Shown: piece by piece, positions 1-56,127 of the stretch | How positions within the stretch are numbered: position 1 is the first letter of the stretch | How the letters are laid out: the number at the start of each line of letters is the position of its first letter | Position numbers and translations under genes: made by a program | The notes under the pieces: model-generated | Told to the model about the DNA's origin: nothing | What the model saw: the letters and a program-made list of their open reading frames with translations, nothing else | The model's database searches: none | Virus record (IMG/VR): IMGVR_UViG_3300040856_002539 | Location: 1 to 56,127 of that record | Length of the DNA: 56,127 bases | Reading direction: 5' to 3' (one strand) | Source of the DNA: a virus

Positions 1-87
1 AAAAGAAAGACTAGAAACATCAGGAGTTTCAATGTCCTTAAGAACCTTAAGGACAATAGAAGCAATTTGTTCTGGAGTGTAGTTCAT
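1..87 (-). CDS. N-terminus of a second leucine-rich-variant repeat protein (partial)
   Basis: The ATG at 87 opens a frame that runs off the left edge. Its first 28 residues (MNYTPEQIASIVLKVLKDIE and on) are almost identical to the start of the complete repeat gene at 160-1002, and the flanking promoter and terminator DNA is copied too. It is therefore the downstream member of a tandem duplication. Only the N-terminal cap is visible here; the repeats lie outside the window. Function unknown. Confidence 0.8.
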   Translation of the reverse strand, partial: MNYTPEQIASIVLKVLKDIETPDVSSLSF

Positions 88-111
88 TGGAGTTCTTTTG
101 TGTATGAGAGT

Positions 112-145
112 ATTATAGGACAAAAGGAGACCTTGTGGAGTCTCC
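112..145 (-). promoter_or_regulatory. Terminator-to-promoter junction between the two repeat genes
   Basis: Read on the minus strand, a hairpin (stem 126-131 with 140-145) is followed by a T-run (125-122) and then a perfect TATAAT at 117-112, about 25 bp before the ATG at 87. The hairpin should end the 160-1002 transcript and the TATAAT should start the next one. No good -35 is visible; the 17 bp position falls in the hairpin loop. The unit is duplicated at 1027-1061. Confidence 0.6.
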
Positions 146-159
146 CTTGTGTCAGTTCA

Positions 160-1002
160 TCAAGTGTCCATAAGACCCTTTAGTGACTCATCTTGTCCAG
201 ATTCAATCAGTTTCTTGAGTGCTTGATATTGAACTGAAGTCAATTCAAGAGTTTGTTTTTTATAGTTTGGGTTTCGTGATGCGCAACAACGAACATAAGA
301 ATCCTCATCAGTTGCAAGAACTTCTAGAGTTTCTTGTGATGTGTTTGGGTTTCGTGCTACCCCACAACGAACATTATAATCATCATCAGTCGCAAGAACT
401 TCTAGTGTTTCTTGTGGTGTGTTTCGGTTGTATGCTACGCAACAACGAACACAATAATCCTCATCAGTCGCAAGAACTTCTAGTGTTTCTTGTGATGTGT
501 TTGGGTTTTTTGCTAGGTTGATTTTTTCTTTAAAAGAAAGACTAGAAACATCAGGAGTTTGTTTTTTATAGTTTGGGTTTTCTGCTACACAACGACGAAC
601 ACAAGAATCCTCATCAGTTGCAAGAACTTTTAAGGATTCTTGTGGTGTGTTTGGGTTTTGTGCTACCCAAAAACGAACATAAGAATCCTCATCAGTCGCA
701 AGAACTCCTAGAGTTTCTTGTGATGTGCTTGAGTTTTCTGCTACGCCACAACGAACATAAGAATCCTCATCAGTCGCAAGAACTTTTAAGGATTCTTGTG
801 GTGTGTTTGAGTTTACTGCTGTCCAACGACGAACACTATAATCCCTATCAGTTGCAAGAACTTTTAAGGATTCTTGTGATGTGTTTGGGTTTGCTGCTAG
901 TTTGATTTTCTCTTCATAAGAAAGACTAGAAACATCAGGAGTTTCAATTTCCTTAAGAACCTTAAGGACAATAGAAGCAATTTGTTCTGGAGTGTAGTTC
1001 AT
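160..1002 (-). CDS. Leucine-rich-repeat-variant (LRV-like) solenoid protein
   Basis: The 280-residue protein is built of seven repeats of about 26 residues with consensus NPNTxQExLxVLATDEDxxV, continuing RxxVA, which resembles LRV/HEAT-like alpha solenoids. Such proteins usually bind protein or nucleic acid; no catalytic residues are seen. The repeats form blocks of four and three, each opened by a copy of TPDVSSLSxxEKIxLA and closed by NPNYKKQ, so the gene looks like two shorter copies fused. The ATG at 1002 (MNYTPEQ) is preferred over a TTG at 1038, because TATAAT lies between them and the neighbouring copy starts at the same residue. Function unknown. Confidence 0.8.
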   Translation of the reverse strand: MNYTPEQIASIVLKVLKEIETPDVSSLSYEEKIKLAANPNTSQESLKVLATDRDYSVRRWTAVNSNTPQESLKVLATDEDSYVRCGVAENSSTSQETLGVLATDEDSYVRFWVAQNPNTPQESLKVLATDEDSCVRRCVAENPNYKKQTPDVSSLSFKEKINLAKNPNTSQETLEVLATDEDYCVRCCVAYNRNTPQETLEVLATDDDYNVRCGVARNPNTSQETLEVLATDEDSYVRCCASRNPNYKKQTLELTSVQYQALKKLIESGQDESLKGLMDT

Positions 1003-1026
1003 TGGAGTTCTTGTGTATATGAGAGT

Positions 1027-1061
1027 ATTATAGGACAAAAGGAGACCTTGTGGGGGTCTCC
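1027..1061 (-). promoter_or_regulatory. Terminator-to-promoter junction upstream of the repeat gene
   Basis: On the minus strand, hairpin arms 1055-1061 and 1041-1047 are followed by TTTT (1040-1037) and TATAAT (1032-1027), then the ATG at 1002. The DNA is a near-copy of 112-145. It should end the gene at 1075 and start the repeat gene. Confidence 0.6.
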
Positions 1062-1074
1062 CTGTGCCAATTCT

Positions 1075-1275
1075 TTAAATGTCATATGGCATTTGAGGGT
1101 CTTTATACCACACCTTTTTATACAATAAATATGGTTCATCACTTTTAATATTATGAACCATTTGTGCCATCCAATGGAACCCCCCAGAATCCACAGCATC
1201 CAAATAATGAATACCTGTTCGGTTATCAATAATGCGAGTTACACTTACAAACTTAATTTTCTCAACCACAATCAA
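1075..1275 (-). CDS. Small hypothetical protein
   Basis: About 66 residues, polar, with a tyrosine-rich C-terminus (YLLYKKVWYKDPQMPYDI). Candidate starts are TTG at 1275, overlapping the previous stop, or GTG at 1269; there is no ATG near. It ends about 14 bp before a terminator. No family recognised. It is supported by tight packing with the upstream gene and by sensible residue composition. Confidence 0.6.
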   Translation of the reverse strand: MIVVEKIKFVSVTRIIDNRTGIHYLDAVDSGGFHWMAQMVHNIKSDEPYLLYKKVWYKDPQMPYDI

Positions 1276-1571
1276 ACTCCGTCTGGTAGATTTCCTGTTA
1301 ATGCAAGAATAAGGGCAATAATATTAATGATGACAAATCCTACTGGCAGTCCCCAATCTGTCCAATCTGGTTCTTCTTCGGTCGTGATGTAAGCCGTGAG
1401 ACGGCCAAGGTCAGATCCGATGCTGTTGACTCCAGCGCCGATGCGGTCAAGCTCAACTCCCTGTTGATTGACCTCAACTCCGATGCTGTTGACTCCAGCG
1501 CTGATGCCGCGGATCTCAGCATCTCCAAGTTCTTTGTATCGCTTGGTACCCAGTTTTTCCAGTTGCTCATC
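1272..1571 (-). CDS. C-terminal frame of a small membrane protein, lacking its own start
   Basis: This frame reads DEQLEKLGTKRYKELGDAE, then glycine/valine-rich repeats (GVNSIG), then an acidic TTEEEPDWTDW stretch, and ends in a hydrophobic helix (VGFVIINIIALILALTG), so it looks like a real single-pass membrane protein. Its codons show the purine-first pattern expected of coding DNA, unlike the overlapping frame. There is no ATG, GTG or TTG, and TGA-TAA lies directly upstream. It is therefore probably the true continuation of the gene that starts at 1687, reached by a one-base frame change near the A5 run at 1554-1558. Confidence 0.5.
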   Translation of the reverse strand, partial: DEQLEKLGTKRYKELGDAEIRGISAGVNSIGVEVNQQGVELDRIGAGVNSIGSDLGRLTAYITTEEEPDWTDWGLPVGFVIINIIALILALTGNLPDGV

Positions 1572-1687
1572 TTATCAGCAAGAAAATGATTTTCAATCTT
1601 TTGTTTGATGATAGCATCACTGGTGGTATTGTAAATCTCAATCAAATCAGAATGATTGAGATGTAGTGTCCAAACTCTTTCCGTCAT
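1340..1687 (-). CDS. Hypothetical protein, probably frameshifted after residue 45
   Basis: As it stands the ORF is 115 residues and overlaps the previous gene by ATGA. The N-terminal ~45 residues (starting MTERVWTLHLNHSDLIEIYN) look genuine. The remainder is Ser/Ala/Leu-rich, rich in G at third positions, and out of phase with a better-looking membrane-protein frame (1272-1571). One extra A in the A5 run at 1554-1558 would fuse the N-terminus to that frame and give a protein of about 136 residues with a C-terminal membrane helix. Real mutation and base-calling error cannot be separated from sequence alone. Confidence 0.55.
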   Translation of the reverse strand: MTERVWTLHLNHSDLIEIYNTTSDAIIKQKIENHFLADKMSNWKNWVPSDTKNLEMLRSAASALESTASELRSINRELSLTASALESTASDLTLAVSRLTSRPKKNQIGQIGDCQ

Positions 1688-1863
1688 AGTTCATCATTCT
1701 CCTTTTCATAATCACGATATGACCATTTCAAATCATGGATAATCATTTTGAAAGCACCATCAAGAGTTGTTGCGTGTCCATCATAAATCCAATCACCTAC
1801 CTGAATAGTATAATACGCCAAAGAACCTTCTGCAGTGTAATCACGGATACTGATTTCAGTCAT
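1684..1863 (-). CDS. Small hypothetical protein
   Basis: 59 residues beginning MTEISIRDYTAEGSLAYYTI and ending KENDEL. The start is taken at the last of three consecutive ATGs, which overlaps the upstream stop by 8 bases. The protein is compact, aromatic and acidic, with no recognised domain. It overlaps the next gene by ATGA, so it belongs to the tightly coupled run 1272-3437. Confidence 0.7.
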   Translation of the reverse strand: MTEISIRDYTAEGSLAYYTIQVGDWIYDGHATTLDGAFKMIIHDLKWSYRDYEKENDEL

Positions 1864-2179
1864 CATCATTCTCCCAGAAGTCCTTCCATTCCATCCTATC
1901 AATATCAGTCATCACATCAACAACAAAACCACTGATATCCAAATCAGGAAAACCATCTTTGACAATATAATCTGTTACATCATTTGCCAAGTAATCACCA
2001 AACTCTTCTGGACTATTCAAGTCATCATATTCGTGTTTAGCAGGATTGAATTTCACACAGAAGGTGATTTTATATCCTTCAACACAATCCTTTGACTTAC
2101 GCAAGGTTTCTTTGCGTTGTTCAATTTGTTTTTCAAGTTTTTGAAGTTCTTTGTAAGAGAGTTGAGAGAGGTCAGTCAT
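1856..2179 (-). CDS. Hypothetical protein with N-terminal coiled coil
   Basis: 107 residues. Residues 1-30 form a charged amphipathic helix (LSYKELQKLEKQIEQRKETL), followed by an acidic globular part ending in DDD. It overlaps both neighbours by a few bases. No family recognised. Confidence 0.75.
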   Translation of the reverse strand: MTDLSQLSYKELQKLEKQIEQRKETLRKSKDCVEGYKITFCVKFNPAKHEYDDLNSPEEFGDYLANDVTDYIVKDGFPDLDISGFVVDVMTDIDRMEWKDFWENDDD

Positions 2180-2424
2180 ACACCATCCCCAGTTTCTTGA
2201 CAGTCATCGTCTTCGGAGTCCTCCGCCAAATAATCGTGTTGGTTTGCTTGCCATCGTAGCAGGCATGGAATAGAAGATGGTGTGACTCCCATTATAAGCA
2301 GTAGTTCGTCGAACCAATCTGCCACGGCATAGATAGCGGCTTGTGCTTGGCATTCTGGATCTAGAGGAGCATTATCAAGCTCTTCCATTACCATCTTGAG
2401 TAGTTTTGTGCGGTTGTCAGTCAT
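2176..2424 (-). CDS. Hypothetical acidic protein
   Basis: 82 residues with helical, hydrophobic middle segments and a strongly acidic tail (EDSEDDDCQETGDG). It overlaps the previous and next genes by ATGA. Function unknown. Confidence 0.7.
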   Translation of the reverse strand: MTDNRTKLLKMVMEELDNAPLDPECQAQAAIYAVADWFDELLLIMGVTPSSIPCLLRWQANQHDYLAEDSEDDDCQETGDGV

Positions 2425-2786
2425 CGTGCCTCCAGTTCTTCATGAGCAAATTCAACTTGTTGCCATGCTAATTCTTCTCGTTCTCGCAAACTTTCAATAG
2501 AAGATTTAGCAATAAGTGGCCATTCTTCTTTAGAACCTTGCCACCAATCTTTGTAATCGTTAGGCATTACACTAGAGAGTTTTTCATCATATCGTTGAAG
2601 ACGAGCAAGTTCTGATTTCACAGTCTCAAGGTCTTCAAGTCGTTCTTTTGTGAGGTCATACTCTTCACAATACCAATCAAGTTCTGGGTTCTCTTGGTTG
2701 GTTTCTTCACGAATATCCCATTCGAGACCTTGAAGATGTCCTTGTTGGTCTTGAATAAAATATTCTAAAGTATTAATCAAACTCAT
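2421..2786 (-). CDS. Hypothetical coiled-coil protein
   Basis: 121 residues, almost entirely charged helix with Leu/Glu/Lys heptads around residues 45-70 and 90-120. It ends HEELEAR, where the Leu-Glu codons form a GGAGG ribosome-binding site for the next gene. Function unknown. Confidence 0.75.
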   Translation of the reverse strand: MSLINTLEYFIQDQQGHLQGLEWDIREETNQENPELDWYCEEYDLTKERLEDLETVKSELARLQRYDEKLSSVMPNDYKDWWQGSKEEWPLIAKSSIESLREREELAWQQVEFAHEELEAR

Positions 2787-2992
2787 TTACCCTCCAGTTC
2801 ATCAAGTTTCTCATTCACAATACCAGTCATGTCAAGTGTGCGTGGATCAATACCAGCATCAGTACAATCCATGATAAACTCCATGAATGCTCCCAGAATG
2901 AGACAGGCACGGCGTTTGTCGTGCTCTGTGATGGTAGTATGTGGCATAGCAACATAGTTTACCACATGCTCGTAGAGTTCGTCGTAAGTCAT
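2783..2992 (-). CDS. Small hypothetical protein
   Basis: 69 residues ending DELEGK, followed by TGA that overlaps the next ATG. The codons for LEG spell a Shine-Dalgarno (CTGGAGGG) for the downstream gene. No domain recognised. Confidence 0.7.
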   Translation of the reverse strand: MTYDELYEHVVNYVAMPHTTITEHDKRRACLILGAFMEFIMDCTDAGIDPRTLDMTGIVNEKLDELEGK

Positions 2993-3255
2993 TTGCCCTC
3001 CAGTTCGTCAGCGATGGCGAGGAATTCCATACGAATGTCACTGCGGACATCTTCATCGATGCGTTCTGCCTCATCGCGGTAAACCTCAAGGCGAATTGGC
3101 ACCACCTGATCCGCAGCAGCACGCAGGGCGGCGGCAGCAACCCATCGAGAATCATTGAGGATGTCATCTGGGCCATAGCATTGAGCGCCATTGGCAGCAT
3201 TTAGCACAGCCTGAGCAGCATGTGAGAGTTTAGTCATTGGGTGTTGATCAGTCAT
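2989..3255 (-). CDS. Conserved small phage/cyanobacterial-type protein
   Basis: 88 residues. The pattern VAAAALRAAADQVVP followed by a charged helix and a LAIADELEGK tail is, from memory, common in small phage and cyanobacterial hypothetical proteins. The first half (QAVLNAAN) is helical. It overlaps both neighbours and carries an embedded ribosome-binding site in its LEGK tail. Function unknown. Confidence 0.75.
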   Translation of the reverse strand: MTDQHPMTKLSHAAQAVLNAANGAQCYGPDDILNDSRWVAAAALRAAADQVVPIRLEVYRDEAERIDEDVRSDIRMEFLAIADELEGK

Positions 3256-3422
3256 CGGATGTAAAGATACTTTTTGTTGATAATCATATGATCCAGAATC
3301 TGTGCTAATTTTTGTTCGTATGTTGGATTATCATTATGCATACACTCCACATAGGCATCGTGAAGTCGAGTATAAAGATCTTCCCAGTGGGTTTTGTCAA
3401 TCGGTTTGATCATAAGATTCAT
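3252..3422 (-). CDS. Small hypothetical protein, first gene of its unit
   Basis: About 56 residues from ATG 3422 (MNLMIKPIDKTHWEDL). An in-frame ATG at 3437 overlaps the TATAAT box at 3436-3441 and so would lie upstream of the RNA start; the internal ATGs at 3422 or 3413 are preferred. A His/Tyr-rich helical protein of unknown function. Confidence 0.65.
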   Translation of the reverse strand: MNLMIKPIDKTHWEDLYTRLHDAYVECMHNDNPTYEQKLAQILDHMIINKKYLYIR

Positions 3423-3435
3423 TTGAACTAAAGTC

Positions 3436-3477
3436 ATTATAGCAAAAAATCACTCCACCATAAGATGAAGTGTGACA
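3436..3477 (-). promoter_or_regulatory. Terminator-to-promoter junction
   Basis: On the minus strand an imperfect hairpin (about 3450-3475) is followed by T6 (3449-3444) and, two bases later, TATAAT (3441-3436). It should end the gene at 3480 and start the run 3422 to 1075. The stem has mismatches, so the terminator is less certain than the -10. Confidence 0.5.
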
Positions 3478-3479
3478 GT

Positions 3480-3740
3480 TTATTCAGTGTCAGGCCAGTC
3501 CCAAGAACGAGTAACAAGATCAAAATCAAATCCAAACTTATAAGCCCAAAACAAGATACTAAAGAAACCATTAGATCCAAAATTGATCTGAAGAAAAGGC
3601 CAACACGGATAGTCATTCCAACTTACCGACCCTTGAAATAAACTCCAATAATACTTTTTGATTTTTAGACTGCAAATCTGGACGCAAAGCTCGATGCCAA
3701 AGTCTTCTTTTTTCTTTATGCGAATGAAATCAAACTGCAT
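3480..3740 (-). CDS. Hypothetical aromatic-rich protein
   Basis: About 86 residues from ATG 3740 (MQFDFIRIKKKEDFG), which overlaps the upstream stop by 11 bases; the longer in-frame start at 3788 would lie deep in the upstream gene. The protein is rich in Trp, Phe and Tyr (WSLFQGSVSWNDYPCWPFLQ) and could be a compact beta protein. Function unknown. Confidence 0.65.
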   Translation of the reverse strand: MQFDFIRIKKKEDFGIELCVQICSLKIKKYYWSLFQGSVSWNDYPCWPFLQINFGSNGFFSILFWAYKFGFDFDLVTRSWDWPDTE

Positions 3741-4281
3741 TTTTCTTCCCATGAATTGGACAATCGGCATTAACCCATTTGCGGTCATTTGGCATTTCTT
3801 GGTTATCTATGCGAGGACATCCACAGCCGCGTTTTACTGCCTCATCAGAACCAGGAACAAGACCACCCCAAGACATCATAGCATCCATTTCCTCATCCGT
3901 GTAATTTGAATTATCGGGATTCTCAAGGCGAGATAGTTTTGCTTTTAGATTGCGAATTTCATCTTCTAGAGCACGAGCATCATCATCTGTGTATTCATGC
4001 TTGTCCTGAAGATCATACTCTTCCATAAGCTTTCTCATATCCTCTTCTTTATTGGAATCGCTAAAGGCAACTCCACAAGCACCATCCATAATGCTGTACT
4101 CAGAAAAATCAATGGCACGAAGAAAACTTTTGAACAAAGAAAAGTATTGATGGATGTTTAGATCTTGTGCTGGTGCCTCAATTGTGATGGAATGCTCATC
4201 AAGTAGTTCTGGAAATGTTTGGCTGTATTGTGGAGGAGTATCATTAATGAAAGTGAACTTTACTTTTGCTGAATAGGTCAT
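3730..4281 (-). CDS. Hypothetical protein with C-terminal Cys/His motif
   Basis: 183 residues. The N-terminal half is an alpha/beta domain of unknown type; residues 95-120 form a charged coiled coil; the C-terminus has GCGCP and, about 20 residues later, DCPIHG, a CxC...CxxH pattern typical of a small zinc site. It overlaps the kinase gene upstream (ATGA) and the gene downstream. Metal binding is an inference. Confidence 0.7.
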   Translation of the reverse strand: MTYSAKVKFTFINDTPPQYSQTFPELLDEHSITIEAPAQDLNIHQYFSLFKSFLRAIDFSEYSIMDGACGVAFSDSNKEEDMRKLMEEYDLQDKHEYTDDDARALEDEIRNLKAKLSRLENPDNSNYTDEEMDAMMSWGGLVPGSDEAVKRGCGCPRIDNQEMPNDRKWVNADCPIHGKKNAV

Positions 4282-4754
4282 AGGATTGCAGGTTCGATAT
4301 AGTCGAAGTCTTCTTGTGATGTTGGGATCTCAAATTGGTGATGCATTCTTTTGAGAATGCTTTCAGGAATAAATTTTCCTTCTCGGTGTTTGTTTCGCTC
4401 TAATGCTTCTTCAAGTGAGATTTGGAAATAAACGATTGTTCTTCTGTAATAAGAAGGAATCTTGGCGAGTTTTTTCTTTCTGGTTTTAACTGTCAAATTT
4501 GTTTGGTCAAAAATAATGTCCTTCCCTTTATCCTTTGCCATATTGAGCTGAAGTTCTAGTTCTCGTGTGGCATCAGAAATCACATCATCAAAAATCTCAT
4601 TGTAGGTAAGATTCAGTCTTTGTGCTTCTTTTTCGATGTAGTCATCAGTAGACAACACAACAGCATTAGACCAGTATGGGATCTTGAGAAGTCTCTTAAC
4701 ATAAGTGGACTTCCCTGATGTTGGAATCCCAGATAGCATCACAAGTTCTGCCAT
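4278..4754 (-). CDS. P-loop kinase, T4 polynucleotide-kinase-like 5' kinase domain
   Basis: 158 residues. Walker A is GIPTSGKST at residues 9-17; STDDY at about 40 matches the substrate-binding Asp region; a FDQTN segment and a RNKHREG lid follow, as in AAA_33/PNK-type kinases. The T4 PNK phosphatase domain is absent, so this is the kinase half only. It may act in nucleic-acid end repair or nucleotide metabolism; the substrate cannot be told. First gene of a unit, 22 bp below a TATAAT. Confidence 0.8.
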   Translation of the reverse strand: MAELVMLSGIPTSGKSTYVKRLLKIPYWSNAVVLSTDDYIEKEAQRLNLTYNEIFDDVISDATRELELQLNMAKDKGKDIIFDQTNLTVKTRKKKLAKIPSYYRRTIVYFQISLEEALERNKHREGKFIPESILKRMHHQFEIPTSQEDFDYIEPAIL

Positions 4755-4775
4755 GATTTTGGATCAACTGTTGGT

Positions 4776-4808
4776 ATTATACAAGAAAAAGGACACCTGA
4801 TGGTGCCC
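4776..4808 (-). promoter_or_regulatory. Terminator-to-promoter junction
   Basis: Minus strand: a 7 bp stem (4802-4808 with 4791-4797, one G-T pair) and T5 (4790-4786) end the SPFH gene, then TATAAT at 4781-4776 starts the kinase unit. There is no convincing -35; the 17 bp position falls in the hairpin. Confidence 0.65.
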
Positions 4809-4830
4809 TTGTGTGCCAGTTGTCAGAGCG

Positions 4831-5646
4831 TCACTTAGCAACCACAGCATCACCGATGGATAGAACAGAAGCACCATTAATCAGGATCTTCTGGATACTG
4901 CCATTCTTCATGGCTTCCTGGAGAATAAGGTTACGCTGATATTCAAGATACTGTGGAGTAAGAGTCGAAGACAGAGACTTATTCTCATTTGCCTTCAGTT
5001 CGGCAGTGCGGTTTTTGACAATTTGCTCTTTTTCCTGTGATTGAGCAGTCACAACACGATTCACTGCTGCAACAAGATCTTCTGGTAGATCTGCCTTTAC
5101 AACTACTACAGACTCAATCTGGATCTTACCAGAAAGGTTATTTTTTTCTAGTGCCAGGTTAAGATTTTGTTTGATGGTATCCTGGATCTTATCGAGACTA
5201 GAATTCACTTCTAGTGCAGGATATTCATCAACCGATTGATTTACTGCAGAGGTAATAAGGCGCTGAATAAAAGCAGCCATCAATTCAATCTGACCGCTAT
5301 CTGTGATAGAGTGGTTACTCATATCGTAACCAGTATAAAAATCAAACAGAGATGTAGGAGACAGAGAATAAGTAACGACAACATCCATGTCTTTCATAAT
5401 GGTGTTGTCCTGTGTCTTAGGCGTCAGATCATTAGATTGAACAGTAATCTTACGAGTGTTGAACACCTTGATCGTACCAAATCCATCATATCGAAGACCA
5501 GGCAAGATCACTTCATTTTTCGCTTTACCATCAAATCCAACATAGATACCATTTTCGCCAGTGTTAATCGTAGTGAATTGACCAGCAGTGATAAGCAGTG
5601 CGAGAACAGCAGCACCAGCACCAACGATGATTTTTCCAGTAGACAT
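4831..5646 (-). CDS. SPFH/Band 7 (prohibitin/stomatin-like) membrane protein
   Basis: 271 residues. An N-terminal membrane helix (VGAGAAVLALLITAG, residues 8-22) is followed by an SPFH domain (TGENGIYVGFDGK, LPGLRYDGFG, VQSNDLTPKTQDN) and a charged helix at 200-240. SPFH proteins form membrane-bound rings that scaffold proteases or other membrane complexes, and prohibitin-like genes are known in T4-like cyanophages. The phage role is unknown; protection or remodelling of the host membrane is a guess. It is the last gene of its unit, with a terminator 20 bp downstream. Confidence 0.85.
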   Translation of the reverse strand: MSTGKIIVGAGAAVLALLITAGQFTTINTGENGIYVGFDGKAKNEVILPGLRYDGFGTIKVFNTRKITVQSNDLTPKTQDNTIMKDMDVVVTYSLSPTSLFDFYTGYDMSNHSITDSGQIELMAAFIQRLITSAVNQSVDEYPALEVNSSLDKIQDTIKQNLNLALEKNNLSGKIQIESVVVVKADLPEDLVAAVNRVVTAQSQEKEQIVKNRTAELKANENKSLSSTLTPQYLEYQRNLILQEAMKNGSIQKILINGASVLSIGDAVVAK

Positions 5647-5668
5647 AATTTAATTAAAAAAGTAAAGG

Positions 5669-5830
5669 TCAGTCAGTAGTAATGCCTGCCCAAATAAGGG
5701 CAACGGCAACCAAAAGAAGAAGAACGAGAGGCAGCATCTTCATAAAGAAGAGAACCGGAATTCCCCTCGCCATAAGAATCAGAAGAATCAAAAAGATTCC
5801 TCCACAGACACCAAGGATTCGTGCGATCAT
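5669..5830 (-). CDS. Small two-helix membrane protein
   Basis: 53 residues: MIARILGVCGG, hydrophobic helix 1 (to about 20), RGIPVLFFMK, hydrophobic helix 2 (LPLVLLLLVAVALIWAG). It overlaps the upstream gene by ATGA and lies 22 bp before the SPFH gene, so they may be co-expressed and act at the membrane together. Phospholamban/holin-like topology is possible but there is no direct support for lysis. Confidence 0.7.
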   Translation of the reverse strand: MIARILGVCGGIFLILLILMARGIPVLFFMKMLPLVLLLLVAVALIWAGITTD

Positions 5831-5967
5831 TTCACATCAAGTTTACACTCTTTCTTCATCCGTTGGATTTGTTGGTCTGTTGGACGCTGTTGAGTTGGTT
5901 GAAGATTAAAAGCAATCCATTCAGCACAGATATTCAGTTGTTTGTCAGCAATTTCTTGTAGTGTCAT
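5827..5967 (-). CDS. Small hypothetical protein
   Basis: 46 residues beginning MTLQEIADKQLNICAEWIAF and ending ECKLDVK; helical, with a Gln/Pro-rich middle. ATG 5967 lies 2 bp after the previous stop and the gene ends in an ATGA overlap with the membrane-protein gene. Function unknown. Confidence 0.7.
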   Translation of the reverse strand: MTLQEIADKQLNICAEWIAFNLQPTQQRPTDQQIQRMKKECKLDVK

Positions 5968-5969
5968 GA

Positions 5970-6242
5970 TCAGTTAGTAAGGTTTTCAACTTGATTCAAA
6001 ATAGATTCTACATCTTCCCTGGTAAGATAACCAAGAACATCATCAGTAATGGGAGTGTCGTAGCAAATTTCCCATTCTTCTTCTGTCCCTTCGAGAACAG
6101 CAATTTCGTAGAGTCCATCAGAGCCACCATAAGAATATGGACTCATAATGACACTTGTGCCATACCCATTCTCAAAGAAGTTGACTGCCTGAACACCTTC
6201 CCAATCGGGATGTGGTTCAAACTCAAGATCAGTAAATTTCAT
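5970..6242 (-). CDS. Conserved cyanophage hypothetical protein
   Basis: 90 residues from ATG 6242 (MKFTDLEFEPHPDWEGVQAV), which overlaps the upstream gene by 14 bases; a longer start at 6275 would lie further inside that gene. The core NGYGTSVIMSPYSYGG, CYDTPITDDV, GYLTxEDV resembles a small protein seen repeatedly in cyanophages. Function unknown. Confidence 0.75.
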   Translation of the reverse strand: MKFTDLEFEPHPDWEGVQAVNFFENGYGTSVIMSPYSYGGSDGLYEIAVLEGTEEEWEICYDTPITDDVLGYLTREDVESILNQVENLTN

Positions 6243-6459
6243 TTTGTTCCCAACGATCTTGCCAGAGTTCAACAAAGCGTGCTCTCAGGTTTTCGATGGT
6301 ATCATACCGTTGAATGATGGGATTGTCAAGTGGTAGATCATGAAATCCAGAATCATAAGGAGAAACCAGATGATAGCACTCTAGTGCATGAATCAAAAGT
6401 TCGATCATAACTTCGTGCTCAACCTCAGTCAATTGAACAGTAATGTCGTTTGTGTCCAT
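6229..6459 (-). CDS. Hypothetical protein
   Basis: 76 residues. The N-terminus has an EVEHEVMIELLIHALECYH helix and the C-terminus is a charged helix (ENLRARFVELWQDRWEQNE). It is the first gene after the TATAAT at 6486. Function unknown. Confidence 0.7.
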   Translation of the reverse strand: MDTNDITVQLTEVEHEVMIELLIHALECYHLVSPYDSGFHDLPLDNPIIQRYDTIENLRARFVELWQDRWEQNEIY

Positions 6460-6485
6460 TCCAAAAATTGGTTGTGTGCCAGATC

Positions 6486-6491
6486 ATTATA
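6486..6491 (-). promoter_or_regulatory. TATAAT -10 box of a sigma70-like promoter
   Basis: TATAAT on the minus strand, 27 bp before ATG 6459. A weak TTGGTT lies 15 bp upstream. The flanking 6460-6540 is non-coding and holds nothing else recognisable. Confidence 0.5.
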
Positions 6492-6540
6492 ACAGACTCA
6501 AATCAGAACCAAGGTTTGAAGTGGACAGTTTGAGAATTGG

Positions 6541-6708
6541 TCAGGAGTAGTCTCCAATTCGATTTTTCGTTGAAATTTTTTTAATTTCCTTTGCCTTATC
6601 TAAAAGACGATCAAGATTTGCAATAAGAAGATCCAAACGATCTTCGGTCTTTCCCATTAGTGCTTCGTCAATTCTTTCGAATGCGGCCTTGGTTTGTGTG
6701 GTAATCAT
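6541..6708 (-). CDS. Small helical hypothetical protein
   Basis: 55 residues beginning MITTQTKAAFERIDEALMGK and ending NRIGDYS; one long amphipathic helix with Leu heptads (LDLLIANLDRLLDKAKEIKK). Its ATG overlaps the deformylase stop (ATGA), so translation is probably coupled. Confidence 0.7.
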   Translation of the reverse strand: MITTQTKAAFERIDEALMGKTEDRLDLLIANLDRLLDKAKEIKKISTKNRIGDYS

Positions 6709-7127
6709 ACTATGAGTTCTCCATACAAATGTAAGATCTCATGTTGAATAATTCGTGCAGTAAGTCCATTATAACGCTCAAAGTGTGGTTTGCCATCTAA
6801 GTCACGATATTTAACACTAAGATTTTCTGGACGAGAAATCATTTTGAAAACATCAGGACAAGAAAGACACCCTTCTTCCATCTCTACTTGTTCTTCTGAT
6901 ACTTTTGTAATAATTGGATTAACCATGACAAGTGGCTCTCCACGATGATCAACAACGATAATATGCTTAAGAACTCCAATCTGAGGAGCAGACAATCCGA
7001 TTCCATTAGAAGCATACATTGTCTCAATCATATCCAAGGCAAGACTACGAATAGAATCATCAACACTTGCTACTCGTTTTGACTTCTTGTGAAGTAGTCT
7101 GTTTTCTGATGTGAGGATTTTTAACAT
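6705..7127 (-). CDS. def: Peptide deformylase
   Basis: 140 residues with all three deformylase motifs: GIGLSAPQIG (42-51), EGCLSCP (85-91, metal Cys87) and QHEILH (128-133, metal His129 and His133, catalytic Glu130). It removes the formyl group from N-terminal Met of new proteins. It lacks the C-terminal helix of bacterial enzymes, as is usual for cyanophage versions, which are thought to favour processing of photosystem proteins such as D1. A T4-like late box (7149-7155) and a good GGTGGAG ribosome-binding site precede it. Confidence 0.93.
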   Translation of the reverse strand: MLKILTSENRLLHKKSKRVASVDDSIRSLALDMIETMYASNGIGLSAPQIGVLKHIIVVDHRGEPLVMVNPIITKVSEEQVEMEEGCLSCPDVFKMISRPENLSVKYRDLDGKPHFERYNGLTARIIQHEILHLYGELIV

Positions 7128-7148
7128 GGCTTTTCTCCACCAATCTAT

Positions 7149-7155
7149 TATTTAT
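7149..7155 (-). promoter_or_regulatory. Late-type promoter box ATAAATA
   Basis: AATAAATAA on the minus strand about 22 bp before the deformylase ATG, overlapping the end of the helicase gene. It matches the T4-like late consensus (TATAAATA type). Confidence 0.45.
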
Positions 7156-8381
7156 TTCTGAATTTCTGCCACAGCTAGTTTACCCTGCTCAAACACGGAA
7201 TCAACAATAGTCTGGACATTGCGTGATGCAACATCAGTATTTTTATTGTAAACAGGACAGATCACAAGACCTTCTGGTTTCAAATAAGTCGAAAGATCTC
7301 CAGGAATTACTGTTCCGTTTCTCATGCCTGCGGCATCATCAGGATGAAGACGCAGTGTACGACCAATGTTCTGAAGCATAGAAACAGTATCCATTGTACG
7401 CATAAAGCACACAGCGTCTAAACATGCCATGTTTACCCCCTCTGAAAGAATGCTGTGGTTCATAACAATAAACTTCTTAGAATCGTTCTTACCCCAAGTA
7501 TTCAAGATCTGAAAGAACTTTTCCCGAGTCACTGGTTTCCCATCACAATAAGCACCATACTGAGATGTGATATGAAGTAGTGAATATCCACGATCTTTAA
7601 GTTCTTCCTGGAAACTAGATTCCGAAAGAAGAGTCATCATATTCTTGGTTGACTTCACTGCCACCAGCATCTTATTGACTTGCTCTCCATCGATAATTTC
7701 CAGAAGATGTTTGCAGTCTCGCTCTGCAACATTATCGGTCACTGCTTCCAAATATTTCGCAACAACTCTTGGTTTTGTGATATAACCACCTTTAATCAGT
7801 TCTGGTGCGGGAACATTAGAAATAATCTTTCCATATACATCAACATCGTTCATTCCAGGTTTAGAGGCAACTGCACTGGTTTTAGGAGTTGCAGTAAAGA
7901 AGAAACAACGATCCGATCGTTCTGATGCTGTCTTGACATGTTCATGAAAAGAACGCTTTACCGAATTGTGCGCTTCATCTAGTATGTAAGTATTGACATG
8001 AATATTTGCTTCCTGGATACGACGAAGTGAATTATAAGTACAGAAAATCAGTTTGTGGTGGTTCTTATGGATCTTTACCCAGTCTTGAATATTCTTGGTT
8101 TTTGTGGTATGATAGTGTTGTACTTTTCCAGAATGCACATGAAGAACACGAGCGTTCTTGATGTGCTCAAGATACTCAGAACTGAGTTGACAAGCAAGAA
8201 GAATCCTTGGAGCAACAACACAAACCGTCTGTGGGTTTGTTTTCTCAAACTCTCTTATGGTATCAGCAATACCAACCATAGTCTTTCCCCCACCAGTCGG
8301 ATAAGTAACAATACCAACATTATTGTGCTGGAGATCGAAAAAAGTTTTGGCTTGATGAGGACGGAGTTCCATGAGAATCAT
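7152..8381 (-). CDS. SF2 DEAH-box DNA helicase
   Basis: 409 residues. Motif I is PTGGGKT (28-34), motif II DEAH (135-138), motif III FTATP, and motif VI QNIGRTLR near 335-345. LRPHQ near the N-terminus is a Q-motif-like element. It is an ATP-dependent helicase of the UvsW/type III restriction-helicase class and probably remodels replication or recombination intermediates; equivalence to T4 UvsW is uncertain because it is shorter. Start at 8381 or at ATG 8372 (MELRPHQ). It lies 14 bp below a TATGAT promoter. Confidence 0.85.
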   Translation of the reverse strand: MILMELRPHQAKTFFDLQHNNVGIVTYPTGGGKTMVGIADTIREFEKTNPQTVCVVAPRILLACQLSSEYLEHIKNARVLHVHSGKVQHYHTTKTKNIQDWVKIHKNHHKLIFCTYNSLRRIQEANIHVNTYILDEAHNSVKRSFHEHVKTASERSDRCFFFTATPKTSAVASKPGMNDVDVYGKIISNVPAPELIKGGYITKPRVVAKYLEAVTDNVAERDCKHLLEIIDGEQVNKMLVAVKSTKNMMTLLSESSFQEELKDRGYSLLHITSQYGAYCDGKPVTREKFFQILNTWGKNDSKKFIVMNHSILSEGVNMACLDAVCFMRTMDTVSMLQNIGRTLRLHPDDAAGMRNGTVIPGDLSTYLKPEGLVICPVYNKNTDVASRNVQTIVDSVFEQGKLAVAEIQK

Positions 8382-8394
8382 TGATTATGAAATA

Positions 8395-8429
8395 ATCATA
8401 ACACAAGAAAAGAACCTTGTGTAGGTTCC
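8395..8429 (-). promoter_or_regulatory. Terminator hairpin whose loop is a candidate -35, with -10 for the helicase
   Basis: Minus strand: stem GGAACC/GGTTCT (8424-8429 with 8411-8416), loop TACACAA, then a T-rich tract (8410-8405) and TATGAT (8400-8395). TACACA in the loop sits exactly 17 bp from TATGAT and matches 4 of 6 bases of a -35. It would end any RNA from 8584 and start the helicase mRNA. Confidence 0.55.
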
Positions 8430-8584
8430 TGTGACAGTTATTCTAGTGTCTACTGATAGTTAATAACCTTAACTAGTTCCCTTCGGGAACTTCTCTTCGA
8501 GAATTATCTAGATCTTTATTCTTTATTTTCTTTATTAAAGTTATTAAGAATTATTAGTTACTAGAGTTGTTTTCATCCGTGACA
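8405..8584 (-). ncRNA. Candidate phage small RNA (about 175 nt)
   Basis: The 8437-8615 gap holds no ORF above 10 codons but has a near-perfect promoter (8591-8619) firing into it and a terminator at 8405-8429. Inside are two adjacent hairpins with the same 3 nt loop: a 7 bp stem (about 8475-8491) and a 5 bp stem (about 8491-8503), flanked by AT-rich DNA (8515-8565). Promoter, structure and terminator without a gene suggest a small non-coding RNA. A long untranslated leader for the helicase is the alternative. No known RNA family recognised. Confidence 0.4.
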
Positions 8585-8590
8585 AGGCTG

Positions 8591-8619
8591 ATTGTACTGG
8601 TTTCCAAGACCCTTGTCAA
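8591..8619 (-). promoter_or_regulatory. Strong sigma70-like promoter
   Basis: TTGACA (8619-8614), exactly 17 bp spacer, TACAAT (8596-8591) on the minus strand: 6/6 and 5/6 matches. The -35 overlaps the stop region of the gene at 8616. The next 150 bp have no gene, so the transcript start near 8584 is notable. Confidence 0.75.
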
Positions 8620-9065
8620 CCCCCATCTAGAAATGTTACGAATTCCTCATAAAGAACAGATTCTTGTTCTTCTGCCTCGATCTCATGAGGTTGGTTGACA
8701 TAATCAAGATTATCGATTATAATTCCATTCCAGTATCTCTTAGAGTGCCTGATCTTCAACCACCCTTGACAAAACTGAAACACATGGTATAATTCATGTA
8801 TCAGTGTACTGATGTAGTCGTCAACCTCTAGTGTCTTTTCCAACTCAATCAAAAAACTTCTAGGATTTTCTCCACATTCCTCATAAGGAGAAATGTCACA
8901 ATATCCATAAACACCATCTTCCGTCAGATCCTTATGATCAACAATAATTTCTAGATCATAATCCAGAAAATACTTCTCTGAAAACCAATCCACAATGGTT
9001 TCGCAAAGACCTTCACGCCTTTTTCCGTTTTCAATCTCAAGTTCCAACATAAGAAAAAATGACAT
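8616..9065 (-). CDS. HExxH metalloprotein, putative zinc peptidase
   Basis: About 149 residues from ATG 9065 (MSFFLMLELEIENG); ATG 9050 is also possible. TLIHELYHVFQF gives HExxH at residues 90-94, and the downstream QPHEIEAEEQE (about 125-135) can provide a third metal ligand, as in SprT-like or ImmA-like zinc proteins. The 40s-60s region is beta-rich. The substrate is unknown. It ends at the promoter 8591-8619 and is the last gene before a non-coding region. Confidence 0.7.
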   Translation of the reverse strand: MSFFLMLELEIENGKRREGLCETIVDWFSEKYFLDYDLEIIVDHKDLTEDGVYGYCDISPYEECGENPRSFLIELEKTLEVDDYISTLIHELYHVFQFCQGWLKIRHSKRYWNGIIIDNLDYVNQPHEIEAEEQESVLYEEFVTFLDGG

Positions 9066-9144
9066 ACGACAGTCTAGTAAACCAATGCATGAACCAAATG
9101 AATGATCCAATGAATACGATTCTGCCTAGTCTACTGAACTCCAT
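9037..9144 (-). CDS. Possible small membrane peptide
   Basis: 35 residues beginning MEFSRLGRIVFIGSFIWFMH and ending YVIFSYVGT: a positively charged start and a hydrophobic helix. It overlaps the start of the metalloprotein gene in another frame. There is no clear ribosome-binding site, so it may be chance. A weak TATCAT lies about 30 bp upstream; the remainder of 9145-9231 shows nothing. Confidence 0.3.
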   Translation of the reverse strand: MEFSRLGRIVFIGSFIWFMHWFTRLSYVIFSYVGT

Positions 9145-9231
9145 CTTGATGTGGTTTGGTCTTGTGTGGTTTTATGATAGTGCTGTCTCGGTGGAGTCTG
9201 GTGAGTCAGTGGACGGTTTTGTTTGTGGCAC

Positions 9232-9262
9232 AAAAAAAGAACCATCTAGGTTTGCTGGCTCT
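9232..9262 (-). terminator. Rho-independent terminator of the tail-fibre operon
   Basis: Minus strand stem AGAGCCA/TGGTTCT (9256-9262 with 9238-9244, one G-T pair) followed by T7 (9238-9232). It lies 28 bp after the last gene of the late tail operon. Confidence 0.7.
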
Positions 9263-9289
9263 TATGTGGGGTCTTGCGATTCTGGATGA

Positions 9290-9616
9290 TCAAACAGCAA
9301 AAATACCCACAAACTCTTGAGGAAGATTACAAGACTCTGCAAGTTCTATCATCTCAGTTACTAATGCAGAAGGAACTGTAGTTACATTCTCAATTGTAGT
9401 CCAGGTATTATTGAAGTCTTGATAGTTTCCACCTTCAATAAGAAGTAGAGTTGCTGGAAGTGCAGTAGCAGCAACAGGAGCAATACTCATCAGTTCTCCT
9501 ACAAATGTATTAAGTGCTATGGATGCAACTGCTGTGGATTTAAATGTATTCCAATCTGGTAGTTTTGCAATATCTTCTGGAACAAGTTCACCAGAGTCAT
9601 AAAGTGTTTCGTCAAT
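9290..9616 (-). CDS. Small virion-module protein with no canonical start
   Basis: The first in-frame ATG is at 9490 (66 residues), but the frame stays open and protein-like 42 codons further up, beginning near IDETLYDSGELVPEDIAKLP, directly after the previous stop. This stretch has no ATG, GTG or TTG; ATT at 9616 is the only plausible near-cognate start. Either a rare AUU start is used, the start codon has mutated, or only the short form is made. The sequence (hydrophobic, Ala/Thr-rich) is of unknown function; it is the last gene of the fibre operon. Confidence 0.6.
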   Translation of the reverse strand: MDETLYDSGELVPEDIAKLPDWNTFKSTAVASIALNTFVGELMSIAPVAATALPATLLLIEGGNYQDFNNTWTTIENVTTVPSALVTEMIELAESCNLPQEFVGIFAV

Positions 9617-9626
9617 TTTTAACTAT

Positions 9627-10085
9627 TTAGAGAGTAGTTGAGATTGCACTTAAAGTACCAGAGTTATCAACTACTAATCTAAATGTTGTTCCATTTGGAG
9701 AAGTGAGAATAATACCTTGTGAGGTATTAATACCAACTCTTAAGTCACCACGAACATCCATTTTTGTTGAGGGTACTGTGGTTCCAATACCAACAGTGTG
9801 TGATTCACAAGGAGCAACTAGAACTCTTCCATTATTATATACCTGAAGATGTGGAATTCCGTAGAAATCATTAACCGAAAATGATGCTACTGAAGAACCA
9901 AAAGAAACATCAGCATCTATAAGAGAGAATAGTTCTGATTTTTGTCCCTCAAAGGTGATTCCACCATCTGCAGTATCTAGTACCTTAAGAGTAATCGTAG
10001 AGTTTCCTGCACCAATAAACTCAATCTTAGGGTCACTACTGACACCAATATTGGGAGTGATTTTAATATCGTTATACTGCGACAT
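9627..10085 (-). CDS. Small tail-fibre-like protein with GIGTTxP module
   Basis: 152 residues. The middle is beta-rich; residues 115-135 carry HTVGIGTTVPSTKMDVRGDL, the module found in several proteins of this region and typical of phage fibre heads. It probably forms part of the adsorption apparatus. A CTAAATA late box lies 23 bp upstream. Confidence 0.7.
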   Translation of the reverse strand: MSQYNDIKITPNIGVSSDPKIEFIGAGNSTITLKVLDTADGGITFEGQKSELFSLIDADVSFGSSVASFSVNDFYGIPHLQVYNNGRVLVAPCESHTVGIGTTVPSTKMDVRGDLRVGINTSQGIILTSPNGTTFRLVVDNSGTLSAISTTL

Positions 10086-10107
10086 TTCTACTCTACACTT
10101 TTATTAG

Positions 10108-10114
10108 TATTTAG
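10108..10114 (-). promoter_or_regulatory. Late-type promoter box CTAAATA
   Basis: CTAAATA on the minus strand 23 bp before ATG 10085. It is the same motif and spacing as before 12587, 30726 and other virion genes in this window. Confidence 0.5.
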
Positions 10115-10116
10115 TC

Positions 10117-10428
10117 TTATACAAAGACACGATAAGGAGTTACTGGACTTGGATTTAGATTATAATCAGTCAATGACTCTGGTAGTGATTCTCCAATATA
10201 GTTTGCGTGCCATCCTTCGAGTACAGTTGGTGGTGTGAGTTCTTCACCAGTTTCAATGTCATAAACTCCACCTTCTGTGATGGTTCCAATAGGGTCAAAT
10301 GCCCAACCAATATCTGCTTGCTTATAATAACCAGGATTATTGCCGATTGGAGCAACATAGATTCCTGCAGTTTCTAGTGCAGTTTGTGCTGTTGCTTCGT
10401 CTGGGAACTTAAGGAAATATGTAGTCAT
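10117..10428 (-). CDS. Small virion-associated protein
   Basis: 103 residues beginning MTTYFLKFPDEATAQTALET; an N-terminal helix for element counting (TAQTALETAG) then a beta domain with WAFDPIGTITEGGVYD and GWHANYIGESLP, as in small fibre-adjacent proteins of many phages. Exact role unknown. GATAAATA lies 19 bp upstream. Confidence 0.7.
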   Translation of the reverse strand: MTTYFLKFPDEATAQTALETAGIYVAPIGNNPGYYKQADIGWAFDPIGTITEGGVYDIETGEELTPPTVLEGWHANYIGESLPESLTDYNLNPSPVTPYRVFV

Positions 10429-10446
10429 TTTATGTCTTTTTATGAG

Positions 10447-10454
10447 TATTTATC
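10447..10454 (-). promoter_or_regulatory. Late-type promoter box GATAAATA
   Basis: GATAAATA on the minus strand, 19 bp before ATG 10428, overlapping the end of the upstream gene. Confidence 0.5.
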
Positions 10455-11634
10455 TTGTGAGTTTTTGAAGTGTGGAGTCTTGGAGTCTTTGTGGGTAGTA
10501 GGCAATGCGACCAATGTGACCTTTTGAACCCAAAGATGAATTAATAAGTAGTTGAGTGCCTGTTGGAGTATAAGAAAGAGAAGTATTAGAACCAGTTTGT
10601 ATTCCGTCTCTATAAACTCTAAAGTCTTGCGATTTTAGAGCAACTGCAGTTTTGCTGGGAACTGTTTGAGAATTGCTCAATCCTCCCATAATCGTAGGAG
10701 TATTAGCAAGTGTTCTAATTGATCCAACAACAGTAGTATAAAACACACCACCAAATGTAAATGGATTGCCTGCATTTTGAGTAAATCCAAGTGCCATATC
10801 AGTAAAGAAAGTTCCTTCGTTATTGTTATACCAACTGCTAAAGTTTGTCCCAGTAATGCTCATAACATCTGCTGTACGAGTTAATGTTCCTCCGTTGGTG
10901 GGGATGTAAGAGGTTGGGAAGGTTCCTCTTTCTAATTGAAAACCACCAGCAATTATATTATCGCCCGCATTTGAATAGAGACCGTTACCATTAGCAACTC
11001 CAAATAAAAATCCGCTTACACCAGTACCAGTAACAGAAGCGTAACATCTGTACCATCCATTACCAACATCTATCATATATGCGCTACCAGAATCCCATCC
11101 AGAATTAGTAGGAACTCCAGTAGAAAGATTAAAGTTTACATACACACTTGTTCCATTTCTAATAAATGCCGAAGTTCCCTGTGTACCCAATCTAGCATAA
11201 AAAGAATATGTAAATTTTACACCAGAAGTATTAAATCCCAACATAATTCTTACATCATCTCCACCCGCTGAAGTAAATCTCCTTGCAGTAGAGAAGACTC
11301 CAGACAACCCAGTAACCTGAGTATTTGTAATTCCTCCTCCGGAAGTTGTTGGCATAGAATTTGGTAATTCATTACTCCTACTCTCCTCCACCAACAACCC
11401 AAGGCTCTCACCCGTCGTTGGGTCGTGGTCGAATCGTGGTTCATTAGAATCAGCATACTTTAGGATTCCATCAGCACCAAAATAAGTTGATTTAGAAGTC
11501 CCAGACTGAACTCTACTAAAATCAATAAGATTCTTACCACTAATAGCATCAACTAGATCTTTCCTATAGGAAAATCTTAGATCTAAAGATGGTAATACAT
11601 TAGTTACACTTTTTGTTCCGTATACGATTGCCAT
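10450..11634 (-). CDS. Tail fibre protein with carbohydrate-binding-like beta-sandwich
   Basis: 394 residues. RFDHDPTTGESLGLLVEE at about 68-85 is a recurrent phage fibre segment; residues 110-250 look like a jelly-roll/CBM-type domain (FTYSFYARLG, WYRCYASVTGTG, GGFQLERGTFPTSYIPT), and the C-terminal part (TFFTDMALGF...GHIGRIAYYPQRL) resembles a LamG/concanavalin fold. It is likely a glycan-contacting adhesin of the tail. Confidence 0.75.
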   Translation of the reverse strand: MAIVYGTKSVTNVLPSLDLRFSYRKDLVDAISGKNLIDFSRVQSGTSKSTYFGADGILKYADSNEPRFDHDPTTGESLGLLVEESRSNELPNSMPTTSGGGITNTQVTGLSGVFSTARRFTSAGGDDVRIMLGFNTSGVKFTYSFYARLGTQGTSAFIRNGTSVYVNFNLSTGVPTNSGWDSGSAYMIDVGNGWYRCYASVTGTGVSGFLFGVANGNGLYSNAGDNIIAGGFQLERGTFPTSYIPTNGGTLTRTADVMSITGTNFSSWYNNNEGTFFTDMALGFTQNAGNPFTFGGVFYTTVVGSIRTLANTPTIMGGLSNSQTVPSKTAVALKSQDFRVYRDGIQTGSNTSLSYTPTGTQLLINSSLGSKGHIGRIAYYPQRLQDSTLQKLTR

Positions 11635-11645
11635 TTTAGAAATCT

Positions 11646-11831
11646 TTACTTTTGTGTTTTAAGAAATTGAAAGAACTGTGAGAAATCTCCCATCCATACT
11701 TTAGAACCAATATGAGCACAAGTAGAACGAATGTCCGCCCAAATATCAAATCCTAACTTTTTTAACTTATGACATAGGAACTGCTTTTGGTAAAGTCTTA
11801 TCCGTGTTTGTAGAATATTGTGCCATTGTTT
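11646..11831 (-). pseudogene. Remnant of a glycosyltransferase C-terminus
   Basis: A stop-to-stop frame of about 60 codons with no ATG reads QKQFLCHKLKKLGFDIWADI and, a few residues on, RSTCAHIG, ending GDFSQFFQFLKTQK. This matches the closing segment of phage/bacterial GT-A-type glycosyltransferases (FCxKLxxLGFxIWxD...CxHIG...GDF). The catalytic domain is missing, so it is a decayed or recombined end. It lies among fibre genes, where glycosyltransferase genes are often swapped. Confidence 0.55.
11767..11826 (-). CDS. Orphan 19-codon ORF with late promoter and ribosome-binding site
   Basis: MAQYSTNTDKTLPKAVPMS, preceded by AGAGGG 9 bp before ATG 11826 and by a CTAAATA box at 11873-11879. It overlaps the glycosyltransferase remnant in a different frame. 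It looks like the start region of a lost gene joined to foreign sequence. Confidence 0.35.
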   Translation of the reverse strand: MAQYSTNTDKTLPKAVPMS

Positions 11832-11872
11832 TTAACCCTCTTTGAACAAAAAATAAGTGGAAGGTGGGTGTT

Positions 11873-11879
11873 ATTATTT
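11873..11879 (-). promoter_or_regulatory. Late-type promoter box CTAAATA
   Basis: CTAAATA on the minus strand, 47 bp before ATG 11826, just after the stop of the gene at 11883. Confidence 0.45.
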
Positions 11880-11882
11880 AGA

Positions 11883-12587
11883 TTAGTACTCAACTTGTAG
11901 TTTAGCAACATCTTTTCTTTCGCCTAGAACCATAAAGTAACAGTCGATGTCTCCACCAATACATTCTATTTCTATAGTATTGCTGGAGATACCAACAACA
12001 CTATGTAGTTTTCCATTTTTTGGAGTAAGATTGACTGTGATAGAATCTTCATCAACAAGTCCAGTCCAATAGTCTGGTAGAGGAATAATGGATTCTGTAG
12101 TCTTTCCTCTAACATAGACTCCATTTTCTGGCCCTTCTAAAGAACCGTGTCTTAAAGTCATTCCAGGTTTTGTTGGGTGAGGAATGACGAATGACTTGGT
12201 AGTGGCACCAAAATCACCTACAACATGTAGTTTATATTGTGGTACTGTGGTTCCAATACCAACAGAACCACTTACATAAGCACCACCAGTAACTTGGAGT
12301 GGTTGTGATAAATTTCCGGTAGATGTTCCGGGTCCGATGAGTACTGGTCCATTAGTAAAAGTAGAAACACCAGAAACATAAAGACCAGAAACATTAGTAA
12401 ATCCTAGAGTAGAGGTTCCATCAACATTCAAAGTTTCGATGTCAACATTAGAAGTAAAAGTGGAAGCACCAGAAACCTTGAGTTCTCCACCAACATCTAA
12501 TAATGCTTGTGGGTCTGTCGTATTGATTCCAACTTTTTCGTTCTTGAGAACAAAATCATTTGAAAATCTTATGCGATTATTCGCCAT
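11883..12587 (-). CDS. Tail fibre-like protein with conserved C-terminal domain
   Basis: 234 residues. N-terminal repeats VGINTTDPQALLDVGGEL and VGIGTTVPQYKLHVVG are fibre-head modules; residues 130-234 form a separate conserved domain (FVIPHPTKPGMTLRHGSLEG, VYVRGKT, PLPDYWTGLVD, ITVNLTP, GERKDVAKLQVEY). The same domain ends the 305-residue protein at 32411 and forms most of the 84-residue protein at 30743. It is probably a trimeric receptor-contact or capping domain. Confidence 0.75.
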   Translation of the reverse strand: MANNRIRFSNDFVLKNEKVGINTTDPQALLDVGGELKVSGASTFTSNVDIETLNVDGTSTLGFTNVSGLYVSGVSTFTNGPVLIGPGTSTGNLSQPLQVTGGAYVSGSVGIGTTVPQYKLHVVGDFGATTKSFVIPHPTKPGMTLRHGSLEGPENGVYVRGKTTESIIPLPDYWTGLVDEDSITVNLTPKNGKLHSVVGISSNTIEIECIGGDIDCYFMVLGERKDVAKLQVEY

Positions 12588-12611
12588 TTCTTGTTACTCT
12601 CTCTATTTTAC

Positions 12612-12618
12612 TATTTAG
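12612..12618 (-). promoter_or_regulatory. Late-type promoter box CTAAATA
   Basis: CTAAATA on the minus strand, 25 bp before ATG 12587, overlapping the stop of the 42-codon ORF upstream. Confidence 0.5.
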
Positions 12619-12743
12619 CTCGTCGTCGTTGCCAAAGAGACTTTAACTGTCTCGACATTTTCACTCACCCAAATAACATTTTTTGGAGTCTTAGTGCTCA
12701 ACTTAACAGTTTTACTTTGGTCTCCTGGTAGTAGTATTTTCAT
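12615..12743 (-). CDS. 42-residue hypothetical protein
   Basis: MKILLPGDQSKTVKLSTKTP followed by KNVIWVSENVETVKVSLATTTS; alternating beta-type residues. The ATG follows the previous stop after one base, suggesting translational coupling, and the gene fills the gap between two fibre genes. Function unknown. Confidence 0.5.
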   Translation of the reverse strand: MKILLPGDQSKTVKLSTKTPKNVIWVSENVETVKVSLATTTS

Positions 12744-12744
12744 C

Positions 12745-13083
12745 TTATGTCGGTAAAGTAGCAGACCCATTCACAAGAGCATTACCTTCAACACTTTTGG
12801 TTCTTGTTCCATCTGGTGCAATCAAAAACACATCATAATAATATCTACCTGGAGTCAATGTTGCAGTAACAGTCCTTGACAGAGAAGTATTCAATACTGA
12901 TGTGGTTGTATTAAGAGTAGTCACAAAAGAATAACCAGTCGTTGCTCCAGGATGTTTTTTTAATGTTGCAAGAGCAGTGTAGTTTGCTAATGATGCAGCA
13001 CTTTCATCTGGGTTTTTGATATTATAAGTTTCGGTAAAATCTGCACCTTGTTCTATGGTGATGTTGACTACATTGACTGCCAT
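12745..13083 (-). CDS. Beta-sandwich virion protein, BppU N-terminal-like
   Basis: 112 residues. EQGADFTETYNIKNPDESAA, LANYTALATLKKHPG, LTPGRYYYDVFLIAPDG and VEGNALVNG match the general pattern of the small domain found at the N-terminus of baseplate upper proteins and in many marine phages. It is likely a tail or fibre component. Its ATG overlaps the stop of the 982-residue gene. Confidence 0.65.
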   Translation of the reverse strand: MAVNVVNITIEQGADFTETYNIKNPDESAASLANYTALATLKKHPGATTGYSFVTTLNTTTSVLNTSLSRTVTATLTPGRYYYDVFLIAPDGTRTKSVEGNALVNGSATLPT

Positions 13084-16031
13084 TAGAGTTCGGTTCCTTT
13101 TCTGGTTAGTTTGACAGTATTATGTGCATAAGTAGGAGTAAACTTAAGTCTTGCTGTTCCTCCACTGATGTCCGCAGTATAATCGCCAAGATTCTCAAGA
13201 TTTGCGATACCAGCATATTCAATTACCGAAGCATCAGTTGAAGCAGAACCAACAGATTGTAGAAGCATTACATCACTGACTTGGAAACTTTCAATCAGTG
13301 GACCAGCAACAGTAAAACTGAATCCAGTTCCAACTGTAGTATCATAAGGTGATTGTAAATCAGTATTATCAATCGTAAGTGTTTCACCTACTTCATATCC
13401 AGAACCACTGTTTGTTATGGAAACCGAAGAAACACTACCACCAATGAAGGCATTTGGGTTAGAAGAAATATCATATCCAAGAACAATAAAATCAGTGCCA
13501 GCAGAATCTTTGGTCAGTCTAAATGTATTAGAATCTATTGGGTCTAAGTAATATACTGTTGTTCCGCCATAACCAGGACCAACAAATAGATTATATGAAG
13601 TATTAAAACCAACCACACTTGTGAGTGCCGCCCCAACAAGAGGACTGATTGTTGGTGCATCAATCGTAAATGATGGATTTGTTGTATATCCAAGACCAGT
13701 TGTTGCGGTAACTTCATAGATACCAAGACCAACAGTGCTTCCAACTCCTGGAGTTGTGACTGTTGCCGTGACTGGCATATCAGCAGAAGTATAACCATAA
13801 CCAGAGTTTGTGACTTCAATACTAGTTAAAATAACATCAGTGACTGTTGCTGCTGCGCCTGAACCACCACCTCCAGTAAAACTAATGACTGGTTTTGATA
13901 TACCAAATCCTGCGCCAGGATCATCCACATCAATGTTGGTTACAATCATTTGAGTGATTGTGATTGCTGCGCCTACACCAGCAGAATCATTGGTAATTGT
14001 TACTGTTGGTGGGACGGTATATCCAGAACCAACATTCGTAATATCAATATCAACAATACTACCAGAACCATCTACAGAACCAAGAATCATTGTTGCATCA
14101 GTTCCAATACCACCTACTGGATTGATTGTAATGATTGTAGTTCCTGTATTATACCCAGTTCCAGGAGTGATTTGAATTCCAGCATCACTAATACCAAGAC
14201 CAACTCTAGTAACTGGAGTTGAAGTTGGAGTCTGGTTATAAGTAACTGTTGGTGATGAAGTATATGTAGAACCAAAACCAGTTACAGTAAATGTAGAAAT
14301 ACCAAATCCAACATATCCAGTTGCAGTTTCTCCTGTTCCAACTAGAGTACTATAAGTAACAGCAGGTGCAATATTAGTTACAATGCCAGCAGTATTTAAA
14401 GTCACATTTGTAACTTTCATTGAAACATTAGTCACAACTGCAGTGCTTCCAACGCCAACACCTGCAACTGGATTTCCTATGATAATAGGTGAATCGATGG
14501 TAATACTTGGAGTTGTCGTAAATCCTGCACCAGAAGTTGTAATTCCTATTGAAGATAGTTTTGATTGCTCATACTCAGTTGGAGACAATGTAGTATCAAG
14601 GATTACACCAAATCCTGTTGGGATTCCGGCAATACTACCAGAAGTAGTAAAGATTCCTCCAAATGACTGAGTGATTGGATATGCAGGAGCAGTTAATGTG
14701 ATTGTCGCTTCTGCTCCAGTTCCAATACCAGAAGAAATAAGAATTACATTATCATAAGTTCCAGGAGAATAGTTTAGTCCAGAACTTATTTCAGAAACAG
14801 AACCAGTTTCCAGTTGTAACTGATTATTAACCGTGACTTGTAGATTATATCTTGCGCTACGATATTGTGAAGTATTAAATGTATCGATAACAACTTCATT
14901 TGTTGAAGTTGTTGTTACAATACCTGGTGCTTCACTAAAACTTTGTGCAATGATTTGATCAGCACGAATTGTTCCATTGACATCTAAAGAATACTCTGGT
15001 TGAGTACCAATACCAAGACTTACAGAAAATGGATTGTAATAGAGACCATCAGAATCAACATAAAGACTTGAGAAACTATCAGTTGTTGGTGAGAATCCAA
15101 TATAATAAAGTTGATTATTTGAAGATTCTCTGGTCGCAACTGACAGTGCTAATCCAACTGCAGCATCTTCGCCAACAACTCCCCAGGTTGGTGGGTTAGT
15201 TCCATTAGATAAGAGTGCTTCTCCAGCATTGCCAGAACTTCCAAGATAATCATAGATTAGTCCATAGAACCTTGATGAACCAAAAACATCTAACTTATAT
15301 TCTGGTAAAGTAGAACCAATACCAACATTACTATTAAGTGTTTTGACTACAGTAGATGAAGTACCTACATTTAGGTTGTTGATAAAAATATCATCTACTG
15401 TGCTAGAATCGAAATATGAGTTATCTGCAGTAATAAATCCAACAACTGCAGTGTTGACTCCTATTTGGCCTGATACAGTTACATCACCAAGTACATCAAG
15501 TTTTTCTGTTGGAAGAGTAGAACCAATACCAACATTATTATTTCTAAAGACTACATCAGTTGCACCTTTTAAAAATCCAGTTCCAGGATCATTATATGGA
15601 ATCTCATAAGGATTCCCAGGCGCAACTAAGTCAGTAACTTGGATTCTTACGGTTGCGATGCCGGTTTGGTCTTCTGGATTGTCACCAACAAAGTCAACAG
15701 TAACACCAGCGCCAACAAAGTTGAAAAAATTAAAACTATTGGCAAGACCTACCTGAACATCATTATTAAAAACAGTAAATGAACCAGGAGATAATCCCCC
15801 AACAGAAAGTGAAGTTGATGGCAACCAATATCTCTTTCCAGTTTGCCCACCAACATTGATTAGGAGATATTGACTACCAGGAGGAGCAGGATTTGACGAA
15901 ACCGAAGAAGGCCCAATCAGGGGGTCACCTAAATCTGGTTCCGCCTGGTCTAATCCAAGAAACTCATAACGGTCACTTGTTATGCCTGATTGGGGAGTCT
16001 TTTTGACTCTCCCAGAAATTATTTTTGCCAT
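13083..16031 (-). CDS. Large repeat-rich tail protein
   Basis: 982 residues. Residues 150-380 carry four GIGS/GIGT-LP-KLDV modules; the middle 480-800 is made of repeats of the type VTNxGxGYTxxPTVTI with GAGAxAT linkers, a beta-solenoid pattern; the C-terminal 90 residues (ESFQVSDVMLLQSVGSAS...AHNTVKLTRKGTEL) are a distinct cap. It is Gly/Thr/Val-rich with almost no Cys. Most likely a fibrous virion protein; it is very variable and a possible site of recombination. Confidence 0.75.
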   Translation of the reverse strand: MAKIISGRVKKTPQSGITSDRYEFLGLDQAEPDLGDPLIGPSSVSSNPAPPGSQYLLINVGGQTGKRYWLPSTSLSVGGLSPGSFTVFNNDVQVGLANSFNFFNFVGAGVTVDFVGDNPEDQTGIATVRIQVTDLVAPGNPYEIPYNDPGTGFLKGATDVVFRNNNVGIGSTLPTEKLDVLGDVTVSGQIGVNTAVVGFITADNSYFDSSTVDDIFINNLNVGTSSTVVKTLNSNVGIGSTLPEYKLDVFGSSRFYGLIYDYLGSSGNAGEALLSNGTNPPTWGVVGEDAAVGLALSVATRESSNNQLYYIGFSPTTDSFSSLYVDSDGLYYNPFSVSLGIGTQPEYSLDVNGTIRADQIIAQSFSEAPGIVTTTSTNEVVIDTFNTSQYRSARYNLQVTVNNQLQLETGSVSEISSGLNYSPGTYDNVILISSGIGTGAEATITLTAPAYPITQSFGGIFTTSGSIAGIPTGFGVILDTTLSPTEYEQSKLSSIGITTSGAGFTTTPSITIDSPIIIGNPVAGVGVGSTAVVTNVSMKVTNVTLNTAGIVTNIAPAVTYSTLVGTGETATGYVGFGISTFTVTGFGSTYTSSPTVTYNQTPTSTPVTRVGLGISDAGIQITPGTGYNTGTTIITINPVGGIGTDATMILGSVDGSGSIVDIDITNVGSGYTVPPTVTITNDSAGVGAAITITQMIVTNIDVDDPGAGFGISKPVISFTGGGGSGAAATVTDVILTSIEVTNSGYGYTSADMPVTATVTTPGVGSTVGLGIYEVTATTGLGYTTNPSFTIDAPTISPLVGAALTSVVGFNTSYNLFVGPGYGGTTVYYLDPIDSNTFRLTKDSAGTDFIVLGYDISSNPNAFIGGSVSSVSITNSGSGYEVGETLTIDNTDLQSPYDTTVGTGFSFTVAGPLIESFQVSDVMLLQSVGSASTDASVIEYAGIANLENLGDYTADISGGTARLKFTPTYAHNTVKLTRKGTEL

Positions 16032-16035
16032 TTAC

Positions 16036-16386
16036 TTACTGTTTTGCGGTTTCAAGGATGCTTAGTACGATATTTAATTCGTTATTGCCACTTGCTTGAA
16101 TTTTTATGACATCATTGGTTTCAAGTGCTAATCTTCCATCTGGTACCAGACTTACACTATCATTTGGTGGAACATAAGCACCATTTGCAAACTTATAATC
16201 AGTTGGAGTTTCTCCTGGGCGAGAATGTAGTGCAGTCACTTGTGATGTGGTACTAGAAGTAATATTAGTAACTTGTGCCAGCAATACAATGGCAGAGACT
16301 CCAACAGGACAAGTGTAAATACCGACTGTTCCTGTTGTGATTGGTTTTCTTATTGTCTTGAAACTATTAAGTGCTACTGCTGCCAT
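16036..16386 (-). CDS. Small beta-rich virion protein
   Basis: 116 residues: FKTIRKPITTGTVGIYTCPV, VLLAQVTNITSSTTSQVT, SLVPDGRLALETNDVIKIQA, LNIVLSILETAK. Such stand-alone beta domains occur next to fibre genes in marine myoviruses. It is packed between two giant fibre genes (4 and 2 bp gaps). Confidence 0.7.
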   Translation of the reverse strand: MAAVALNSFKTIRKPITTGTVGIYTCPVGVSAIVLLAQVTNITSSTTSQVTALHSRPGETPTDYKFANGAYVPPNDSVSLVPDGRLALETNDVIKIQASGNNELNIVLSILETAKQ

Positions 16387-16388
16387 TT

Positions 16389-19300
16389 TTAGTTACCTAG
16401 TGCGATGATAAGTGGTGTTACTGTATTTAATATACTTTGGCTGAATGCTCTACCAGAAATAGTTCCAGTTAATTGATTGATTGTTAAATCATCACCAATT
16501 TTGAAGTTACCTGCTTGATCTGTGCTAGTATACACAATTTCGCCCCCATTTAATTTGATTACTTCATTTTCTTGTATAACAACCCCACCAAGAGCAGGTT
16601 TTGCGAGATTGATGTCATTTCCAGAGCCAACCCATTCGAAAGAATGTGATGATGTAATCTGGAGACTCAATCGATTGAAATAAACTGTAGTTCCAGTACT
16701 TACTGTATTATTTAGATTTGTATTGAGAGTGACTGTCGATATTCCAGAACTTGGTAATGTTGCGGACTCTACAGTATAATATATTGGATATAGATTTAGT
16801 GATGCACTTGCGGTTACTCCAGCACCTGTAGGTCCACTGATAGTAATTTGTGGATTATCGTCTAATCTATACTGACTACCAGTACTGATGATATCAATTG
16901 ATGATACTTGACCAAAAGCGTTGATACTAGCAACTGCTTCTGCACGAATGCCATTAGGACCAGTTGGTAAATCGACTATTACTGTCGGTGCCTGGGTATA
17001 TCCAAATCCCCCATCAGTAACGGTAATACTTTCCACACTATAATATAATTCACCAAAGTGTAATGTTTGTCCATCATAAGGTCTTAGATTTCCAATATCA
17101 GAAACTTCAATAATTGATTGTTCTGCCACAGCATCTGTATTTGCGATGCCAGTATGGTGATAAATTGATTTTGTATTATAATTCCCAACGCCGTCGCTAA
17201 CTAGACCCTTGGTACCAAAAGAAGAGTTAGAGTTTGTAATATCACACTGACCACCAGAGCCAGTAAAGATTGCAATATCATCACAAATGGTAAAGATAGA
17301 AACCAGTTGAGCATAAGCACCATTGGTGATTGAAACTCCAATGCCACCTTGGTTATATTGAGTATATGAGTCAACACTCATTGTGCCAGTTACGCCAATG
17401 TCATCTTGGTCTCCTGGCTCTGCCTCAAATCCATCAACCTTCATTCCAATACTTCCTGGGACAAAGTTTGTGCAGTTTCTTATGTATGGGCCTTGTGTGA
17501 TTGGGCCAACTCCGGGAGAATATGGTGGAAATACAACACCACCACCCTCATAAGTATGTGGAATAGTAGAAACGCCAGTATTGACAACAAATGTAGTTCC
17601 TTCACCAATAACTTCGGTAACTCTAAAGTCATATCCAAGATTGCCTGTTGGATATAGAGTAGTCGTTCCCGCACCACTAGTACAAGAGAACTCTAAGTCT
17701 TGGAGTCTTACGAACTGACCCACTTTAACTACAGCGCCTGGAGCAGTAATTGTTGTAACTCCAGTTGTATTATCATAAGAAGCAGTGGTAACACCAATGG
17801 CACGATTGACTACAAATCCACCACCGACATAATTGTGCGCAATGGTAGAAACTCCTGTATTGACGACAAAAGAACCATCATTGTTAATTGCTGTAACATC
17901 AAATAAGTAACCATATTTACCTGATGGATATCTTTGTGTGCCAATCGAACCACCGGAAGTACAATCGAATAGTAAATCTCTAATTTCTACAATATCTCCA
18001 GGTTTAACTGATAGTGTTGGAGCAAGAATCGTGGTCTCACCAGAAGTATTATCATAAACGGCACTCGTAATTCCAATGATGGTGGCGAATCCGATGCCAG
18101 AATTTCCTGGGAATGATGTAGTGATTCCAGAGGTGGATCCATACCCTAAGATTGTAGTCACGACTCCCACACAAGACTTTATCGCAGAAACAACATTTGC
18201 GCATCCATCGATGGCATTATTGAACCCAGTGTTTGGATCTACTTGGATGGATAAGTCTTTTACCTGGATATATTCATTTTGGAAGTTTACATATTTTTGT
18301 ATTGTTCCTCCAGAAACATAAGTGTGCGGGAGGGTGGACTGCCCAACAACAACCTCAAAGGTATTTGAATCTACTACTGATTTTACATTAAAAATATATC
18401 CTAGGTTTCCACTTGGATAAGTAACCACACCAGGGCCAGACGGACAAGTAAATCCAAGTCCTACTATTTTTACTGCGTTGTCTTTTTGGAGTCCATGATT
18501 CGATGCAGTGATAGTTGTAATTCCAGTAGAATTGTTGTATACGGCATTTGTTACTGATTTTTCGCCTCCTTCGGGAAACCCTCCCCAAGTTGAATTATTA
18601 ATGATTGCTCTCGCAATTCCAAAAGAGTAATCAACGGTTGATATAGTTTGTTCTACTTCTCCTGGATTTTTTAGAATTTGTGGGATAAGATTCCAGTTTT
18701 CATCGTAATATGATTTGCCAGCAGCAACGCAACGACTATTTCCTCCTCTGGTGACATCATGAATCACACATTTCCAAATATCTTTTATGTCATCTGCGCA
18801 ATCTACACTCTCCAGATTCACCCCATAAATTGTAGTAATTCCAGATACATTATTATAATCGTCAAGAATACTGGTTACTATACCAGCAAGAGTTTCTATT
18901 GTTTGAATTGTGTCAGTGCAGCCACCACTTACTACAACGGGAGAATAACTACTCGTATCTTGTAAGAGTGAGCTATAGGTAGTTCCACCATATGGAATAT
19001 TATTAATAACAAATGTGACTATCCCAACAGCATGATTTATTGCCGAAATGGTTGCTTCTTTGACGCTATATCCATTCAAATCGGTTCCAGTGATATGGAG
19101 TAAACTTCCTCCATCATCATAATATGATAGTCCAGCGCCAATTACTTTTTTATTACTTCCGGCCTTTAAGTCATAAGAAATAGAACGAAGAATGTCTTTG
19201 ATGTCATCTTCGCAATTAACTGGGTCTGTTGCAATTCCAGAAGAGTTTACTATAGTGAATGCTGGAGTTTTATAGTCAGTTGAAGTCAAAAACCCAATTG

Positions 19301-21395
19301 CTTCTGCTGCTATAAAATCGAGATTCAAATCAATAAGTCTTGCTGCATCTTGTTCTCTATGATTTCCAGCAAATCCACTGAATCCACTGGTTAAGAATCC
19401 AACAGATTCGTTTGCGATATAATCTAAATTATAACGAATCATTCTTGATGCATCAAAGAATCTATCAGTGGATACACCAAGTAGAGGTTGTAATGCTATA
19501 ATAGAAGCTCCATTGGTCATCTGAGGACCAATAAAACTCAAGTCCGTTACGTGGCAACTATTATTTACATAAAATAAGTCTCTATCTGGATATTTTGGTG
19601 TTACTACACAGTTACGAAGTTCTGTTCCCTCCACTGCAACTCTTTTCGCAAGTGTTATTGGATTTTCTTCAACATAAACACCAGGGAAGACCTTAATGGT
19701 ATCTCCTGGAAATGCAATTGCAGCTGCTGCTTTGATTGTTCTCTTGGAATCACTCTCCGTGAGTCCACTATTGGTGTCACTACCATTTTGTGTTACAAAG
19801 ATTGTCTTACCGATTGGGAAGTAAGAATCAATATTGACTACGCCTTTTCCTTGTGCTTGGGTAGATGATAATCTAACCCCAATACCTGCTGTGATTTGGG
19901 TAACAATTCCAGCAAGTGCTTCGCCACTTCCAAAATATGTAAGAGCATCAACTGTAGTTGCAGTTACGGTTTCTGCTACTGATACATTTGTTGCTGTGAG
20001 GAATCCAACAGTTGCTGTACCAGATACATTAATGTCTGCTGCAGTAACGAACCCAACAGTTGCTGTACCAGATACATTAATGTCTGCTGCAGTAACGAAC
20101 CCAACAGTTGCTGTGGTTCCAACGCTAATACTACCAGATACATTGATATTCCCACCAATATCAAGTCTTTCTGTTGGAGATGTTGAACCAATACCAAGAT
20201 TTCCTGGATTAGAAATAAAAACTAACTCACTCTTTGCAATTCCAATTGATCGGAACCCGGAGTCTTCTGCAAATGTTGGATAATAAGTAGTTGTTGTACT
20301 TATGTTTTGGATTGCGGTATTTGATGCTGCCGACCAATTTGGGGGTAATCCAGAACCTCTAGAGACCAATACTTCGCCATCAAGTCCAGCATAAAACTCT
20401 CTTGCGATATTGATTTCTGTTTCTATTGAGGTACCGAATCTATTGTGGTTTGGTAATATTCCAATAGAATTGATGCCAACAGAAATGACAACTGTTCCAG
20501 GATTTATGTCTGTCCCTGCATCATCAACAAAGTCAGAAATTTCAATTCCCGTGGTATCTATCCCACTAATAATACTTCTATCAGTACCAGAAAGAATGCC
20601 AACTCTAGATGTTAATTGACCTCCCTCAAGATATAATGAACCTCCAAGTAATGTTGTTCCTCTAATATCTAAGTCATAGTTTGGTTGATTGGTTTTGATG
20701 CCAACTTGACCGTCATTGTCAATAATAAAAGAAGTGCTGTCTGGGTTGGTATTATCTTCGACTCTTAATGCATTACCAGTTCCAGTTTGTGTGATTCTTA
20801 CTAAATCACTTGAAGTTGATCCAGAGAATATGCCAGAGTTAAATGTACTAACTCCACTAACAGATAATTGAGTTACTGATGTGATACCTCCAATAACATT
20901 AATTGCTGTTGTTGCTGTAGCAGCATTGACTGCATTTGGAGTAGTCCAAACTGGAGGGAGATTATTTCCTTGTGATACTAGAGTTTGTCCAGATTTGCCA
21001 GATATCTTGTATCTTAAAAATGTGAATGATGTTGTTGCTACTCCAGAAGAATTAGTGTGATTTGGAAGAATTGATAAGGAACTACTTCCAATCGCAGTAA
21101 TTCTGGTGTTACTTTGAAGATATGTGCCGGTTAAATAATCTCCAACAAAAAGACTACTTGTGTCAATACCAGAAATGGTAACAAGTGAAGTTGTAGATAC
21201 AATACCAGTTGTAGTTTTTATTGTTGGAGTATCGTTTGGGAGATAAATTCCACCAGATAATGAGAGATTTCCGTTTACTGATAAAAGATAATCTGGAAGA
21301 GTTGTTCCGATACCTACACTTTGCCCTTCTGTGTAGATTAGATTTTCTGCAACTTCAATGCCATTTTTTACGACAAAGTTTTTGCTGATTGCCAT
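16389..21395 (-). CDS. Giant tail fibre/virion protein with pectate-lyase-like beta-helix
   Basis: 1668 residues. Residues 1-500 hold several VGIGTTLPxxLLSVNG and GIGSTSPTERLDIGG modules and a three-fold 16-residue repeat. From about 525 (IFVTQNGSDTNSGLT, then FPGDTIKVFPGVYVEENPI) a right-handed beta-helix begins, as in pectate lyases and tailspikes. Later repeats (VTTASYDNTTGVTTITAP) and a C-terminal part follow. No catalytic residues can be assigned. A structural or host-recognition role is inferred. The ATG is 38 bp below an ATAAATA box. Confidence 0.8.
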   Translation of the reverse strand: MAISKNFVVKNGIEVAENLIYTEGQSVGIGTTLPDYLLSVNGNLSLSGGIYLPNDTPTIKTTTGIVSTTSLVTISGIDTSSLFVGDYLTGTYLQSNTRITAIGSSSLSILPNHTNSSGVATTSFTFLRYKISGKSGQTLVSQGNNLPPVWTTPNAVNAATATTAINVIGGITSVTQLSVSGVSTFNSGIFSGSTSSDLVRITQTGTGNALRVEDNTNPDSTSFIIDNDGQVGIKTNQPNYDLDIRGTTLLGGSLYLEGGQLTSRVGILSGTDRSIISGIDTTGIEISDFVDDAGTDINPGTVVISVGINSIGILPNHNRFGTSIETEINIAREFYAGLDGEVLVSRGSGLPPNWSAASNTAIQNISTTTTYYPTFAEDSGFRSIGIAKSELVFISNPGNLGIGSTSPTERLDIGGNINVSGSISVGTTATVGFVTAADINVSGTATVGFVTAADINVSGTATVGFLTATNVSVAETVTATTVDALTYFGSGEALAGIVTQITAGIGVRLSSTQAQGKGVVNIDSYFPIGKTIFVTQNGSDTNSGLTESDSKRTIKAAAAIAFPGDTIKVFPGVYVEENPITLAKRVAVEGTELRNCVVTPKYPDRDLFYVNNSCHVTDLSFIGPQMTNGASIIALQPLLGVSTDRFFDASRMIRYNLDYIANESVGFLTSGFSGFAGNHREQDAARLIDLNLDFIAAEAIGFLTSTDYKTPAFTIVNSSGIATDPVNCEDDIKDILRSISYDLKAGSNKKVIGAGLSYYDDGGSLLHITGTDLNGYSVKEATISAINHAVGIVTFVINNIPYGGTTYSSLLQDTSSYSPVVVSGGCTDTIQTIETLAGIVTSILDDYNNVSGITTIYGVNLESVDCADDIKDIWKCVIHDVTRGGNSRCVAAGKSYYDENWNLIPQILKNPGEVEQTISTVDYSFGIARAIINNSTWGGFPEGGEKSVTNAVYNNSTGITTITASNHGLQKDNAVKIVGLGFTCPSGPGVVTYPSGNLGYIFNVKSVVDSNTFEVVVGQSTLPHTYVSGGTIQKYVNFQNEYIQVKDLSIQVDPNTGFNNAIDGCANVVSAIKSCVGVVTTILGYGSTSGITTSFPGNSGIGFATIIGITSAVYDNTSGETTILAPTLSVKPGDIVEIRDLLFDCTSGGSIGTQRYPSGKYGYLFDVTAINNDGSFVVNTGVSTIAHNYVGGGFVVNRAIGVTTASYDNTTGVTTITAPGAVVKVGQFVRLQDLEFSCTSGAGTTTLYPTGNLGYDFRVTEVIGEGTTFVVNTGVSTIPHTYEGGGVVFPPYSPGVGPITQGPYIRNCTNFVPGSIGMKVDGFEAEPGDQDDIGVTGTMSVDSYTQYNQGGIGVSITNGAYAQLVSIFTICDDIAIFTGSGGQCDITNSNSSFGTKGLVSDGVGNYNTKSIYHHTGIANTDAVAEQSIIEVSDIGNLRPYDGQTLHFGELYYSVESITVTDGGFGYTQAPTVIVDLPTGPNGIRAEAVASINAFGQVSSIDIISTGSQYRLDDNPQITISGPTGAGVTASASLNLYPIYYTVESATLPSSGISTVTLNTNLNNTVSTGTTVYFNRLSLQITSSHSFEWVGSGNDINLAKPALGGVVIQENEVIKLNGGEIVYTSTDQAGNFKIGDDLTINQLTGTISGRAFSQSILNTVTPLIIALGN
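20005..20117 (-). repeat. 48 bp tandem repeat (two full copies plus a partial)
   Basis: Units 20005-20052 and 20053-20100 are identical and a third starts at 20101. Each encodes 16 residues (AADINVSGTATVGFVT) in the giant fibre gene. Perfect identity points to recent expansion by slippage or recombination. Confidence 0.85.
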
Positions 21396-21432
21396 CTTTC
21401 TCCTTAGAGGTTCACTATCCCCTCTTTTTTAT

Positions 21433-21439
21433 TATTTAT
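21433..21439 (-). promoter_or_regulatory. Late-type promoter box ATAAATA
   Basis: AATAAATAATAA on the minus strand, 38 bp before ATG 21395 in a 56 bp gap that has no other feature. Confidence 0.5.
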
Positions 21440-21451
21440 TTAATTAAAATA

Positions 21452-22966
21452 TTATACCGTCAAATTATTAAATGGGAATGAACCAATAACTCTATTTAAA
21501 CTATAACTTGGAGTTCCTTCAGATGGAGAAGGAGACCATAATTCATCACCAATCGAATTATTAATTAAACTATAAATATTTCCTCCTCTAGAGTCTCCTG
21601 GAAAAAACGCTCTTCCGCAAGGAAATGATAGTCCATTGTAACCAAAACCCACTCCAAATGTACCTGGAGGTGCAGGATTTGTGTAAAACGCATAACATAA
21701 TACACCTTCAGCGAAAAACCCTTGTCCAGTAAGAGTTGGGTGTGATGGATTTTGCGAACACACATGCCTTCCTGTTGATCGATTATAATACCTATAAATG
21801 GGTCTTATAAAATAAGTAGTAGATGGTGGTGGCGGTGGCTGTGGTGGTGGTGGAGGTGGTGGTGGAGGAGCACTTCTTGTAGTAATACTCCAATCTGCGA
21901 TAGTATTTCCTACAGTTAAATTAGTAGACACTGCACTACTATAAGAACCAGAAGATGTTAATCTAAGTCTTATTTTATCATTATTTACAACTTCAATTGG
22001 AGTATCTGTAAAGTTTTTTATAATAGAACTATTTCTTTCTACTTGATAACTTGCAGAAGAGTTTGATAGTGTTACTGGAAGATCTGAATTTAAACTTAAA
22101 CCCGAAACAGTGATTTGATCGCTATCTGTAGTAGTGCTTAACTGCAAATTACTTTGATCTGTAAAATCAACTGGTGTAAAAAGAATGTTAAGGTTTTCTT
22201 GTTCTGTTGTAACAGACCAGTCTGCACCATATGCACCAATCTGATATTGATTAAATGTAGTTGTGTTAAATAAACTTGAAGAAGTTGTTTCTAATTTTAT
22301 AGAATCTCCATTAAAAACAGGATAAGAAGATCCCCGATTAATTCCATTTACAATAACAGAACCAATTCCTAAAGTAACACTATAGTCAAAAGAAAAACCA
22401 GACTCTAAACCTGATACTATAATTTCATTACTTTGTGTGGTAGTATTTGTTGTTGTAGAACCAATTGAAGTAAATGTAAAAGTATCTGGTATATCATCAA
22501 TGGGTCTAGTTCTTACAATCCAATCTTGCGTAGATTTTCCAACAGAAACATTTACAGTATATGTCTTATTAAAATCTTCTTTTACTAATCTTTCTGGAAT
22601 TAAAGATAAATTAATTGATTGATTGTTTTTTACAAATGCATTAACAGTACCTCGCCCAATAGATGGTCGAAACCTAGTATTTGGTTCTGAATATTCATCA
22701 AAACTTGCTTCATTTACAAAACTATTATCAAATCTTACTGTTTGATTGTTATCAAAAACATTTGATACTAAAGAATATGAACAACCAATACTTACTCGAA
22801 TTGGAAGTGGGGACTTTATTCCAGTAATTTTAGCATACCCAGAAATATATTCATTTCCAGGTTCTACTTCAGTTAAATCAACCCAATCAAAAGGATCGGG
22901 TAATTCTACAATAAATGGCCTATATGCATATTCCGATGCGTTTCCGAATCCTCCAAGTATTGGCAT
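21452..22966 (-). CDS. Virion protein with polyproline linker and DUF5648-like C-terminal domain
   Basis: 504 residues. Residues 1-360 are Ser/Thr/Asn-rich repeats (about 90 residues each, ending in a TxxADWSVTT-like strand), like Ig-type repeats. A proline run (about 365-380, at least nine consecutive Pro) links to a C-terminal domain beginning YFIRPIYRYYNRSTGRHVCS and continuing FAEGVLCYAFYTN, resembling the YR-Y-N-x-G-H pattern of DUF5648 surface domains. It is unusual in that both linker and tip are rare in T4-like fibres. A host-binding role is inferred. Confidence 0.65.
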   Translation of the reverse strand: MPILGGFGNASEYAYRPFIVELPDPFDWVDLTEVEPGNEYISGYAKITGIKSPLPIRVSIGCSYSLVSNVFDNNQTVRFDNSFVNEASFDEYSEPNTRFRPSIGRGTVNAFVKNNQSINLSLIPERLVKEDFNKTYTVNVSVGKSTQDWIVRTRPIDDIPDTFTFTSIGSTTTNTTTQSNEIIVSGLESGFSFDYSVTLGIGSVIVNGINRGSSYPVFNGDSIKLETTSSSLFNTTTFNQYQIGAYGADWSVTTEQENLNILFTPVDFTDQSNLQLSTTTDSDQITVSGLSLNSDLPVTLSNSSASYQVERNSSIIKNFTDTPIEVVNNDKIRLRLTSSGSYSSAVSTNLTVGNTIADWSITTRSAPPPPPPPPPQPPPPPSTTYFIRPIYRYYNRSTGRHVCSQNPSHPTLTGQGFFAEGVLCYAFYTNPAPPGTFGVGFGYNGLSFPCGRAFFPGDSRGGNIYSLINNSIGDELWSPSPSEGTPSYSLNRVIGSFPFNNLTV

Positions 22967-22974
22967 ATTTTACC

Positions 22975-25900
22975 TTATGAGTAATTTGACTGAGAAGCAA
23001 GAACAGTAAATGTAGAATCTGCTGTTTTAATAATTACATAAGTATAACTATCTATACTATTTGAATTACCGAAAGTCGGAGCAAATCCACCATACCATCT
23101 TGGCGTTATAGCAACTCCATCAATTTTTATTTCATCATTGTAATACCCAGTTGCTCCGTTTGTTGCAAGGAAAGCAACGGTGATAGAATCTCCAACTTCA
23201 AGTATATTATTTAATGTTGTTCCACTAGAATTGCCGGTAAAGTTTAGAGTCCAATTCTGAGCAACACTATCTGTATAATAATAAACATTATTATCACCTA
23301 AGTAAATATTAATGTCTATCGCATTTCCTGCATTATTGAGTATAGGCCAAGCACCAGATACTATTGTTGCTTTTTCTATAATTTCTGTGACATTAAGAAG
23401 TCCATTAATATAAGTTTTTCCTTCAACTCTTAATTTGACATCAGGGGAAACAACACTGGTTCCAATACCAACATTACCCAGATAATATGCTGAGTTAATT
23501 CCAGCACCACCAAATGGATTAACTTCGGTCCAAATGGAATCTAGGTTGGTTAGATTACTACCATCACCATAGAATGTTCCTGTCCAAATACCAACATAAT
23601 GTCCATCATTATTTTGAACTGGTCCAAATTTTCTCCACTGATTATTTGTAGTATAAACCCATCCAGTGTAACCACCATCTGATGGTTGTGAATAGTATTG
23701 AACATCACCTGCAGTCGCCGCAGTAATTGGAGTTGCAATTCCTACTGTATACTTCCTAGAGATAGTCGCATTTCCTTGCAAGTACAGAGAATTTGCCTCG
23801 ACGCCACGAGAAGAATTAGAAGTAATCTTATCATTAAAGACAACAGGGCCATTGAATTCAGAAATGTTATTGCCACCTTTACCACCTTCGACTTTAATTG
23901 AACGAGTTACATTCACATTTTCTGTGTTTACGATATTAATAGCAGCAGCAGTTCCAGTTTCAACGAAGATTTCTTCTCCACGAATTGATGGTACTGGGGC
24001 ATCAAAAACATCTTCTTGTCCTGTTGCAGAGCTTACACGTTTGTTTCCAATATAAAAATCACCATCATTATTCATTCCAGTATAAACATTGATGCCACCA
24101 TCAACCTTAAAAGATTGAGCTAGTAATTCTTCTTGTTCTGTGATTTGGCGGTCTTGGCGATCTGGGAATGCATTTGAATAGTTGCCAGGGCCAAATCCAA
24201 CATACTCAAATGTATGACCAGAAGCACGAAGAATGGAGTGTCTACGGAATTCTATTGGGTATGGATGTATTTTTCTGACAACAGAACCAGAAACATGAGA
24301 AGTGTTACGAGTTCCAAGTAGTCCTCTGAATACAGAAACTGGATTTCCATCTACTGTTTCACGGATTCTTAAGATCTCATCGTCAATTTGAACATAATCA
24401 CCGATTTTAAGGCCAGTAGAATCGATTGATGCAATTGAAATTGTTGTCGCTGTTGTGGTAATACCCACAGATGTAGTTGTAGTAATACCTGCATACTGCT
24501 CAACAATTCTTTGTTCTTCTCTTCCTGTATTATTTCCTCCTTTGGAGGCGTATCCATAAGGATGTACTACAATTGTTCCTGTTGTTGCCGGAGATGAATT
24601 ACTTACTCCAATATTTAAATCAATTGAAGTGAGAGAATTTACTTTGGCAACTAAGAAATCACCATTATATAATGACGAATCTGCTCCAGAATTTCTCACT
24701 TTATCAGAGGCAGAAATTCCATGAGCAGAAGAGAAGGTGACCGTAGCAATTCCGGATACATTATTATAAGTAAATGAACTCGCAGTCAGTGACTTTCCTG
24801 TTAAGTATGCATTTGTTCTTGATGTTATTGTTATTCCAATTCCAGTAGTTGACGGAGATGTAACAGAACCAGCGGAAGAAACTTGAATTTGTTTGCTGGT
24901 AGTTATACTACTTATTCTATAAATTTCATTGTATTGGGAATATTCTCTGTTGACGATTCCGGATAAAGAAATAACTTCATTTGTATGATCATAAATTGAT
25001 GCTACTGTGACAGTTCCTGGAACATGACCAGAAGTTGTCGCAACACCAACGACAGTCAGCACATCTCCAACTTGATATGCACTGCCACCATCTTCTAGTT
25101 CTATATTTGTTATTTGTCCTGATGGATTGATTTTGATTACCGCAGAAGCACCTTCTCCAGATCCGCCAGTTAATTGTGCATTATATAAAGTTTCAATTGT
25201 TCCGGTGGTTCCATATGCAGAACCAGCACTGGTAGTAGTCAATCCAGTGATAGGATTCAATCCATGATCAATATTTGTGTAGAATGTATGGGAAGTTCCC
25301 ACTACATTACTGATAATACTTGTAATTCCAAATCCAACTTTGTTTTCAAGTAGAAATTCTTCTAATGTTTCTTTGGTAATACTTTTTTGTGGATCACTGA
25401 CCACAACTTGCCCAATTGGATCTGATAGAGCAAAACTCTGTGTTGATTCTGGGTCTGATACAACATTATCTCGGTCAAGTTGTGGATATAAATATTGAAC
25501 TGGTTGAGACAGTCTTATGTCTTCAAATGGAGTAATATTGGGAGTATTTGAAGAATTAATGACGGATATGTGGTATATTCCGTCTTGTTGATTTTGAACA
25601 TACTCTTGTACTTGTTCTGTTCTATAGACAATATATGTTCCAGGAAGTTTTTTACGATTAAAATATGGAAGAGAAGTATTTCTTATTGAAGTATTATCAA
25701 GGAATGTTCCAGGATCATTTGTCAATGAATACGAAAATTCTCTTCTGCTTGGAATGTCACTGACAGTATAAACACCATTGAAACCTGATGTTGATAATCC
25801 TGAACTATTATTTGTACTTAAGACATTAAATACTTCAACCTGAGATCCAATCGAAAGATGATGTGACAACTCAGTTTCAATCGTAGCAATTGAACCATTC

Positions 25901-28440
25901 CAGGATGCACCAGAAATAAATCGAGTGCTTCTGAGTTGCGAAGAATTTTCTAAAGTTTTTGTGGTGTTGTCTGGGCTATATTGATAACCAATTTCGTTAT
26001 CGCTGGAAATCAAAGAAGTTGATTCTTGGATAATATATCCATCGAGTGGAGGTCTTGCTTTTATCGGGGAGTCATTTGGAATGACATATCTTAGTTTATA
26101 GAGAGTATCTTCTAGGTTTCTTGTGTCTGGTCTTCTAGTGAAATAAGTTCTTGGACTTACAGAAACTCCAGAAGAAGAAATTGAGCCGTAAATTGCATTT
26201 CCCGAACTGACAGTCAGATACCATTGGTTATTTGTAGAATCATATTGGATAGGATGCCCAATATCACCAGAAGACTTATCCGAAACTCGACTGACTATTT
26301 TTAGATTTGTAGTTTTTTGAGTAAAAATATTTACAGCAGAAGAAGCAGAACTTCCATTTTCGGCATCATTTAACGAAGTTGCGAGACGAATTTGTATATT
26401 ACTGAGTCCAATTGCAGTATAATTTGTAATGACATAATAAACTGTATTATGATCTAGTCCATCAGGAAGTTCGCCAGTTTCGCTGATAATTCTTACTGTT
26501 TCTCCATTGATAAAATTATGAGGAGAAGTTAGAGTGATTGTATTTGATACAATGTTATTGGTTATTCCTCCATTTATTTTTGCAACATCATACTCTTTTT
26601 GGTATGATGTATTGGTCGAGCCATCCATCACAATGGATGCCGAATATGTTGTGGAAATTCCAGAGCTGGTTAAGATGACATTCAATTGATCATTTTGTTT
26701 TGCACCTATTCTATAGCCATCAATTGTACTAGTTGGCCTTATATTTTCATTGTTTTGATTGTAGAGATATAGTCTTGTACTATTTCCTAGGCTTGTGGTT
26801 TTTGCAATGTCAATTGCATCAAATTCGATTGTAATTTCTGATTCAGTGATTTCCTTTGGCGGAATGATATGACTGATATATCCCAAGTCATCTCGAATGA
26901 ATTTGTCATCTCTGAATCCCCTAGAAACCAGAGACTTTGCACCAAAGTTTGAGTTGGAGTTGGTGATAGACATATCACCGCCACTAACCGCCTCAAAGTG
27001 TTGGGCATAACCAATGGCAAAGATTGATACGCACTGAATAAATGCATTATTGCTTGCCTTGATGTGGTAGGATTCATAAGAAGGTTTATACCGGGCAAGG
27101 GAATCAGAATAGATATTAGCTACATTATTTGTGTCAATATACTTGCCAGTGGTTGGATCATATTTAACAAATGCATTGTTGTCCTTCTGCAATGAGATGC
27201 CAGTAAATTGGGCAACAACCATGCTCTTGAATCCATTTACTACACTTCCATCTGCATGGAGACCACACAGACCATAAACAGATCTCAAAGAACAATTGAA
27301 GATATAAGGAGATGCCGATGTGACAGTATCAACAACAATGTTTAGTGTTCCTTGTCCGATGATGGAATCAATCCCTGTTGGTGGAGCAGCAGAAGTTGCA
27401 TACTTAATTTCGGTTCCACTGACAACTTCTTTTACTACATATTGTCCATTGAAAGTGCTGATACCAACTCCATTGATACGAATTGGAGTATCAACATCCA
27501 AACCAGAGACATCTTCTGCAAATGATACAGTAATTTCTGTTCTATCTCCGCCACCAAGACCATCACCAGCACGAATACTTGTGATTCCTACTTCCTGTCC
27601 GCGAGAACCGACAATACGGTATTCGTCAATTTTTGGTTCTATGTCTACGACATTTGGGTAATCTGGGGAAATTGGTCTTCCGCTTGAATTGCCGAAAGCA
27701 AGACCAATCTTCTGATAATAGATATCTAGATCAGTTCTATCAGTAGAATATGTATTGAAAGCATCATTGATCTCTACCGGATTGACGCCATCGGCATACT
27801 CAAATGCTGTTAGTTTATTGTGTGAAAAATTAGGAACAAATGTGTTATTGGTGTAGTCCTTATAACAAACTCCATTTGGATTCGCATCAAAAATTGACAT
27901 CTGCCAGAGATAACAGGCACCAGTCAATCTAAAAATAGCAGATCTTTCTATGTCATCGTTTTCCGGATCTGGTACATATTTGGGTCTTATTTTCGTTTTG
28001 CGCAAATCATATCCAATGATAGAAATTCCCCTTGGGAGGAACATGCCACCATGAATAGAATTGAATTTATAAAGAACATTATTGTCTGATGTAATATCAA
28101 AGTTTGTTTGTAAATCAAACTCATAAAAATCACTTGAGGTTGTTCCGTCTCTTTTTAGGAATGTTGATCCGTCAAGATTGATCCATCCAGGACGATTATC
28201 GATTATGTGTTCTCCTGGGTATAGGAGAATTGTGGTGTTTGCGAAGGTGTCGTTATTATATCCACTTCTATAGGAAAACCTGACACTCTCCAGGATCGCT
28301 CTTTGGAGATTTGAGAACGGACGCGCCGGACTAGTGCCGTCATTTTCAATCGAATCAGTAGCATTTAATGCATTTCCGTCAACATGAATAAGATTTCCTC
28401 TGATTGAACGAAGAAAATTTTCTAGTCTTGACAAACCCAT
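22975..28440 (-). CDS. Giant conserved cyanophage virion structural protein (beta-helix)
   Basis: 1821 residues. It starts MGLSRLENFLRSIRGNLIHV followed by ATDSIENDGTSPARPFSNLQ, LLYPGEHIIDNRPGW and ALKxTKIRPKYVPDP-like segments; this N-terminal region, as I recall, is shared by T4-like cyanophages. Long beta-helix and Ser/Thr-rich repeats follow, and the C-terminal 250 residues contain a fibre-head module (VGIGTSVVSPDVKLRVEG). Probably a long tail fibre or baseplate-attached structural protein. It is transcribed from GATAAATA at 28470. Confidence 0.85.
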   Translation of the reverse strand: MGLSRLENFLRSIRGNLIHVDGNALNATDSIENDGTSPARPFSNLQRAILESVRFSYRSGYNNDTFANTTILLYPGEHIIDNRPGWINLDGSTFLKRDGTTSSDFYEFDLQTNFDITSDNNVLYKFNSIHGGMFLPRGISIIGYDLRKTKIRPKYVPDPENDDIERSAIFRLTGACYLWQMSIFDANPNGVCYKDYTNNTFVPNFSHNKLTAFEYADGVNPVEINDAFNTYSTDRTDLDIYYQKIGLAFGNSSGRPISPDYPNVVDIEPKIDEYRIVGSRGQEVGITSIRAGDGLGGGDRTEITVSFAEDVSGLDVDTPIRINGVGISTFNGQYVVKEVVSGTEIKYATSAAPPTGIDSIIGQGTLNIVVDTVTSASPYIFNCSLRSVYGLCGLHADGSVVNGFKSMVVAQFTGISLQKDNNAFVKYDPTTGKYIDTNNVANIYSDSLARYKPSYESYHIKASNNAFIQCVSIFAIGYAQHFEAVSGGDMSITNSNSNFGAKSLVSRGFRDDKFIRDDLGYISHIIPPKEITESEITIEFDAIDIAKTTSLGNSTRLYLYNQNNENIRPTSTIDGYRIGAKQNDQLNVILTSSGISTTYSASIVMDGSTNTSYQKEYDVAKINGGITNNIVSNTITLTSPHNFINGETVRIISETGELPDGLDHNTVYYVITNYTAIGLSNIQIRLATSLNDAENGSSASSAVNIFTQKTTNLKIVSRVSDKSSGDIGHPIQYDSTNNQWYLTVSSGNAIYGSISSSGVSVSPRTYFTRRPDTRNLEDTLYKLRYVIPNDSPIKARPPLDGYIIQESTSLISSDNEIGYQYSPDNTTKTLENSSQLRSTRFISGASWNGSIATIETELSHHLSIGSQVEVFNVLSTNNSSGLSTSGFNGVYTVSDIPSRREFSYSLTNDPGTFLDNTSIRNTSLPYFNRKKLPGTYIVYRTEQVQEYVQNQQDGIYHISVINSSNTPNITPFEDIRLSQPVQYLYPQLDRDNVVSDPESTQSFALSDPIGQVVVSDPQKSITKETLEEFLLENKVGFGITSIISNVVGTSHTFYTNIDHGLNPITGLTTTSAGSAYGTTGTIETLYNAQLTGGSGEGASAVIKINPSGQITNIELEDGGSAYQVGDVLTVVGVATTSGHVPGTVTVASIYDHTNEVISLSGIVNREYSQYNEIYRISSITTSKQIQVSSAGSVTSPSTTGIGITITSRTNAYLTGKSLTASSFTYNNVSGIATVTFSSAHGISASDKVRNSGADSSLYNGDFLVAKVNSLTSIDLNIGVSNSSPATTGTIVVHPYGYASKGGNNTGREEQRIVEQYAGITTTTSVGITTTATTISIASIDSTGLKIGDYVQIDDEILRIRETVDGNPVSVFRGLLGTRNTSHVSGSVVRKIHPYPIEFRRHSILRASGHTFEYVGFGPGNYSNAFPDRQDRQITEQEELLAQSFKVDGGINVYTGMNNDGDFYIGNKRVSSATGQEDVFDAPVPSIRGEEIFVETGTAAAINIVNTENVNVTRSIKVEGGKGGNNISEFNGPVVFNDKITSNSSRGVEANSLYLQGNATISRKYTVGIATPITAATAGDVQYYSQPSDGGYTGWVYTTNNQWRKFGPVQNNDGHYVGIWTGTFYGDGSNLTNLDSIWTEVNPFGGAGINSAYYLGNVGIGTSVVSPDVKLRVEGKTYINGLLNVTEIIEKATIVSGAWPILNNAGNAIDINIYLGDNNVYYYTDSVAQNWTLNFTGNSSGTTLNNILEVGDSITVAFLATNGATGYYNDEIKIDGVAITPRWYGGFAPTFGNSNSIDSYTYVIIKTADSTFTVLASQSNYS

Positions 28441-28469
28441 CTTATTATCGCAATAAGTTCTTTATTACT

Positions 28470-28477
28470 TATTTATC
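28470..28477 (-). promoter_or_regulatory. Late-type promoter box GATAAATA
   Basis: GATAAATA on the minus strand 30 bp before ATG 28440, placed three bases after the T-run of the terminator at 28481-28503. Confidence 0.6.
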
Positions 28478-28480
28478 CAT

Positions 28481-28503
28481 AAAAAAACCCCTAGCTAGAG
28501 GGG
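28481..28503 (-). terminator. Rho-independent terminator
   Basis: Minus strand CCCCT/AGGGG stem (28499-28503 with 28488-28492), 6 nt loop, T7 (28487-28481). It ends the small-gene cassette 28585-29579; 28504-28584 has no gene. Confidence 0.8.
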
Positions 28504-28584
28504 CGAAGAAAAGAAACAAGAACAAAAAGCAACAATAAAATCCCAGAAAGTTCTAGTGAATTCATTGGTAATATTAAAAGAACT

Positions 28585-28755
28585 CTATGATTTATCTATA
28601 ACTTTCAAGTAGTTCATCGTATTCTTTGCAGCAATAATAGCATCATCCATAGTTAGATTCTGTCCAGATTCTTGTCTAATAATAGGTCTAGAAGAATCAC
28701 AAACAGTCCACCGCCACTGCCCCATGGATTCACAGAACCAGATCGTTATTTTCAT
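28585..28755 (-). CDS. Small hypothetical protein
   Basis: 56 residues beginning MKITIWFCESMGQWRWTVCD and ending AAKNTMNYLKVIDKS. Three Trp and two Cys in the first 20 residues, then a helix. It overlaps the upstream gene by 26 bases. It resembles small early phage proteins more than virion proteins. Function unknown. Confidence 0.6.
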   Translation of the reverse strand: MKITIWFCESMGQWRWTVCDSSRPIIRQESGQNLTMDDAIIAAKNTMNYLKVIDKS

Positions 28756-28900
28756 GTTTAGTATACTCTAGTTTAATCCAATTCAGAAGCGCATTGAATT
28801 CCGAAAGCTTTTCTTCGGAGAAATCAATTCCCTTACTAACCAAATAAAAATTTATTGCTTCGATCGCATTCTTACGATCTTTTTGTGATATAAGAGACAT
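28730..28900 (-). CDS. Small hypothetical protein
   Basis: 56 residues beginning MSLISQKDRKNAIEAINFYL; helical and charged (EEKLSEFNALLNWIKLEYTK). It lies 4 bp after the previous gene. Function unknown. Confidence 0.6.
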   Translation of the reverse strand: MSLISQKDRKNAIEAINFYLVSKGIDFSEEKLSEFNALLNWIKLEYTKHENNDLVL

Positions 28901-28904
28901 GAGA

Positions 28905-29174
28905 TTAATTAACAGGTAACATTTCTGGATTTTCTAATTCAACCTCAAACATAAGAGGGTGACATTCTTCTAGAATCAAATATTGCGAAGAAAGATATAA
29001 ATCTTCTACATCAAATCTTCTTTCTTCATCTGCTAGTTTGATGAGTTCCAAATCAGTATTAGAATCATCTGGCAATTCATCAAATGTAAAGGGAACTTGA
29101 TTTATGAAATACATAAGAACAATTTGGGTTCCTTTATTATACCAGACATGCCTAGCATCTATTCTATATTCCAT
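28905..29174 (-). CDS. Hypothetical acidic protein
   Basis: 89 residues; DELPDDSNTDLELIKLADEE is strongly acidic, with Trp/Tyr-rich N-terminus. No recognised family; part of the early-type cassette. Confidence 0.65.
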   Translation of the reverse strand: MEYRIDARHVWYNKGTQIVLMYFINQVPFTFDELPDDSNTDLELIKLADEERRFDVEDLYLSSQYLILEECHPLMFEVELENPEMLPVN

Positions 29175-29196
29175 GAATAGTTCCCTTTGCTTTTGT

Positions 29197-29400
29197 TTAT
29201 TTATAGGTAGGCTCGTTATATTTTAAATATTCAAAGAAAGTCAGTTTCATTTCTTTGATGCTCATGCCACAATGTTTGGCTGCTTGTGGGAGATTCATTT
29301 TAGAAAAGAATAATCCCTCATTGGCTTCCTTTACATTTTCTGGTGTTGTTTTGGTGGGTTCTTCTTTGAGTGCTTTGTAATTGATGCGATAGGGAGTCAT
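29197..29400 (-). CDS. Small conserved cyanophage protein with helix-turn-helix-like segment
   Basis: 67 residues. LPQAAKHCGMSIKEMKLTFF near residues 37-56 looks like a helix-turn-helix (A-A-x3-G-x5-M spacing). It could be a small DNA-binding regulator; this is inference from pattern only. Overlaps the upstream gene by ATGA. Confidence 0.65.
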   Translation of the reverse strand: MTPYRINYKALKEEPTKTTPENVKEANEGLFFSKMNLPQAAKHCGMSIKEMKLTFFEYLKYNEPTYK

Positions 29401-29579
29401 AAGGGATTGGCGTAAGAAAGTGTGTCTTCGTCTACTGTGGCACGGACAAATTCTAGCACATTCATAAACTCTTCGACTGTATCACAGGTCACTTGTTTTT
29501 CTGTCCCTTCACTTGAGTATAAGTATACAGTTCGTTTGGTAGGATCTACTACACATCTTGATAGATATTCTTCTTCCAT
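29397..29579 (-). CDS. Small conserved cyanophage hypothetical protein
   Basis: 60 residues beginning MEEEYLSRCVVDPTKRTVYL; a small beta sheet then a helix (VEEFMNVLEFVRATVDEDTL). First gene of the cassette, 24 bp below the promoter at 29603-29631. Function unknown. Confidence 0.7.
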   Translation of the reverse strand: MEEEYLSRCVVDPTKRTVYLYSSEGTEKQVTCDTVEEFMNVLEFVRATVDEDTLSYANPL

Positions 29580-29602
29580 GCTTTCTTTGCGTTTTGCTCC
29601 TT

Positions 29603-29631
29603 ACTTTAGCACGGTCAGGGGGTGGTGTCAA
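29603..29631 (-). promoter_or_regulatory. Sigma70-like promoter of the nested early-type cassette
   Basis: TTGACA (29631-29626), 17 bp, TAAAGT (29608-29603) on the minus strand. The -35 overlaps the stop codon of the virion gene at 29628. It serves the small genes 29579 to 28585. Confidence 0.7.
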
Positions 29632-29834
29632 GTGGTTTCTTCTTCTGGTGTTGAGGATAATGGTTCTGGTTGGGGCACTTCTTCCCAGTCAGTTCCATTC
29701 CATTTCTTTCCAAGTAATGAACTATCAAAACTTTCAATTCTTAAAAGATTTGAATATTTACTCATATCTCCAGCAAGTTCAGAAACTGCTACGCAGATAT
29801 TTTCCTCGTTAACTTGTGCGTAATAAAAAGACAT
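29628..29834 (-). CDS. Small protein, tail-fibre-assembly-like tail
   Basis: 68 residues beginning MSFYYAQVNEENICVAVSEL. The W-N-G-T-D-W-E-E-V-P-Q-P segment followed by an acidic/Pro end resembles the C-termini of small fibre-associated proteins. Last gene of the upper fibre block. Confidence 0.65.
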   Translation of the reverse strand: MSFYYAQVNEENICVAVSELAGDMSKYSNLLRIESFDSSLLGKKWNGTDWEEVPQPEPLSSTPEEETT

Positions 29835-29844
29835 TGTTTTTACC

Positions 29845-30198
29845 TCAATAATATTCTACGAGTTGCCAAGATACTGTTGGTACTGATGTAAAGAAATTGC
29901 CTAAATTGTTGCCTAAATTGCCTAAATTTGCCCCTATAGTTGCGGTGATTGTGGTGCTATTTGTCAGTTCAATCATTGCTAAGACAGATGCCAAGAAGTG
30001 GTAATCAGAAGAGGCAATGTTAGTTCTTGTCAATCCATTTCTTACTCCCAAATAATATAGAATTGATTTGGAGGTATTGACTGGGTTTATTGTTGCTGTT
30101 TGTGTTGTAGTTATTGACTGAGGTGCTGGTAATGTTATTACACCTCTTTGTATACTTTTTATTCCGCCACCAAAACCAAATTGACTCAATGTGCTCAT
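29845..30198 (-). CDS. Small fibre-module protein
   Basis: 117 residues, starting MSTLSQFGFGGGIKSIQRGV. The FGGGIKSIQRG segment is a recurrent start of small phage tail proteins; a Gly/Leu/Asn repeat (GANLGNLGNNLGNFF) follows. Probably virion-associated. Confidence 0.65.
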   Translation of the reverse strand: MSTLSQFGFGGGIKSIQRGVITLPAPQSITTTQTATINPVNTSKSILYYLGVRNGLTRTNIASSDYHFLASVLAMIELTNSTTITATIGANLGNLGNNLGNFFTSVPTVSWQLVEYY

Positions 30199-30726
30199 CT
30201 AACTTATTCTCCAACCTAATGTGCTATTAATATATATCAAGTTTAGAGTTCCATATCCAATATCAACAGTCATGTCTTCTGCAAGACCCATAATATTACT
30301 ACCATTTCTCAAAATATTTGTATCAGTATAATCACTACTAATACCAACCATAACTTTGTTACCAACAGAAGGTAAAGTGGGCAAAGTTAGCGACAATCCA
30401 CCAGATGTAACAGTGCAATATTCAAGGTTTGATAGAGTTTTATTTACTGATGTTGTTGTGATTGTATAATTTGCAAAATTAATACTATTATTTACATCAT
30501 CATAAGTAACAGTAATTCCTGTCTGAATGCCAGAGGTTATGGCAGAACCAATAGAATCTTGGATAGTTTCCGTTAATACCGAAGAATCAAAATTAATATT
30601 TGTACCATCACCAAGAGCATTATAAATCTCCTCAAAATTACTATTAATCTTTATGGCACCAGTTAATAAACTGTCGCCAGTATTATCATTTGGTGTAGTT
30701 CCGGTTCCTATACCTTGATATGCCAT
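30199..30726 (-). CDS. Tail fibre-like protein
   Basis: 175 residues. GIGTGTTPNDNTGDSLLTGA and KINSNFEEIYNALGDGT form the common N-terminal segment of many phage fibre and stalk proteins; the C-terminal half is beta-rich. CTAAATA lies 18 bp upstream. Confidence 0.75.
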   Translation of the reverse strand: MAYQGIGTGTTPNDNTGDSLLTGAIKINSNFEEIYNALGDGTNINFDSSVLTETIQDSIGSAITSGIQTGITVTYDDVNNSINFANYTITTTSVNKTLSNLEYCTVTSGGLSLTLPTLPSVGNKVMVGISSDYTDTNILRNGSNIMGLAEDMTVDIGYGTLNLIYINSTLGWRIS

Positions 30727-30742
30727 TTCTAATACTTTTTAA

Positions 30743-30997
30743 TTATTTAGTTTCGGCCATAATCAAATAATAGCATTCAATCGGCAAATTGCCATAAGAC
30801 TGCAAACGAACTTCTTTAATATCTACTGTCTTCACAATAATATCTTGTGGTGTTCCACAAGGAGTCAATGATACAGTAATTGTTTTTGGATTGACTGTAT
30901 CTTCCCATTCTTTTGGAAGTTGAATTGAAGTATTATTGAATACTTTTCCTCTTGCAATAACAAGGTTATCAGTGTTTGTATAAAGTGTTTTTTTCAT
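30743..30997 (-). CDS. Stand-alone fibre C-terminal domain
   Basis: 84 residues. SIQLPKEWEDTVNPKTITVS, LTPCG and LPIECYYLIMAE match the second half of the IPHPTK-type domain that ends the proteins at 11883 and 32411. Here it is a free protein, so it may be an accessory or exchangeable fibre tip. A late-type CTAAATA at 30744-30750 falls inside its C-terminal codons. Confidence 0.6.
   Translation of the reverse strand: MKKTLYTNTDNLVIARGKVFNNTSIQLPKEWEDTVNPKTITVSLTPCGTPQDIIVKTVDIKEVRLQSYGNLPIECYYLIMAETK
30744..30750 (-). promoter_or_regulatory. Late-type promoter box CTAAATA
   Basis: CTAAATAAT on the minus strand, 18 bp before ATG 30726. Confidence 0.5.
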
Positions 30998-32409
30998 ATT
31001 ACATCCTGGGTGTTAATATAACCAATTAAACTATTATATCTATCTACCTCGTCATTTTCTCCTCCAATTGATTGTCTCAATCCCCATATTTGGAGTGCAT
31101 ACTTATTTCTTTCCTCTCTTAGCGCATTCGCTGCATTAAGTTTATCTGTTGTTGATAAAGAAGATTCTGCTGTATCTCTTGTAGTTTCTGCAGTAGAAAT
31201 TGCAGTATTCAGAGAACCACATCCACTTTGACTTATTGCCGAATACACCTGACTCGCGACAAGAGCAGGATTGTATGATGCTATTGATACACTTCTAGTA
31301 TCTCCTTTAGATGCAGGATCTCCCAAAGCATCAACTGGTTCGTCAGTAAATCCAATTTTGTAATAAATTTTTCCTGCTCCAACTTTAGGTTCTTTGATGG
31401 TTTCGCCTTTTTTCTCGGTACCCTCCAATTCAGGTTTCCATTCCTGTGTTTCTGGTGGTTTTCCAGTATTGTCCACTTCAATTTTATATCCTTTCCCCAA
31501 AGTAGAAGAATCCATAATTCCAATTGTTTCTGGAGAAAATGGATTTTTGGTAAATTTCACGGAATACTTAAATCTTTCTTGTAATGCCTCTGGGTCGTCT
31601 GGGTCCACAACAACAGTAAATGTAACATAAGAACCATCACTTTCTGGTAATGATGTAAATCCTACTGTATTATTCTGTAATATAATAGTAGAAACTTCGA
31701 GTGCTGTTGTTGCAATTCCAGTTATTGTTTCGATTTCTGTCGAGTAAATTGTTGTCGATCCAAAACCAACAATCGTATTATAGTCTCCAGAAAATACTCC
31801 TTCTTTTCCGGAGATCACGAGATTGGTTACTTCGTATTCTTGTATTAGTTCATCAGAAACTTGAGAAACAATGGCAAGTTCGGTTGACCCTGCCCCAATT
31901 ACGCCAATAAATTCTCCTATGGTAGTATCGCCAATGTCCTTCAAGTATCTTTGGTCATAATATTTTAGACCATAAAGATTGTCACTTTGATTTCCAGTTC
32001 CAACAACTACAGTGCCTGCGGTATATGTTGTAATTCCACCAGAGGAATCCAGATGAGTGATACTCGTCGCATAACCAACATCACCAAGTTGATCTACTTC
32101 CAATGAAAAATCATAGCTAAGTGGATCTTCGCCGCCTCCAGATGTTGAGAATCCAGTTATTTTCCAAAACAAATCTGTTCTGCATCCAGCATCAATTCTT
32201 GCTTGGTATGCATCCTTTACTGCTTGGATCGTATCATTTGTAGAATTAATATCACCAAATAAGTCGCCATCAATAGCAATAATTCCATTATCATATAATT
32301 CTTTTTCTGCGTCTGTTAAAAGAATTTGAGTCTTAAAGTGATTGATATTATTAACTTTTTGGATTGCTTTATTTCTAGAGTCTCTTACTAAATCATTAGA
32401 TAACGACAT
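30994..32409 (-). CDS. Virion structural protein of unknown fold
   Basis: 471 residues beginning MSLSNDLVRDSRNKAIQKVN. N-terminal helix, beta-rich middle with GIT/GIG turns, C-terminal coiled coil (STAETTRDTAESSLSTTDKL). ATGA overlap with the gene downstream. Placed between fibre and baseplate genes, so probably a baseplate-fibre connector; not recognised. Confidence 0.7.
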   Translation of the reverse strand: MSLSNDLVRDSRNKAIQKVNNINHFKTQILLTDAEKELYDNGIIAIDGDLFGDINSTNDTIQAVKDAYQARIDAGCRTDLFWKITGFSTSGGGEDPLSYDFSLEVDQLGDVGYATSITHLDSSGGITTYTAGTVVVGTGNQSDNLYGLKYYDQRYLKDIGDTTIGEFIGVIGAGSTELAIVSQVSDELIQEYEVTNLVISGKEGVFSGDYNTIVGFGSTTIYSTEIETITGIATTALEVSTIILQNNTVGFTSLPESDGSYVTFTVVVDPDDPEALQERFKYSVKFTKNPFSPETIGIMDSSTLGKGYKIEVDNTGKPPETQEWKPELEGTEKKGETIKEPKVGAGKIYYKIGFTDEPVDALGDPASKGDTRSVSIASYNPALVASQVYSAISQSGCGSLNTAISTAETTRDTAESSLSTTDKLNAANALREERNKYALQIWGLRQSIGGENDEVDRYNSLIGYINTQDVI

Positions 32410-32410
32410 T

Positions 32411-33328
32411 TTATACTCCTCTCATTTCTTTTCCTTTATATTCCACTTCAAGATCTGGGACATCTTTTCTTTTGCCATAAACAACATAACTACAATTTAT
32501 CAATCCACCAGAGTTATTTTGGATATTTATTCTAGTTCCCCACTCAATTGATTTTACGAATAACTCTTGGTAGCATTCATGTGCAGTCAAATTGACAGTA
32601 ATTGTTTCTGGATCTACTAATCCTCTCCAATATTCTGGCAACACGATAGTATTAGTATTCTTCAATTTTCCTCTATAGTATACTCCGATCTCCGGTCCTT
32701 CGATACAAGCATGGACTAGCCTATGATCTTTTTTGGTTGGATGTGGGATATCAAATTCTTTCCATGCCTGAACATTAATAATTCCTCGCAAGGAAACATT
32801 ATTACAAACTAAACTACCTTCAACTAAAAGATTACCATTGATTACTTTACTTCCATTATCAACTGTTGATCCAGAGACAGCTTCTCTGCCATTCCTTGAC
32901 TCTGCACCACTTTCTGCAACTACCCCAGTAAGAACTTTGTCGCCATTCCAAGTGTATTTTCCGACACCTGTCAAGGACTCTGTTCTTATGTTAATAAATG
33001 TGTCATTAATGATATTGACAACAATTGAATTTACAGATATTCCAACTTTCCCGGTAACATCACCGAGCATCACATCAACCTGAGTTGGAGAAAATCCTTT
33101 CGAAGATACTTTAAAAATCGAAGGTGGTATCGTAATTGCATCGGTGTTAGAGCACCTTGCAACCATTAAGTTTGCTTCTGCCGCAGGATATGTTATTGGA
33201 TCACCAACAATCATTGGCCCCTCAATAAACCCAGAGCCTCTAATTTCTGTTGGCCCTACTCCAAGTGCTACTGGATTGCCTAGACCAACAAACAATCTTT
33301 TTCCTACAAATAAATCGGGTACTTTCAT
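32411..33328 (-). CDS. Fibre/spike-adjacent protein with IPHPTK-type C-terminal domain
   Basis: 305 residues. Residues 1-180 are beta-repetitive (VGLGNPVALGVGPTEIRGSG; VINGNLLVEGSLVCNNVSL). Residues 190-300 form the domain FDIPHPTKKDHRLVHACIEG, VYYRGKL, LPEYWRGLVD, ITVNLTA, YGKRKDVPDLEVEYKG. Likely a short tail fibre or spike accessory. It follows the spike-like gene with ATGA overlap. Confidence 0.7.
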   Translation of the reverse strand: MKVPDLFVGKRLFVGLGNPVALGVGPTEIRGSGFIEGPMIVGDPITYPAAEANLMVARCSNTDAITIPPSIFKVSSKGFSPTQVDVMLGDVTGKVGISVNSIVVNIINDTFINIRTESLTGVGKYTWNGDKVLTGVVAESGAESRNGREAVSGSTVDNGSKVINGNLLVEGSLVCNNVSLRGIINVQAWKEFDIPHPTKKDHRLVHACIEGPEIGVYYRGKLKNTNTIVLPEYWRGLVDPETITVNLTAHECYQELFVKSIEWGTRINIQNNSGGLINCSYVVYGKRKDVPDLEVEYKGKEMRGV

Positions 33329-33903
33329 TTATTTTGAGTCTCGTTTCTATATGGTGTACCAGTAGAAGATTTTGAACCTTTGAGGCTTGTGGCTCCATCA
33401 GCAGCATCAATTAGTCCACCGTATATATTTAATATCCCTTTACCAATTATGTTTGCGGTATTTTCTGAGAAAATTTTTGTGGACACTTTAGAACTAATGC
33501 TAATGCTCTGCGCATCCATAATAATTTTTTCATTTGCACTTAAATCTATGACTCCATTTTTCCCATCGCCACCAGTTGCTTTTAGATTAATATTTTCTCC
33601 TTCAATTCTCACTCTTCCACTAGCTTTTATTACGACATCACCACTAACTGCCTCAAAATAAATTCCAGGAATTCCACTAGGAACATTATCCCCTGCCTTG
33701 ATTTGAAATGCTCCTGGGGATCTACAAACAGTTCCATATTTTAAATGTGAGTCTCCAGTAGAACTCATTGCAATATAATGCTTTGAATGTGCTCCACTTC
33801 TCGCCAGAAAAGAAAATAAATTATTTCGGTCGTCAATGTGACCAAACTTTATTTCTCCATCTTTGTTTCCATATCTTATGGTATGATAATTTTCTCTTGC
33901 CAT
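33325..33903 (-). CDS. Beta-helix spike-like baseplate protein (separate gp5 C-terminal-like module)
   Basis: 192 residues. Residues 60-170 show short repeated beta strands (GDVVIKASGRVRIEGENINL, KIIMDAQSISISS) typical of trimeric spike helices. It lies directly downstream of gp5, whose T4 version carries such a helix at its own C-terminus. It probably forms or tips the cell-puncturing needle. Confidence 0.65.
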   Translation of the reverse strand: MARENYHTIRYGNKDGEIKFGHIDDRNNLFSFLARSGAHSKHYIAMSSTGDSHLKYGTVCRSPGAFQIKAGDNVPSGIPGIYFEAVSGDVVIKASGRVRIEGENINLKATGGDGKNGVIDLSANEKIIMDAQSISISSKVSTKIFSENTANIIGKGILNIYGGLIDAADGATSLKGSKSSTGTPYRNETQNK

Positions 33904-36242
33904 TATTGTGGTACTCTAAAGAATGTTGTCTGTGGGACTTTGCCGACACAATCGACCACAGAAATAATTTGATCCTGTATTCCGGGATCAGCATATTGAT
34001 CTGCTGATACTCTATCTATACAGAATCTTGGGATTAATTTAGCATTATTTCCGGTTTCACTTTCAATATAAATTCTGGGAATATCTTTAAATCCCTCGCC
34101 AAAAGAAGTGATCTTAATGCTTTCTAGAGCACCAAATGCGCCAAACTTTGGAACTACAACTGCTCCATTATCTGGCGAAATAACTATCTTATCATTTTCT
34201 GTGTATCCAAATCCAGCATTTTCGATTTCAAGTCCACAAAGATATAAAATAATAGGATATTGTCCAGTACCAAGCGATGGATAATCACCACGAACAATAG
34301 CACTTGGGATTTGTACTGGTGCTGTAATAGAACCAAAATTATTCACTGTATAATCAACACCTCCACTAATAATTTCACCACCAAATTCGACTGTAGTTCC
34401 ATTCGGAAGTCTTATAGTATCTCCAGAAGAAAGATCGATGGTATCTCCAGGAACATATGGGACATCATAAGTTCCATCTTCATGTCTTACTGTTGTATTA
34501 TCAGCAGGTGCCCACACTCTTCCGTCTCCTCCTCGATCTCCATTAGGACTTGGGAGATAGTTGATTCCTGGATCTATAATAACTACAGCCACTACACCTG
34601 TCGTAGTTCCCGTGGGCGAAGTCGATTGGGTACCATCATCGAGAGAAACAACACCAAGAATTGCTCTTCCGGTTGCCCCTCTTCCTTTCCCGCACGCATC
34701 GTAGAACCTAACAAAAGGTGCCCTTGTATAACCAGAACCAAAAGAAGTAATATCAACTCCCAATATTTGTCCTGTGGCACTTACAATTGCATTTCCTGTA
34801 GCACCACTCCCACCACCACCAAAGAATTCTACTGTAGGAGGCCCACACAAGATTGCATCGACATTACAATTATTAGCAAATACATCACTAAAATCTAGAT
34901 CAAAATCAAAATTGTCCGGATTTATTGCTTCTGATACGCCACTCGCATAAGATTTAATTTTGCCAACCAAAGAATTTATATCAAGTGAAAATGTTCCGGT
35001 CGATCCAGCACCATCCCAGATATTCCACTCCTTTACTTCAGGACAATCTGGAGTTTCTTCGCAAGAAAGAAAAGACAATAGGTCTACAATAAAATTAATT
35101 ATATCTCCGGCCAAATCAAATGCTCCCAAAAGTGCTTTCACAGGAGCAAGTATTGCATTTAATGCAGATGTGATCAATCCAATCAACTTTCCAAGCAATC
35201 CACCGAGCATATTTTCGACTGCACATAGCGGAACATTGATGAATCTATCAACAGCAGCAAGTAAAAACTTGCCAATCATTTTAAGGAGATTGCTAATAAT
35301 TTTTCTGAATAAGCAAGCAATTAAATCATTGGCAGTTTCCATCGATTCCTTAAACCCTGCCCTTTGATTTGGAAAAAGCAAGTAGTATAAATCCTTTGCT
35401 GTGTTGTTAATTTTATTAGTTACGAATTTTTGTATTTCGGTGATGACCCACTTAACTCCACCTGAGATAAATTTTGCTGCATCATTTATAGCATTGTTTA
35501 TAAAATTTTCAACATCTTGTATTCCTTCGGTAACAGTTTGTCTCCAGTCATTAATTTGATTTCTAACTCTTTCAATTTTCTGTATAAGATTTCTGATCTT
35601 TATTTGAACCTCACTTAATGGAACTCTATTGCACTGAGATGGAACTGCCAATGATGCATTTTCTTCTTTCCCTGCAGTTTGGTCGGCAGTATTATTTTCA
35701 AGAGGAGTATTTAAAGTATTGGATTCAATACTAGAAGATTTGCCGCCTTGTCCAGATCCATCTACCTGCGGAGAACCACCTGGTGGAATCGCATAATAAG
35801 GAATCAGTTGGTCAATCTGAAAGGCAGTTATCGGATCAAAACCTTTTTTCTGCTTTCTTTCTAGAACTGTCTGCTCATTATTTCCGATACATCCAAGAAT
35901 CAATGGTTCATTGCCATCGATTCCGTCTTTATAAATTCCAAATACAACAGAACCTTGTCTTAGATTTGATGTCTGATAACTAGCAGCGTGGCCAGAACCA
36001 GCAGTGACTGGATAAAGAACTTCACATAACTCAAGTTTATCATCACTGAGTTTTTCTTTTACATCTGTATGTTTACCAAAAATTCTTACCTTATATCTTG
36101 CTCCCCATCCAGGTAGTTCATCAATGCTTGACCATTTTTCTGCTTTTTGATTTCCTTTCCAAGTGACATCAGATACAACAATTCCTGTCCACCAATATGT
36201 TCCTGCTCCTACTGATTCTGAATTGAAAAGATTATTTGTCAT
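33903..36242 (-). CDS. Baseplate hub protein gp5 (OB-fold)
   Basis: 779 residues. Residues 30-130 carry the gp5/VgrG-like OB-fold pattern (RYKVRIFGKHTD, LCEVLYPVTAGSGHAAS, LRQGSVVFGIYKDGIDGNEP, GCIGNNEQT). The T4 lysozyme domain is not seen; instead residues 220-410 hold coiled coil and hydrophobic amphipathic helices, and the C-terminal part has GSGYTRAPFVRFYD-type beta repeats. It is the central hub that carries the spike. Lytic activity seems moved to the two large upstream proteins. Confidence 0.82.
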   Translation of the reverse strand: MTNNLFNSESVGAGTYWWTGIVVSDVTWKGNQKAEKWSSIDELPGWGARYKVRIFGKHTDVKEKLSDDKLELCEVLYPVTAGSGHAASYQTSNLRQGSVVFGIYKDGIDGNEPLILGCIGNNEQTVLERKQKKGFDPITAFQIDQLIPYYAIPPGGSPQVDGSGQGGKSSSIESNTLNTPLENNTADQTAGKEENASLAVPSQCNRVPLSEVQIKIRNLIQKIERVRNQINDWRQTVTEGIQDVENFINNAINDAAKFISGGVKWVITEIQKFVTNKINNTAKDLYYLLFPNQRAGFKESMETANDLIACLFRKIISNLLKMIGKFLLAAVDRFINVPLCAVENMLGGLLGKLIGLITSALNAILAPVKALLGAFDLAGDIINFIVDLLSFLSCEETPDCPEVKEWNIWDGAGSTGTFSLDINSLVGKIKSYASGVSEAINPDNFDFDLDFSDVFANNCNVDAILCGPPTVEFFGGGGSGATGNAIVSATGQILGVDITSFGSGYTRAPFVRFYDACGKGRGATGRAILGVVSLDDGTQSTSPTGTTTGVVAVVIIDPGINYLPSPNGDRGGDGRVWAPADNTTVRHEDGTYDVPYVPGDTIDLSSGDTIRLPNGTTVEFGGEIISGGVDYTVNNFGSITAPVQIPSAIVRGDYPSLGTGQYPIILYLCGLEIENAGFGYTENDKIVISPDNGAVVVPKFGAFGALESIKITSFGEGFKDIPRIYIESETGNNAKLIPRFCIDRVSADQYADPGIQDQIISVVDCVGKVPQTTFFRVPQ

Positions 36243-37549
36243 CTTTTAAATGGCTTCCTACCATAAGAATCTCTTACCAAAGTCAATTGTGTGTATGTGC
36301 TACCACGAGCATCCAATTGCTGAATAAGACTTGCTATCATATATATGCCACTATTTTTGCCGCTGACTACTTGCGTCCTATCACTGCTCAATTCCGGAAA
36401 ATCACAATAAATTAAATCACCGGCACGATGGGAATAGTCACCTGCTATTACAATATTCAGAATAATTGTGAAAAGTTGATTATAACGACTGGCTGCTTGT
36501 GCTGTGATTTCATCGACATTATAATCTTGTTTCTTTGATTTATCCTTATCAATTGGCTGCATAATACCAACTGGTTGCATCTTACTTATGATTCTTGTTG
36601 GCTTTCCTGCAATATCTTCTGGTAGAATTGGTAGATTATTTCCTGCTAAGTTTACTCCTTTTTTTCCTTCATCTTCATAAGTAATTTCTTTTTGTTGGTA
36701 TCTTGTTCCATAATAATCATAAGTTTTAACCTGAGACCCATAAGCACCAATTGCCATTTTTTGTTGGACATCAATATTAATAACTGGAGTCGCTTCTAAT
36801 ATTTTTCCATCATAACCTACTGGAAGTTCTGTGGTGTTATTGTAAATATATTTCTTATATCCTCTATTTTCGTCAAGGAGTTTTTCGATTGACTTGAACT
36901 TGAAGCCATCATGAGTTTCGAAGAAAAAGAATCCAGCAGAAGCAGCAGTGCTGTCTACTGGGATACTCCTTTTCCCCAACCAAGTGCATTTATAAAATGG
37001 CTTTTCGGTGTGGCCGATAAAAGAATATTCATTTTCTGTAGCTTCAATATCAACATCTTTTTCTGTCTTTAAGAAATTTTTGAGGATAGTATCTACAGAT
37101 GTTGATATTTTTCCATCGAATCTTTCATCGACTCTTGTTTCGACCAACTCATTTGTAAAGAATTCTTTTGTTACGAGATCAATCACAAACACCATGTTTT
37201 GTGTGTGCTCCATTTTATTTCGTATTCTTCCAATGTATAAAGACTTTTCATCAGAAAAACGAAGTTGATTTCCATACCCATCTTCCATATGGAGTTCTAC
37301 TTTTTCTCCACCACACATATCAAGTCCTTCGATAAGACCCACATATTTTCCATCACTTTGAATTGAGTATCCAGTATCTGCTATGATTGCTGTTGCTTTA
37401 ACTTGATTTTCTAGGATACTTTCGTAATAATGTAAGTTGACAAAGATACCTTCTTTTTGTGGTATATCCGCAAACTTATTATTTCGGTTAGAATAAATCC
37501 TAAACTTTGTAACATTAAAATCGTTTACTGTCTGATTGTTTAATCCCAT
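36239..37549 (-). CDS. Baseplate hub protein, gp27-like
   Basis: 436 residues, close to T4 gp27 (about 390). YSFIGHTEKPFYKCTWLGKR and AGFFFFETHDGFKFKSIEKL are typical of gp27-family hub proteins; the N-terminal half is the tube-like beta domain. It forms the ring between tail tube and gp5. It overlaps gp5 by ATGA and the upstream gene by one base. Confidence 0.75.
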   Translation of the reverse strand: MGLNNQTVNDFNVTKFRIYSNRNNKFADIPQKEGIFVNLHYYESILENQVKATAIIADTGYSIQSDGKYVGLIEGLDMCGGEKVELHMEDGYGNQLRFSDEKSLYIGRIRNKMEHTQNMVFVIDLVTKEFFTNELVETRVDERFDGKISTSVDTILKNFLKTEKDVDIEATENEYSFIGHTEKPFYKCTWLGKRSIPVDSTAASAGFFFFETHDGFKFKSIEKLLDENRGYKKYIYNNTTELPVGYDGKILEATPVINIDVQQKMAIGAYGSQVKTYDYYGTRYQQKEITYEDEGKKGVNLAGNNLPILPEDIAGKPTRIISKMQPVGIMQPIDKDKSKKQDYNVDEITAQAASRYNQLFTIILNIVIAGDYSHRAGDLIYCDFPELSSDRTQVVSGKNSGIYMIASLIQQLDARGSTYTQLTLVRDSYGRKPFKR

Positions 37550-40506
37550 TATGTCGAATATAGAGATGCGGTGATTGGCAAAGTATTATTATTATGTATG
37601 ACAGTGGGAGCATTACTTGCTACTTGTGTTGGAATTGATTTCTCAACTATAATTGGTTGTACAGCAAGAGATCTGCTAGCGATTTCATAAGTAGCGTTTT
37701 GTGCTACAGCCGATGCTATATCTTGTTTTGGTTGTGGTGCTATTGATGCCTTTTCCCAAACCCCTGTATTTGGATTTTGTTTTAATCCAGATTTTGATGG
37801 ATCCCATCTTTGTCTTGTAAGGTTTGTTCTTACAGTTGCTGGAGTTGGAGATGGTGGGCGAGTGTCTGGTTTTGGTTTTGTTTTTGCTTGTGTCGATTTT
37901 GGAGCATATCCACCAATCCAATCAAAGTGTGTGGATTGTGGAGAATACTCATTGTGCTTAAAGCCAAATATATGAGCATTATTTTTTATCCATTCGCCAG
38001 CAGAAGAGTTCCAATTAATATCAAACGCCTCTCCAGTCAAATGTCTAGATCCTTGGGCACCTCCAACTCTTCTGTTGTGCTCCGGATCTCTTAATGCAAC
38101 TGATATTCCGCTTCCTAAGTTTATTCCATCTTTTCTTGCAGCTGCTGCCATATCAATAAATGCATCAGCTATAACTCCTTTTAGCTTAATTGGCCTACCA
38201 GAAGAATCTTTTATTCCGGTATCTTTTAGATTTCCAGAAACTGATTGAGGTGCCAATTGAGTTACTGTTCCTCTAGTTTCTTGGGAAATCTGAGCGGCAG
38301 ATAATTTACCTGCTCTAAATGCAGCAATTTGCGCTCCACGAGGCTCAAATCCAAACACATGTCCATGTCTTTTGATTTCTGTGTCATCCGCTAGATGATT
38401 ATTGGCAGCTTCATATGCTATTGCTCTGAAGCTATCTCTAGGCCCAACAAAAGTTCTAGAAGAACCTTGCATCGTAGTATCAAGAAGTGCCGCAGCAACA
38501 GACTCTAACTGTGCTTGGGTTCTCCCCTTTCCATATTTTTTTATAAAATTGACAGCAGAATCTTTATCTTTTATCGCTTGCCACGCAGATATTGTTCCAT
38601 AATCTCTCACTGGCTGAAATTGTCCTCCGTTGCCTTGTAATATTACTTGCCTTATAGTGCTTGGCCAAGAAGAAGATGAAACTCTATTGTAAATTACTTG
38701 AGCAACATCTGCTGCTCCTTGTGGGTGAGAATTTTCTAATAAGGCACCAACGGCAAGTAACCAAAAATCCGGACTATCGCTAGAAACAGAAACACTTCCT
38801 CCACCAGCTCCTCCTCCACCACCCATTCCAGGAACACCACCACCATAAATGTTCTGTCTATTCAGTTGCTGACGAATTGCCTGTAAAGTATTAGAGACTT
38901 TACTATTGACCATTGTCTGTAGCGTCTTGGCAATTCTTTCTCCTATTTTCATGCCAACATTTTCTTCAGTTGACATCGTTCTAGGAATCATTCCACCACC
39001 AGCAAGACCAACAATTTGTCTTTGTATATTAGCTGTAGTTTCAGAATCTATTGCACTTTGAATAAGATAACCAAGTCCTATTCCGAATTGTTTGAATACT
39101 CTGTTATCAAATCGTTGTCCCATTTGGGAATCTATGGTGGAGCCCATAACTCCACCAATTAATGGTATTGTTTTATATTCTTTTGATGTACTTTCTAGTA
39201 CTCCTAGTGGATTCTTTTGTCTTGGATCAGTCGAAGTTGGGAATAATTTTTCAATTTGTTTTTTCCCACCAATGTCTTTGCCTGGAATTGATTTTTGAGG
39301 TGTAGTTCTTGGTGGTTTTGATTTTACTTTTCTTATTGTTCTCTTTACCGCACCACCAACTTTTTTCCCTCCTCTTGTGGCCTGGCCACCTTTTGCTTTT
39401 GCTTTTAGTTTATCATCGCCAACAAGACTATCATAAAGTGCTCCACCCACAAGATCACCGACAATGCCACCAAGAATAGTGCCAGCAAGTGGAATTCCAG
39501 TAAAAGTACCGAGTGTAGATCCTATAGTAGCACCAAGTGCCTTTGCTGCCGCTCTACCTGGCTTCTCTTTGAATATGACTGTGCTAATGATAAAGTCAAC
39601 GAGTCCACCAATGATCGGAATTTTTCCTAGTGCCTTTCCTGCAAATCTTCCCGTAAGTCTACCTGCCGTTTTTCTAGTCAGACCTTTGAAACTTCTTTTT
39701 CCAAACTTTTCTACATATGCTTTTTCGCCATATCTCTCTAAGAATCTTGCCTGAGATCTTTTACTTACTCTTCTTCCTGTTTGCTTATCAACGCCAAGTC
39801 TTTCTCTCTTTCCACCATCAAAATCTACTCCACCGCCAGTGGCAGCAAGTCCAGCGATGATAGCAAGATTTGCAAAAGTATTAAATTGCTTGTTGAATTC
39901 GTCAAACTTTTTCCCCAGGTCTTCTCCGCCAATAGACTTGGCAATTTCTTTGATCTTATCCTGTGCCTTATATCCGGCTCCAATAAAATCAACTATTCCA
40001 TTTAAAATATTACCAGTAAGGTTTTCAAAAAATTCAAATGCTGGTACTAGTAGTTTCGTAAATTTAAGTATTTCTGGGATGTGCTTTCCAAACTTGACAA
40101 ATGCAGATCCAAGTAGAGTATAAAAAAGAAACTGCCTTATTCTATCCAAAAATCCCATTTTAGGGAATGGAGTTGGTTTGATATTTGGCAAATTTCTTTC
40201 TTTCTTCTCTTCTAATCTTAGTTCCTTTTCTTCTCTTTTTTTATTTTCGTTTTGTTTCTTATTATTTTCTTCCTCTTTTTTTCTTAGTACTCGACCTTTT
40301 GCAATTAACTTTTGTATCTTCTTGACATCTTTATCGATCTGGATTAATTCGGATAATATTGTTTTCTTTTCTTCGTTGCCCGAATTCGAACTTGGTTGGA
40401 CTCCAGCATCAGGTCTTGTAGTACCAGAAACAGTGGCTCCAGTTGTCGTTGGACTAATACTAGTAGATGTAGATCTCCCAAAAAAAGTTTCTGTATTAAT
40501 TGCCAT
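37549..40506 (-). CDS. Large tape-measure-like virion protein with SleB-like and M15-like hydrolase domains
   Basis: 985 residues. Residues 40-110 are a charged coiled coil; FYTLLGSAFVKFG at about 127-138 matches the protein encoded just upstream; residues 295-357 are hydrophobic, Gly/Ala-rich helices; GGGMIP follows at about 510. Residues 579-703 resemble cell-wall hydrolase SleB (LLENSHPQGAADVAQVIYNR), and 820-863 carry SRHLTGEAFDINW and STHFDW of M15 peptidases. Tape-measure proteins with muralytic domains are ejected and open the cell wall. Gene order (chaperone-like, then this pair, then hub) fits. Which one sets tail length is unknown. Confidence 0.7.
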   Translation of the reverse strand: MAINTETFFGRSTSTSISPTTTGATVSGTTRPDAGVQPSSNSGNEEKKTILSELIQIDKDVKKIQKLIAKGRVLRKKEEENNKKQNENKKREEKELRLEEKKERNLPNIKPTPFPKMGFLDRIRQFLFYTLLGSAFVKFGKHIPEILKFTKLLVPAFEFFENLTGNILNGIVDFIGAGYKAQDKIKEIAKSIGGEDLGKKFDEFNKQFNTFANLAIIAGLAATGGGVDFDGGKRERLGVDKQTGRRVSKRSQARFLERYGEKAYVEKFGKRSFKGLTRKTAGRLTGRFAGKALGKIPIIGGLVDFIISTVIFKEKPGRAAAKALGATIGSTLGTFTGIPLAGTILGGIVGDLVGGALYDSLVGDDKLKAKAKGGQATRGGKKVGGAVKRTIRKVKSKPPRTTPQKSIPGKDIGGKKQIEKLFPTSTDPRQKNPLGVLESTSKEYKTIPLIGGVMGSTIDSQMGQRFDNRVFKQFGIGLGYLIQSAIDSETTANIQRQIVGLAGGGMIPRTMSTEENVGMKIGERIAKTLQTMVNSKVSNTLQAIRQQLNRQNIYGGGVPGMGGGGGAGGGSVSVSSDSPDFWLLAVGALLENSHPQGAADVAQVIYNRVSSSSWPSTIRQVILQGNGGQFQPVRDYGTISAWQAIKDKDSAVNFIKKYGKGRTQAQLESVAAALLDTTMQGSSRTFVGPRDSFRAIAYEAANNHLADDTEIKRHGHVFGFEPRGAQIAAFRAGKLSAAQISQETRGTVTQLAPQSVSGNLKDTGIKDSSGRPIKLKGVIADAFIDMAAAARKDGINLGSGISVALRDPEHNRRVGGAQGSRHLTGEAFDINWNSSAGEWIKNNAHIFGFKHNEYSPQSTHFDWIGGYAPKSTQAKTKPKPDTRPPSPTPATVRTNLTRQRWDPSKSGLKQNPNTGVWEKASIAPQPKQDIASAVAQNATYEIASRSLAVQPIIVEKSIPTQVASNAPTVIHNNNTLPITASLYST

Positions 40507-40507
40507 C

Positions 40508-42970
40508 TTATGCTATCCCATAAATTGAGGCATTGATTTTCGCAGAAACATTATCTGGGGGCATAAATTGTGGTACTTTTGTTCCTCCAGAAGATGCTAC
40601 TTCCTGTCCAGCTTGCTGCACGATTGGTGGGAGTTCGACAAATGATATTTTTGTATTTGCCACTGGAGGCCCTGGCAGTTGCATTTTTGCTTGTTGTCCG
40701 AGACTCAAACTTTTTTGATATGTTTCTCTGAGAAGTTCTGGCGATTTTACTGGTTGATTGTAATTACTCTTTCCTTGGAGATTTGGGATAGACGCCCATT
40801 CAGGAGCAATCTTATTCATGATTGCTCTACTTAATCCTTGTGTCTTTAGTTGCTGTAGAGTTACTCCTCTGAATTTGGCAAGAGCCCAGGCAGCACGATC
40901 TTGATTTTCTGGAGTCATCTTATCTGATGGCCTGAGAACTTTCATCTTCATCAGTTGCTTCAGTGTATTTGGCATAAACTGATATGCCCCAGAAGCAGTA
41001 GATTCTTTCGGTGGCCATGGTGCTTTTCCGCCACCAAATCTTTGTGGCAACCTATCGGTCATTTGAGTATTAATTAACTCCTTCACTGTCATCTGACGGA
41101 TGGGAATCTCCGATCCACCATAAACAGTATCATAAGAATTTTTTGATTTGATAGTTCCTTCTGCAACTTTCAATGATCTCAAAAATGCCTGAACTTCATT
41201 TGATTTATGTTCATATGTTGGAGCAGGGCCATGCCATGATGGTTTGAAATCCATTTTTGGTGCTGGGGCAGATCCTGTGCCAAACAGTTTTCCGATGCCT
41301 CGCATCATTCCGCCAATCATACCACCACCTTGTGCCAACTGAACATTGTTGACAAACTTTGGAATATTAGTGCCACCACCCATTTTGTTCATATAAAGAA
41401 GTCTATCGGCACCCCAATAATCTACTGCCTTCTTGCTGAATACAACCTCTCCTGGTTGTAATACAGTTGCCTGTGTATCAGCACCTGCCCCAGTCACAGT
41501 AAGTCCAGTGGAGTCATCAACATAACCACCTTCAAATGGCTGAAGCTGGGTCGCTTCTCCACCACCAGCAAATGCCTTGGCAAGTGGAATCATGCCGCCA
41601 CCGGCAAAACCAAGTCCTCCTCTAGATCCAAAGTCCAGAATACTTTTCATTGGACTTGGTTTTTTGCCGTATTCTGGATCTGATTTTTGAAGTTCTTTAT
41701 CTTGCTTTTCTCCTCGTGACTGCATATACATTCCAATTCCAGCCGCTGCAGCACCAGCACCTATAACGGCAGCAGTCTTTGGATTTTTAGCAATAAGTCC
41801 TAATAGTTTTGGTATTCCCGACTTTGCCAGTTTAAAGGTAAGTTTAGCAACAGTTCCAACAAATGCTCTTACAAACTTCCCAAAAGGAGTTGTGAATAAT
41901 ACTAGTCCACCAAGTAATGCTGGCCACCAGTCTTTTAGAAATCTTTTAAGTGTTTCGACTCGTTCTTTGTTTTCTGGATTATTAAACCATTTTATGAAAT
42001 TGACAAATGCCTTTCCTAGTAAAGTGTACCAAAGAAAGTTCAGAATCTTATCAATTAACTTTTGAACTGGAGCAAGCATCTTCACTGCAGAAGAAGCAAT
42101 ATTCTTAATTCCTTTCTCAAGAAAATTTTCTCGTTTTTGTCTTCTCTCTGTTTCTATTCTTTTTCTTTCCGAATCTTGTCTCTTTTTGAATAACTTGTTT
42201 TGTTCATCTAATACTTCTAAAATTTTAGAGACCGATTTATTGATTGAAGTAAGAGTATCAAGAACTTTTTTGTTACCTTCTCCAGATTGAGCAACTGGTG
42301 TATCTGATGGAGAAATTAATTCTTTTGGATCTACTGCATAATATTGATTGGTTCTTCTGTTATATCTTATTACAAAATCTCCAGGTGCATTATCTACTGC
42401 ACTATCCACATTAGCAAGTTGTCCTAATGTCAATCCACTGAAATATTTTTTTATTGTTTGCGCACTTATTTTTTTATTGTTGGGAGTTATAGTCCTATTT
42501 CTTATTCTACTTACTACTTCTTGCTTTTGTTCTTCTTCTTGTGTTGGGGTTTCATTTTCGGGCGCAGGCTTATTTTCAACACCACCTTCATTTTGTGTTC
42601 TTTCACTGGTGTTGATGGACTCATTTGGCGTTCTTTCATTTATTGTATCTTCTATGATATCATCTAATGTTGGTACATCTCTCGACTCTATCTCTTCTTT
42701 TAGATATTGATCTACCAACCACTCTTGATATTTTTCTTGTTGTGTGACATCATCCACCTCTAAAACAAAGATCCCACGAGGATCTTTTTTCATATTTCTT
42801 ATTACTTTGTTAACTTGTACTGTGTTCAAGTTAACAAATGACATATACCGACCGCCACCAGGTTGCTTCTTCCCAGTGAGCCTTGCCCTGAGAACTTTCC
42901 AAAATCTTTCTCCAACTTGTCCAGGAGAATAAAACTTTGCTTTTAAACCTGATGGCGCATCAATTAGCAT
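40508..42970 (-). CDS. Tape-measure-like virion protein with muramidase/transglycosylase domain
   Basis: 820 residues. YTLLGKAFVNF at 312-323, hydrophobic helices at 355-415, and GGGMIP...VLQPGEVVFSKKAVDYWG at about 500-518 (the LTPGEFV-like motif of tape-measure proteins). Residues 605-730 form a lysozyme-like domain (VAEGTIKSKNSYDTVYGG; SASGAYQFMPNTLKQL; NQDRAAWALAKFRG), as in lambda-R/GH104 enzymes. It begins inside the end of the gp26 -1 frame, which fits co-expression with its chaperone. It shares segments with the 985-residue protein, so the two are probably ancient paralogues. Confidence 0.7.
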   Translation of the reverse strand: MLIDAPSGLKAKFYSPGQVGERFWKVLRARLTGKKQPGGGRYMSFVNLNTVQVNKVIRNMKKDPRGIFVLEVDDVTQQEKYQEWLVDQYLKEEIESRDVPTLDDIIEDTINERTPNESINTSERTQNEGGVENKPAPENETPTQEEEQKQEVVSRIRNRTITPNNKKISAQTIKKYFSGLTLGQLANVDSAVDNAPGDFVIRYNRRTNQYYAVDPKELISPSDTPVAQSGEGNKKVLDTLTSINKSVSKILEVLDEQNKLFKKRQDSERKRIETERRQKRENFLEKGIKNIASSAVKMLAPVQKLIDKILNFLWYTLLGKAFVNFIKWFNNPENKERVETLKRFLKDWWPALLGGLVLFTTPFGKFVRAFVGTVAKLTFKLAKSGIPKLLGLIAKNPKTAAVIGAGAAAAGIGMYMQSRGEKQDKELQKSDPEYGKKPSPMKSILDFGSRGGLGFAGGGMIPLAKAFAGGGEATQLQPFEGGYVDDSTGLTVTGAGADTQATVLQPGEVVFSKKAVDYWGADRLLYMNKMGGGTNIPKFVNNVQLAQGGGMIGGMMRGIGKLFGTGSAPAPKMDFKPSWHGPAPTYEHKSNEVQAFLRSLKVAEGTIKSKNSYDTVYGGSEIPIRQMTVKELINTQMTDRLPQRFGGGKAPWPPKESTASGAYQFMPNTLKQLMKMKVLRPSDKMTPENQDRAAWALAKFRGVTLQQLKTQGLSRAIMNKIAPEWASIPNLQGKSNYNQPVKSPELLRETYQKSLSLGQQAKMQLPGPPVANTKISFVELPPIVQQAGQEVASSGGTKVPQFMPPDNVSAKINASIYGIA

Positions 42971-43142
42971 TTTGTTGTTGCTTTAGTTTTTCTTCTTCTA
43001 AATGTTCTTTTAGCCAAGTAACATAAATGTCTCTTTCAAATGGCATCAGATTTTCAATCTCTGTCAAAGAATATTTATGATACTGAATCAAAGAAAAACA
43101 AAGCCGATAATAATTCTCAAGATCAATATGAGAAAGACTTAT
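42960..43142 (-). CDS. Tail-assembly-chaperone T-like frame, probably made as a gp26 fusion by -1 frameshift
   Basis: 60 codons with no ATG, GTG or early TTG. The frame reads HIDLENYYRLCFSLIQYHKY and SLTEIENLMPFERDIYVTWL, which is the small helical module of gp51-like or lambda T-like proteins (H-x-S-L-x-E-I-x3-P-x-E-R). It overlaps gp26's stop as ATAA; a T TTT TTC heptamer in gp26 leads exactly into it. Its stop overlaps the tape-measure gene start by 11 bases. Alternative starts: AUA at 43142 or UUG at 43091. Confidence 0.65.
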   Translation of the reverse strand: MSLSHIDLENYYRLCFSLIQYHKYSLTEIENLMPFERDIYVTWLKEHLEEEKLKQQQNAN

Positions 43143-43858
43143 GCGAAAAAAGATGTTAACCCTTCAATCAACACTTCACTTTTTATTTTTGTGTTTGGAT
43201 TGTAGACTTCTACCTTATGAGAAAGCTTTGGCATCGTCTCAAAGAATTTTTCAATCAGTTTGAATTGGGAAGAATTCATTTGATCTAGGAACTCTTGCAT
43301 TTCTTTTTTGGTCACATCAGAAGTTGACCACGCCTCATCTTTGGTATAGATCTTGTCGATACATGATGAAATGAGATCAAATGCCTGATCTAAATCGTTA
43401 GACGCATTAAAGTCAAAATTATTCTTGATAAATTCATCAAGAGATGGATATTTCATTTCAATGGAAATGTTGTCATCTAGTTTGATATTCTTATCGTGCC
43501 CATCGAACTTCTGGACTTCAATTTCGTCAACATTAATTTTGACTTGAACTTCAGTTTGCCCATCGTCTGGACAAATGATGTTGACTTCTATTTCTTCTCC
43601 TACTGATTTGCCACGAATATTCAAGAAAAGATATTCGATATCAAATGTAGGAAGAGTTTCTACTTTTACTCCTCTGGTTTCTATGCAGTTCTTGAGTACA
43701 GTTTTGATTGCTTCTGTGATTTGTTTTGTGTCTTCGCTTTCGAGTGCAAGCAAAAGAAGTTTTTCTTCCCTGACTAGAAATGGTCTATATTTTATTTCTT
43801 TTCCGGTTGATGGTAAAGTCAGGTGGAATGAAGGAGTAGAAATTTTGGGGAGCGGCAT
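43139..43858 (-). CDS. gp26 baseplate hub assembly protein
   Basis: 239 residues (T4 gp26 is 208). The N-terminus, KEIKYRPFLVREEKLLLLAL followed by ESEDTKQITEAIKTV, is the signature of the T4 gp26 family (Pfam T4_baseplate), and CPDDGQ at about 100 is a typical loop. The protein ends GLTSFFA; its last codons TTT TTC form a -1 slippery site. By position it probably works as the G part of the tail assembly chaperone acting on the next genes. An ATAAATA late box lies 29 bp upstream. Confidence 0.88.
   Translation of the reverse strand: MPLPKISTPSFHLTLPSTGKEIKYRPFLVREEKLLLLALESEDTKQITEAIKTVLKNCIETRGVKVETLPTFDIEYLFLNIRGKSVGEEIEVNIICPDDGQTEVQVKINVDEIEVQKFDGHDKNIKLDDNISIEMKYPSLDEFIKNNFDFNASNDLDQAFDLISSCIDKIYTKDEAWSTSDVTKKEMQEFLDQMNSSQFKLIEKFFETMPKLSHKVEVYNPNTKIKSEVLIEGLTSFFA
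43145..43151 (-). promoter_or_regulatory. Predicted -1 ribosomal frameshift heptamer T TTT TTC
   Basis: On the minus strand the gp26 codons TCT TTT TTC GCA TAA contain T TTT TTC in the correct phase. Slipping back one base reads TTT TTT CGC ATA AGT and continues into the 60-codon frame at 42960. An internal GAAGGG lies 8 bases upstream (possible stimulator), and a 6 bp A-U/G-C hairpin starts about 10 bases downstream. Confidence 0.7.
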
Positions 43859-43886
43859 AATATCCTTATGTCATTTCAGTTTTTAT

Positions 43887-43893
43887 TATTTAT
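43887..43893 (-). promoter_or_regulatory. Late-type promoter box ATAAATA
   Basis: AATAAATAA on the minus strand, 29 bp before ATG 43858, overlapping the stop of the gp54-like gene. Confidence 0.55.
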
Positions 43894-44678
43894 TAACTTC
43901 GTTGTAAAGCTTGAATTTCTTTTAACTCATTCAAAAACTGTTCTTGGACAAGACTTCCAGGCTGTCTAGGTTCCGCATTTTTATCAAATTGTGCATAATC
44001 TCTGGATAGAACATAACGACTATAAGTAAAAGAAACAGTACACTTCAATAACTGAGAACTTTCATAAGACACTGGCATAGAATTAATGCTGATTGGATAA
44101 GCATTGATAAATTGATAAGTCAGTGGTCTATTAATCTTATTTCTTCTATCAATTCCTGTGTCTCCATAATCTCTCTCAAATTTTGTAATGTAGAGATTGT
44201 CTGTTGTGTAATCGTGTGGAAAATTTACTCTGTAATTGTATGTTGGACTTGTTTGGGGCATTCTGTTTGGTTGTTCTTCGTTTGATAATAAATTCTCACC
44301 AGCAACATAAGAAATCCAGTTCTCAAAAAAATCAATAACAAAGTAATTGCGATCAACAATAAAAGTGAAGTCGGCGCGATCATCATAAGACCTTCTATAT
44401 GCATGTCTTTCTGTTACGCCAGTATAATCATTATTAATTTCGTTTGTCATTAAACTGGAACCTGGTAGAGACGCATCTGAGCAAGATAATTTAATCAGTT
44501 CTTGGGTTTCGCCTAAATACTTCCCTCCTTTAAACCCAGCAGAGTCTCGTTGCTGTAAAAACGCCTGAACAAGATCTGGTGGCATAAACTCACAAATATA
44601 ATGAGATGTTAGGGCAGGCTGAAGCAGCTTGCTTTTGATGTGTGACATTTTATATGGCTGTATCGGTGCGCCTGCCAT
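43893..44678 (-). CDS. Tail tube/initiator family protein, gp54- or gp19-like
   Basis: 261 residues. CSDASLPGSS, YTGVTERHAYRRSYDD, DFTFIVDRNY and FFENWISYVAG match the tail-tube (gp19) fold family, whose members include gp48 and gp54. Next to gp26 and divergent from gp4, and with gp48 present elsewhere in the cluster, gp54 (baseplate-tail tube initiator) is the best guess. A GATAAATA box is 25 bp upstream. Confidence 0.65.
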   Translation of the reverse strand: MAGAPIQPYKMSHIKSKLLQPALTSHYICEFMPPDLVQAFLQQRDSAGFKGGKYLGETQELIKLSCSDASLPGSSLMTNEINNDYTGVTERHAYRRSYDDRADFTFIVDRNYFVIDFFENWISYVAGENLLSNEEQPNRMPQTSPTYNYRVNFPHDYTTDNLYITKFERDYGDTGIDRRNKINRPLTYQFINAYPISINSMPVSYESSQLLKCTVSFTYSRYVLSRDYAQFDKNAEPRQPGSLVQEQFLNELKEIQALQRS

Positions 44679-44680
44679 TT

Positions 44681-44688
44681 CTAAATAC
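44681..44688 (+). promoter_or_regulatory. Late-type promoter box CTAAATAC for gp4
   Basis: CTAAATAC on the plus strand, 24 bp before ATG 44712. It begins 3 bp from the start codon of the divergent gene. Confidence 0.6.
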
Positions 44689-44702
44689 TTTATGTTCTTT
44701 AA

Positions 44703-44710
44703 TATTTATC
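44703..44710 (-). promoter_or_regulatory. Late-type promoter box GATAAATA for the gp54-like gene
   Basis: GATAAATA on the minus strand, 25 bp before ATG 44678 and 2 bp from the gp4 ATG. Together with 44681-44688 it forms two face-to-face overlapping promoters. Confidence 0.6.
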
Positions 44711-44711
44711 A

Positions 44712-45158
44712 ATGGCAGAGCGAAAATACATTCAAGGATACTTTCGCCCAATACATCCAGAGAAGTACATTGGCAATCCCCAAAACATTGTGTACAGAAG
44801 TTCTTGGGAACTTCGTTTTATGAAATGGTGTGATGAAAGCACCAATGTTATTCAATATGGATCTGAAGAATTCTTTATTCCTTATCGCTCTCCAGTGGAC
44901 AATAAGACCCACAGATATTTTCCTGACTTTCTCATAAAAATACAAGAGCAATCTGGAGAAATAAAAACTTACTTAATCGAAATAAAGCCACAGAGACAGA
45001 CAGTACAACCAAAAACACCAAAAAGAAAAACAAAGAATTGGTTGTATGAGATGAAAACTTATTCTGTAAACCAAGCAAAATGGACAGCGGCAGAAGAATG
45101 GTGCAGAAGTAGAGGAATAGAATTCAAGATAGTGACCGAAAAAGAACTAGGAATTTAA
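44712..45158 (+). CDS. gp4 head completion protein
   Basis: 148 residues (T4 gp4 is 150). GYFRPIHPEKYIGNPQNIVY, RSSWELRFMKWCD and FPDFLIKIQ...TYLIEIKPQ define the T4 gp4/gp50 family, with a nuclease-like core (E-x9-PD-F...E-x-K). It completes heads after packaging so tails can join. Confidence 0.9.
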   Translation: MAERKYIQGYFRPIHPEKYIGNPQNIVYRSSWELRFMKWCDESTNVIQYGSEEFFIPYRSPVDNKTHRYFPDFLIKIQEQSGEIKTYLIEIKPQRQTVQPKTPKRKTKNWLYEMKTYSVNQAKWTAAEEWCRSRGIEFKIVTEKELGI

Positions 45159-45159
45159 A

Positions 45160-45768
45160 ATGTTTAAGCCACTCAACAAACAAGCACAAAGACTTTGGGG
45201 AATATTTGGAACAATCAGAAAATGGTTTCTTGGACAAACAAAAGCCAAAGAAAATAAGTTCAAAAGAGAAGAAGAAGAAATAAAGTTTGAGGAAGAGCAG
45301 CTAAAGAAAAGAGGTGCCAGAGATTATGTCTTTGATCGACTTGATGAAAGAAAGCAAGAATTACAACAACAAAAAGATGAATTCTATAGCTTTAAGAATC
45401 TAGTTGACACATTACCAAAAAATCAGTCTCCTGTTTTTTATTTTGATGCATTGCTTGACATCTTGTCAAAAATGGGAAGAACAGAAGAAACAATGGAAGT
45501 CGGAAAAATCTATACTTTTAAGTATATCGCAAGAACAAAAGGTCAGTGGTATGATGTTCATCCAGTCAGTCTAATCATCGAAAAGGGAAGAACTTACTGG
45601 AGAGGAGTCAATTATCACTGGGAGAGAAACCCAGAATACATTGAAAGTCCTGTGAGAACTTATAGTTTTGTTGGAATGCAATCTTTGTTTTATAGGATCA
45701 AGCAAGAAGAGTTGGAATATGTTTTGAGAATTCCTTCTTTTTATCCGATCTTTATTTCTGGGAGATAA
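45160..45768 (+). CDS. Conserved phage protein of unknown function in the gp4-gp48 cluster
   Basis: 202 residues. Residues 25-70 are a strongly charged coiled coil (KFKREEEEIKFEEEQLKKRG); residues 110-170 form a small beta-barrel-like domain (VGKIYTFKYIARTKGQWYDV; PVSLIIEKGRTYWRGVNYHW). Similar barrels occur in late gene clusters of T4-like phages. It follows gp4 by one base, so it is co-translated; a role in head or tail completion is inferred from context only. Confidence 0.65.
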   Translation: MFKPLNKQAQRLWGIFGTIRKWFLGQTKAKENKFKREEEEIKFEEEQLKKRGARDYVFDRLDERKQELQQQKDEFYSFKNLVDTLPKNQSPVFYFDALLDILSKMGRTEETMEVGKIYTFKYIARTKGQWYDVHPVSLIIEKGRTYWRGVNYHWERNPEYIESPVRTYSFVGMQSLFYRIKQEELEYVLRIPSFYPIFISGR

Positions 45769-45771
45769 ATA
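45764..45771 (+). promoter_or_regulatory. Late-type promoter box GATAAATA upstream of gp48
   Basis: GATAAATAAATA on the plus strand, overlapping the upstream stop and 78 bp before ATG 45849. The leader 45776-45848 has no other recognisable feature. Confidence 0.5.
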
Positions 45772-45848
45772 AATATAAAACTACTATAAATGTCTCATAC
45801 TCTACGAAAAATTGAGATTAGTTTGTCCCTTATGTGGAGGGAGTTCTG

Positions 45849-47258
45849 ATGGCACCACAAAAACCAGCAAATTGGGAAGAAATAAAAGATGACAATGGAG
45901 AAGCAATCTACGGAGAATACCGAGCAGTACTCAGACTAAACAGAACACAAGGATCTGGCCAAACACAACAAAATGTCAGAGTAAATACTAATATAATCAA
46001 TGGAAATTATGATGCATATACAACCAACTTTGGTGCTGGAGATACACTGATTTATTCTTACAACGCATCCGATAACACAATTGTAGTTGCCAATCAAGGA
46101 ATATATGAGCAAATATTCACAGGACAAAATTCACAGCAAAAATTAAACTTCGAAAAAAGTATAAAAGAAAGCACACTAAAACTTGCAGAGTGGAATGTAG
46201 GACTATCTCAAACGCCACAAAAAAATAGTGAATTAAATGAACTAAAAAATAAACCTGGATACAAATCACTAGCAAATGCAGCGTCTGTCAATACGGATCA
46301 ACCACCTCCAGATACTGGAAGTGGCCAAACCAACCCAAGAACAACATTAAATACTGAAGATTTTACTAAATTAGAACAAATAGAAGCAGACAATAAAAAA
46401 ACTGCATGGAGAGGAAAGATATATCGATATCCAACTAAAATAGACGATAATAGACAAGACTTTATAAAATTTGAAGTATATGATTATAAAACAAGAAGAC
46501 CAAGTAGAGAAAATCCCCTCATACAGGAAAAAGATAGAAATTTAGGGTCTCAAATAGCAACTATAGTACTACCAATACAACCAACAATCATAGACAGTAA
46601 TACAGTTGATTGGAATGGATTAGGACTAAATCCAGTAGAACTTGCTGGATATGGTTTGTCAACTGCTGGTATGACTGGAGGGAGTAATGGTAATGATTTT
46701 GGAGAAATACTGGGGAAATTAGGAAATACAATAACTCAAGACTCCAACACCAAAAAAGCAATCTTACTATATTTAAAGCAAAAAGCAATTGGTGTTAATG
46801 GGTTGTTGTCTAGATTTGGTGGTGCAATCGTAAATCCAAATATAGAATTACTATTCCAAGGGACACAATTGAGACCATTTAATTTTTCATTCAGATTATC
46901 TCCAAGAGATAAAGACGAAGCAAAACAAGTAAAGAGTATAATAAGAGTCTTCAAAGAAGCAATGTCAGCAAAAACTGCTTCTGGTGGGATATTCTTGGCA
47001 GCTCCAAATGTTTTTAAAATAAGATATATTAATGGAGTAACAAAAGATGATCACACATCGTTAAATCAAATTAAAACATGTGCTCTCCAGTCATGTTCTG
47101 TTGATTATACTCCCGATGGATCTTACATGACATTTAATAATGCCGAGAGTGGATATCCAATGACATCATATAACTTAAGTTTGCAGTTCCAAGAGTTAGA
47201 GCCAGTAATAGACAGCGATTACAAAAAATTCACAGACGAATCAACAATAGGTTACTAA
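45849..47258 (+). CDS. gp48 baseplate tail-tube cap
   Basis: About 469 residues from ATG 45849, which has a GGAGGGA ribosome-binding site 7 bases upstream; an in-frame GTG at 45834 overlaps that site and is rejected. The C-terminal part PNIELLFQGTQLRPFNFSFR, LSPRDKDEAKQVKSIIRVFK and CSVDYTPDGSYMTF is typical of cyanophage gp48. It caps the tube-baseplate junction. Confidence 0.85.
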   Translation: MAPQKPANWEEIKDDNGEAIYGEYRAVLRLNRTQGSGQTQQNVRVNTNIINGNYDAYTTNFGAGDTLIYSYNASDNTIVVANQGIYEQIFTGQNSQQKLNFEKSIKESTLKLAEWNVGLSQTPQKNSELNELKNKPGYKSLANAASVNTDQPPPDTGSGQTNPRTTLNTEDFTKLEQIEADNKKTAWRGKIYRYPTKIDDNRQDFIKFEVYDYKTRRPSRENPLIQEKDRNLGSQIATIVLPIQPTIIDSNTVDWNGLGLNPVELAGYGLSTAGMTGGSNGNDFGEILGKLGNTITQDSNTKKAILLYLKQKAIGVNGLLSRFGGAIVNPNIELLFQGTQLRPFNFSFRLSPRDKDEAKQVKSIIRVFKEAMSAKTASGGIFLAAPNVFKIRYINGVTKDDHTSLNQIKTCALQSCSVDYTPDGSYMTFNNAESGYPMTSYNLSLQFQELEPVIDSDYKKFTDESTIGY

Positions 47259-47259
47259 A

Positions 47260-48282
47260 ATGCCATCATACTTCAGACAAGTTCCAGACTTTGATTATGT
47301 CAGTAGAGATCCAAATCAAAGACAGATCTCAGAGTATGCTCCAGTAAAAAATCTATTTCGTCGTGGAAAACTTCGCGAAGATATCTTTGGCAACCTTTCT
47401 TACTTCACCAAGTATAAGATTATAGGTGATGAAAGACCAGATAATGTTGCGTTTAAAATCTATAATGACGAAACTCTTGATTGGGTAGTATTACTATCAA
47501 ATAACATCTTGAACATTCAAACAGAATGGCCATTGCCTCAGGTCATATTCGATAAAGTGATGTTAGAAAAGTATGGTTCTTATGATGAACTATACAATGG
47601 AATTCATCATTATGAAACAAATGAAGTAAGGGATAGTTCTGGAAATCTTATTCTTCCTTCTGGCATACAAATGCCTGCCCAGTGGAAAAGTGGAAATGGA
47701 TTTGTTGAAGGTGTAGTGTTTGCTGGAAATGTTAATTATATAATTTTTGACGAAGAATTTAAACTCGTCAATATAGCATTAGAAAACTTTGATGTAAATG
47801 TAAAATCAGGATCAACTGTAAATATTAGTGGTTCATCAGATTCTAATTTTAATGGAACATTTATAGTTAAAGACACATCTAGTGGTACTTCAGGTTTAAC
47901 CGGAAAGAGTATCTTTACATTTAGAATTGACGCAACTAATTTTACCTCAGAAGAAGGAGTGATAGAAATTACTGGTAATGAGAGATTTGAATTTATTTCA
48001 AATCACCCACTAACAAACTCAGACACTTATTACTATAGATATTATGATAGTAATTTAGAAAATGAAGTAACCCTACCATCTTCTAGTATACTCAACCCTA
48101 TTACAAACTATGAATATGAAATCAAACTCGAAGAAGATAAAAGAAATATTTTCGTCCTGAAACCACAATACTTGAATGTGGTGTTTAATGATATGGAAGA
48201 AATCATGAAATACAAAAAAGGTTCTACTCAATATGTAAGTAGAACCCTAAAGAAAGGAGATAACATAAGACTATATTCTTAA
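47260..48282 (+). CDS. gp53 baseplate wedge protein
   Basis: 340 residues. The N-terminal 110 residues (YFRQVPDFDYVSRD, PVKNLFRRGKLREDIFGNLS, DWVVLLSNNILNIQTEWPL) are the gp53 fold with the family pattern of wedge proteins. The middle (150-250) is an added beta domain, so the protein is longer than T4 gp53 (196 residues). Last gene of the plus-strand cluster; it meets the oxygenase gene tail to tail. Confidence 0.85.
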   Translation: MPSYFRQVPDFDYVSRDPNQRQISEYAPVKNLFRRGKLREDIFGNLSYFTKYKIIGDERPDNVAFKIYNDETLDWVVLLSNNILNIQTEWPLPQVIFDKVMLEKYGSYDELYNGIHHYETNEVRDSSGNLILPSGIQMPAQWKSGNGFVEGVVFAGNVNYIIFDEEFKLVNIALENFDVNVKSGSTVNISGSSDSNFNGTFIVKDTSSGTSGLTGKSIFTFRIDATNFTSEEGVIEITGNERFEFISNHPLTNSDTYYYRYYDSNLENEVTLPSSSILNPITNYEYEIKLEEDKRNIFVLKPQYLNVVFNDMEEIMKYKKGSTQYVSRTLKKGDNIRLYS

Positions 48283-48867
48283 TTATTCTGACAAAAAACC
48301 GGCATAATTTTTATCGTAGGTAAAAAAAGATGACATAGTATATCTTTTTCCATGAGTCACTTTTGTCACCCCATGAGTGTATTTTATCCCTGCCGGATGT
48401 AAAACTATCATTCCAGGCTTCGGAGAAACTTGTATACCAATATTTGGATAGTATATTTCTCCCCCATCAAAATCAGAATTTAAATATAAAACTCCTCCAA
48501 ACTCTCTCCAAGGAGAAGCATTAGGTGTTATGTTGTCTTGCTCTATATTATCAGCATGAGGAGTCATTTCATCGCCCTCTTTCCATTTTACTATCTGTGG
48601 AAACTCAGAATATAAATATCTGGAATTTGTCAAATTTATTTGTATATATTTCCTCATACCAAGACATACTTGTTTTAATATGTCTTTAATATCTGTTGGG
48701 ACATATTCTTCATTATAGTAAATGCATTTTTTGTCCCAGTATTTAATGCTACTTCTGTGCTGTTCAAATAAATGTTCTCTGCTTTTAATCCAATTGAGTA
48801 AAGTAGTTAGGGCATAAGGATTTATGAAATCTTCTTCTACGATTGGGAATATATCAAACTGTTGCAT
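48283..48867 (-). CDS. 2-oxoglutarate/Fe(II)-dependent oxygenase (prolyl-hydroxylase-like)
   Basis: 194 residues. Iron ligands HxD are H104/D106 (TPHADN) and H165 (YTHGVTKV); R175 in GKRYTMSSFFT binds 2-oxoglutarate. Such genes are frequent in T4-like cyanophages; the substrate is unknown. It is encoded between structural and replication genes, directly after the gp32 terminator. Confidence 0.88.
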   Translation of the reverse strand: MQQFDIFPIVEEDFINPYALTTLLNWIKSREHLFEQHRSSIKYWDKKCIYYNEEYVPTDIKDILKQVCLGMRKYIQINLTNSRYLYSEFPQIVKWKEGDEMTPHADNIEQDNITPNASPWREFGGVLYLNSDFDGGEIYYPNIGIQVSPKPGMIVLHPAGIKYTHGVTKVTHGKRYTMSSFFTYDKNYAGFLSE

Positions 48868-48888
48868 TTGTGTTCTCTAGTTAACAGT

Positions 48889-48910
48889 AAAAAGGAGCCT
48901 TGCGGCTCCT
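48889..48910 (-). terminator. Rho-independent terminator of gp32
   Basis: Minus strand AGGAGCC/GGCTCCT stem (7 bp, loop GCAA) then T5 (48893-48889), 6 bp after the gp32 stop. Confidence 0.85.
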
Positions 48911-48915
48911 ACAGT

Positions 48916-49833
48916 TTATTGAGCTAGTTTACTGAAATAAGCCATTGCATCATCTTCGTCCTCGTCAGTTTCGACTGCCGAAGATTTACTACGAGTGTAG
49001 GATTCTTCAAGCTCTTTCATGATGTCAGTTTCGGCAGATTGTACCAGAGACTCCAGTTCTTCTTCTTGCTCCCGGACAGATTCAGAAACTGGCTTAGAAC
49101 CAAGTACATACTGAAGGCGCTTGGTCAGTTCTTCTGAAGACTTAAACTTATCTCGGGAGATTAGTTCTTGGAGCGAGTGCTCAGTCCTCCAGAGTTCTTC
49201 TAGTTTATCATCATCGCCCCCAAGGAGTGCAGAAGGAGCTTCAAATACGCTGTCATCATAATTAGGATAACCAGCAACTTGCTTGACGCGAAGACGGAAA
49301 TTAGCACCAGTCCACAGGTCGAAAGGATCAATTACAGGATCGTCTTCAAACTCTGGCTTCATTGAGGCTTTGATCTTATCAAATACCTTGGCACCAAATC
49401 GGAAGATCTTGACTTCTCCTTCTAGGGAAGGATCTGCTGGGTTGCTTACGATGTAAACATTGGTATAGTAGCTGAGTTTACGCTTTCGTGCTCGTGCGAT
49501 TTCTTTATCTGAATCTAGTCCAGAGTTCCAATACTCAGAATTTTTCGCGCACACACAACACTCTTCGCCAAGAGTTGTTGGGCAATTTTCAATGAACCAA
49601 CGGCCATTAACTTGGAAGCCATGATTATACAGCTTCACAAAAGGAAGGTCTTCATTCGGTGGTGCAGGTAGAAAACGGATAACAGCACGACCATTACCCG
49701 CTTTGTCTGTTTCCAGTTTGAATAGATTTGGATTATCTCCTCCTCCATTATTGCCCATTTTTTCTGCTTCTTTGATTAGCTTTTCGGTTAGGCTACCGAG
49801 TGAAGATTGCTTCTTAAGATCTTTGAAATTCAT
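48916..49833 (-). CDS. gp32 single-stranded DNA-binding protein
   Basis: 305 residues (T4 gp32 is 301). The N-terminal basic LAST-like region is KKQSSLGSL; zinc ligands H71, C84, C92, C95 match T4's H-x12-C-x9-C-x2-C closely; the tail is acidic (ETDEDEDDAMAYF), as needed for partner binding. It coats ssDNA during replication and recombination. Its own promoter lies at 49891-49919. Confidence 0.93.
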   Translation of the reverse strand: MNFKDLKKQSSLGSLTEKLIKEAEKMGNNGGGDNPNLFKLETDKAGNGRAVIRFLPAPPNEDLPFVKLYNHGFQVNGRWFIENCPTTLGEECCVCAKNSEYWNSGLDSDKEIARARKRKLSYYTNVYIVSNPADPSLEGEVKIFRFGAKVFDKIKASMKPEFEDDPVIDPFDLWTGANFRLRVKQVAGYPNYDDSVFEAPSALLGGDDDKLEELWRTEHSLQELISRDKFKSSEELTKRLQYVLGSKPVSESVREQEEELESLVQSAETDIMKELEESYTRSKSSAVETDEDEDDAMAYFSKLAQ

Positions 49834-49890
49834 ATTACGCTAGATACGGTGGATTATGGGCGACTTCAGGGTTCCCAAGCCCATGAGAGT

Positions 49891-49919
49891 ATTATAGCAC
49901 AGGTTCAGTCGTCTTGCAA
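49891..49919 (-). promoter_or_regulatory. Sigma70-like promoter of gp32
   Basis: TTGCAA (49919-49914), 17 bp spacer, perfect TATAAT (49896-49891) on the minus strand, overlapping the end of the gene at 49905. A leader of about 50 nt precedes the gp32 ATG, room for autoregulation, but no pseudoknot was worked out. Confidence 0.65.
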
Positions 49920-50237
49920 CTGCTGTTTAGCCGATTCGATCATGCTGATCATGTTTTTGAACACATCTCCAATTTGAATTCCAGTCGGGATGCCAATAAG
50001 TTTGATTGATTCTTCTAATCTAGATTTCATTTGAATTGCATCTGGATCATCAGATAAACTAAGTCTTGTGTATAAGATCTGCTGTTTCTCTAGCAGACTT
50101 TCAAGTAGTTGTATGTGCTCTATCTTTTCTTCTCTACTCATTCTTTCAAAAGAAAAAACATTAGAAGAGATTTTTTCTTGTAGATCTCCAATCTCTTCTA
50201 ATTCTTTTTTTACGATGTCCGAATTAAAAAATGTCAC
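49905..50237 (-). CDS. DUF1825-like conserved cyanophage protein
   Basis: 110 residues: FFNSDIVKKELEEIGDLQEK, REEKIEHIQLLESLLEKQQI, LYTRLSLSDDPDAIQMK. It resembles the cyanobacterial DUF1825 family. All-helical; position between gp32 and gp59 suggests a replication-linked role, but function is unknown. Confidence 0.75.
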   Translation of the reverse strand: MTFFNSDIVKKELEEIGDLQEKISSNVFSFERMSREEKIEHIQLLESLLEKQQILYTRLSLSDDPDAIQMKSRLEESIKLIGIPTGIQIGDVFKNMISMIESAKQQLQDD

Positions 50238-50833
50238 AATAATACTTTTCTTAAAATATTCTGATATTTATTAATATCAATGTCCAGGAATGGAGAGTAA
50301 TTTTTAATTTTCTTGGAAACCGATTCCCAAATGGGGTCAATCAATTTCTCATCAAACTTTTCTTTATAATGTAACATTTTATCCAATATTACCATAGTTT
50401 CCAAAAAAATACGACCAGACAAATATTCTTTGAGCAATTTTGGATGACTGTTACCATTAATCTTTAGAATCTCCAAGATGTGATGTTCTTCTGTCAGACT
50501 CTTTAGATCATTTTGAAAGACATATGTTAGAGACTGTCTATTTTTCTTCCACTCTGAGTACCTTTCGTCTCCATTTTTTATGATGTCGCCAATCCAAAGA
50601 GTAGATGGATCAGTAGAAGAAACAAAATTTGAGACGAAGAAATCTACAATTTCATTATCCTTTTTTTGTCTAGAAAGTCTCTCGAAAAATAATCGATCTT
50701 TTCTCTTATGGAAGGATTGGAGAGATGCTTTTATTTTGCCGCAATATTTGTGGTAATCATAAGAATCATTACAAAAATGATTCTTTAATGCGAGATAAGT
50801 TTTATAGGTCTCATGAGGAGTCACTTTGGTCAT
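50234..50833 (-). CDS. gp59 loader of replicative helicase
   Basis: 199 residues (T4 gp59 is 217). TPHETYKTYLALKNHFCNDS, YDYHKYCGKIKAS and RLFFERLSRQ are characteristic. It loads the gp41 helicase on gp32-covered DNA at forks. ATGA overlaps with both neighbours. Confidence 0.88.
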   Translation of the reverse strand: MTKVTPHETYKTYLALKNHFCNDSYDYHKYCGKIKASLQSFHKRKDRLFFERLSRQKKDNEIVDFFVSNFVSSTDPSTLWIGDIIKNGDERYSEWKKNRQSLTYVFQNDLKSLTEEHHILEILKINGNSHPKLLKEYLSGRIFLETMVILDKMLHYKEKFDEKLIDPIWESVSKKIKNYSPFLDIDINKYQNILRKVLL

Positions 50834-51093
50834 AAAGGTAGTTTTGCTTTTGATGTCTGTTTGAGAAAATTCAATTCAATTGCATCACATTTAAGCTTTT
50901 CTTTTAGTGGTTTAGAAATTAACTTAGAAATTGACTCGACATCAATACTATTCATTTCGCAATACTGCACAATAGCAGTAATGTAATTATATTCTGGATT
51001 TTCTTTTACCAGGGTTTCTATTTCTTGTGCAAATTTATCTTGACATAAGAATTTTTTCTGGAATTCTTTTTTCAATTCATCGGAGTGATTCAT
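50830..51093 (-). CDS. gp33 late transcription coactivator
   Basis: 87 residues. FAQEIETLVKENPEYNYITA, IVQYCEMNSIDVESISKLIS and a KAKLPL end match cyanophage gp33. It links RNA polymerase and the sliding clamp at late promoters, consistent with the many GATAAATA/CTAAATA boxes here. Confidence 0.85.
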   Translation of the reverse strand: MNHSDELKKEFQKKFLCQDKFAQEIETLVKENPEYNYITAIVQYCEMNSIDVESISKLISKPLKEKLKCDAIELNFLKQTSKAKLPL

Positions 51094-51769
51094 ATTCTTT
51101 TAGTTTATCTTGGGTAAATTTTTTTACATATTTTACTAGAAGTCGAATGTATTTTTCGATGTCAGTTTCGACATAAGTGATTATTTCTCCGTTTTCGCAG
51201 GACATTATGATTACGAGTTGCTTTGCCATTATTCCTGTCATTTCATACAACATGCATGAGTATGCCGTCGTTTGGACAAAATACGATTCTACCCAATCTC
51301 TCGGCTTAGGTTTAGAACTCGTTTTGTAATCTATTATACTAAGAACTCCATTATATTCTGCAATCGTGTCACATGTACCAGCAATCCCCAGATATTCACT
51401 ATATAAAGGAATTTCGATACCCAATATATTATTTATTTTATTGAGTTCTGGTTTTGCTATATCAAAAAGAAGTTTTGGAAGTGGGGCAGATTTTGGTAGT
51501 TCTTGATTTCCTAGGTAATGCTCAACGAGAGAATGCATTTGGGTGCCACGAGAAGTTGATGCTTTGATTATACGATCTGCCTCTTGGTCTCCAATTTTTG
51601 ATCTCCACTTAGCAAATTTTTCTTTATTATAATGAGAAGTAACTGTAGTAATGGAGACAAAATTCATTAGATCTTCAGAATCTTTCTTACGATAGAATCT
51701 TTTTCCATCTACATGAAATCTTTCCAATTCAGGAACTTCTATGGATTTGTGGACGAACTTATGTAACAT
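51077..51769 (-). CDS. PD-(D/E)XK exonuclease (RecB/Cas4-like)
   Basis: About 230 residues from ATG 51769 (MLHKFVHKSIEVPELE); the upstream TTG 51784 is less likely. Nuclease residues are H79, E119, D134 and D147-x-K149 (IIDYKTSSKP), and QTTAY at 166-170 is the QxxxY motif. It is a DNA exonuclease for recombination or host DNA degradation. It overlaps gp33 by 17 bases. Confidence 0.82.
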   Translation of the reverse strand: MLHKFVHKSIEVPELERFHVDGKRFYRKKDSEDLMNFVSITTVTSHYNKEKFAKWRSKIGDQEADRIIKASTSRGTQMHSLVEHYLGNQELPKSAPLPKLLFDIAKPELNKINNILGIEIPLYSEYLGIAGTCDTIAEYNGVLSIIDYKTSSKPKPRDWVESYFVQTTAYSCMLYEMTGIMAKQLVIIMSCENGEIITYVETDIEKYIRLLVKYVKKFTQDKLKEYESLR

Positions 51770-51780
51770 TAGCAAAAAAA

Positions 51781-52542
51781 TCAAAGACCAAGTGAATGTT
51801 TAGCAATAACAAATTCTCGAACCAATGGCGAACGAATAATATCATCAACGCCAAATTCAATCTTTTTAAAAGAAGGCATAACATCAATGATTTTTAGGAA
51901 GTCAATGATTCCATTCTTTTCACTCATTTTGACAAGATCACTCTGCTCAACATCACCAGCAAACATGATCTTAGTGTCCATGCCACACCTAGAAATAACA
52001 GAGAAACACTCATGCCCAGAACAGTTTTGCGCCTCATCTACAATGATGATGCAGTTGTCAAGTGTAACTCCTCGAATAAAAGAAGTACACCAAAAACTTA
52101 TGGTCTCTTGTGCCTTAAGATTTCCATAGAGCATCTCGAAGTCATCGTCTGATGGGAGTTGGAACATGTATTTTACCATGTTCTTATATGGGATTTCGAA
52201 AAGAGATTTTTTATCTTCCTCTTTGCCAGGAAGGAAACCAATCTCTCTAGTCTGCACCAAAGACCTTACGATATAAATTTTCTCGTAAGGAGTCCTCTCA
52301 TCTAGAACTTCTTTGAGTGCTTTATAAAGTAGAGCATAAGTCTTGCCAGTGCCCGGCACTCCATGAGCAAATATGTTTTTTCCTTCGTCATAATACTCGA
52401 ATAACCTTTTCTGATTATCAGTAATAGGCTCAATGTCAAGAAGTAAGTCAGAATTTATTGGTTTTTTTCTTTTCATCTGTTTAGCTGTCATACCAACTCC
52501 AATGGGTTGATAGTCGTTTGTGGTCTTTTTCCTTCTTGCCAT
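51781..52542 (-). CDS. phoH: PhoH-like P-loop ATPase
   Basis: 253 residues. Walker A GVPGTGKT (61-68), Walker B IIIVDEAQ (165-172), and the PhoH-type FAGDVEQSD sensor region. PhoH-family ATPases are linked to the phosphate response and RNA metabolism; the gene is a common marker in marine phages. No Pho box was recognised; instead a CTAAATA box lies 35 bp upstream. Confidence 0.92.
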   Translation of the reverse strand: MARRKKTTNDYQPIGVGMTAKQMKRKKPINSDLLLDIEPITDNQKRLFEYYDEGKNIFAHGVPGTGKTYALLYKALKEVLDERTPYEKIYIVRSLVQTREIGFLPGKEEDKKSLFEIPYKNMVKYMFQLPSDDDFEMLYGNLKAQETISFWCTSFIRGVTLDNCIIIVDEAQNCSGHECFSVISRCGMDTKIMFAGDVEQSDLVKMSEKNGIIDFLKIIDVMPSFKKIEFGVDDIIRSPLVREFVIAKHSLGL

Positions 52543-52576
52543 ACAGTATCTGAAGTTGTTAATTTTGTTTTCATCT

Positions 52577-52583
52577 TATTTAG
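52577..52583 (-). promoter_or_regulatory. Late-type promoter box CTAAATA upstream of phoH
   Basis: CTAAATAAG on the minus strand, overlapping the stop of the endonuclease's -1 frame and 35 bp before the phoH ATG. Confidence 0.4.
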
Positions 52584-52791
52584 ATTCTTATTCGATTGGA
52601 TGGATCAATTCCTCTAGCTCTTTGGTAATTGGTAAGTCCAGCTGGAGTTGAAGTATGCCCGGTCACTGTACATTGCCATCTTTGGGCGTTTGTTACTTTT
52701 CCACCTTTTGTACGATTTTTATTTTTTTCTTCTTCTGTTAACCCATAAAGTCCAACACCTTTTTCGTAAGCAGTTTTTCCTCCTTTTTTCC
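52580..52791 (-). CDS. C-terminal extension frame of the GIY-YIG endonuclease
   Basis: Open from the A6 run to TAA at 52580. It encodes [20 protein letters not shown], another NUMOD-like repeat, then a typical closing segment with WQC, TxTG, P-x-G-L-T and a basic end ([13 protein letters not shown]). No start codon of its own; it needs a -1 slip or one extra A to be joined. Confidence 0.6.
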
Positions 52792-53601
52792 GCCCTTCTT
52801 TCCGGCCTCACTTAATTCTTTTTTTGAAAGTGCGTGAACACCAAGACTTTTTTCGTGTGCAGATTTTCCTCCTTTTTTTCTATCTTCTGACTTTTGCTCT
52901 TTAGAACGACCATGAATTCCAACACCTTTTTCATAAGTTAATTTTCCCGCTATTTTGCCACCTTTTTTGGAATTTTCTTTTCGCTCTTCTTCTGATAACC
53001 CATGAACACCAATTCCCTTTTCATAAGTTAGTTTTCCTGCTATTTTACCCCCTTTTTTGCTATCTTTCGACATTTGCTCTTTGGAACGACCATGAATTCC
53101 AATACCTTTTTCGTAAGATGATTTTCCAGATTTCTTGCCATCTTCTGACTTTTGCTCTTTAGAACGACCATGAATTCCAACACCTTTTTCGTAAGATGAT
53201 TTTCCGCCTTTTTTGCCGGCCTTTTTTCCGATTTCAATTCTTTCTTCTTTTGTTAATGCATGAAATCCAATTCCAAGAATATGGCAGGTTTTTCCATTTT
53301 CTTTGCGCCTATTTCTTTCTTCTTCAGAACAACCAGAAACTCCTTCCCCACCATCAGTTCTGTTCAATAGAATTCCCGTTCCTAAGTCTCTTCTACCATA
53401 AAATTTAATCATGTCAATTTCATGCTGAAATGCTTCTTCTTCAGTTATATTTTCTTTTAAGAAAATTGTTCTACTTCTGTCTTTAGGAACAGGAATTCTA
53501 TTGTGTTTTACAAATGCACGGTTGCCTCTACCTTTTCCGATATAATAAGGAGTGCCATCTTTTTTGCTCAAATATGCATAAGTATAAAAATCTGATTCCA
53601 T
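52738..53601 (-). CDS. GIY-YIG homing-type endonuclease with NUMOD-like repeats, apparently frameshifted
   Basis: 287 residues in the zero frame. Residues 5-35 carry the GIY-YIG core ([21 protein letters not shown]25) and [16 protein letters not shown]. Residues 110-275 are five or six repeats KKGGK...[18 protein letters not shown], like NUMOD3 DNA-binding modules. In a C-terminal A AAA AAG sequence (52783-52789) the frame should shift -1 to continue for 67 codons with the conserved end [23 protein letters not shown] and RARGIDPSN; without it the protein ends early at ...[11 protein letters not shown]. Probably a free-standing mobile endonuclease. Confidence 0.85.
52840..53225 (-). repeat. 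Tandem NUMOD-type coding repeats
   Basis: Five or six imperfect units of about 70-90 bp, each encoding KKGGK-(IAGKL/S)-YEKGxGxHG-S-EE/KEQ. They are similar at DNA level (repeats of tgaattccaacaccttttt on the plus strand), so unequal crossing-over can change repeat number. Confidence 0.75.
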
Positions 53602-53701
53602 TTTGTAATTGCCAATCTTAGTTATTAATTTTAAGGGAAGAAATGAATCTCCCCACTGAAAAATCTCTAATAAGTCAAGAAATTGTATTTAACAACAAAA
53701 A

Positions 53702-53950
53702 CTACAAAGTTTCCATTCTTGCGTTCATTCCGCCAGACTTCTTGGCTTTTTGTAATATGGAATTCCAAGATGGGTGGGATTTTTGGAGTTTATCTTTCCA
53801 CTCACCGTGCTCCCCAAAACTTGCACACCCTTGAGACCAATCACGAACCCACAAAATATTCTCTTCCTTAAATTCCTCCCACTCAGAAATAGACATAGAA
53901 ACTTCTTTTTGTTCGCCAGTTTCAGTATTAATAATTGGATAGATAGGCAT
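53702..53950 (-). CDS. Conserved small cyanophage protein
   Basis: 82 residues: MPIYPIINTETGEQKEVSMS, ISEWEEFKEENILWVRDWSQ, GCASFGEHGEWKDKL. As I recall, this small protein with MPIYP start and GEWKDKL end recurs in T4-like cyanophages. Function unknown. The 100 bp between it and the endonuclease start show nothing clear. Confidence 0.75.
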   Translation of the reverse strand: MPIYPIINTETGEQKEVSMSISEWEEFKEENILWVRDWSQGCASFGEHGEWKDKLQKSHPSWNSILQKAKKSGGMNARMETL

Positions 53951-53951
53951 T

Positions 53952-54047
53952 TTAATTTTCTAGAATAATTGATGGGACATATAGACACTCATGAAGACTA
54001 ACACATTTTGCAATATGTTTTTGGCAGTAAGATTCTATTTTTATCAT
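53952..54047 (-). CDS. 31-residue peptide with Cys/His cluster
   Basis: MIKIESYCQKHIAKCVSLHE then CLYVPSIILEN. C-x2-H-x3-C-x4-H-x-C could bind a metal. ATGA overlap with thyX and a 1 bp gap to the next ATG support translation. No family recognised. Confidence 0.5.
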   Translation of the reverse strand: MIKIESYCQKHIAKCVSLHECLYVPSIILEN

Positions 54048-54790
54048 GGAGATATCTTTCCTTTATATAGACGAGTTTCCTCATAATACTTCCAAACATT
54101 AGGAGACCATTTGGCTAGATGATCAGCAAATTGAAGACAAAGTGCCTGAATTTCGAGCTGAGCATCTAGTTTGGATCTCATATCCAAAAAGTGAAGAACA
54201 GACCTAAGATTGAATGATACTACAAAGTTTTGGCGAATAGCTTGAGGTAGATAATCTCTTATGTGCTCTTCGGCCATTCCTTGATTATAATAATAAGCGT
54301 ATTCTTCGCACTCACTCAAAATACGACTCAATTTACGCTGACGATGTTCCTCTTCCCATACATATTTTTTGCCCTGACGATTGGTATAAAATCCAACTGG
54401 ACGAACATAAAAAACATCTTCAATGTCAATTTCTTCATTTGCCACCTTAAGAATTCTTTTTCCTGTATAGCGACTAGATTGACAATCCCAAGAATTACCA
54501 ATACGATGTGTTCGTCCCTGTACCATTACGCTGTGTACATAACCAGAAACAGAAAAAGTAATGGATGGATGTTCTAGTGGTCCAAAATGAGAAGATTTGA
54601 GAAGAGTGTCAACAACCCATTTACCACAATCACTAGGAGAAGGAATTTCCCGTTCGTGAATAGGGGTTTCGGAATAATCACATTTTGCTGCTTGCCAGAT
54701 TACTTGTTCTGGGATGGGATATGATTGTAATTTTACAACTTGAAGTCGGTTGTCAAGTTCAAGAAGATCTTTTGCTTTAATTGGCTTCAT
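54044..54790 (-). CDS. thyX: Flavin-dependent thymidylate synthase
   Basis: 248 residues. The ThyX motif RTHRIGNSWDCQSSRY is at 93-108 (RHRxxSxNxxSxR-type) and HFGPLEHPSITF at 68-79 is the FAD/substrate region. It makes dTMP from dUMP with NADPH, FAD and methylene-tetrahydrofolate, giving thymidine for phage DNA. ATGA overlaps both sides. Confidence 0.95.
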   Translation of the reverse strand: MKPIKAKDLLELDNRLQVVKLQSYPIPEQVIWQAAKCDYSETPIHEREIPSPSDCGKWVVDTLLKSSHFGPLEHPSITFSVSGYVHSVMVQGRTHRIGNSWDCQSSRYTGKRILKVANEEIDIEDVFYVRPVGFYTNRQGKKYVWEEEHRQRKLSRILSECEEYAYYYNQGMAEEHIRDYLPQAIRQNFVVSFNLRSVLHFLDMRSKLDAQLEIQALCLQFADHLAKWSPNVWKYYEETRLYKGKISP

Positions 54791-54975
54791 ACATCAGACT
54801 CCCAATTTTCCTTTTCTTGTTTACGCAGTTTCTTAAGTTCCTTCATCATTCCTTTAATTTCTTGATATGCTGTTTCTGGAGACATCTTATCGCCAATCTC
54901 CAGACCAACAACATACTGCACTTTATCTCCAAAACGAGCAAGTGCTCTTTCAAATGCTGTCAATTCTTCGTACAT
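54787..54975 (-). CDS. Small conserved helical protein
   Basis: 62 residues: MYEELTAFERALARFGDKVQ, YVVGLEIGDKMSPETAYQEI, then a charged helix (KELKKLRKQEKENWESD). It overlaps the upstream stop by one base (TAATG). Function unknown; probably co-expressed with thyX. Confidence 0.75.
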   Translation of the reverse strand: MYEELTAFERALARFGDKVQYVVGLEIGDKMSPETAYQEIKGMMKELKKLRKQEKENWESDV

Positions 54976-55154
54976 TATGGTTCCTCATAATAATCTGGTT
55001 CATAAGTATCTATTTTCTTTCTCTCTGTCTCGAATAGATCTTGTAAACTTATGACATTGCTTTTTTCTTCTGGAGTTTCTGTAATTTCAAGTTTGAGAGA
55101 TTCAATCAGAAGTTCCATATTTCTGATGATTAGTTTTATCTTTTCTGGATTCAT
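54975..55154 (-). CDS. Small hypothetical protein
   Basis: 59 residues beginning MNPEKIKLIIRNMELLIESL, acidic C-terminus (YEPDYYEEP). It is the first gene after the promoter 55178-55206, with leader about 18 nt. Function unknown. Confidence 0.7.
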   Translation of the reverse strand: MNPEKIKLIIRNMELLIESLKLEITETPEEKSNVISLQDLFETERKKIDTYEPDYYEEP

Positions 55155-55177
55155 CGGCTCTCCACAACTGCCATACC

Positions 55178-55206
55178 ACTATACAGAAAAAAAGGAGGGA
55201 TGTCAA
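55178..55206 (-). promoter_or_regulatory. Sigma70-like promoter whose -35 is a terminator loop
   Basis: TTGACA (55206-55201), 17 bp, TATAGT (55183-55178) on the minus strand. The -35 hexamer is the loop of the hairpin at 55190-55216 and the T-run of that terminator lies in the spacer. Confidence 0.75.
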
Positions 55207-55216
55207 CCCTCCTTTT
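55187..55216 (-). terminator. Strong, probably bidirectional terminator
   Basis: Stem AAAAGGAGGG/CCCTCCTTTT (10 bp) with 7 nt loop containing TTGACA; T7 on the minus strand (55193-55187) and T4 on the plus strand. It ends the DUF4278 unit. Confidence 0.8.
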
Positions 55217-55220
55217 GATC

Positions 55221-55322
55221 TTAAGCTACTTGTGGCTTCTTCGCCATATTTAATTGGGCGCTATGAAGAAGTTTTTCTTTTTTTGCCTTGTTTTTTAGAT
55301 AACGAACGAAATAAGCATTCAT
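55221..55322 (-). CDS. 33-residue small protein
   Basis: MNAYFVRYLKNKAKKEKLLH then SAQLNMAKKPQVA: basic, helical. ATG 55322 is 1 bp after the previous stop; it ends 5 bp before the terminator. Looks real from packing; function unknown. Confidence 0.6.
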   Translation of the reverse strand: MNAYFVRYLKNKAKKEKLLHSAQLNMAKKPQVA

Positions 55323-55323
55323 T

Positions 55324-55461
55324 TCACTTGTTCTCCTTAACGAACTTTATTCCACGATAAGTTTCCTCATATTGTTGAGGCTGTTGCTGTTGTTGCTGTT
55401 GTTGTGCTTGGCGGCGCACTTCGGTGTCATACTCGACACCTCTATATACAACACGGCTCAT
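55324..55461 (-). CDS. DUF4278-type small protein
   Basis: 45 residues from ATG 55461 (MSRVVYRGVEYDTEVRR), with AAGGAG upstream; the longer frame to 55578 would run through the riboswitch and promoter and is rejected. VVYRGVEYD and a second TYRGIKF at the C-terminus are DUF4278 motifs, separated by a run of eight Gln. Preceded by a glutamine-II type RNA, so its expression probably follows nitrogen state. Confidence 0.75.
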   Translation of the reverse strand: MSRVVYRGVEYDTEVRRQAQQQQQQQQPQQYEETYRGIKFVKENK

Positions 55462-55492
55462 TTGCTTTGCTCCTTTACTTGGTTTGTAAATT

Positions 55493-55543
55493 CGCGTTGC
55501 TTCTCCTCGAAGGATACTTCCGCCGGTCTTCCCGGTCAACGAT
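55493..55543 (-). ncRNA. Glutamine-II riboswitch (Downstream-peptide motif-like)
   Basis: On the minus strand the leader forms a three-way junction: closing stem CGTTG/CAACG (55537-55541 with 55495-55499), hairpin CCGG-GAAGA-CCGG, then GGAAGTA, a short hairpin TCCT-TCG-AGGA, and GAAGCAACGCG. This order and the GGAAGUA core match the glnA/Downstream-peptide family of cyanobacteria and cyanophages. It lies between a sigma70 promoter and a short peptide gene, as in known cases. Confidence 0.7.
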
Positions 55544-55549
55544 GGGATT

Positions 55550-55578
55550 ATCATACCCCACACTCCTATATATGTCAA
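55550..55578 (-). promoter_or_regulatory. Strong sigma70-like promoter
   Basis: TTGACA (55578-55573), 17 bp, TATGAT (55555-55550) on the minus strand. Transcription should start near 55543, at the first base of the riboswitch. Confidence 0.8.
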
Positions 55579-55644
55579 GAGGGTAGCCGTTGTTACATTT
55601 TTGTAGCACCTCTATACCAAATTATATTAAGATTTGTAAATAAT

Positions 55645-55971
55645 CTAACGCTGAACGAATTCCAGTTTATACCGCTCTGGCTTTAGTTGTTCGACAATAA
55701 CATCACAACCAATTTTTGGATTACAATCGCCACAAGTGAAAATATCCACAGCAGCAGTGCCATCTTCAGGCCAAGAATGGCAGCTGATATGTGACTCAGA
55801 AAGCAAACATAAGACAGTCACTCCCTGAGGATCAAATTGCTTAAAAATTGTCTGACAAACTGTGGCTCCACTTACAGCGGCAGCATTCTCCAATAAATCA
55901 ATAAGAAAATGCACATCGTTAAGATGTGCATAAGTACAACCGTAGAGATTTAAAAGATAATGCTTCCCCAT
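55645..55971 (-). CDS. speD: S-adenosylmethionine decarboxylase proenzyme
   Basis: 108 residues from ATG 55971 (MGKHYLLNLYG). LLSESHISCHSWPE holds the autocleavage pair E59-S60 (Ser becomes pyruvoyl) and catalytic His65-region residues; FTCGDC supplies Cys80. It makes decarboxylated SAM for polyamine synthesis. Such genes are frequent in cyanophages; they may support DNA packing or host metabolism. It overlaps the upstream gene by one base (TGATG). Confidence 0.92.
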   Translation of the reverse strand: MGKHYLLNLYGCTYAHLNDVHFLIDLLENAAAVSGATVCQTIFKQFDPQGVTVLCLLSESHISCHSWPEDGTAAVDIFTCGDCNPKIGCDVIVEQLKPERYKLEFVQR

Positions 55972-56127
55972 CAATCGACTGGATCCTCTTCGTATTCTTT
56001 AATTAGATTGGAGACTAGAGTTTCATTGCCATCCATTGTTTTAATTTGGTATAGTGGGGATTTCATATATTTCTTGATTTTCTTATATTTTTTAATTAAA
56101 TCCTGAACTTCGTCTTTGTAAATGACG
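55971..56127 (-). CDS. C-terminus of a hypothetical protein (partial)
   Basis: The frame enters from the right edge. It reads DEVQDLIKKYKKIKKYMKSP, LYQIKTMDGNETLVSNLIKE, YEEDPVD: a charged helical C-terminus. Start outside the window. Function unknown. Confidence 0.65.
   Translation of the reverse strand, partial: VIYKDEVQDLIKKYKKIKKYMKSPLYQIKTMDGNETLVSNLIKEYEEDPVD

Follow-up and report, generated by a model that had tools for sequence, protein, structure and literature searches.

The tail assembly chaperones gpG and gpGT of phage lambda are produced by a programmed −1 frameshift, for which homologues are also described (Levin 1993; Xu 2004; reviewed in PMC5009743). That review, from 2016, describes G-T frameshifting as conserved among long-tailed phages ‘except T4’ (PMC5009743). 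A chaperone frameshift has also been described in Vandenendeviridae and Andersonviridae (PMC12846349), which like the locus presented here have a poly-T −1 site ending a TAC-N gene in a myovirus, but use another motif (GTTTTT) and belong to another phage group. As for T4 itself, a review that counts gp26 and gp51 among the hub assembly chaperones gives gp51 as absent from the particle and cites for it a 1968 study on catalytic versus stoichiometric gene products (PMC3004832). The 1968 study would fit a long chaperone form present in minor amounts. Chaperone genes of T4-like phages were reportedly identified in 2022 by Vladimirov, Gautam and Davidson, in Virology. This work is cited elsewhere for poly-T slippery sequences in the TAC-N genes of T4-like phages (PMC12846349), and the PRFect paper reports from it that in some T4-like phages a short copy occurs together with a longer, fused one (PMC10885494). 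A frameshifted chaperone is already a known kind of gene, from lambda and, by citation, from T4-like phages.

Here, we analysed a 56,127-nucleotide stretch of viral DNA (IMG/VR record IMGVR_UViG_3300040856_002539; the window, to which all positions refer). The 3′ end of its gp26 gene reads ...GAA GGG TTA ACA TCT TTT TTC GCA TAA, so that T TTT TTC stands in the X XXY YYZ phase that a tandem −1 slip needs, as the preliminary description of this DNA had pointed out and as can be read directly from the sequence. The −1 frame runs from 43145 to a stop at 42960–42962 and is open past the gp26 stop, with 61 codons by our count and 60 in that description; its translation is RISLSHIDLENYYRLCFSLIQYHKYSLTEIENLMPFERDIYVTWLKEHLEEEKLKQQQNAN. 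Its identification as a T-like or gp51 domain was borne out by profile matching to phrog_634, a family named ‘baseplate hub assembly catalyst’ (gp51).

Features of the gp26–T locus and its neighbours in the window
Feature	Positions	Strand	Evidence
Tail tube protein gene, directly upstream of gp26	43893..44678	-	PF23849 Phage_TTP_2, E 3.4e-17; phrog_45, E 8e-32
gp26, putative short tail assembly chaperone (G / TAC-N), 239 aa	43139..43858	-	PF12322 T4_baseplate, E 1.9e-75; phrog_150, E 2.2e-81
GAAGGG, possible Shine-Dalgarno-like stimulator	43160..43165	-	AGGG ends 8 nt before the heptamer; function inferred
−1 slippery heptamer T TTT TTC	43145..43151	-	In phase; TTTTTTY kept in 246/250 loci; codon controls
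T part, −1 frame, 61 aa + stop; ‘gp51’ in the annotation of relatives	42960..43145	-	phrog_634, E 9e-25; C-terminus of phrog_150; purifying selection; 34-codon spacing
820-aa gene overlapping the T end by 11 bases, located where a tape measure gene would lie	40508..42970	-	phrog_35029, endolysin-type family

We consider it highly probable (about 0.9) that gp26 and a 299-aa gp26–T fusion made by −1 ribosomal frameshifting would be the short and long tail assembly chaperones of this phage. Most translation would terminate at the gp26 stop and yield the short chaperone (G, TAC-N). In a minority of ribosomes, the two tRNA-Phe on T TTT TTC would move back one base and re-pair with TTT TTT, after which CGC ATA AGT... 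would be decoded in the T frame, yielding the long chaperone (GT, TAC-NC). This predicted fusion comprises gp26 residues 1–238 followed by the 61 T residues and has a computed mass of 35.0 kDa, replacing the earlier estimate of about 33 kDa; gp26 alone computes to 27.5 kDa. The predicted tryptic peptides of the fusion are SEVLIEGLTSFFR and ISLSHIDLENYYR, and that of the C-terminus of the short form is SEVLIEGLTSFFA. By analogy with lambda, a coat of many short and few long copies would form on the tape measure protein, and tail tube subunits would be recruited by the T part. The slip, its rate and this role in tail assembly are proposed from sequence and analogy. As in lambda, a short gene follows the tail tube gene, a −1 slip near its end would give a long fusion, and a large gene lies behind. 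Unlike in lambda, the G part belongs to the longer T4 gp26 family (PF12322), the heptamer is T TTT TTC, and the fusion is a predicted one.

Among the 91 in-phase XXXYYYZ heptamers found in the 34 mechanical ORFs of at least 150 aa in the window, this is the only one that lies at most 12 codons from a stop and has a −1 frame open for at least 40 codons beyond that stop. Conservation of the heptamer, which the preliminary description had named as a check, was found across relatives: out of 250 gp26 loci, 231 have TTTTTTC and 15 TTTTTTT in phase, i.e., TTTTTTY in 246. The same heptamer is present in Menderavirus, Busanvirus, KVP40-type, Angelvirus and Desulfovibrio phages. The other four loci all belong to or group with Ackermannviridae, and the corresponding position in them reads NTT TTY. 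In these four (L090, L093, L095 and L097), T is in the −1 frame and CTT TTY or GTT TTT replaces the heptamer; a weaker single-tRNA slip or a restart at TAATG is possible there.

Two internal controls argue that the codons themselves, and not the amino acids alone, have been conserved at the shift site. In 126 dereplicated loci, the Phe-Phe pair at this site is encoded by TTT TTC (120) or TTT TTT (6), always after a codon ending in T (126/126). At another conserved Phe-Phe, internal to the same genes and some 32 residues upstream, the codons are TTC TTT (71), TTT TTT (27), TTC TTC (7) or TTT TTC (2). These counts are not independent trials, the sequences being related, but the contrast is large. 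The second control is the C-terminal Phe-Phe of gp26 in lineages with two gene copies (T4, WSPA, M12a and VR20), which is TTC TTT. We also observed that the highest synonymous conservation in the last 60 codons of gp26 falls at codon −10 from the first slippery Phe (Ser/Asn; 43178–43180, minus strand, in the window), with a ratio of 1.95, exceeding that of the heptamer codons.

The position of the T core (P-x-E-R) is tied to the heptamer. Of 242 complete loci, 234 place the core exactly 34 codons from the heptamer and three place it 33 codons away, and in the same loci the gp26 stop floats, following the first slippery codon by 6 to 30 nt. The peptide immediately after the heptamer is conserved among relatives; among close relatives T has a pN/pS of 0.22 over codons 2–10 and of 0.13 in the core, and the window has 0.26 against its close relatives, values that indicate purifying selection. 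The layout of a G/G-T frameshift proposed in the preliminary description is strongly supported by this fixed spacing, the conserved heptamer and slippery codons kept without protein need. The −1 frame also matches positions 243–280 of the 282 of phrog_150, weakly (E 0.01) but tellingly, pointing to gp26-family members with the T domain on one polypeptide; T4 gp51 is one.

Alternatively, T could be translated as a small protein of its own, through coupled re-initiation at an ATG beside the gp26 stop or, in the window, at a non-standard codon such as ATA. Most relatives do have an ATG at +5 and/or +14 from that stop, so the missing ATG is not the family trait it had been taken for; some have TAATG or TGATG overlaps, and database records annotate T as a gene of its own. 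However, 62 of the 242 loci have no ATG from the upstream stop through T codon 9, and 41 have no ATG, GTG or TTG either, leaving no such codon ahead of the core. These start-less loci include the window, Desulfovibrio phage 7757, phiWae14 and many marine contigs, and in them a −1 slip would be the plain way to the domain. For the window, the absence of a start before the T core held, but the frame is not start-less throughout: it has an ATG at +95, the M of NLMPFERD, and TTG codons at +50 and +74, likewise inside the conserved core. The ATA varies in relatives (GTA, GTG, CTA etc.), the spacing of the T core follows the heptamer and not the gp26 stop, the slippery codons are kept, and T4 gp51 requires its G part on the same chain. 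Re-initiation in place of a ribosomal slip is hence improbable in our view. In its favour is S-SCSM1 (L098, about 2490–2520), which keeps the heptamer but has an 11-nt insertion after the gp26 stop that shifts T to the +1 frame, preceded by an ATG. No other scanned locus departs from the −1 frame, and this one is either a real variant or an assembly error.

The six-T run could also act at the level of the polymerase, an extra T in some mRNAs giving the −1 product, and the test for the fusion put forward in the preliminary description cannot separate polymerase from ribosome slip. Runs that cause polymerase slippage usually have eight or nine or more residues, so that six is short; the run ends in C in 95% of loci, its length of six and its codon phase are kept, and an AGGG lies upstream at the distance of a ribosomal stimulator. 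Transcriptional slippage is therefore very improbable. Least credible of all, with next to no chance of being right, is coincidence, in which a protein need for Phe-Phe (conserved also in T4 gp26) and the codon use of a gene that is 65% A+T would create the T run ahead of a short gene in an arbitrary frame, since the internal Phe-Phe of the same genes is TTT TTC in only 2/107, the heptamer is not kept in duplicated gp26 genes, and T occupies the −1 frame in all sampled lineages bar one record.

Returning to the ribosomal slip, the AGGG may raise its rate. GAAGGG had been noted 8 bases upstream in the window, which is exact. Of the 109 dereplicated loci with a conserved Glu-Gly here, 103 have the AGGG, which was noticed before it was counted, whereas codon use would predict 31.5%. 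The AGGG is spelled by GAA GGG or GAG GGN. It lies 8 or 9 nt ahead of the heptamer and is too distant from the +5 ATG to act as a ribosome binding site there. In the −1 frameshift of E. coli dnaX, a Shine-Dalgarno-like element lies about 8–10 nt ahead of a slippery heptamer, and the AGGG may stimulate slippage in the same fashion; the heptamer of dnaX, however, is A AAA AAG, and it is followed by a hairpin. A search for conserved downstream RNA structure gave no shared fold, RNAalifold finding nothing in any group, and mean dinucleotide-shuffle z-scores were −1.2 to −2.3.

Finally, we compared the locus with gp26 and gp51 of T4 (208 and 249 aa). Both match PF12322 (E 8.8e-64 and 3.9e-52), as does gp26 of the window. 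Only gp51 carries a T domain, in frame, covering phrog_150 13–280 and phrog_634 2–103, and the C-terminal part of gp51 from a T4-type contig aligns with the cyanophage T frame. On these matches, T4 gp26 and gp51 are paralogues, the first being G alone and the second G plus T in one frame. The two phage types share one protein family with short G and long G+T products, which in T4 and its close kin would come from the gene copies 26 and 51, divergent on two strands, and in the cyanophage from one gene and a predicted slip; its G and T parts are homologous to those of gp51 but lie in two frames that only a slip would join.

In an unrooted tree of the G part, for which the two-copy T4-type genomes were collected one by one, the 26 and 51 copies of nine T4-type genomes separate from all single-gene phages with a branch support of 100/98, and the KVP40-type and Angelvirus Straboviridae fall with the single-gene phages. 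A query of viral contigs with T4 gp26 returned six loci only. Because the single-gene form is widespread, we infer that gene duplication replaced the frameshift and not the reverse. A fuller scenario, to which we give somewhat less than even odds, is that the AGGG acts as a dnaX-type stimulator on cyanobacterial ribosomes and sets the G:GT ratio, and that the heptamer was fixed across most of the single-gene branch of the T4 superfamily and discarded when the gene was duplicated in the ancestor of T4, RB49-type and 44RR-type phages. In the Pseudotevenvirus Enterobacter phage EC-F2 (L266, 1501–2794), we found a gp51-like gene and, behind it on the same strand, a second gene (185 aa) that was placed as gp26; a gp25-type wedge gene comes next. 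This head-to-tail arrangement, unlike the divergent 26 and 51 of T4, is possibly a trace of tandem duplication.

In 2010, the gp51 of cyanophages and marine vibriophages was described as seemingly without its first ~200 residues (PMC3037559). If the frameshift is true, one explanation of these truncated proteins is that the absent part is gp26, joined by the slip. Cyanophage ‘gp51’ would then be no independent gene, and in the phage records examined it would be either wrongly called or an unannotated domain. The T4 superfamily would also be aligned with lambda-type tail assembly, its T4 lineage substituting a gene copy for the frameshift. In the literature searched, from which Vladimirov et al. 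2022 was missing, we found neither the fixed 34-codon spacing with a floating stop, nor the start-less members and codon controls, nor the AGGG and the link to the ‘shortened’ gp51; the spacing, the upstream AGGG and the ‘shortened’ gp51 explanation are possibly new.

The gp26 model resembles known chaperones only weakly. The highest-probability PDB matches shown for the gp26 model were YqbN (3klu) and HK97 gp13 (2ob9), both weak (E 1.7–2.4), and a sequence search of the PDB returned nothing for gp26. For T, the same kind of search gave weak look-alikes to the HIV gp41 coiled coil, which we took as chance. A fold search with a T4-type gp51 model produced only noise, and a distant search from a Desulfovibrio phage query found no relatives.

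The gene after T had been described as tape-measure-like. Its matches are to the uncharacterised phrog_35029 and an endolysin-type family, with no tape-measure homology among the profile matches and no TM-like segment found; at 1.5 Å per residue, its 820 residues would span 123 nm. Elsewhere in the window, an ORF at 52738–53601 (minus strand) encodes a 287-aa protein with repeated KKGGK and YEKG.G.HG.S motifs and a homing-endonuclease-like look. An in-phase A AAA AAG lies 16 codons short of its stop and has a −1 frame open for 52 codons more, which is probably only its own repeat in a different frame. Beside the tail genes, at 44712–45158 (plus strand), lies a gene with a TnsA-like endonuclease N-terminal domain (PF08722, E 2.7e-25), in the place occupied by the head completion gene (gp4) in other cyanophages.
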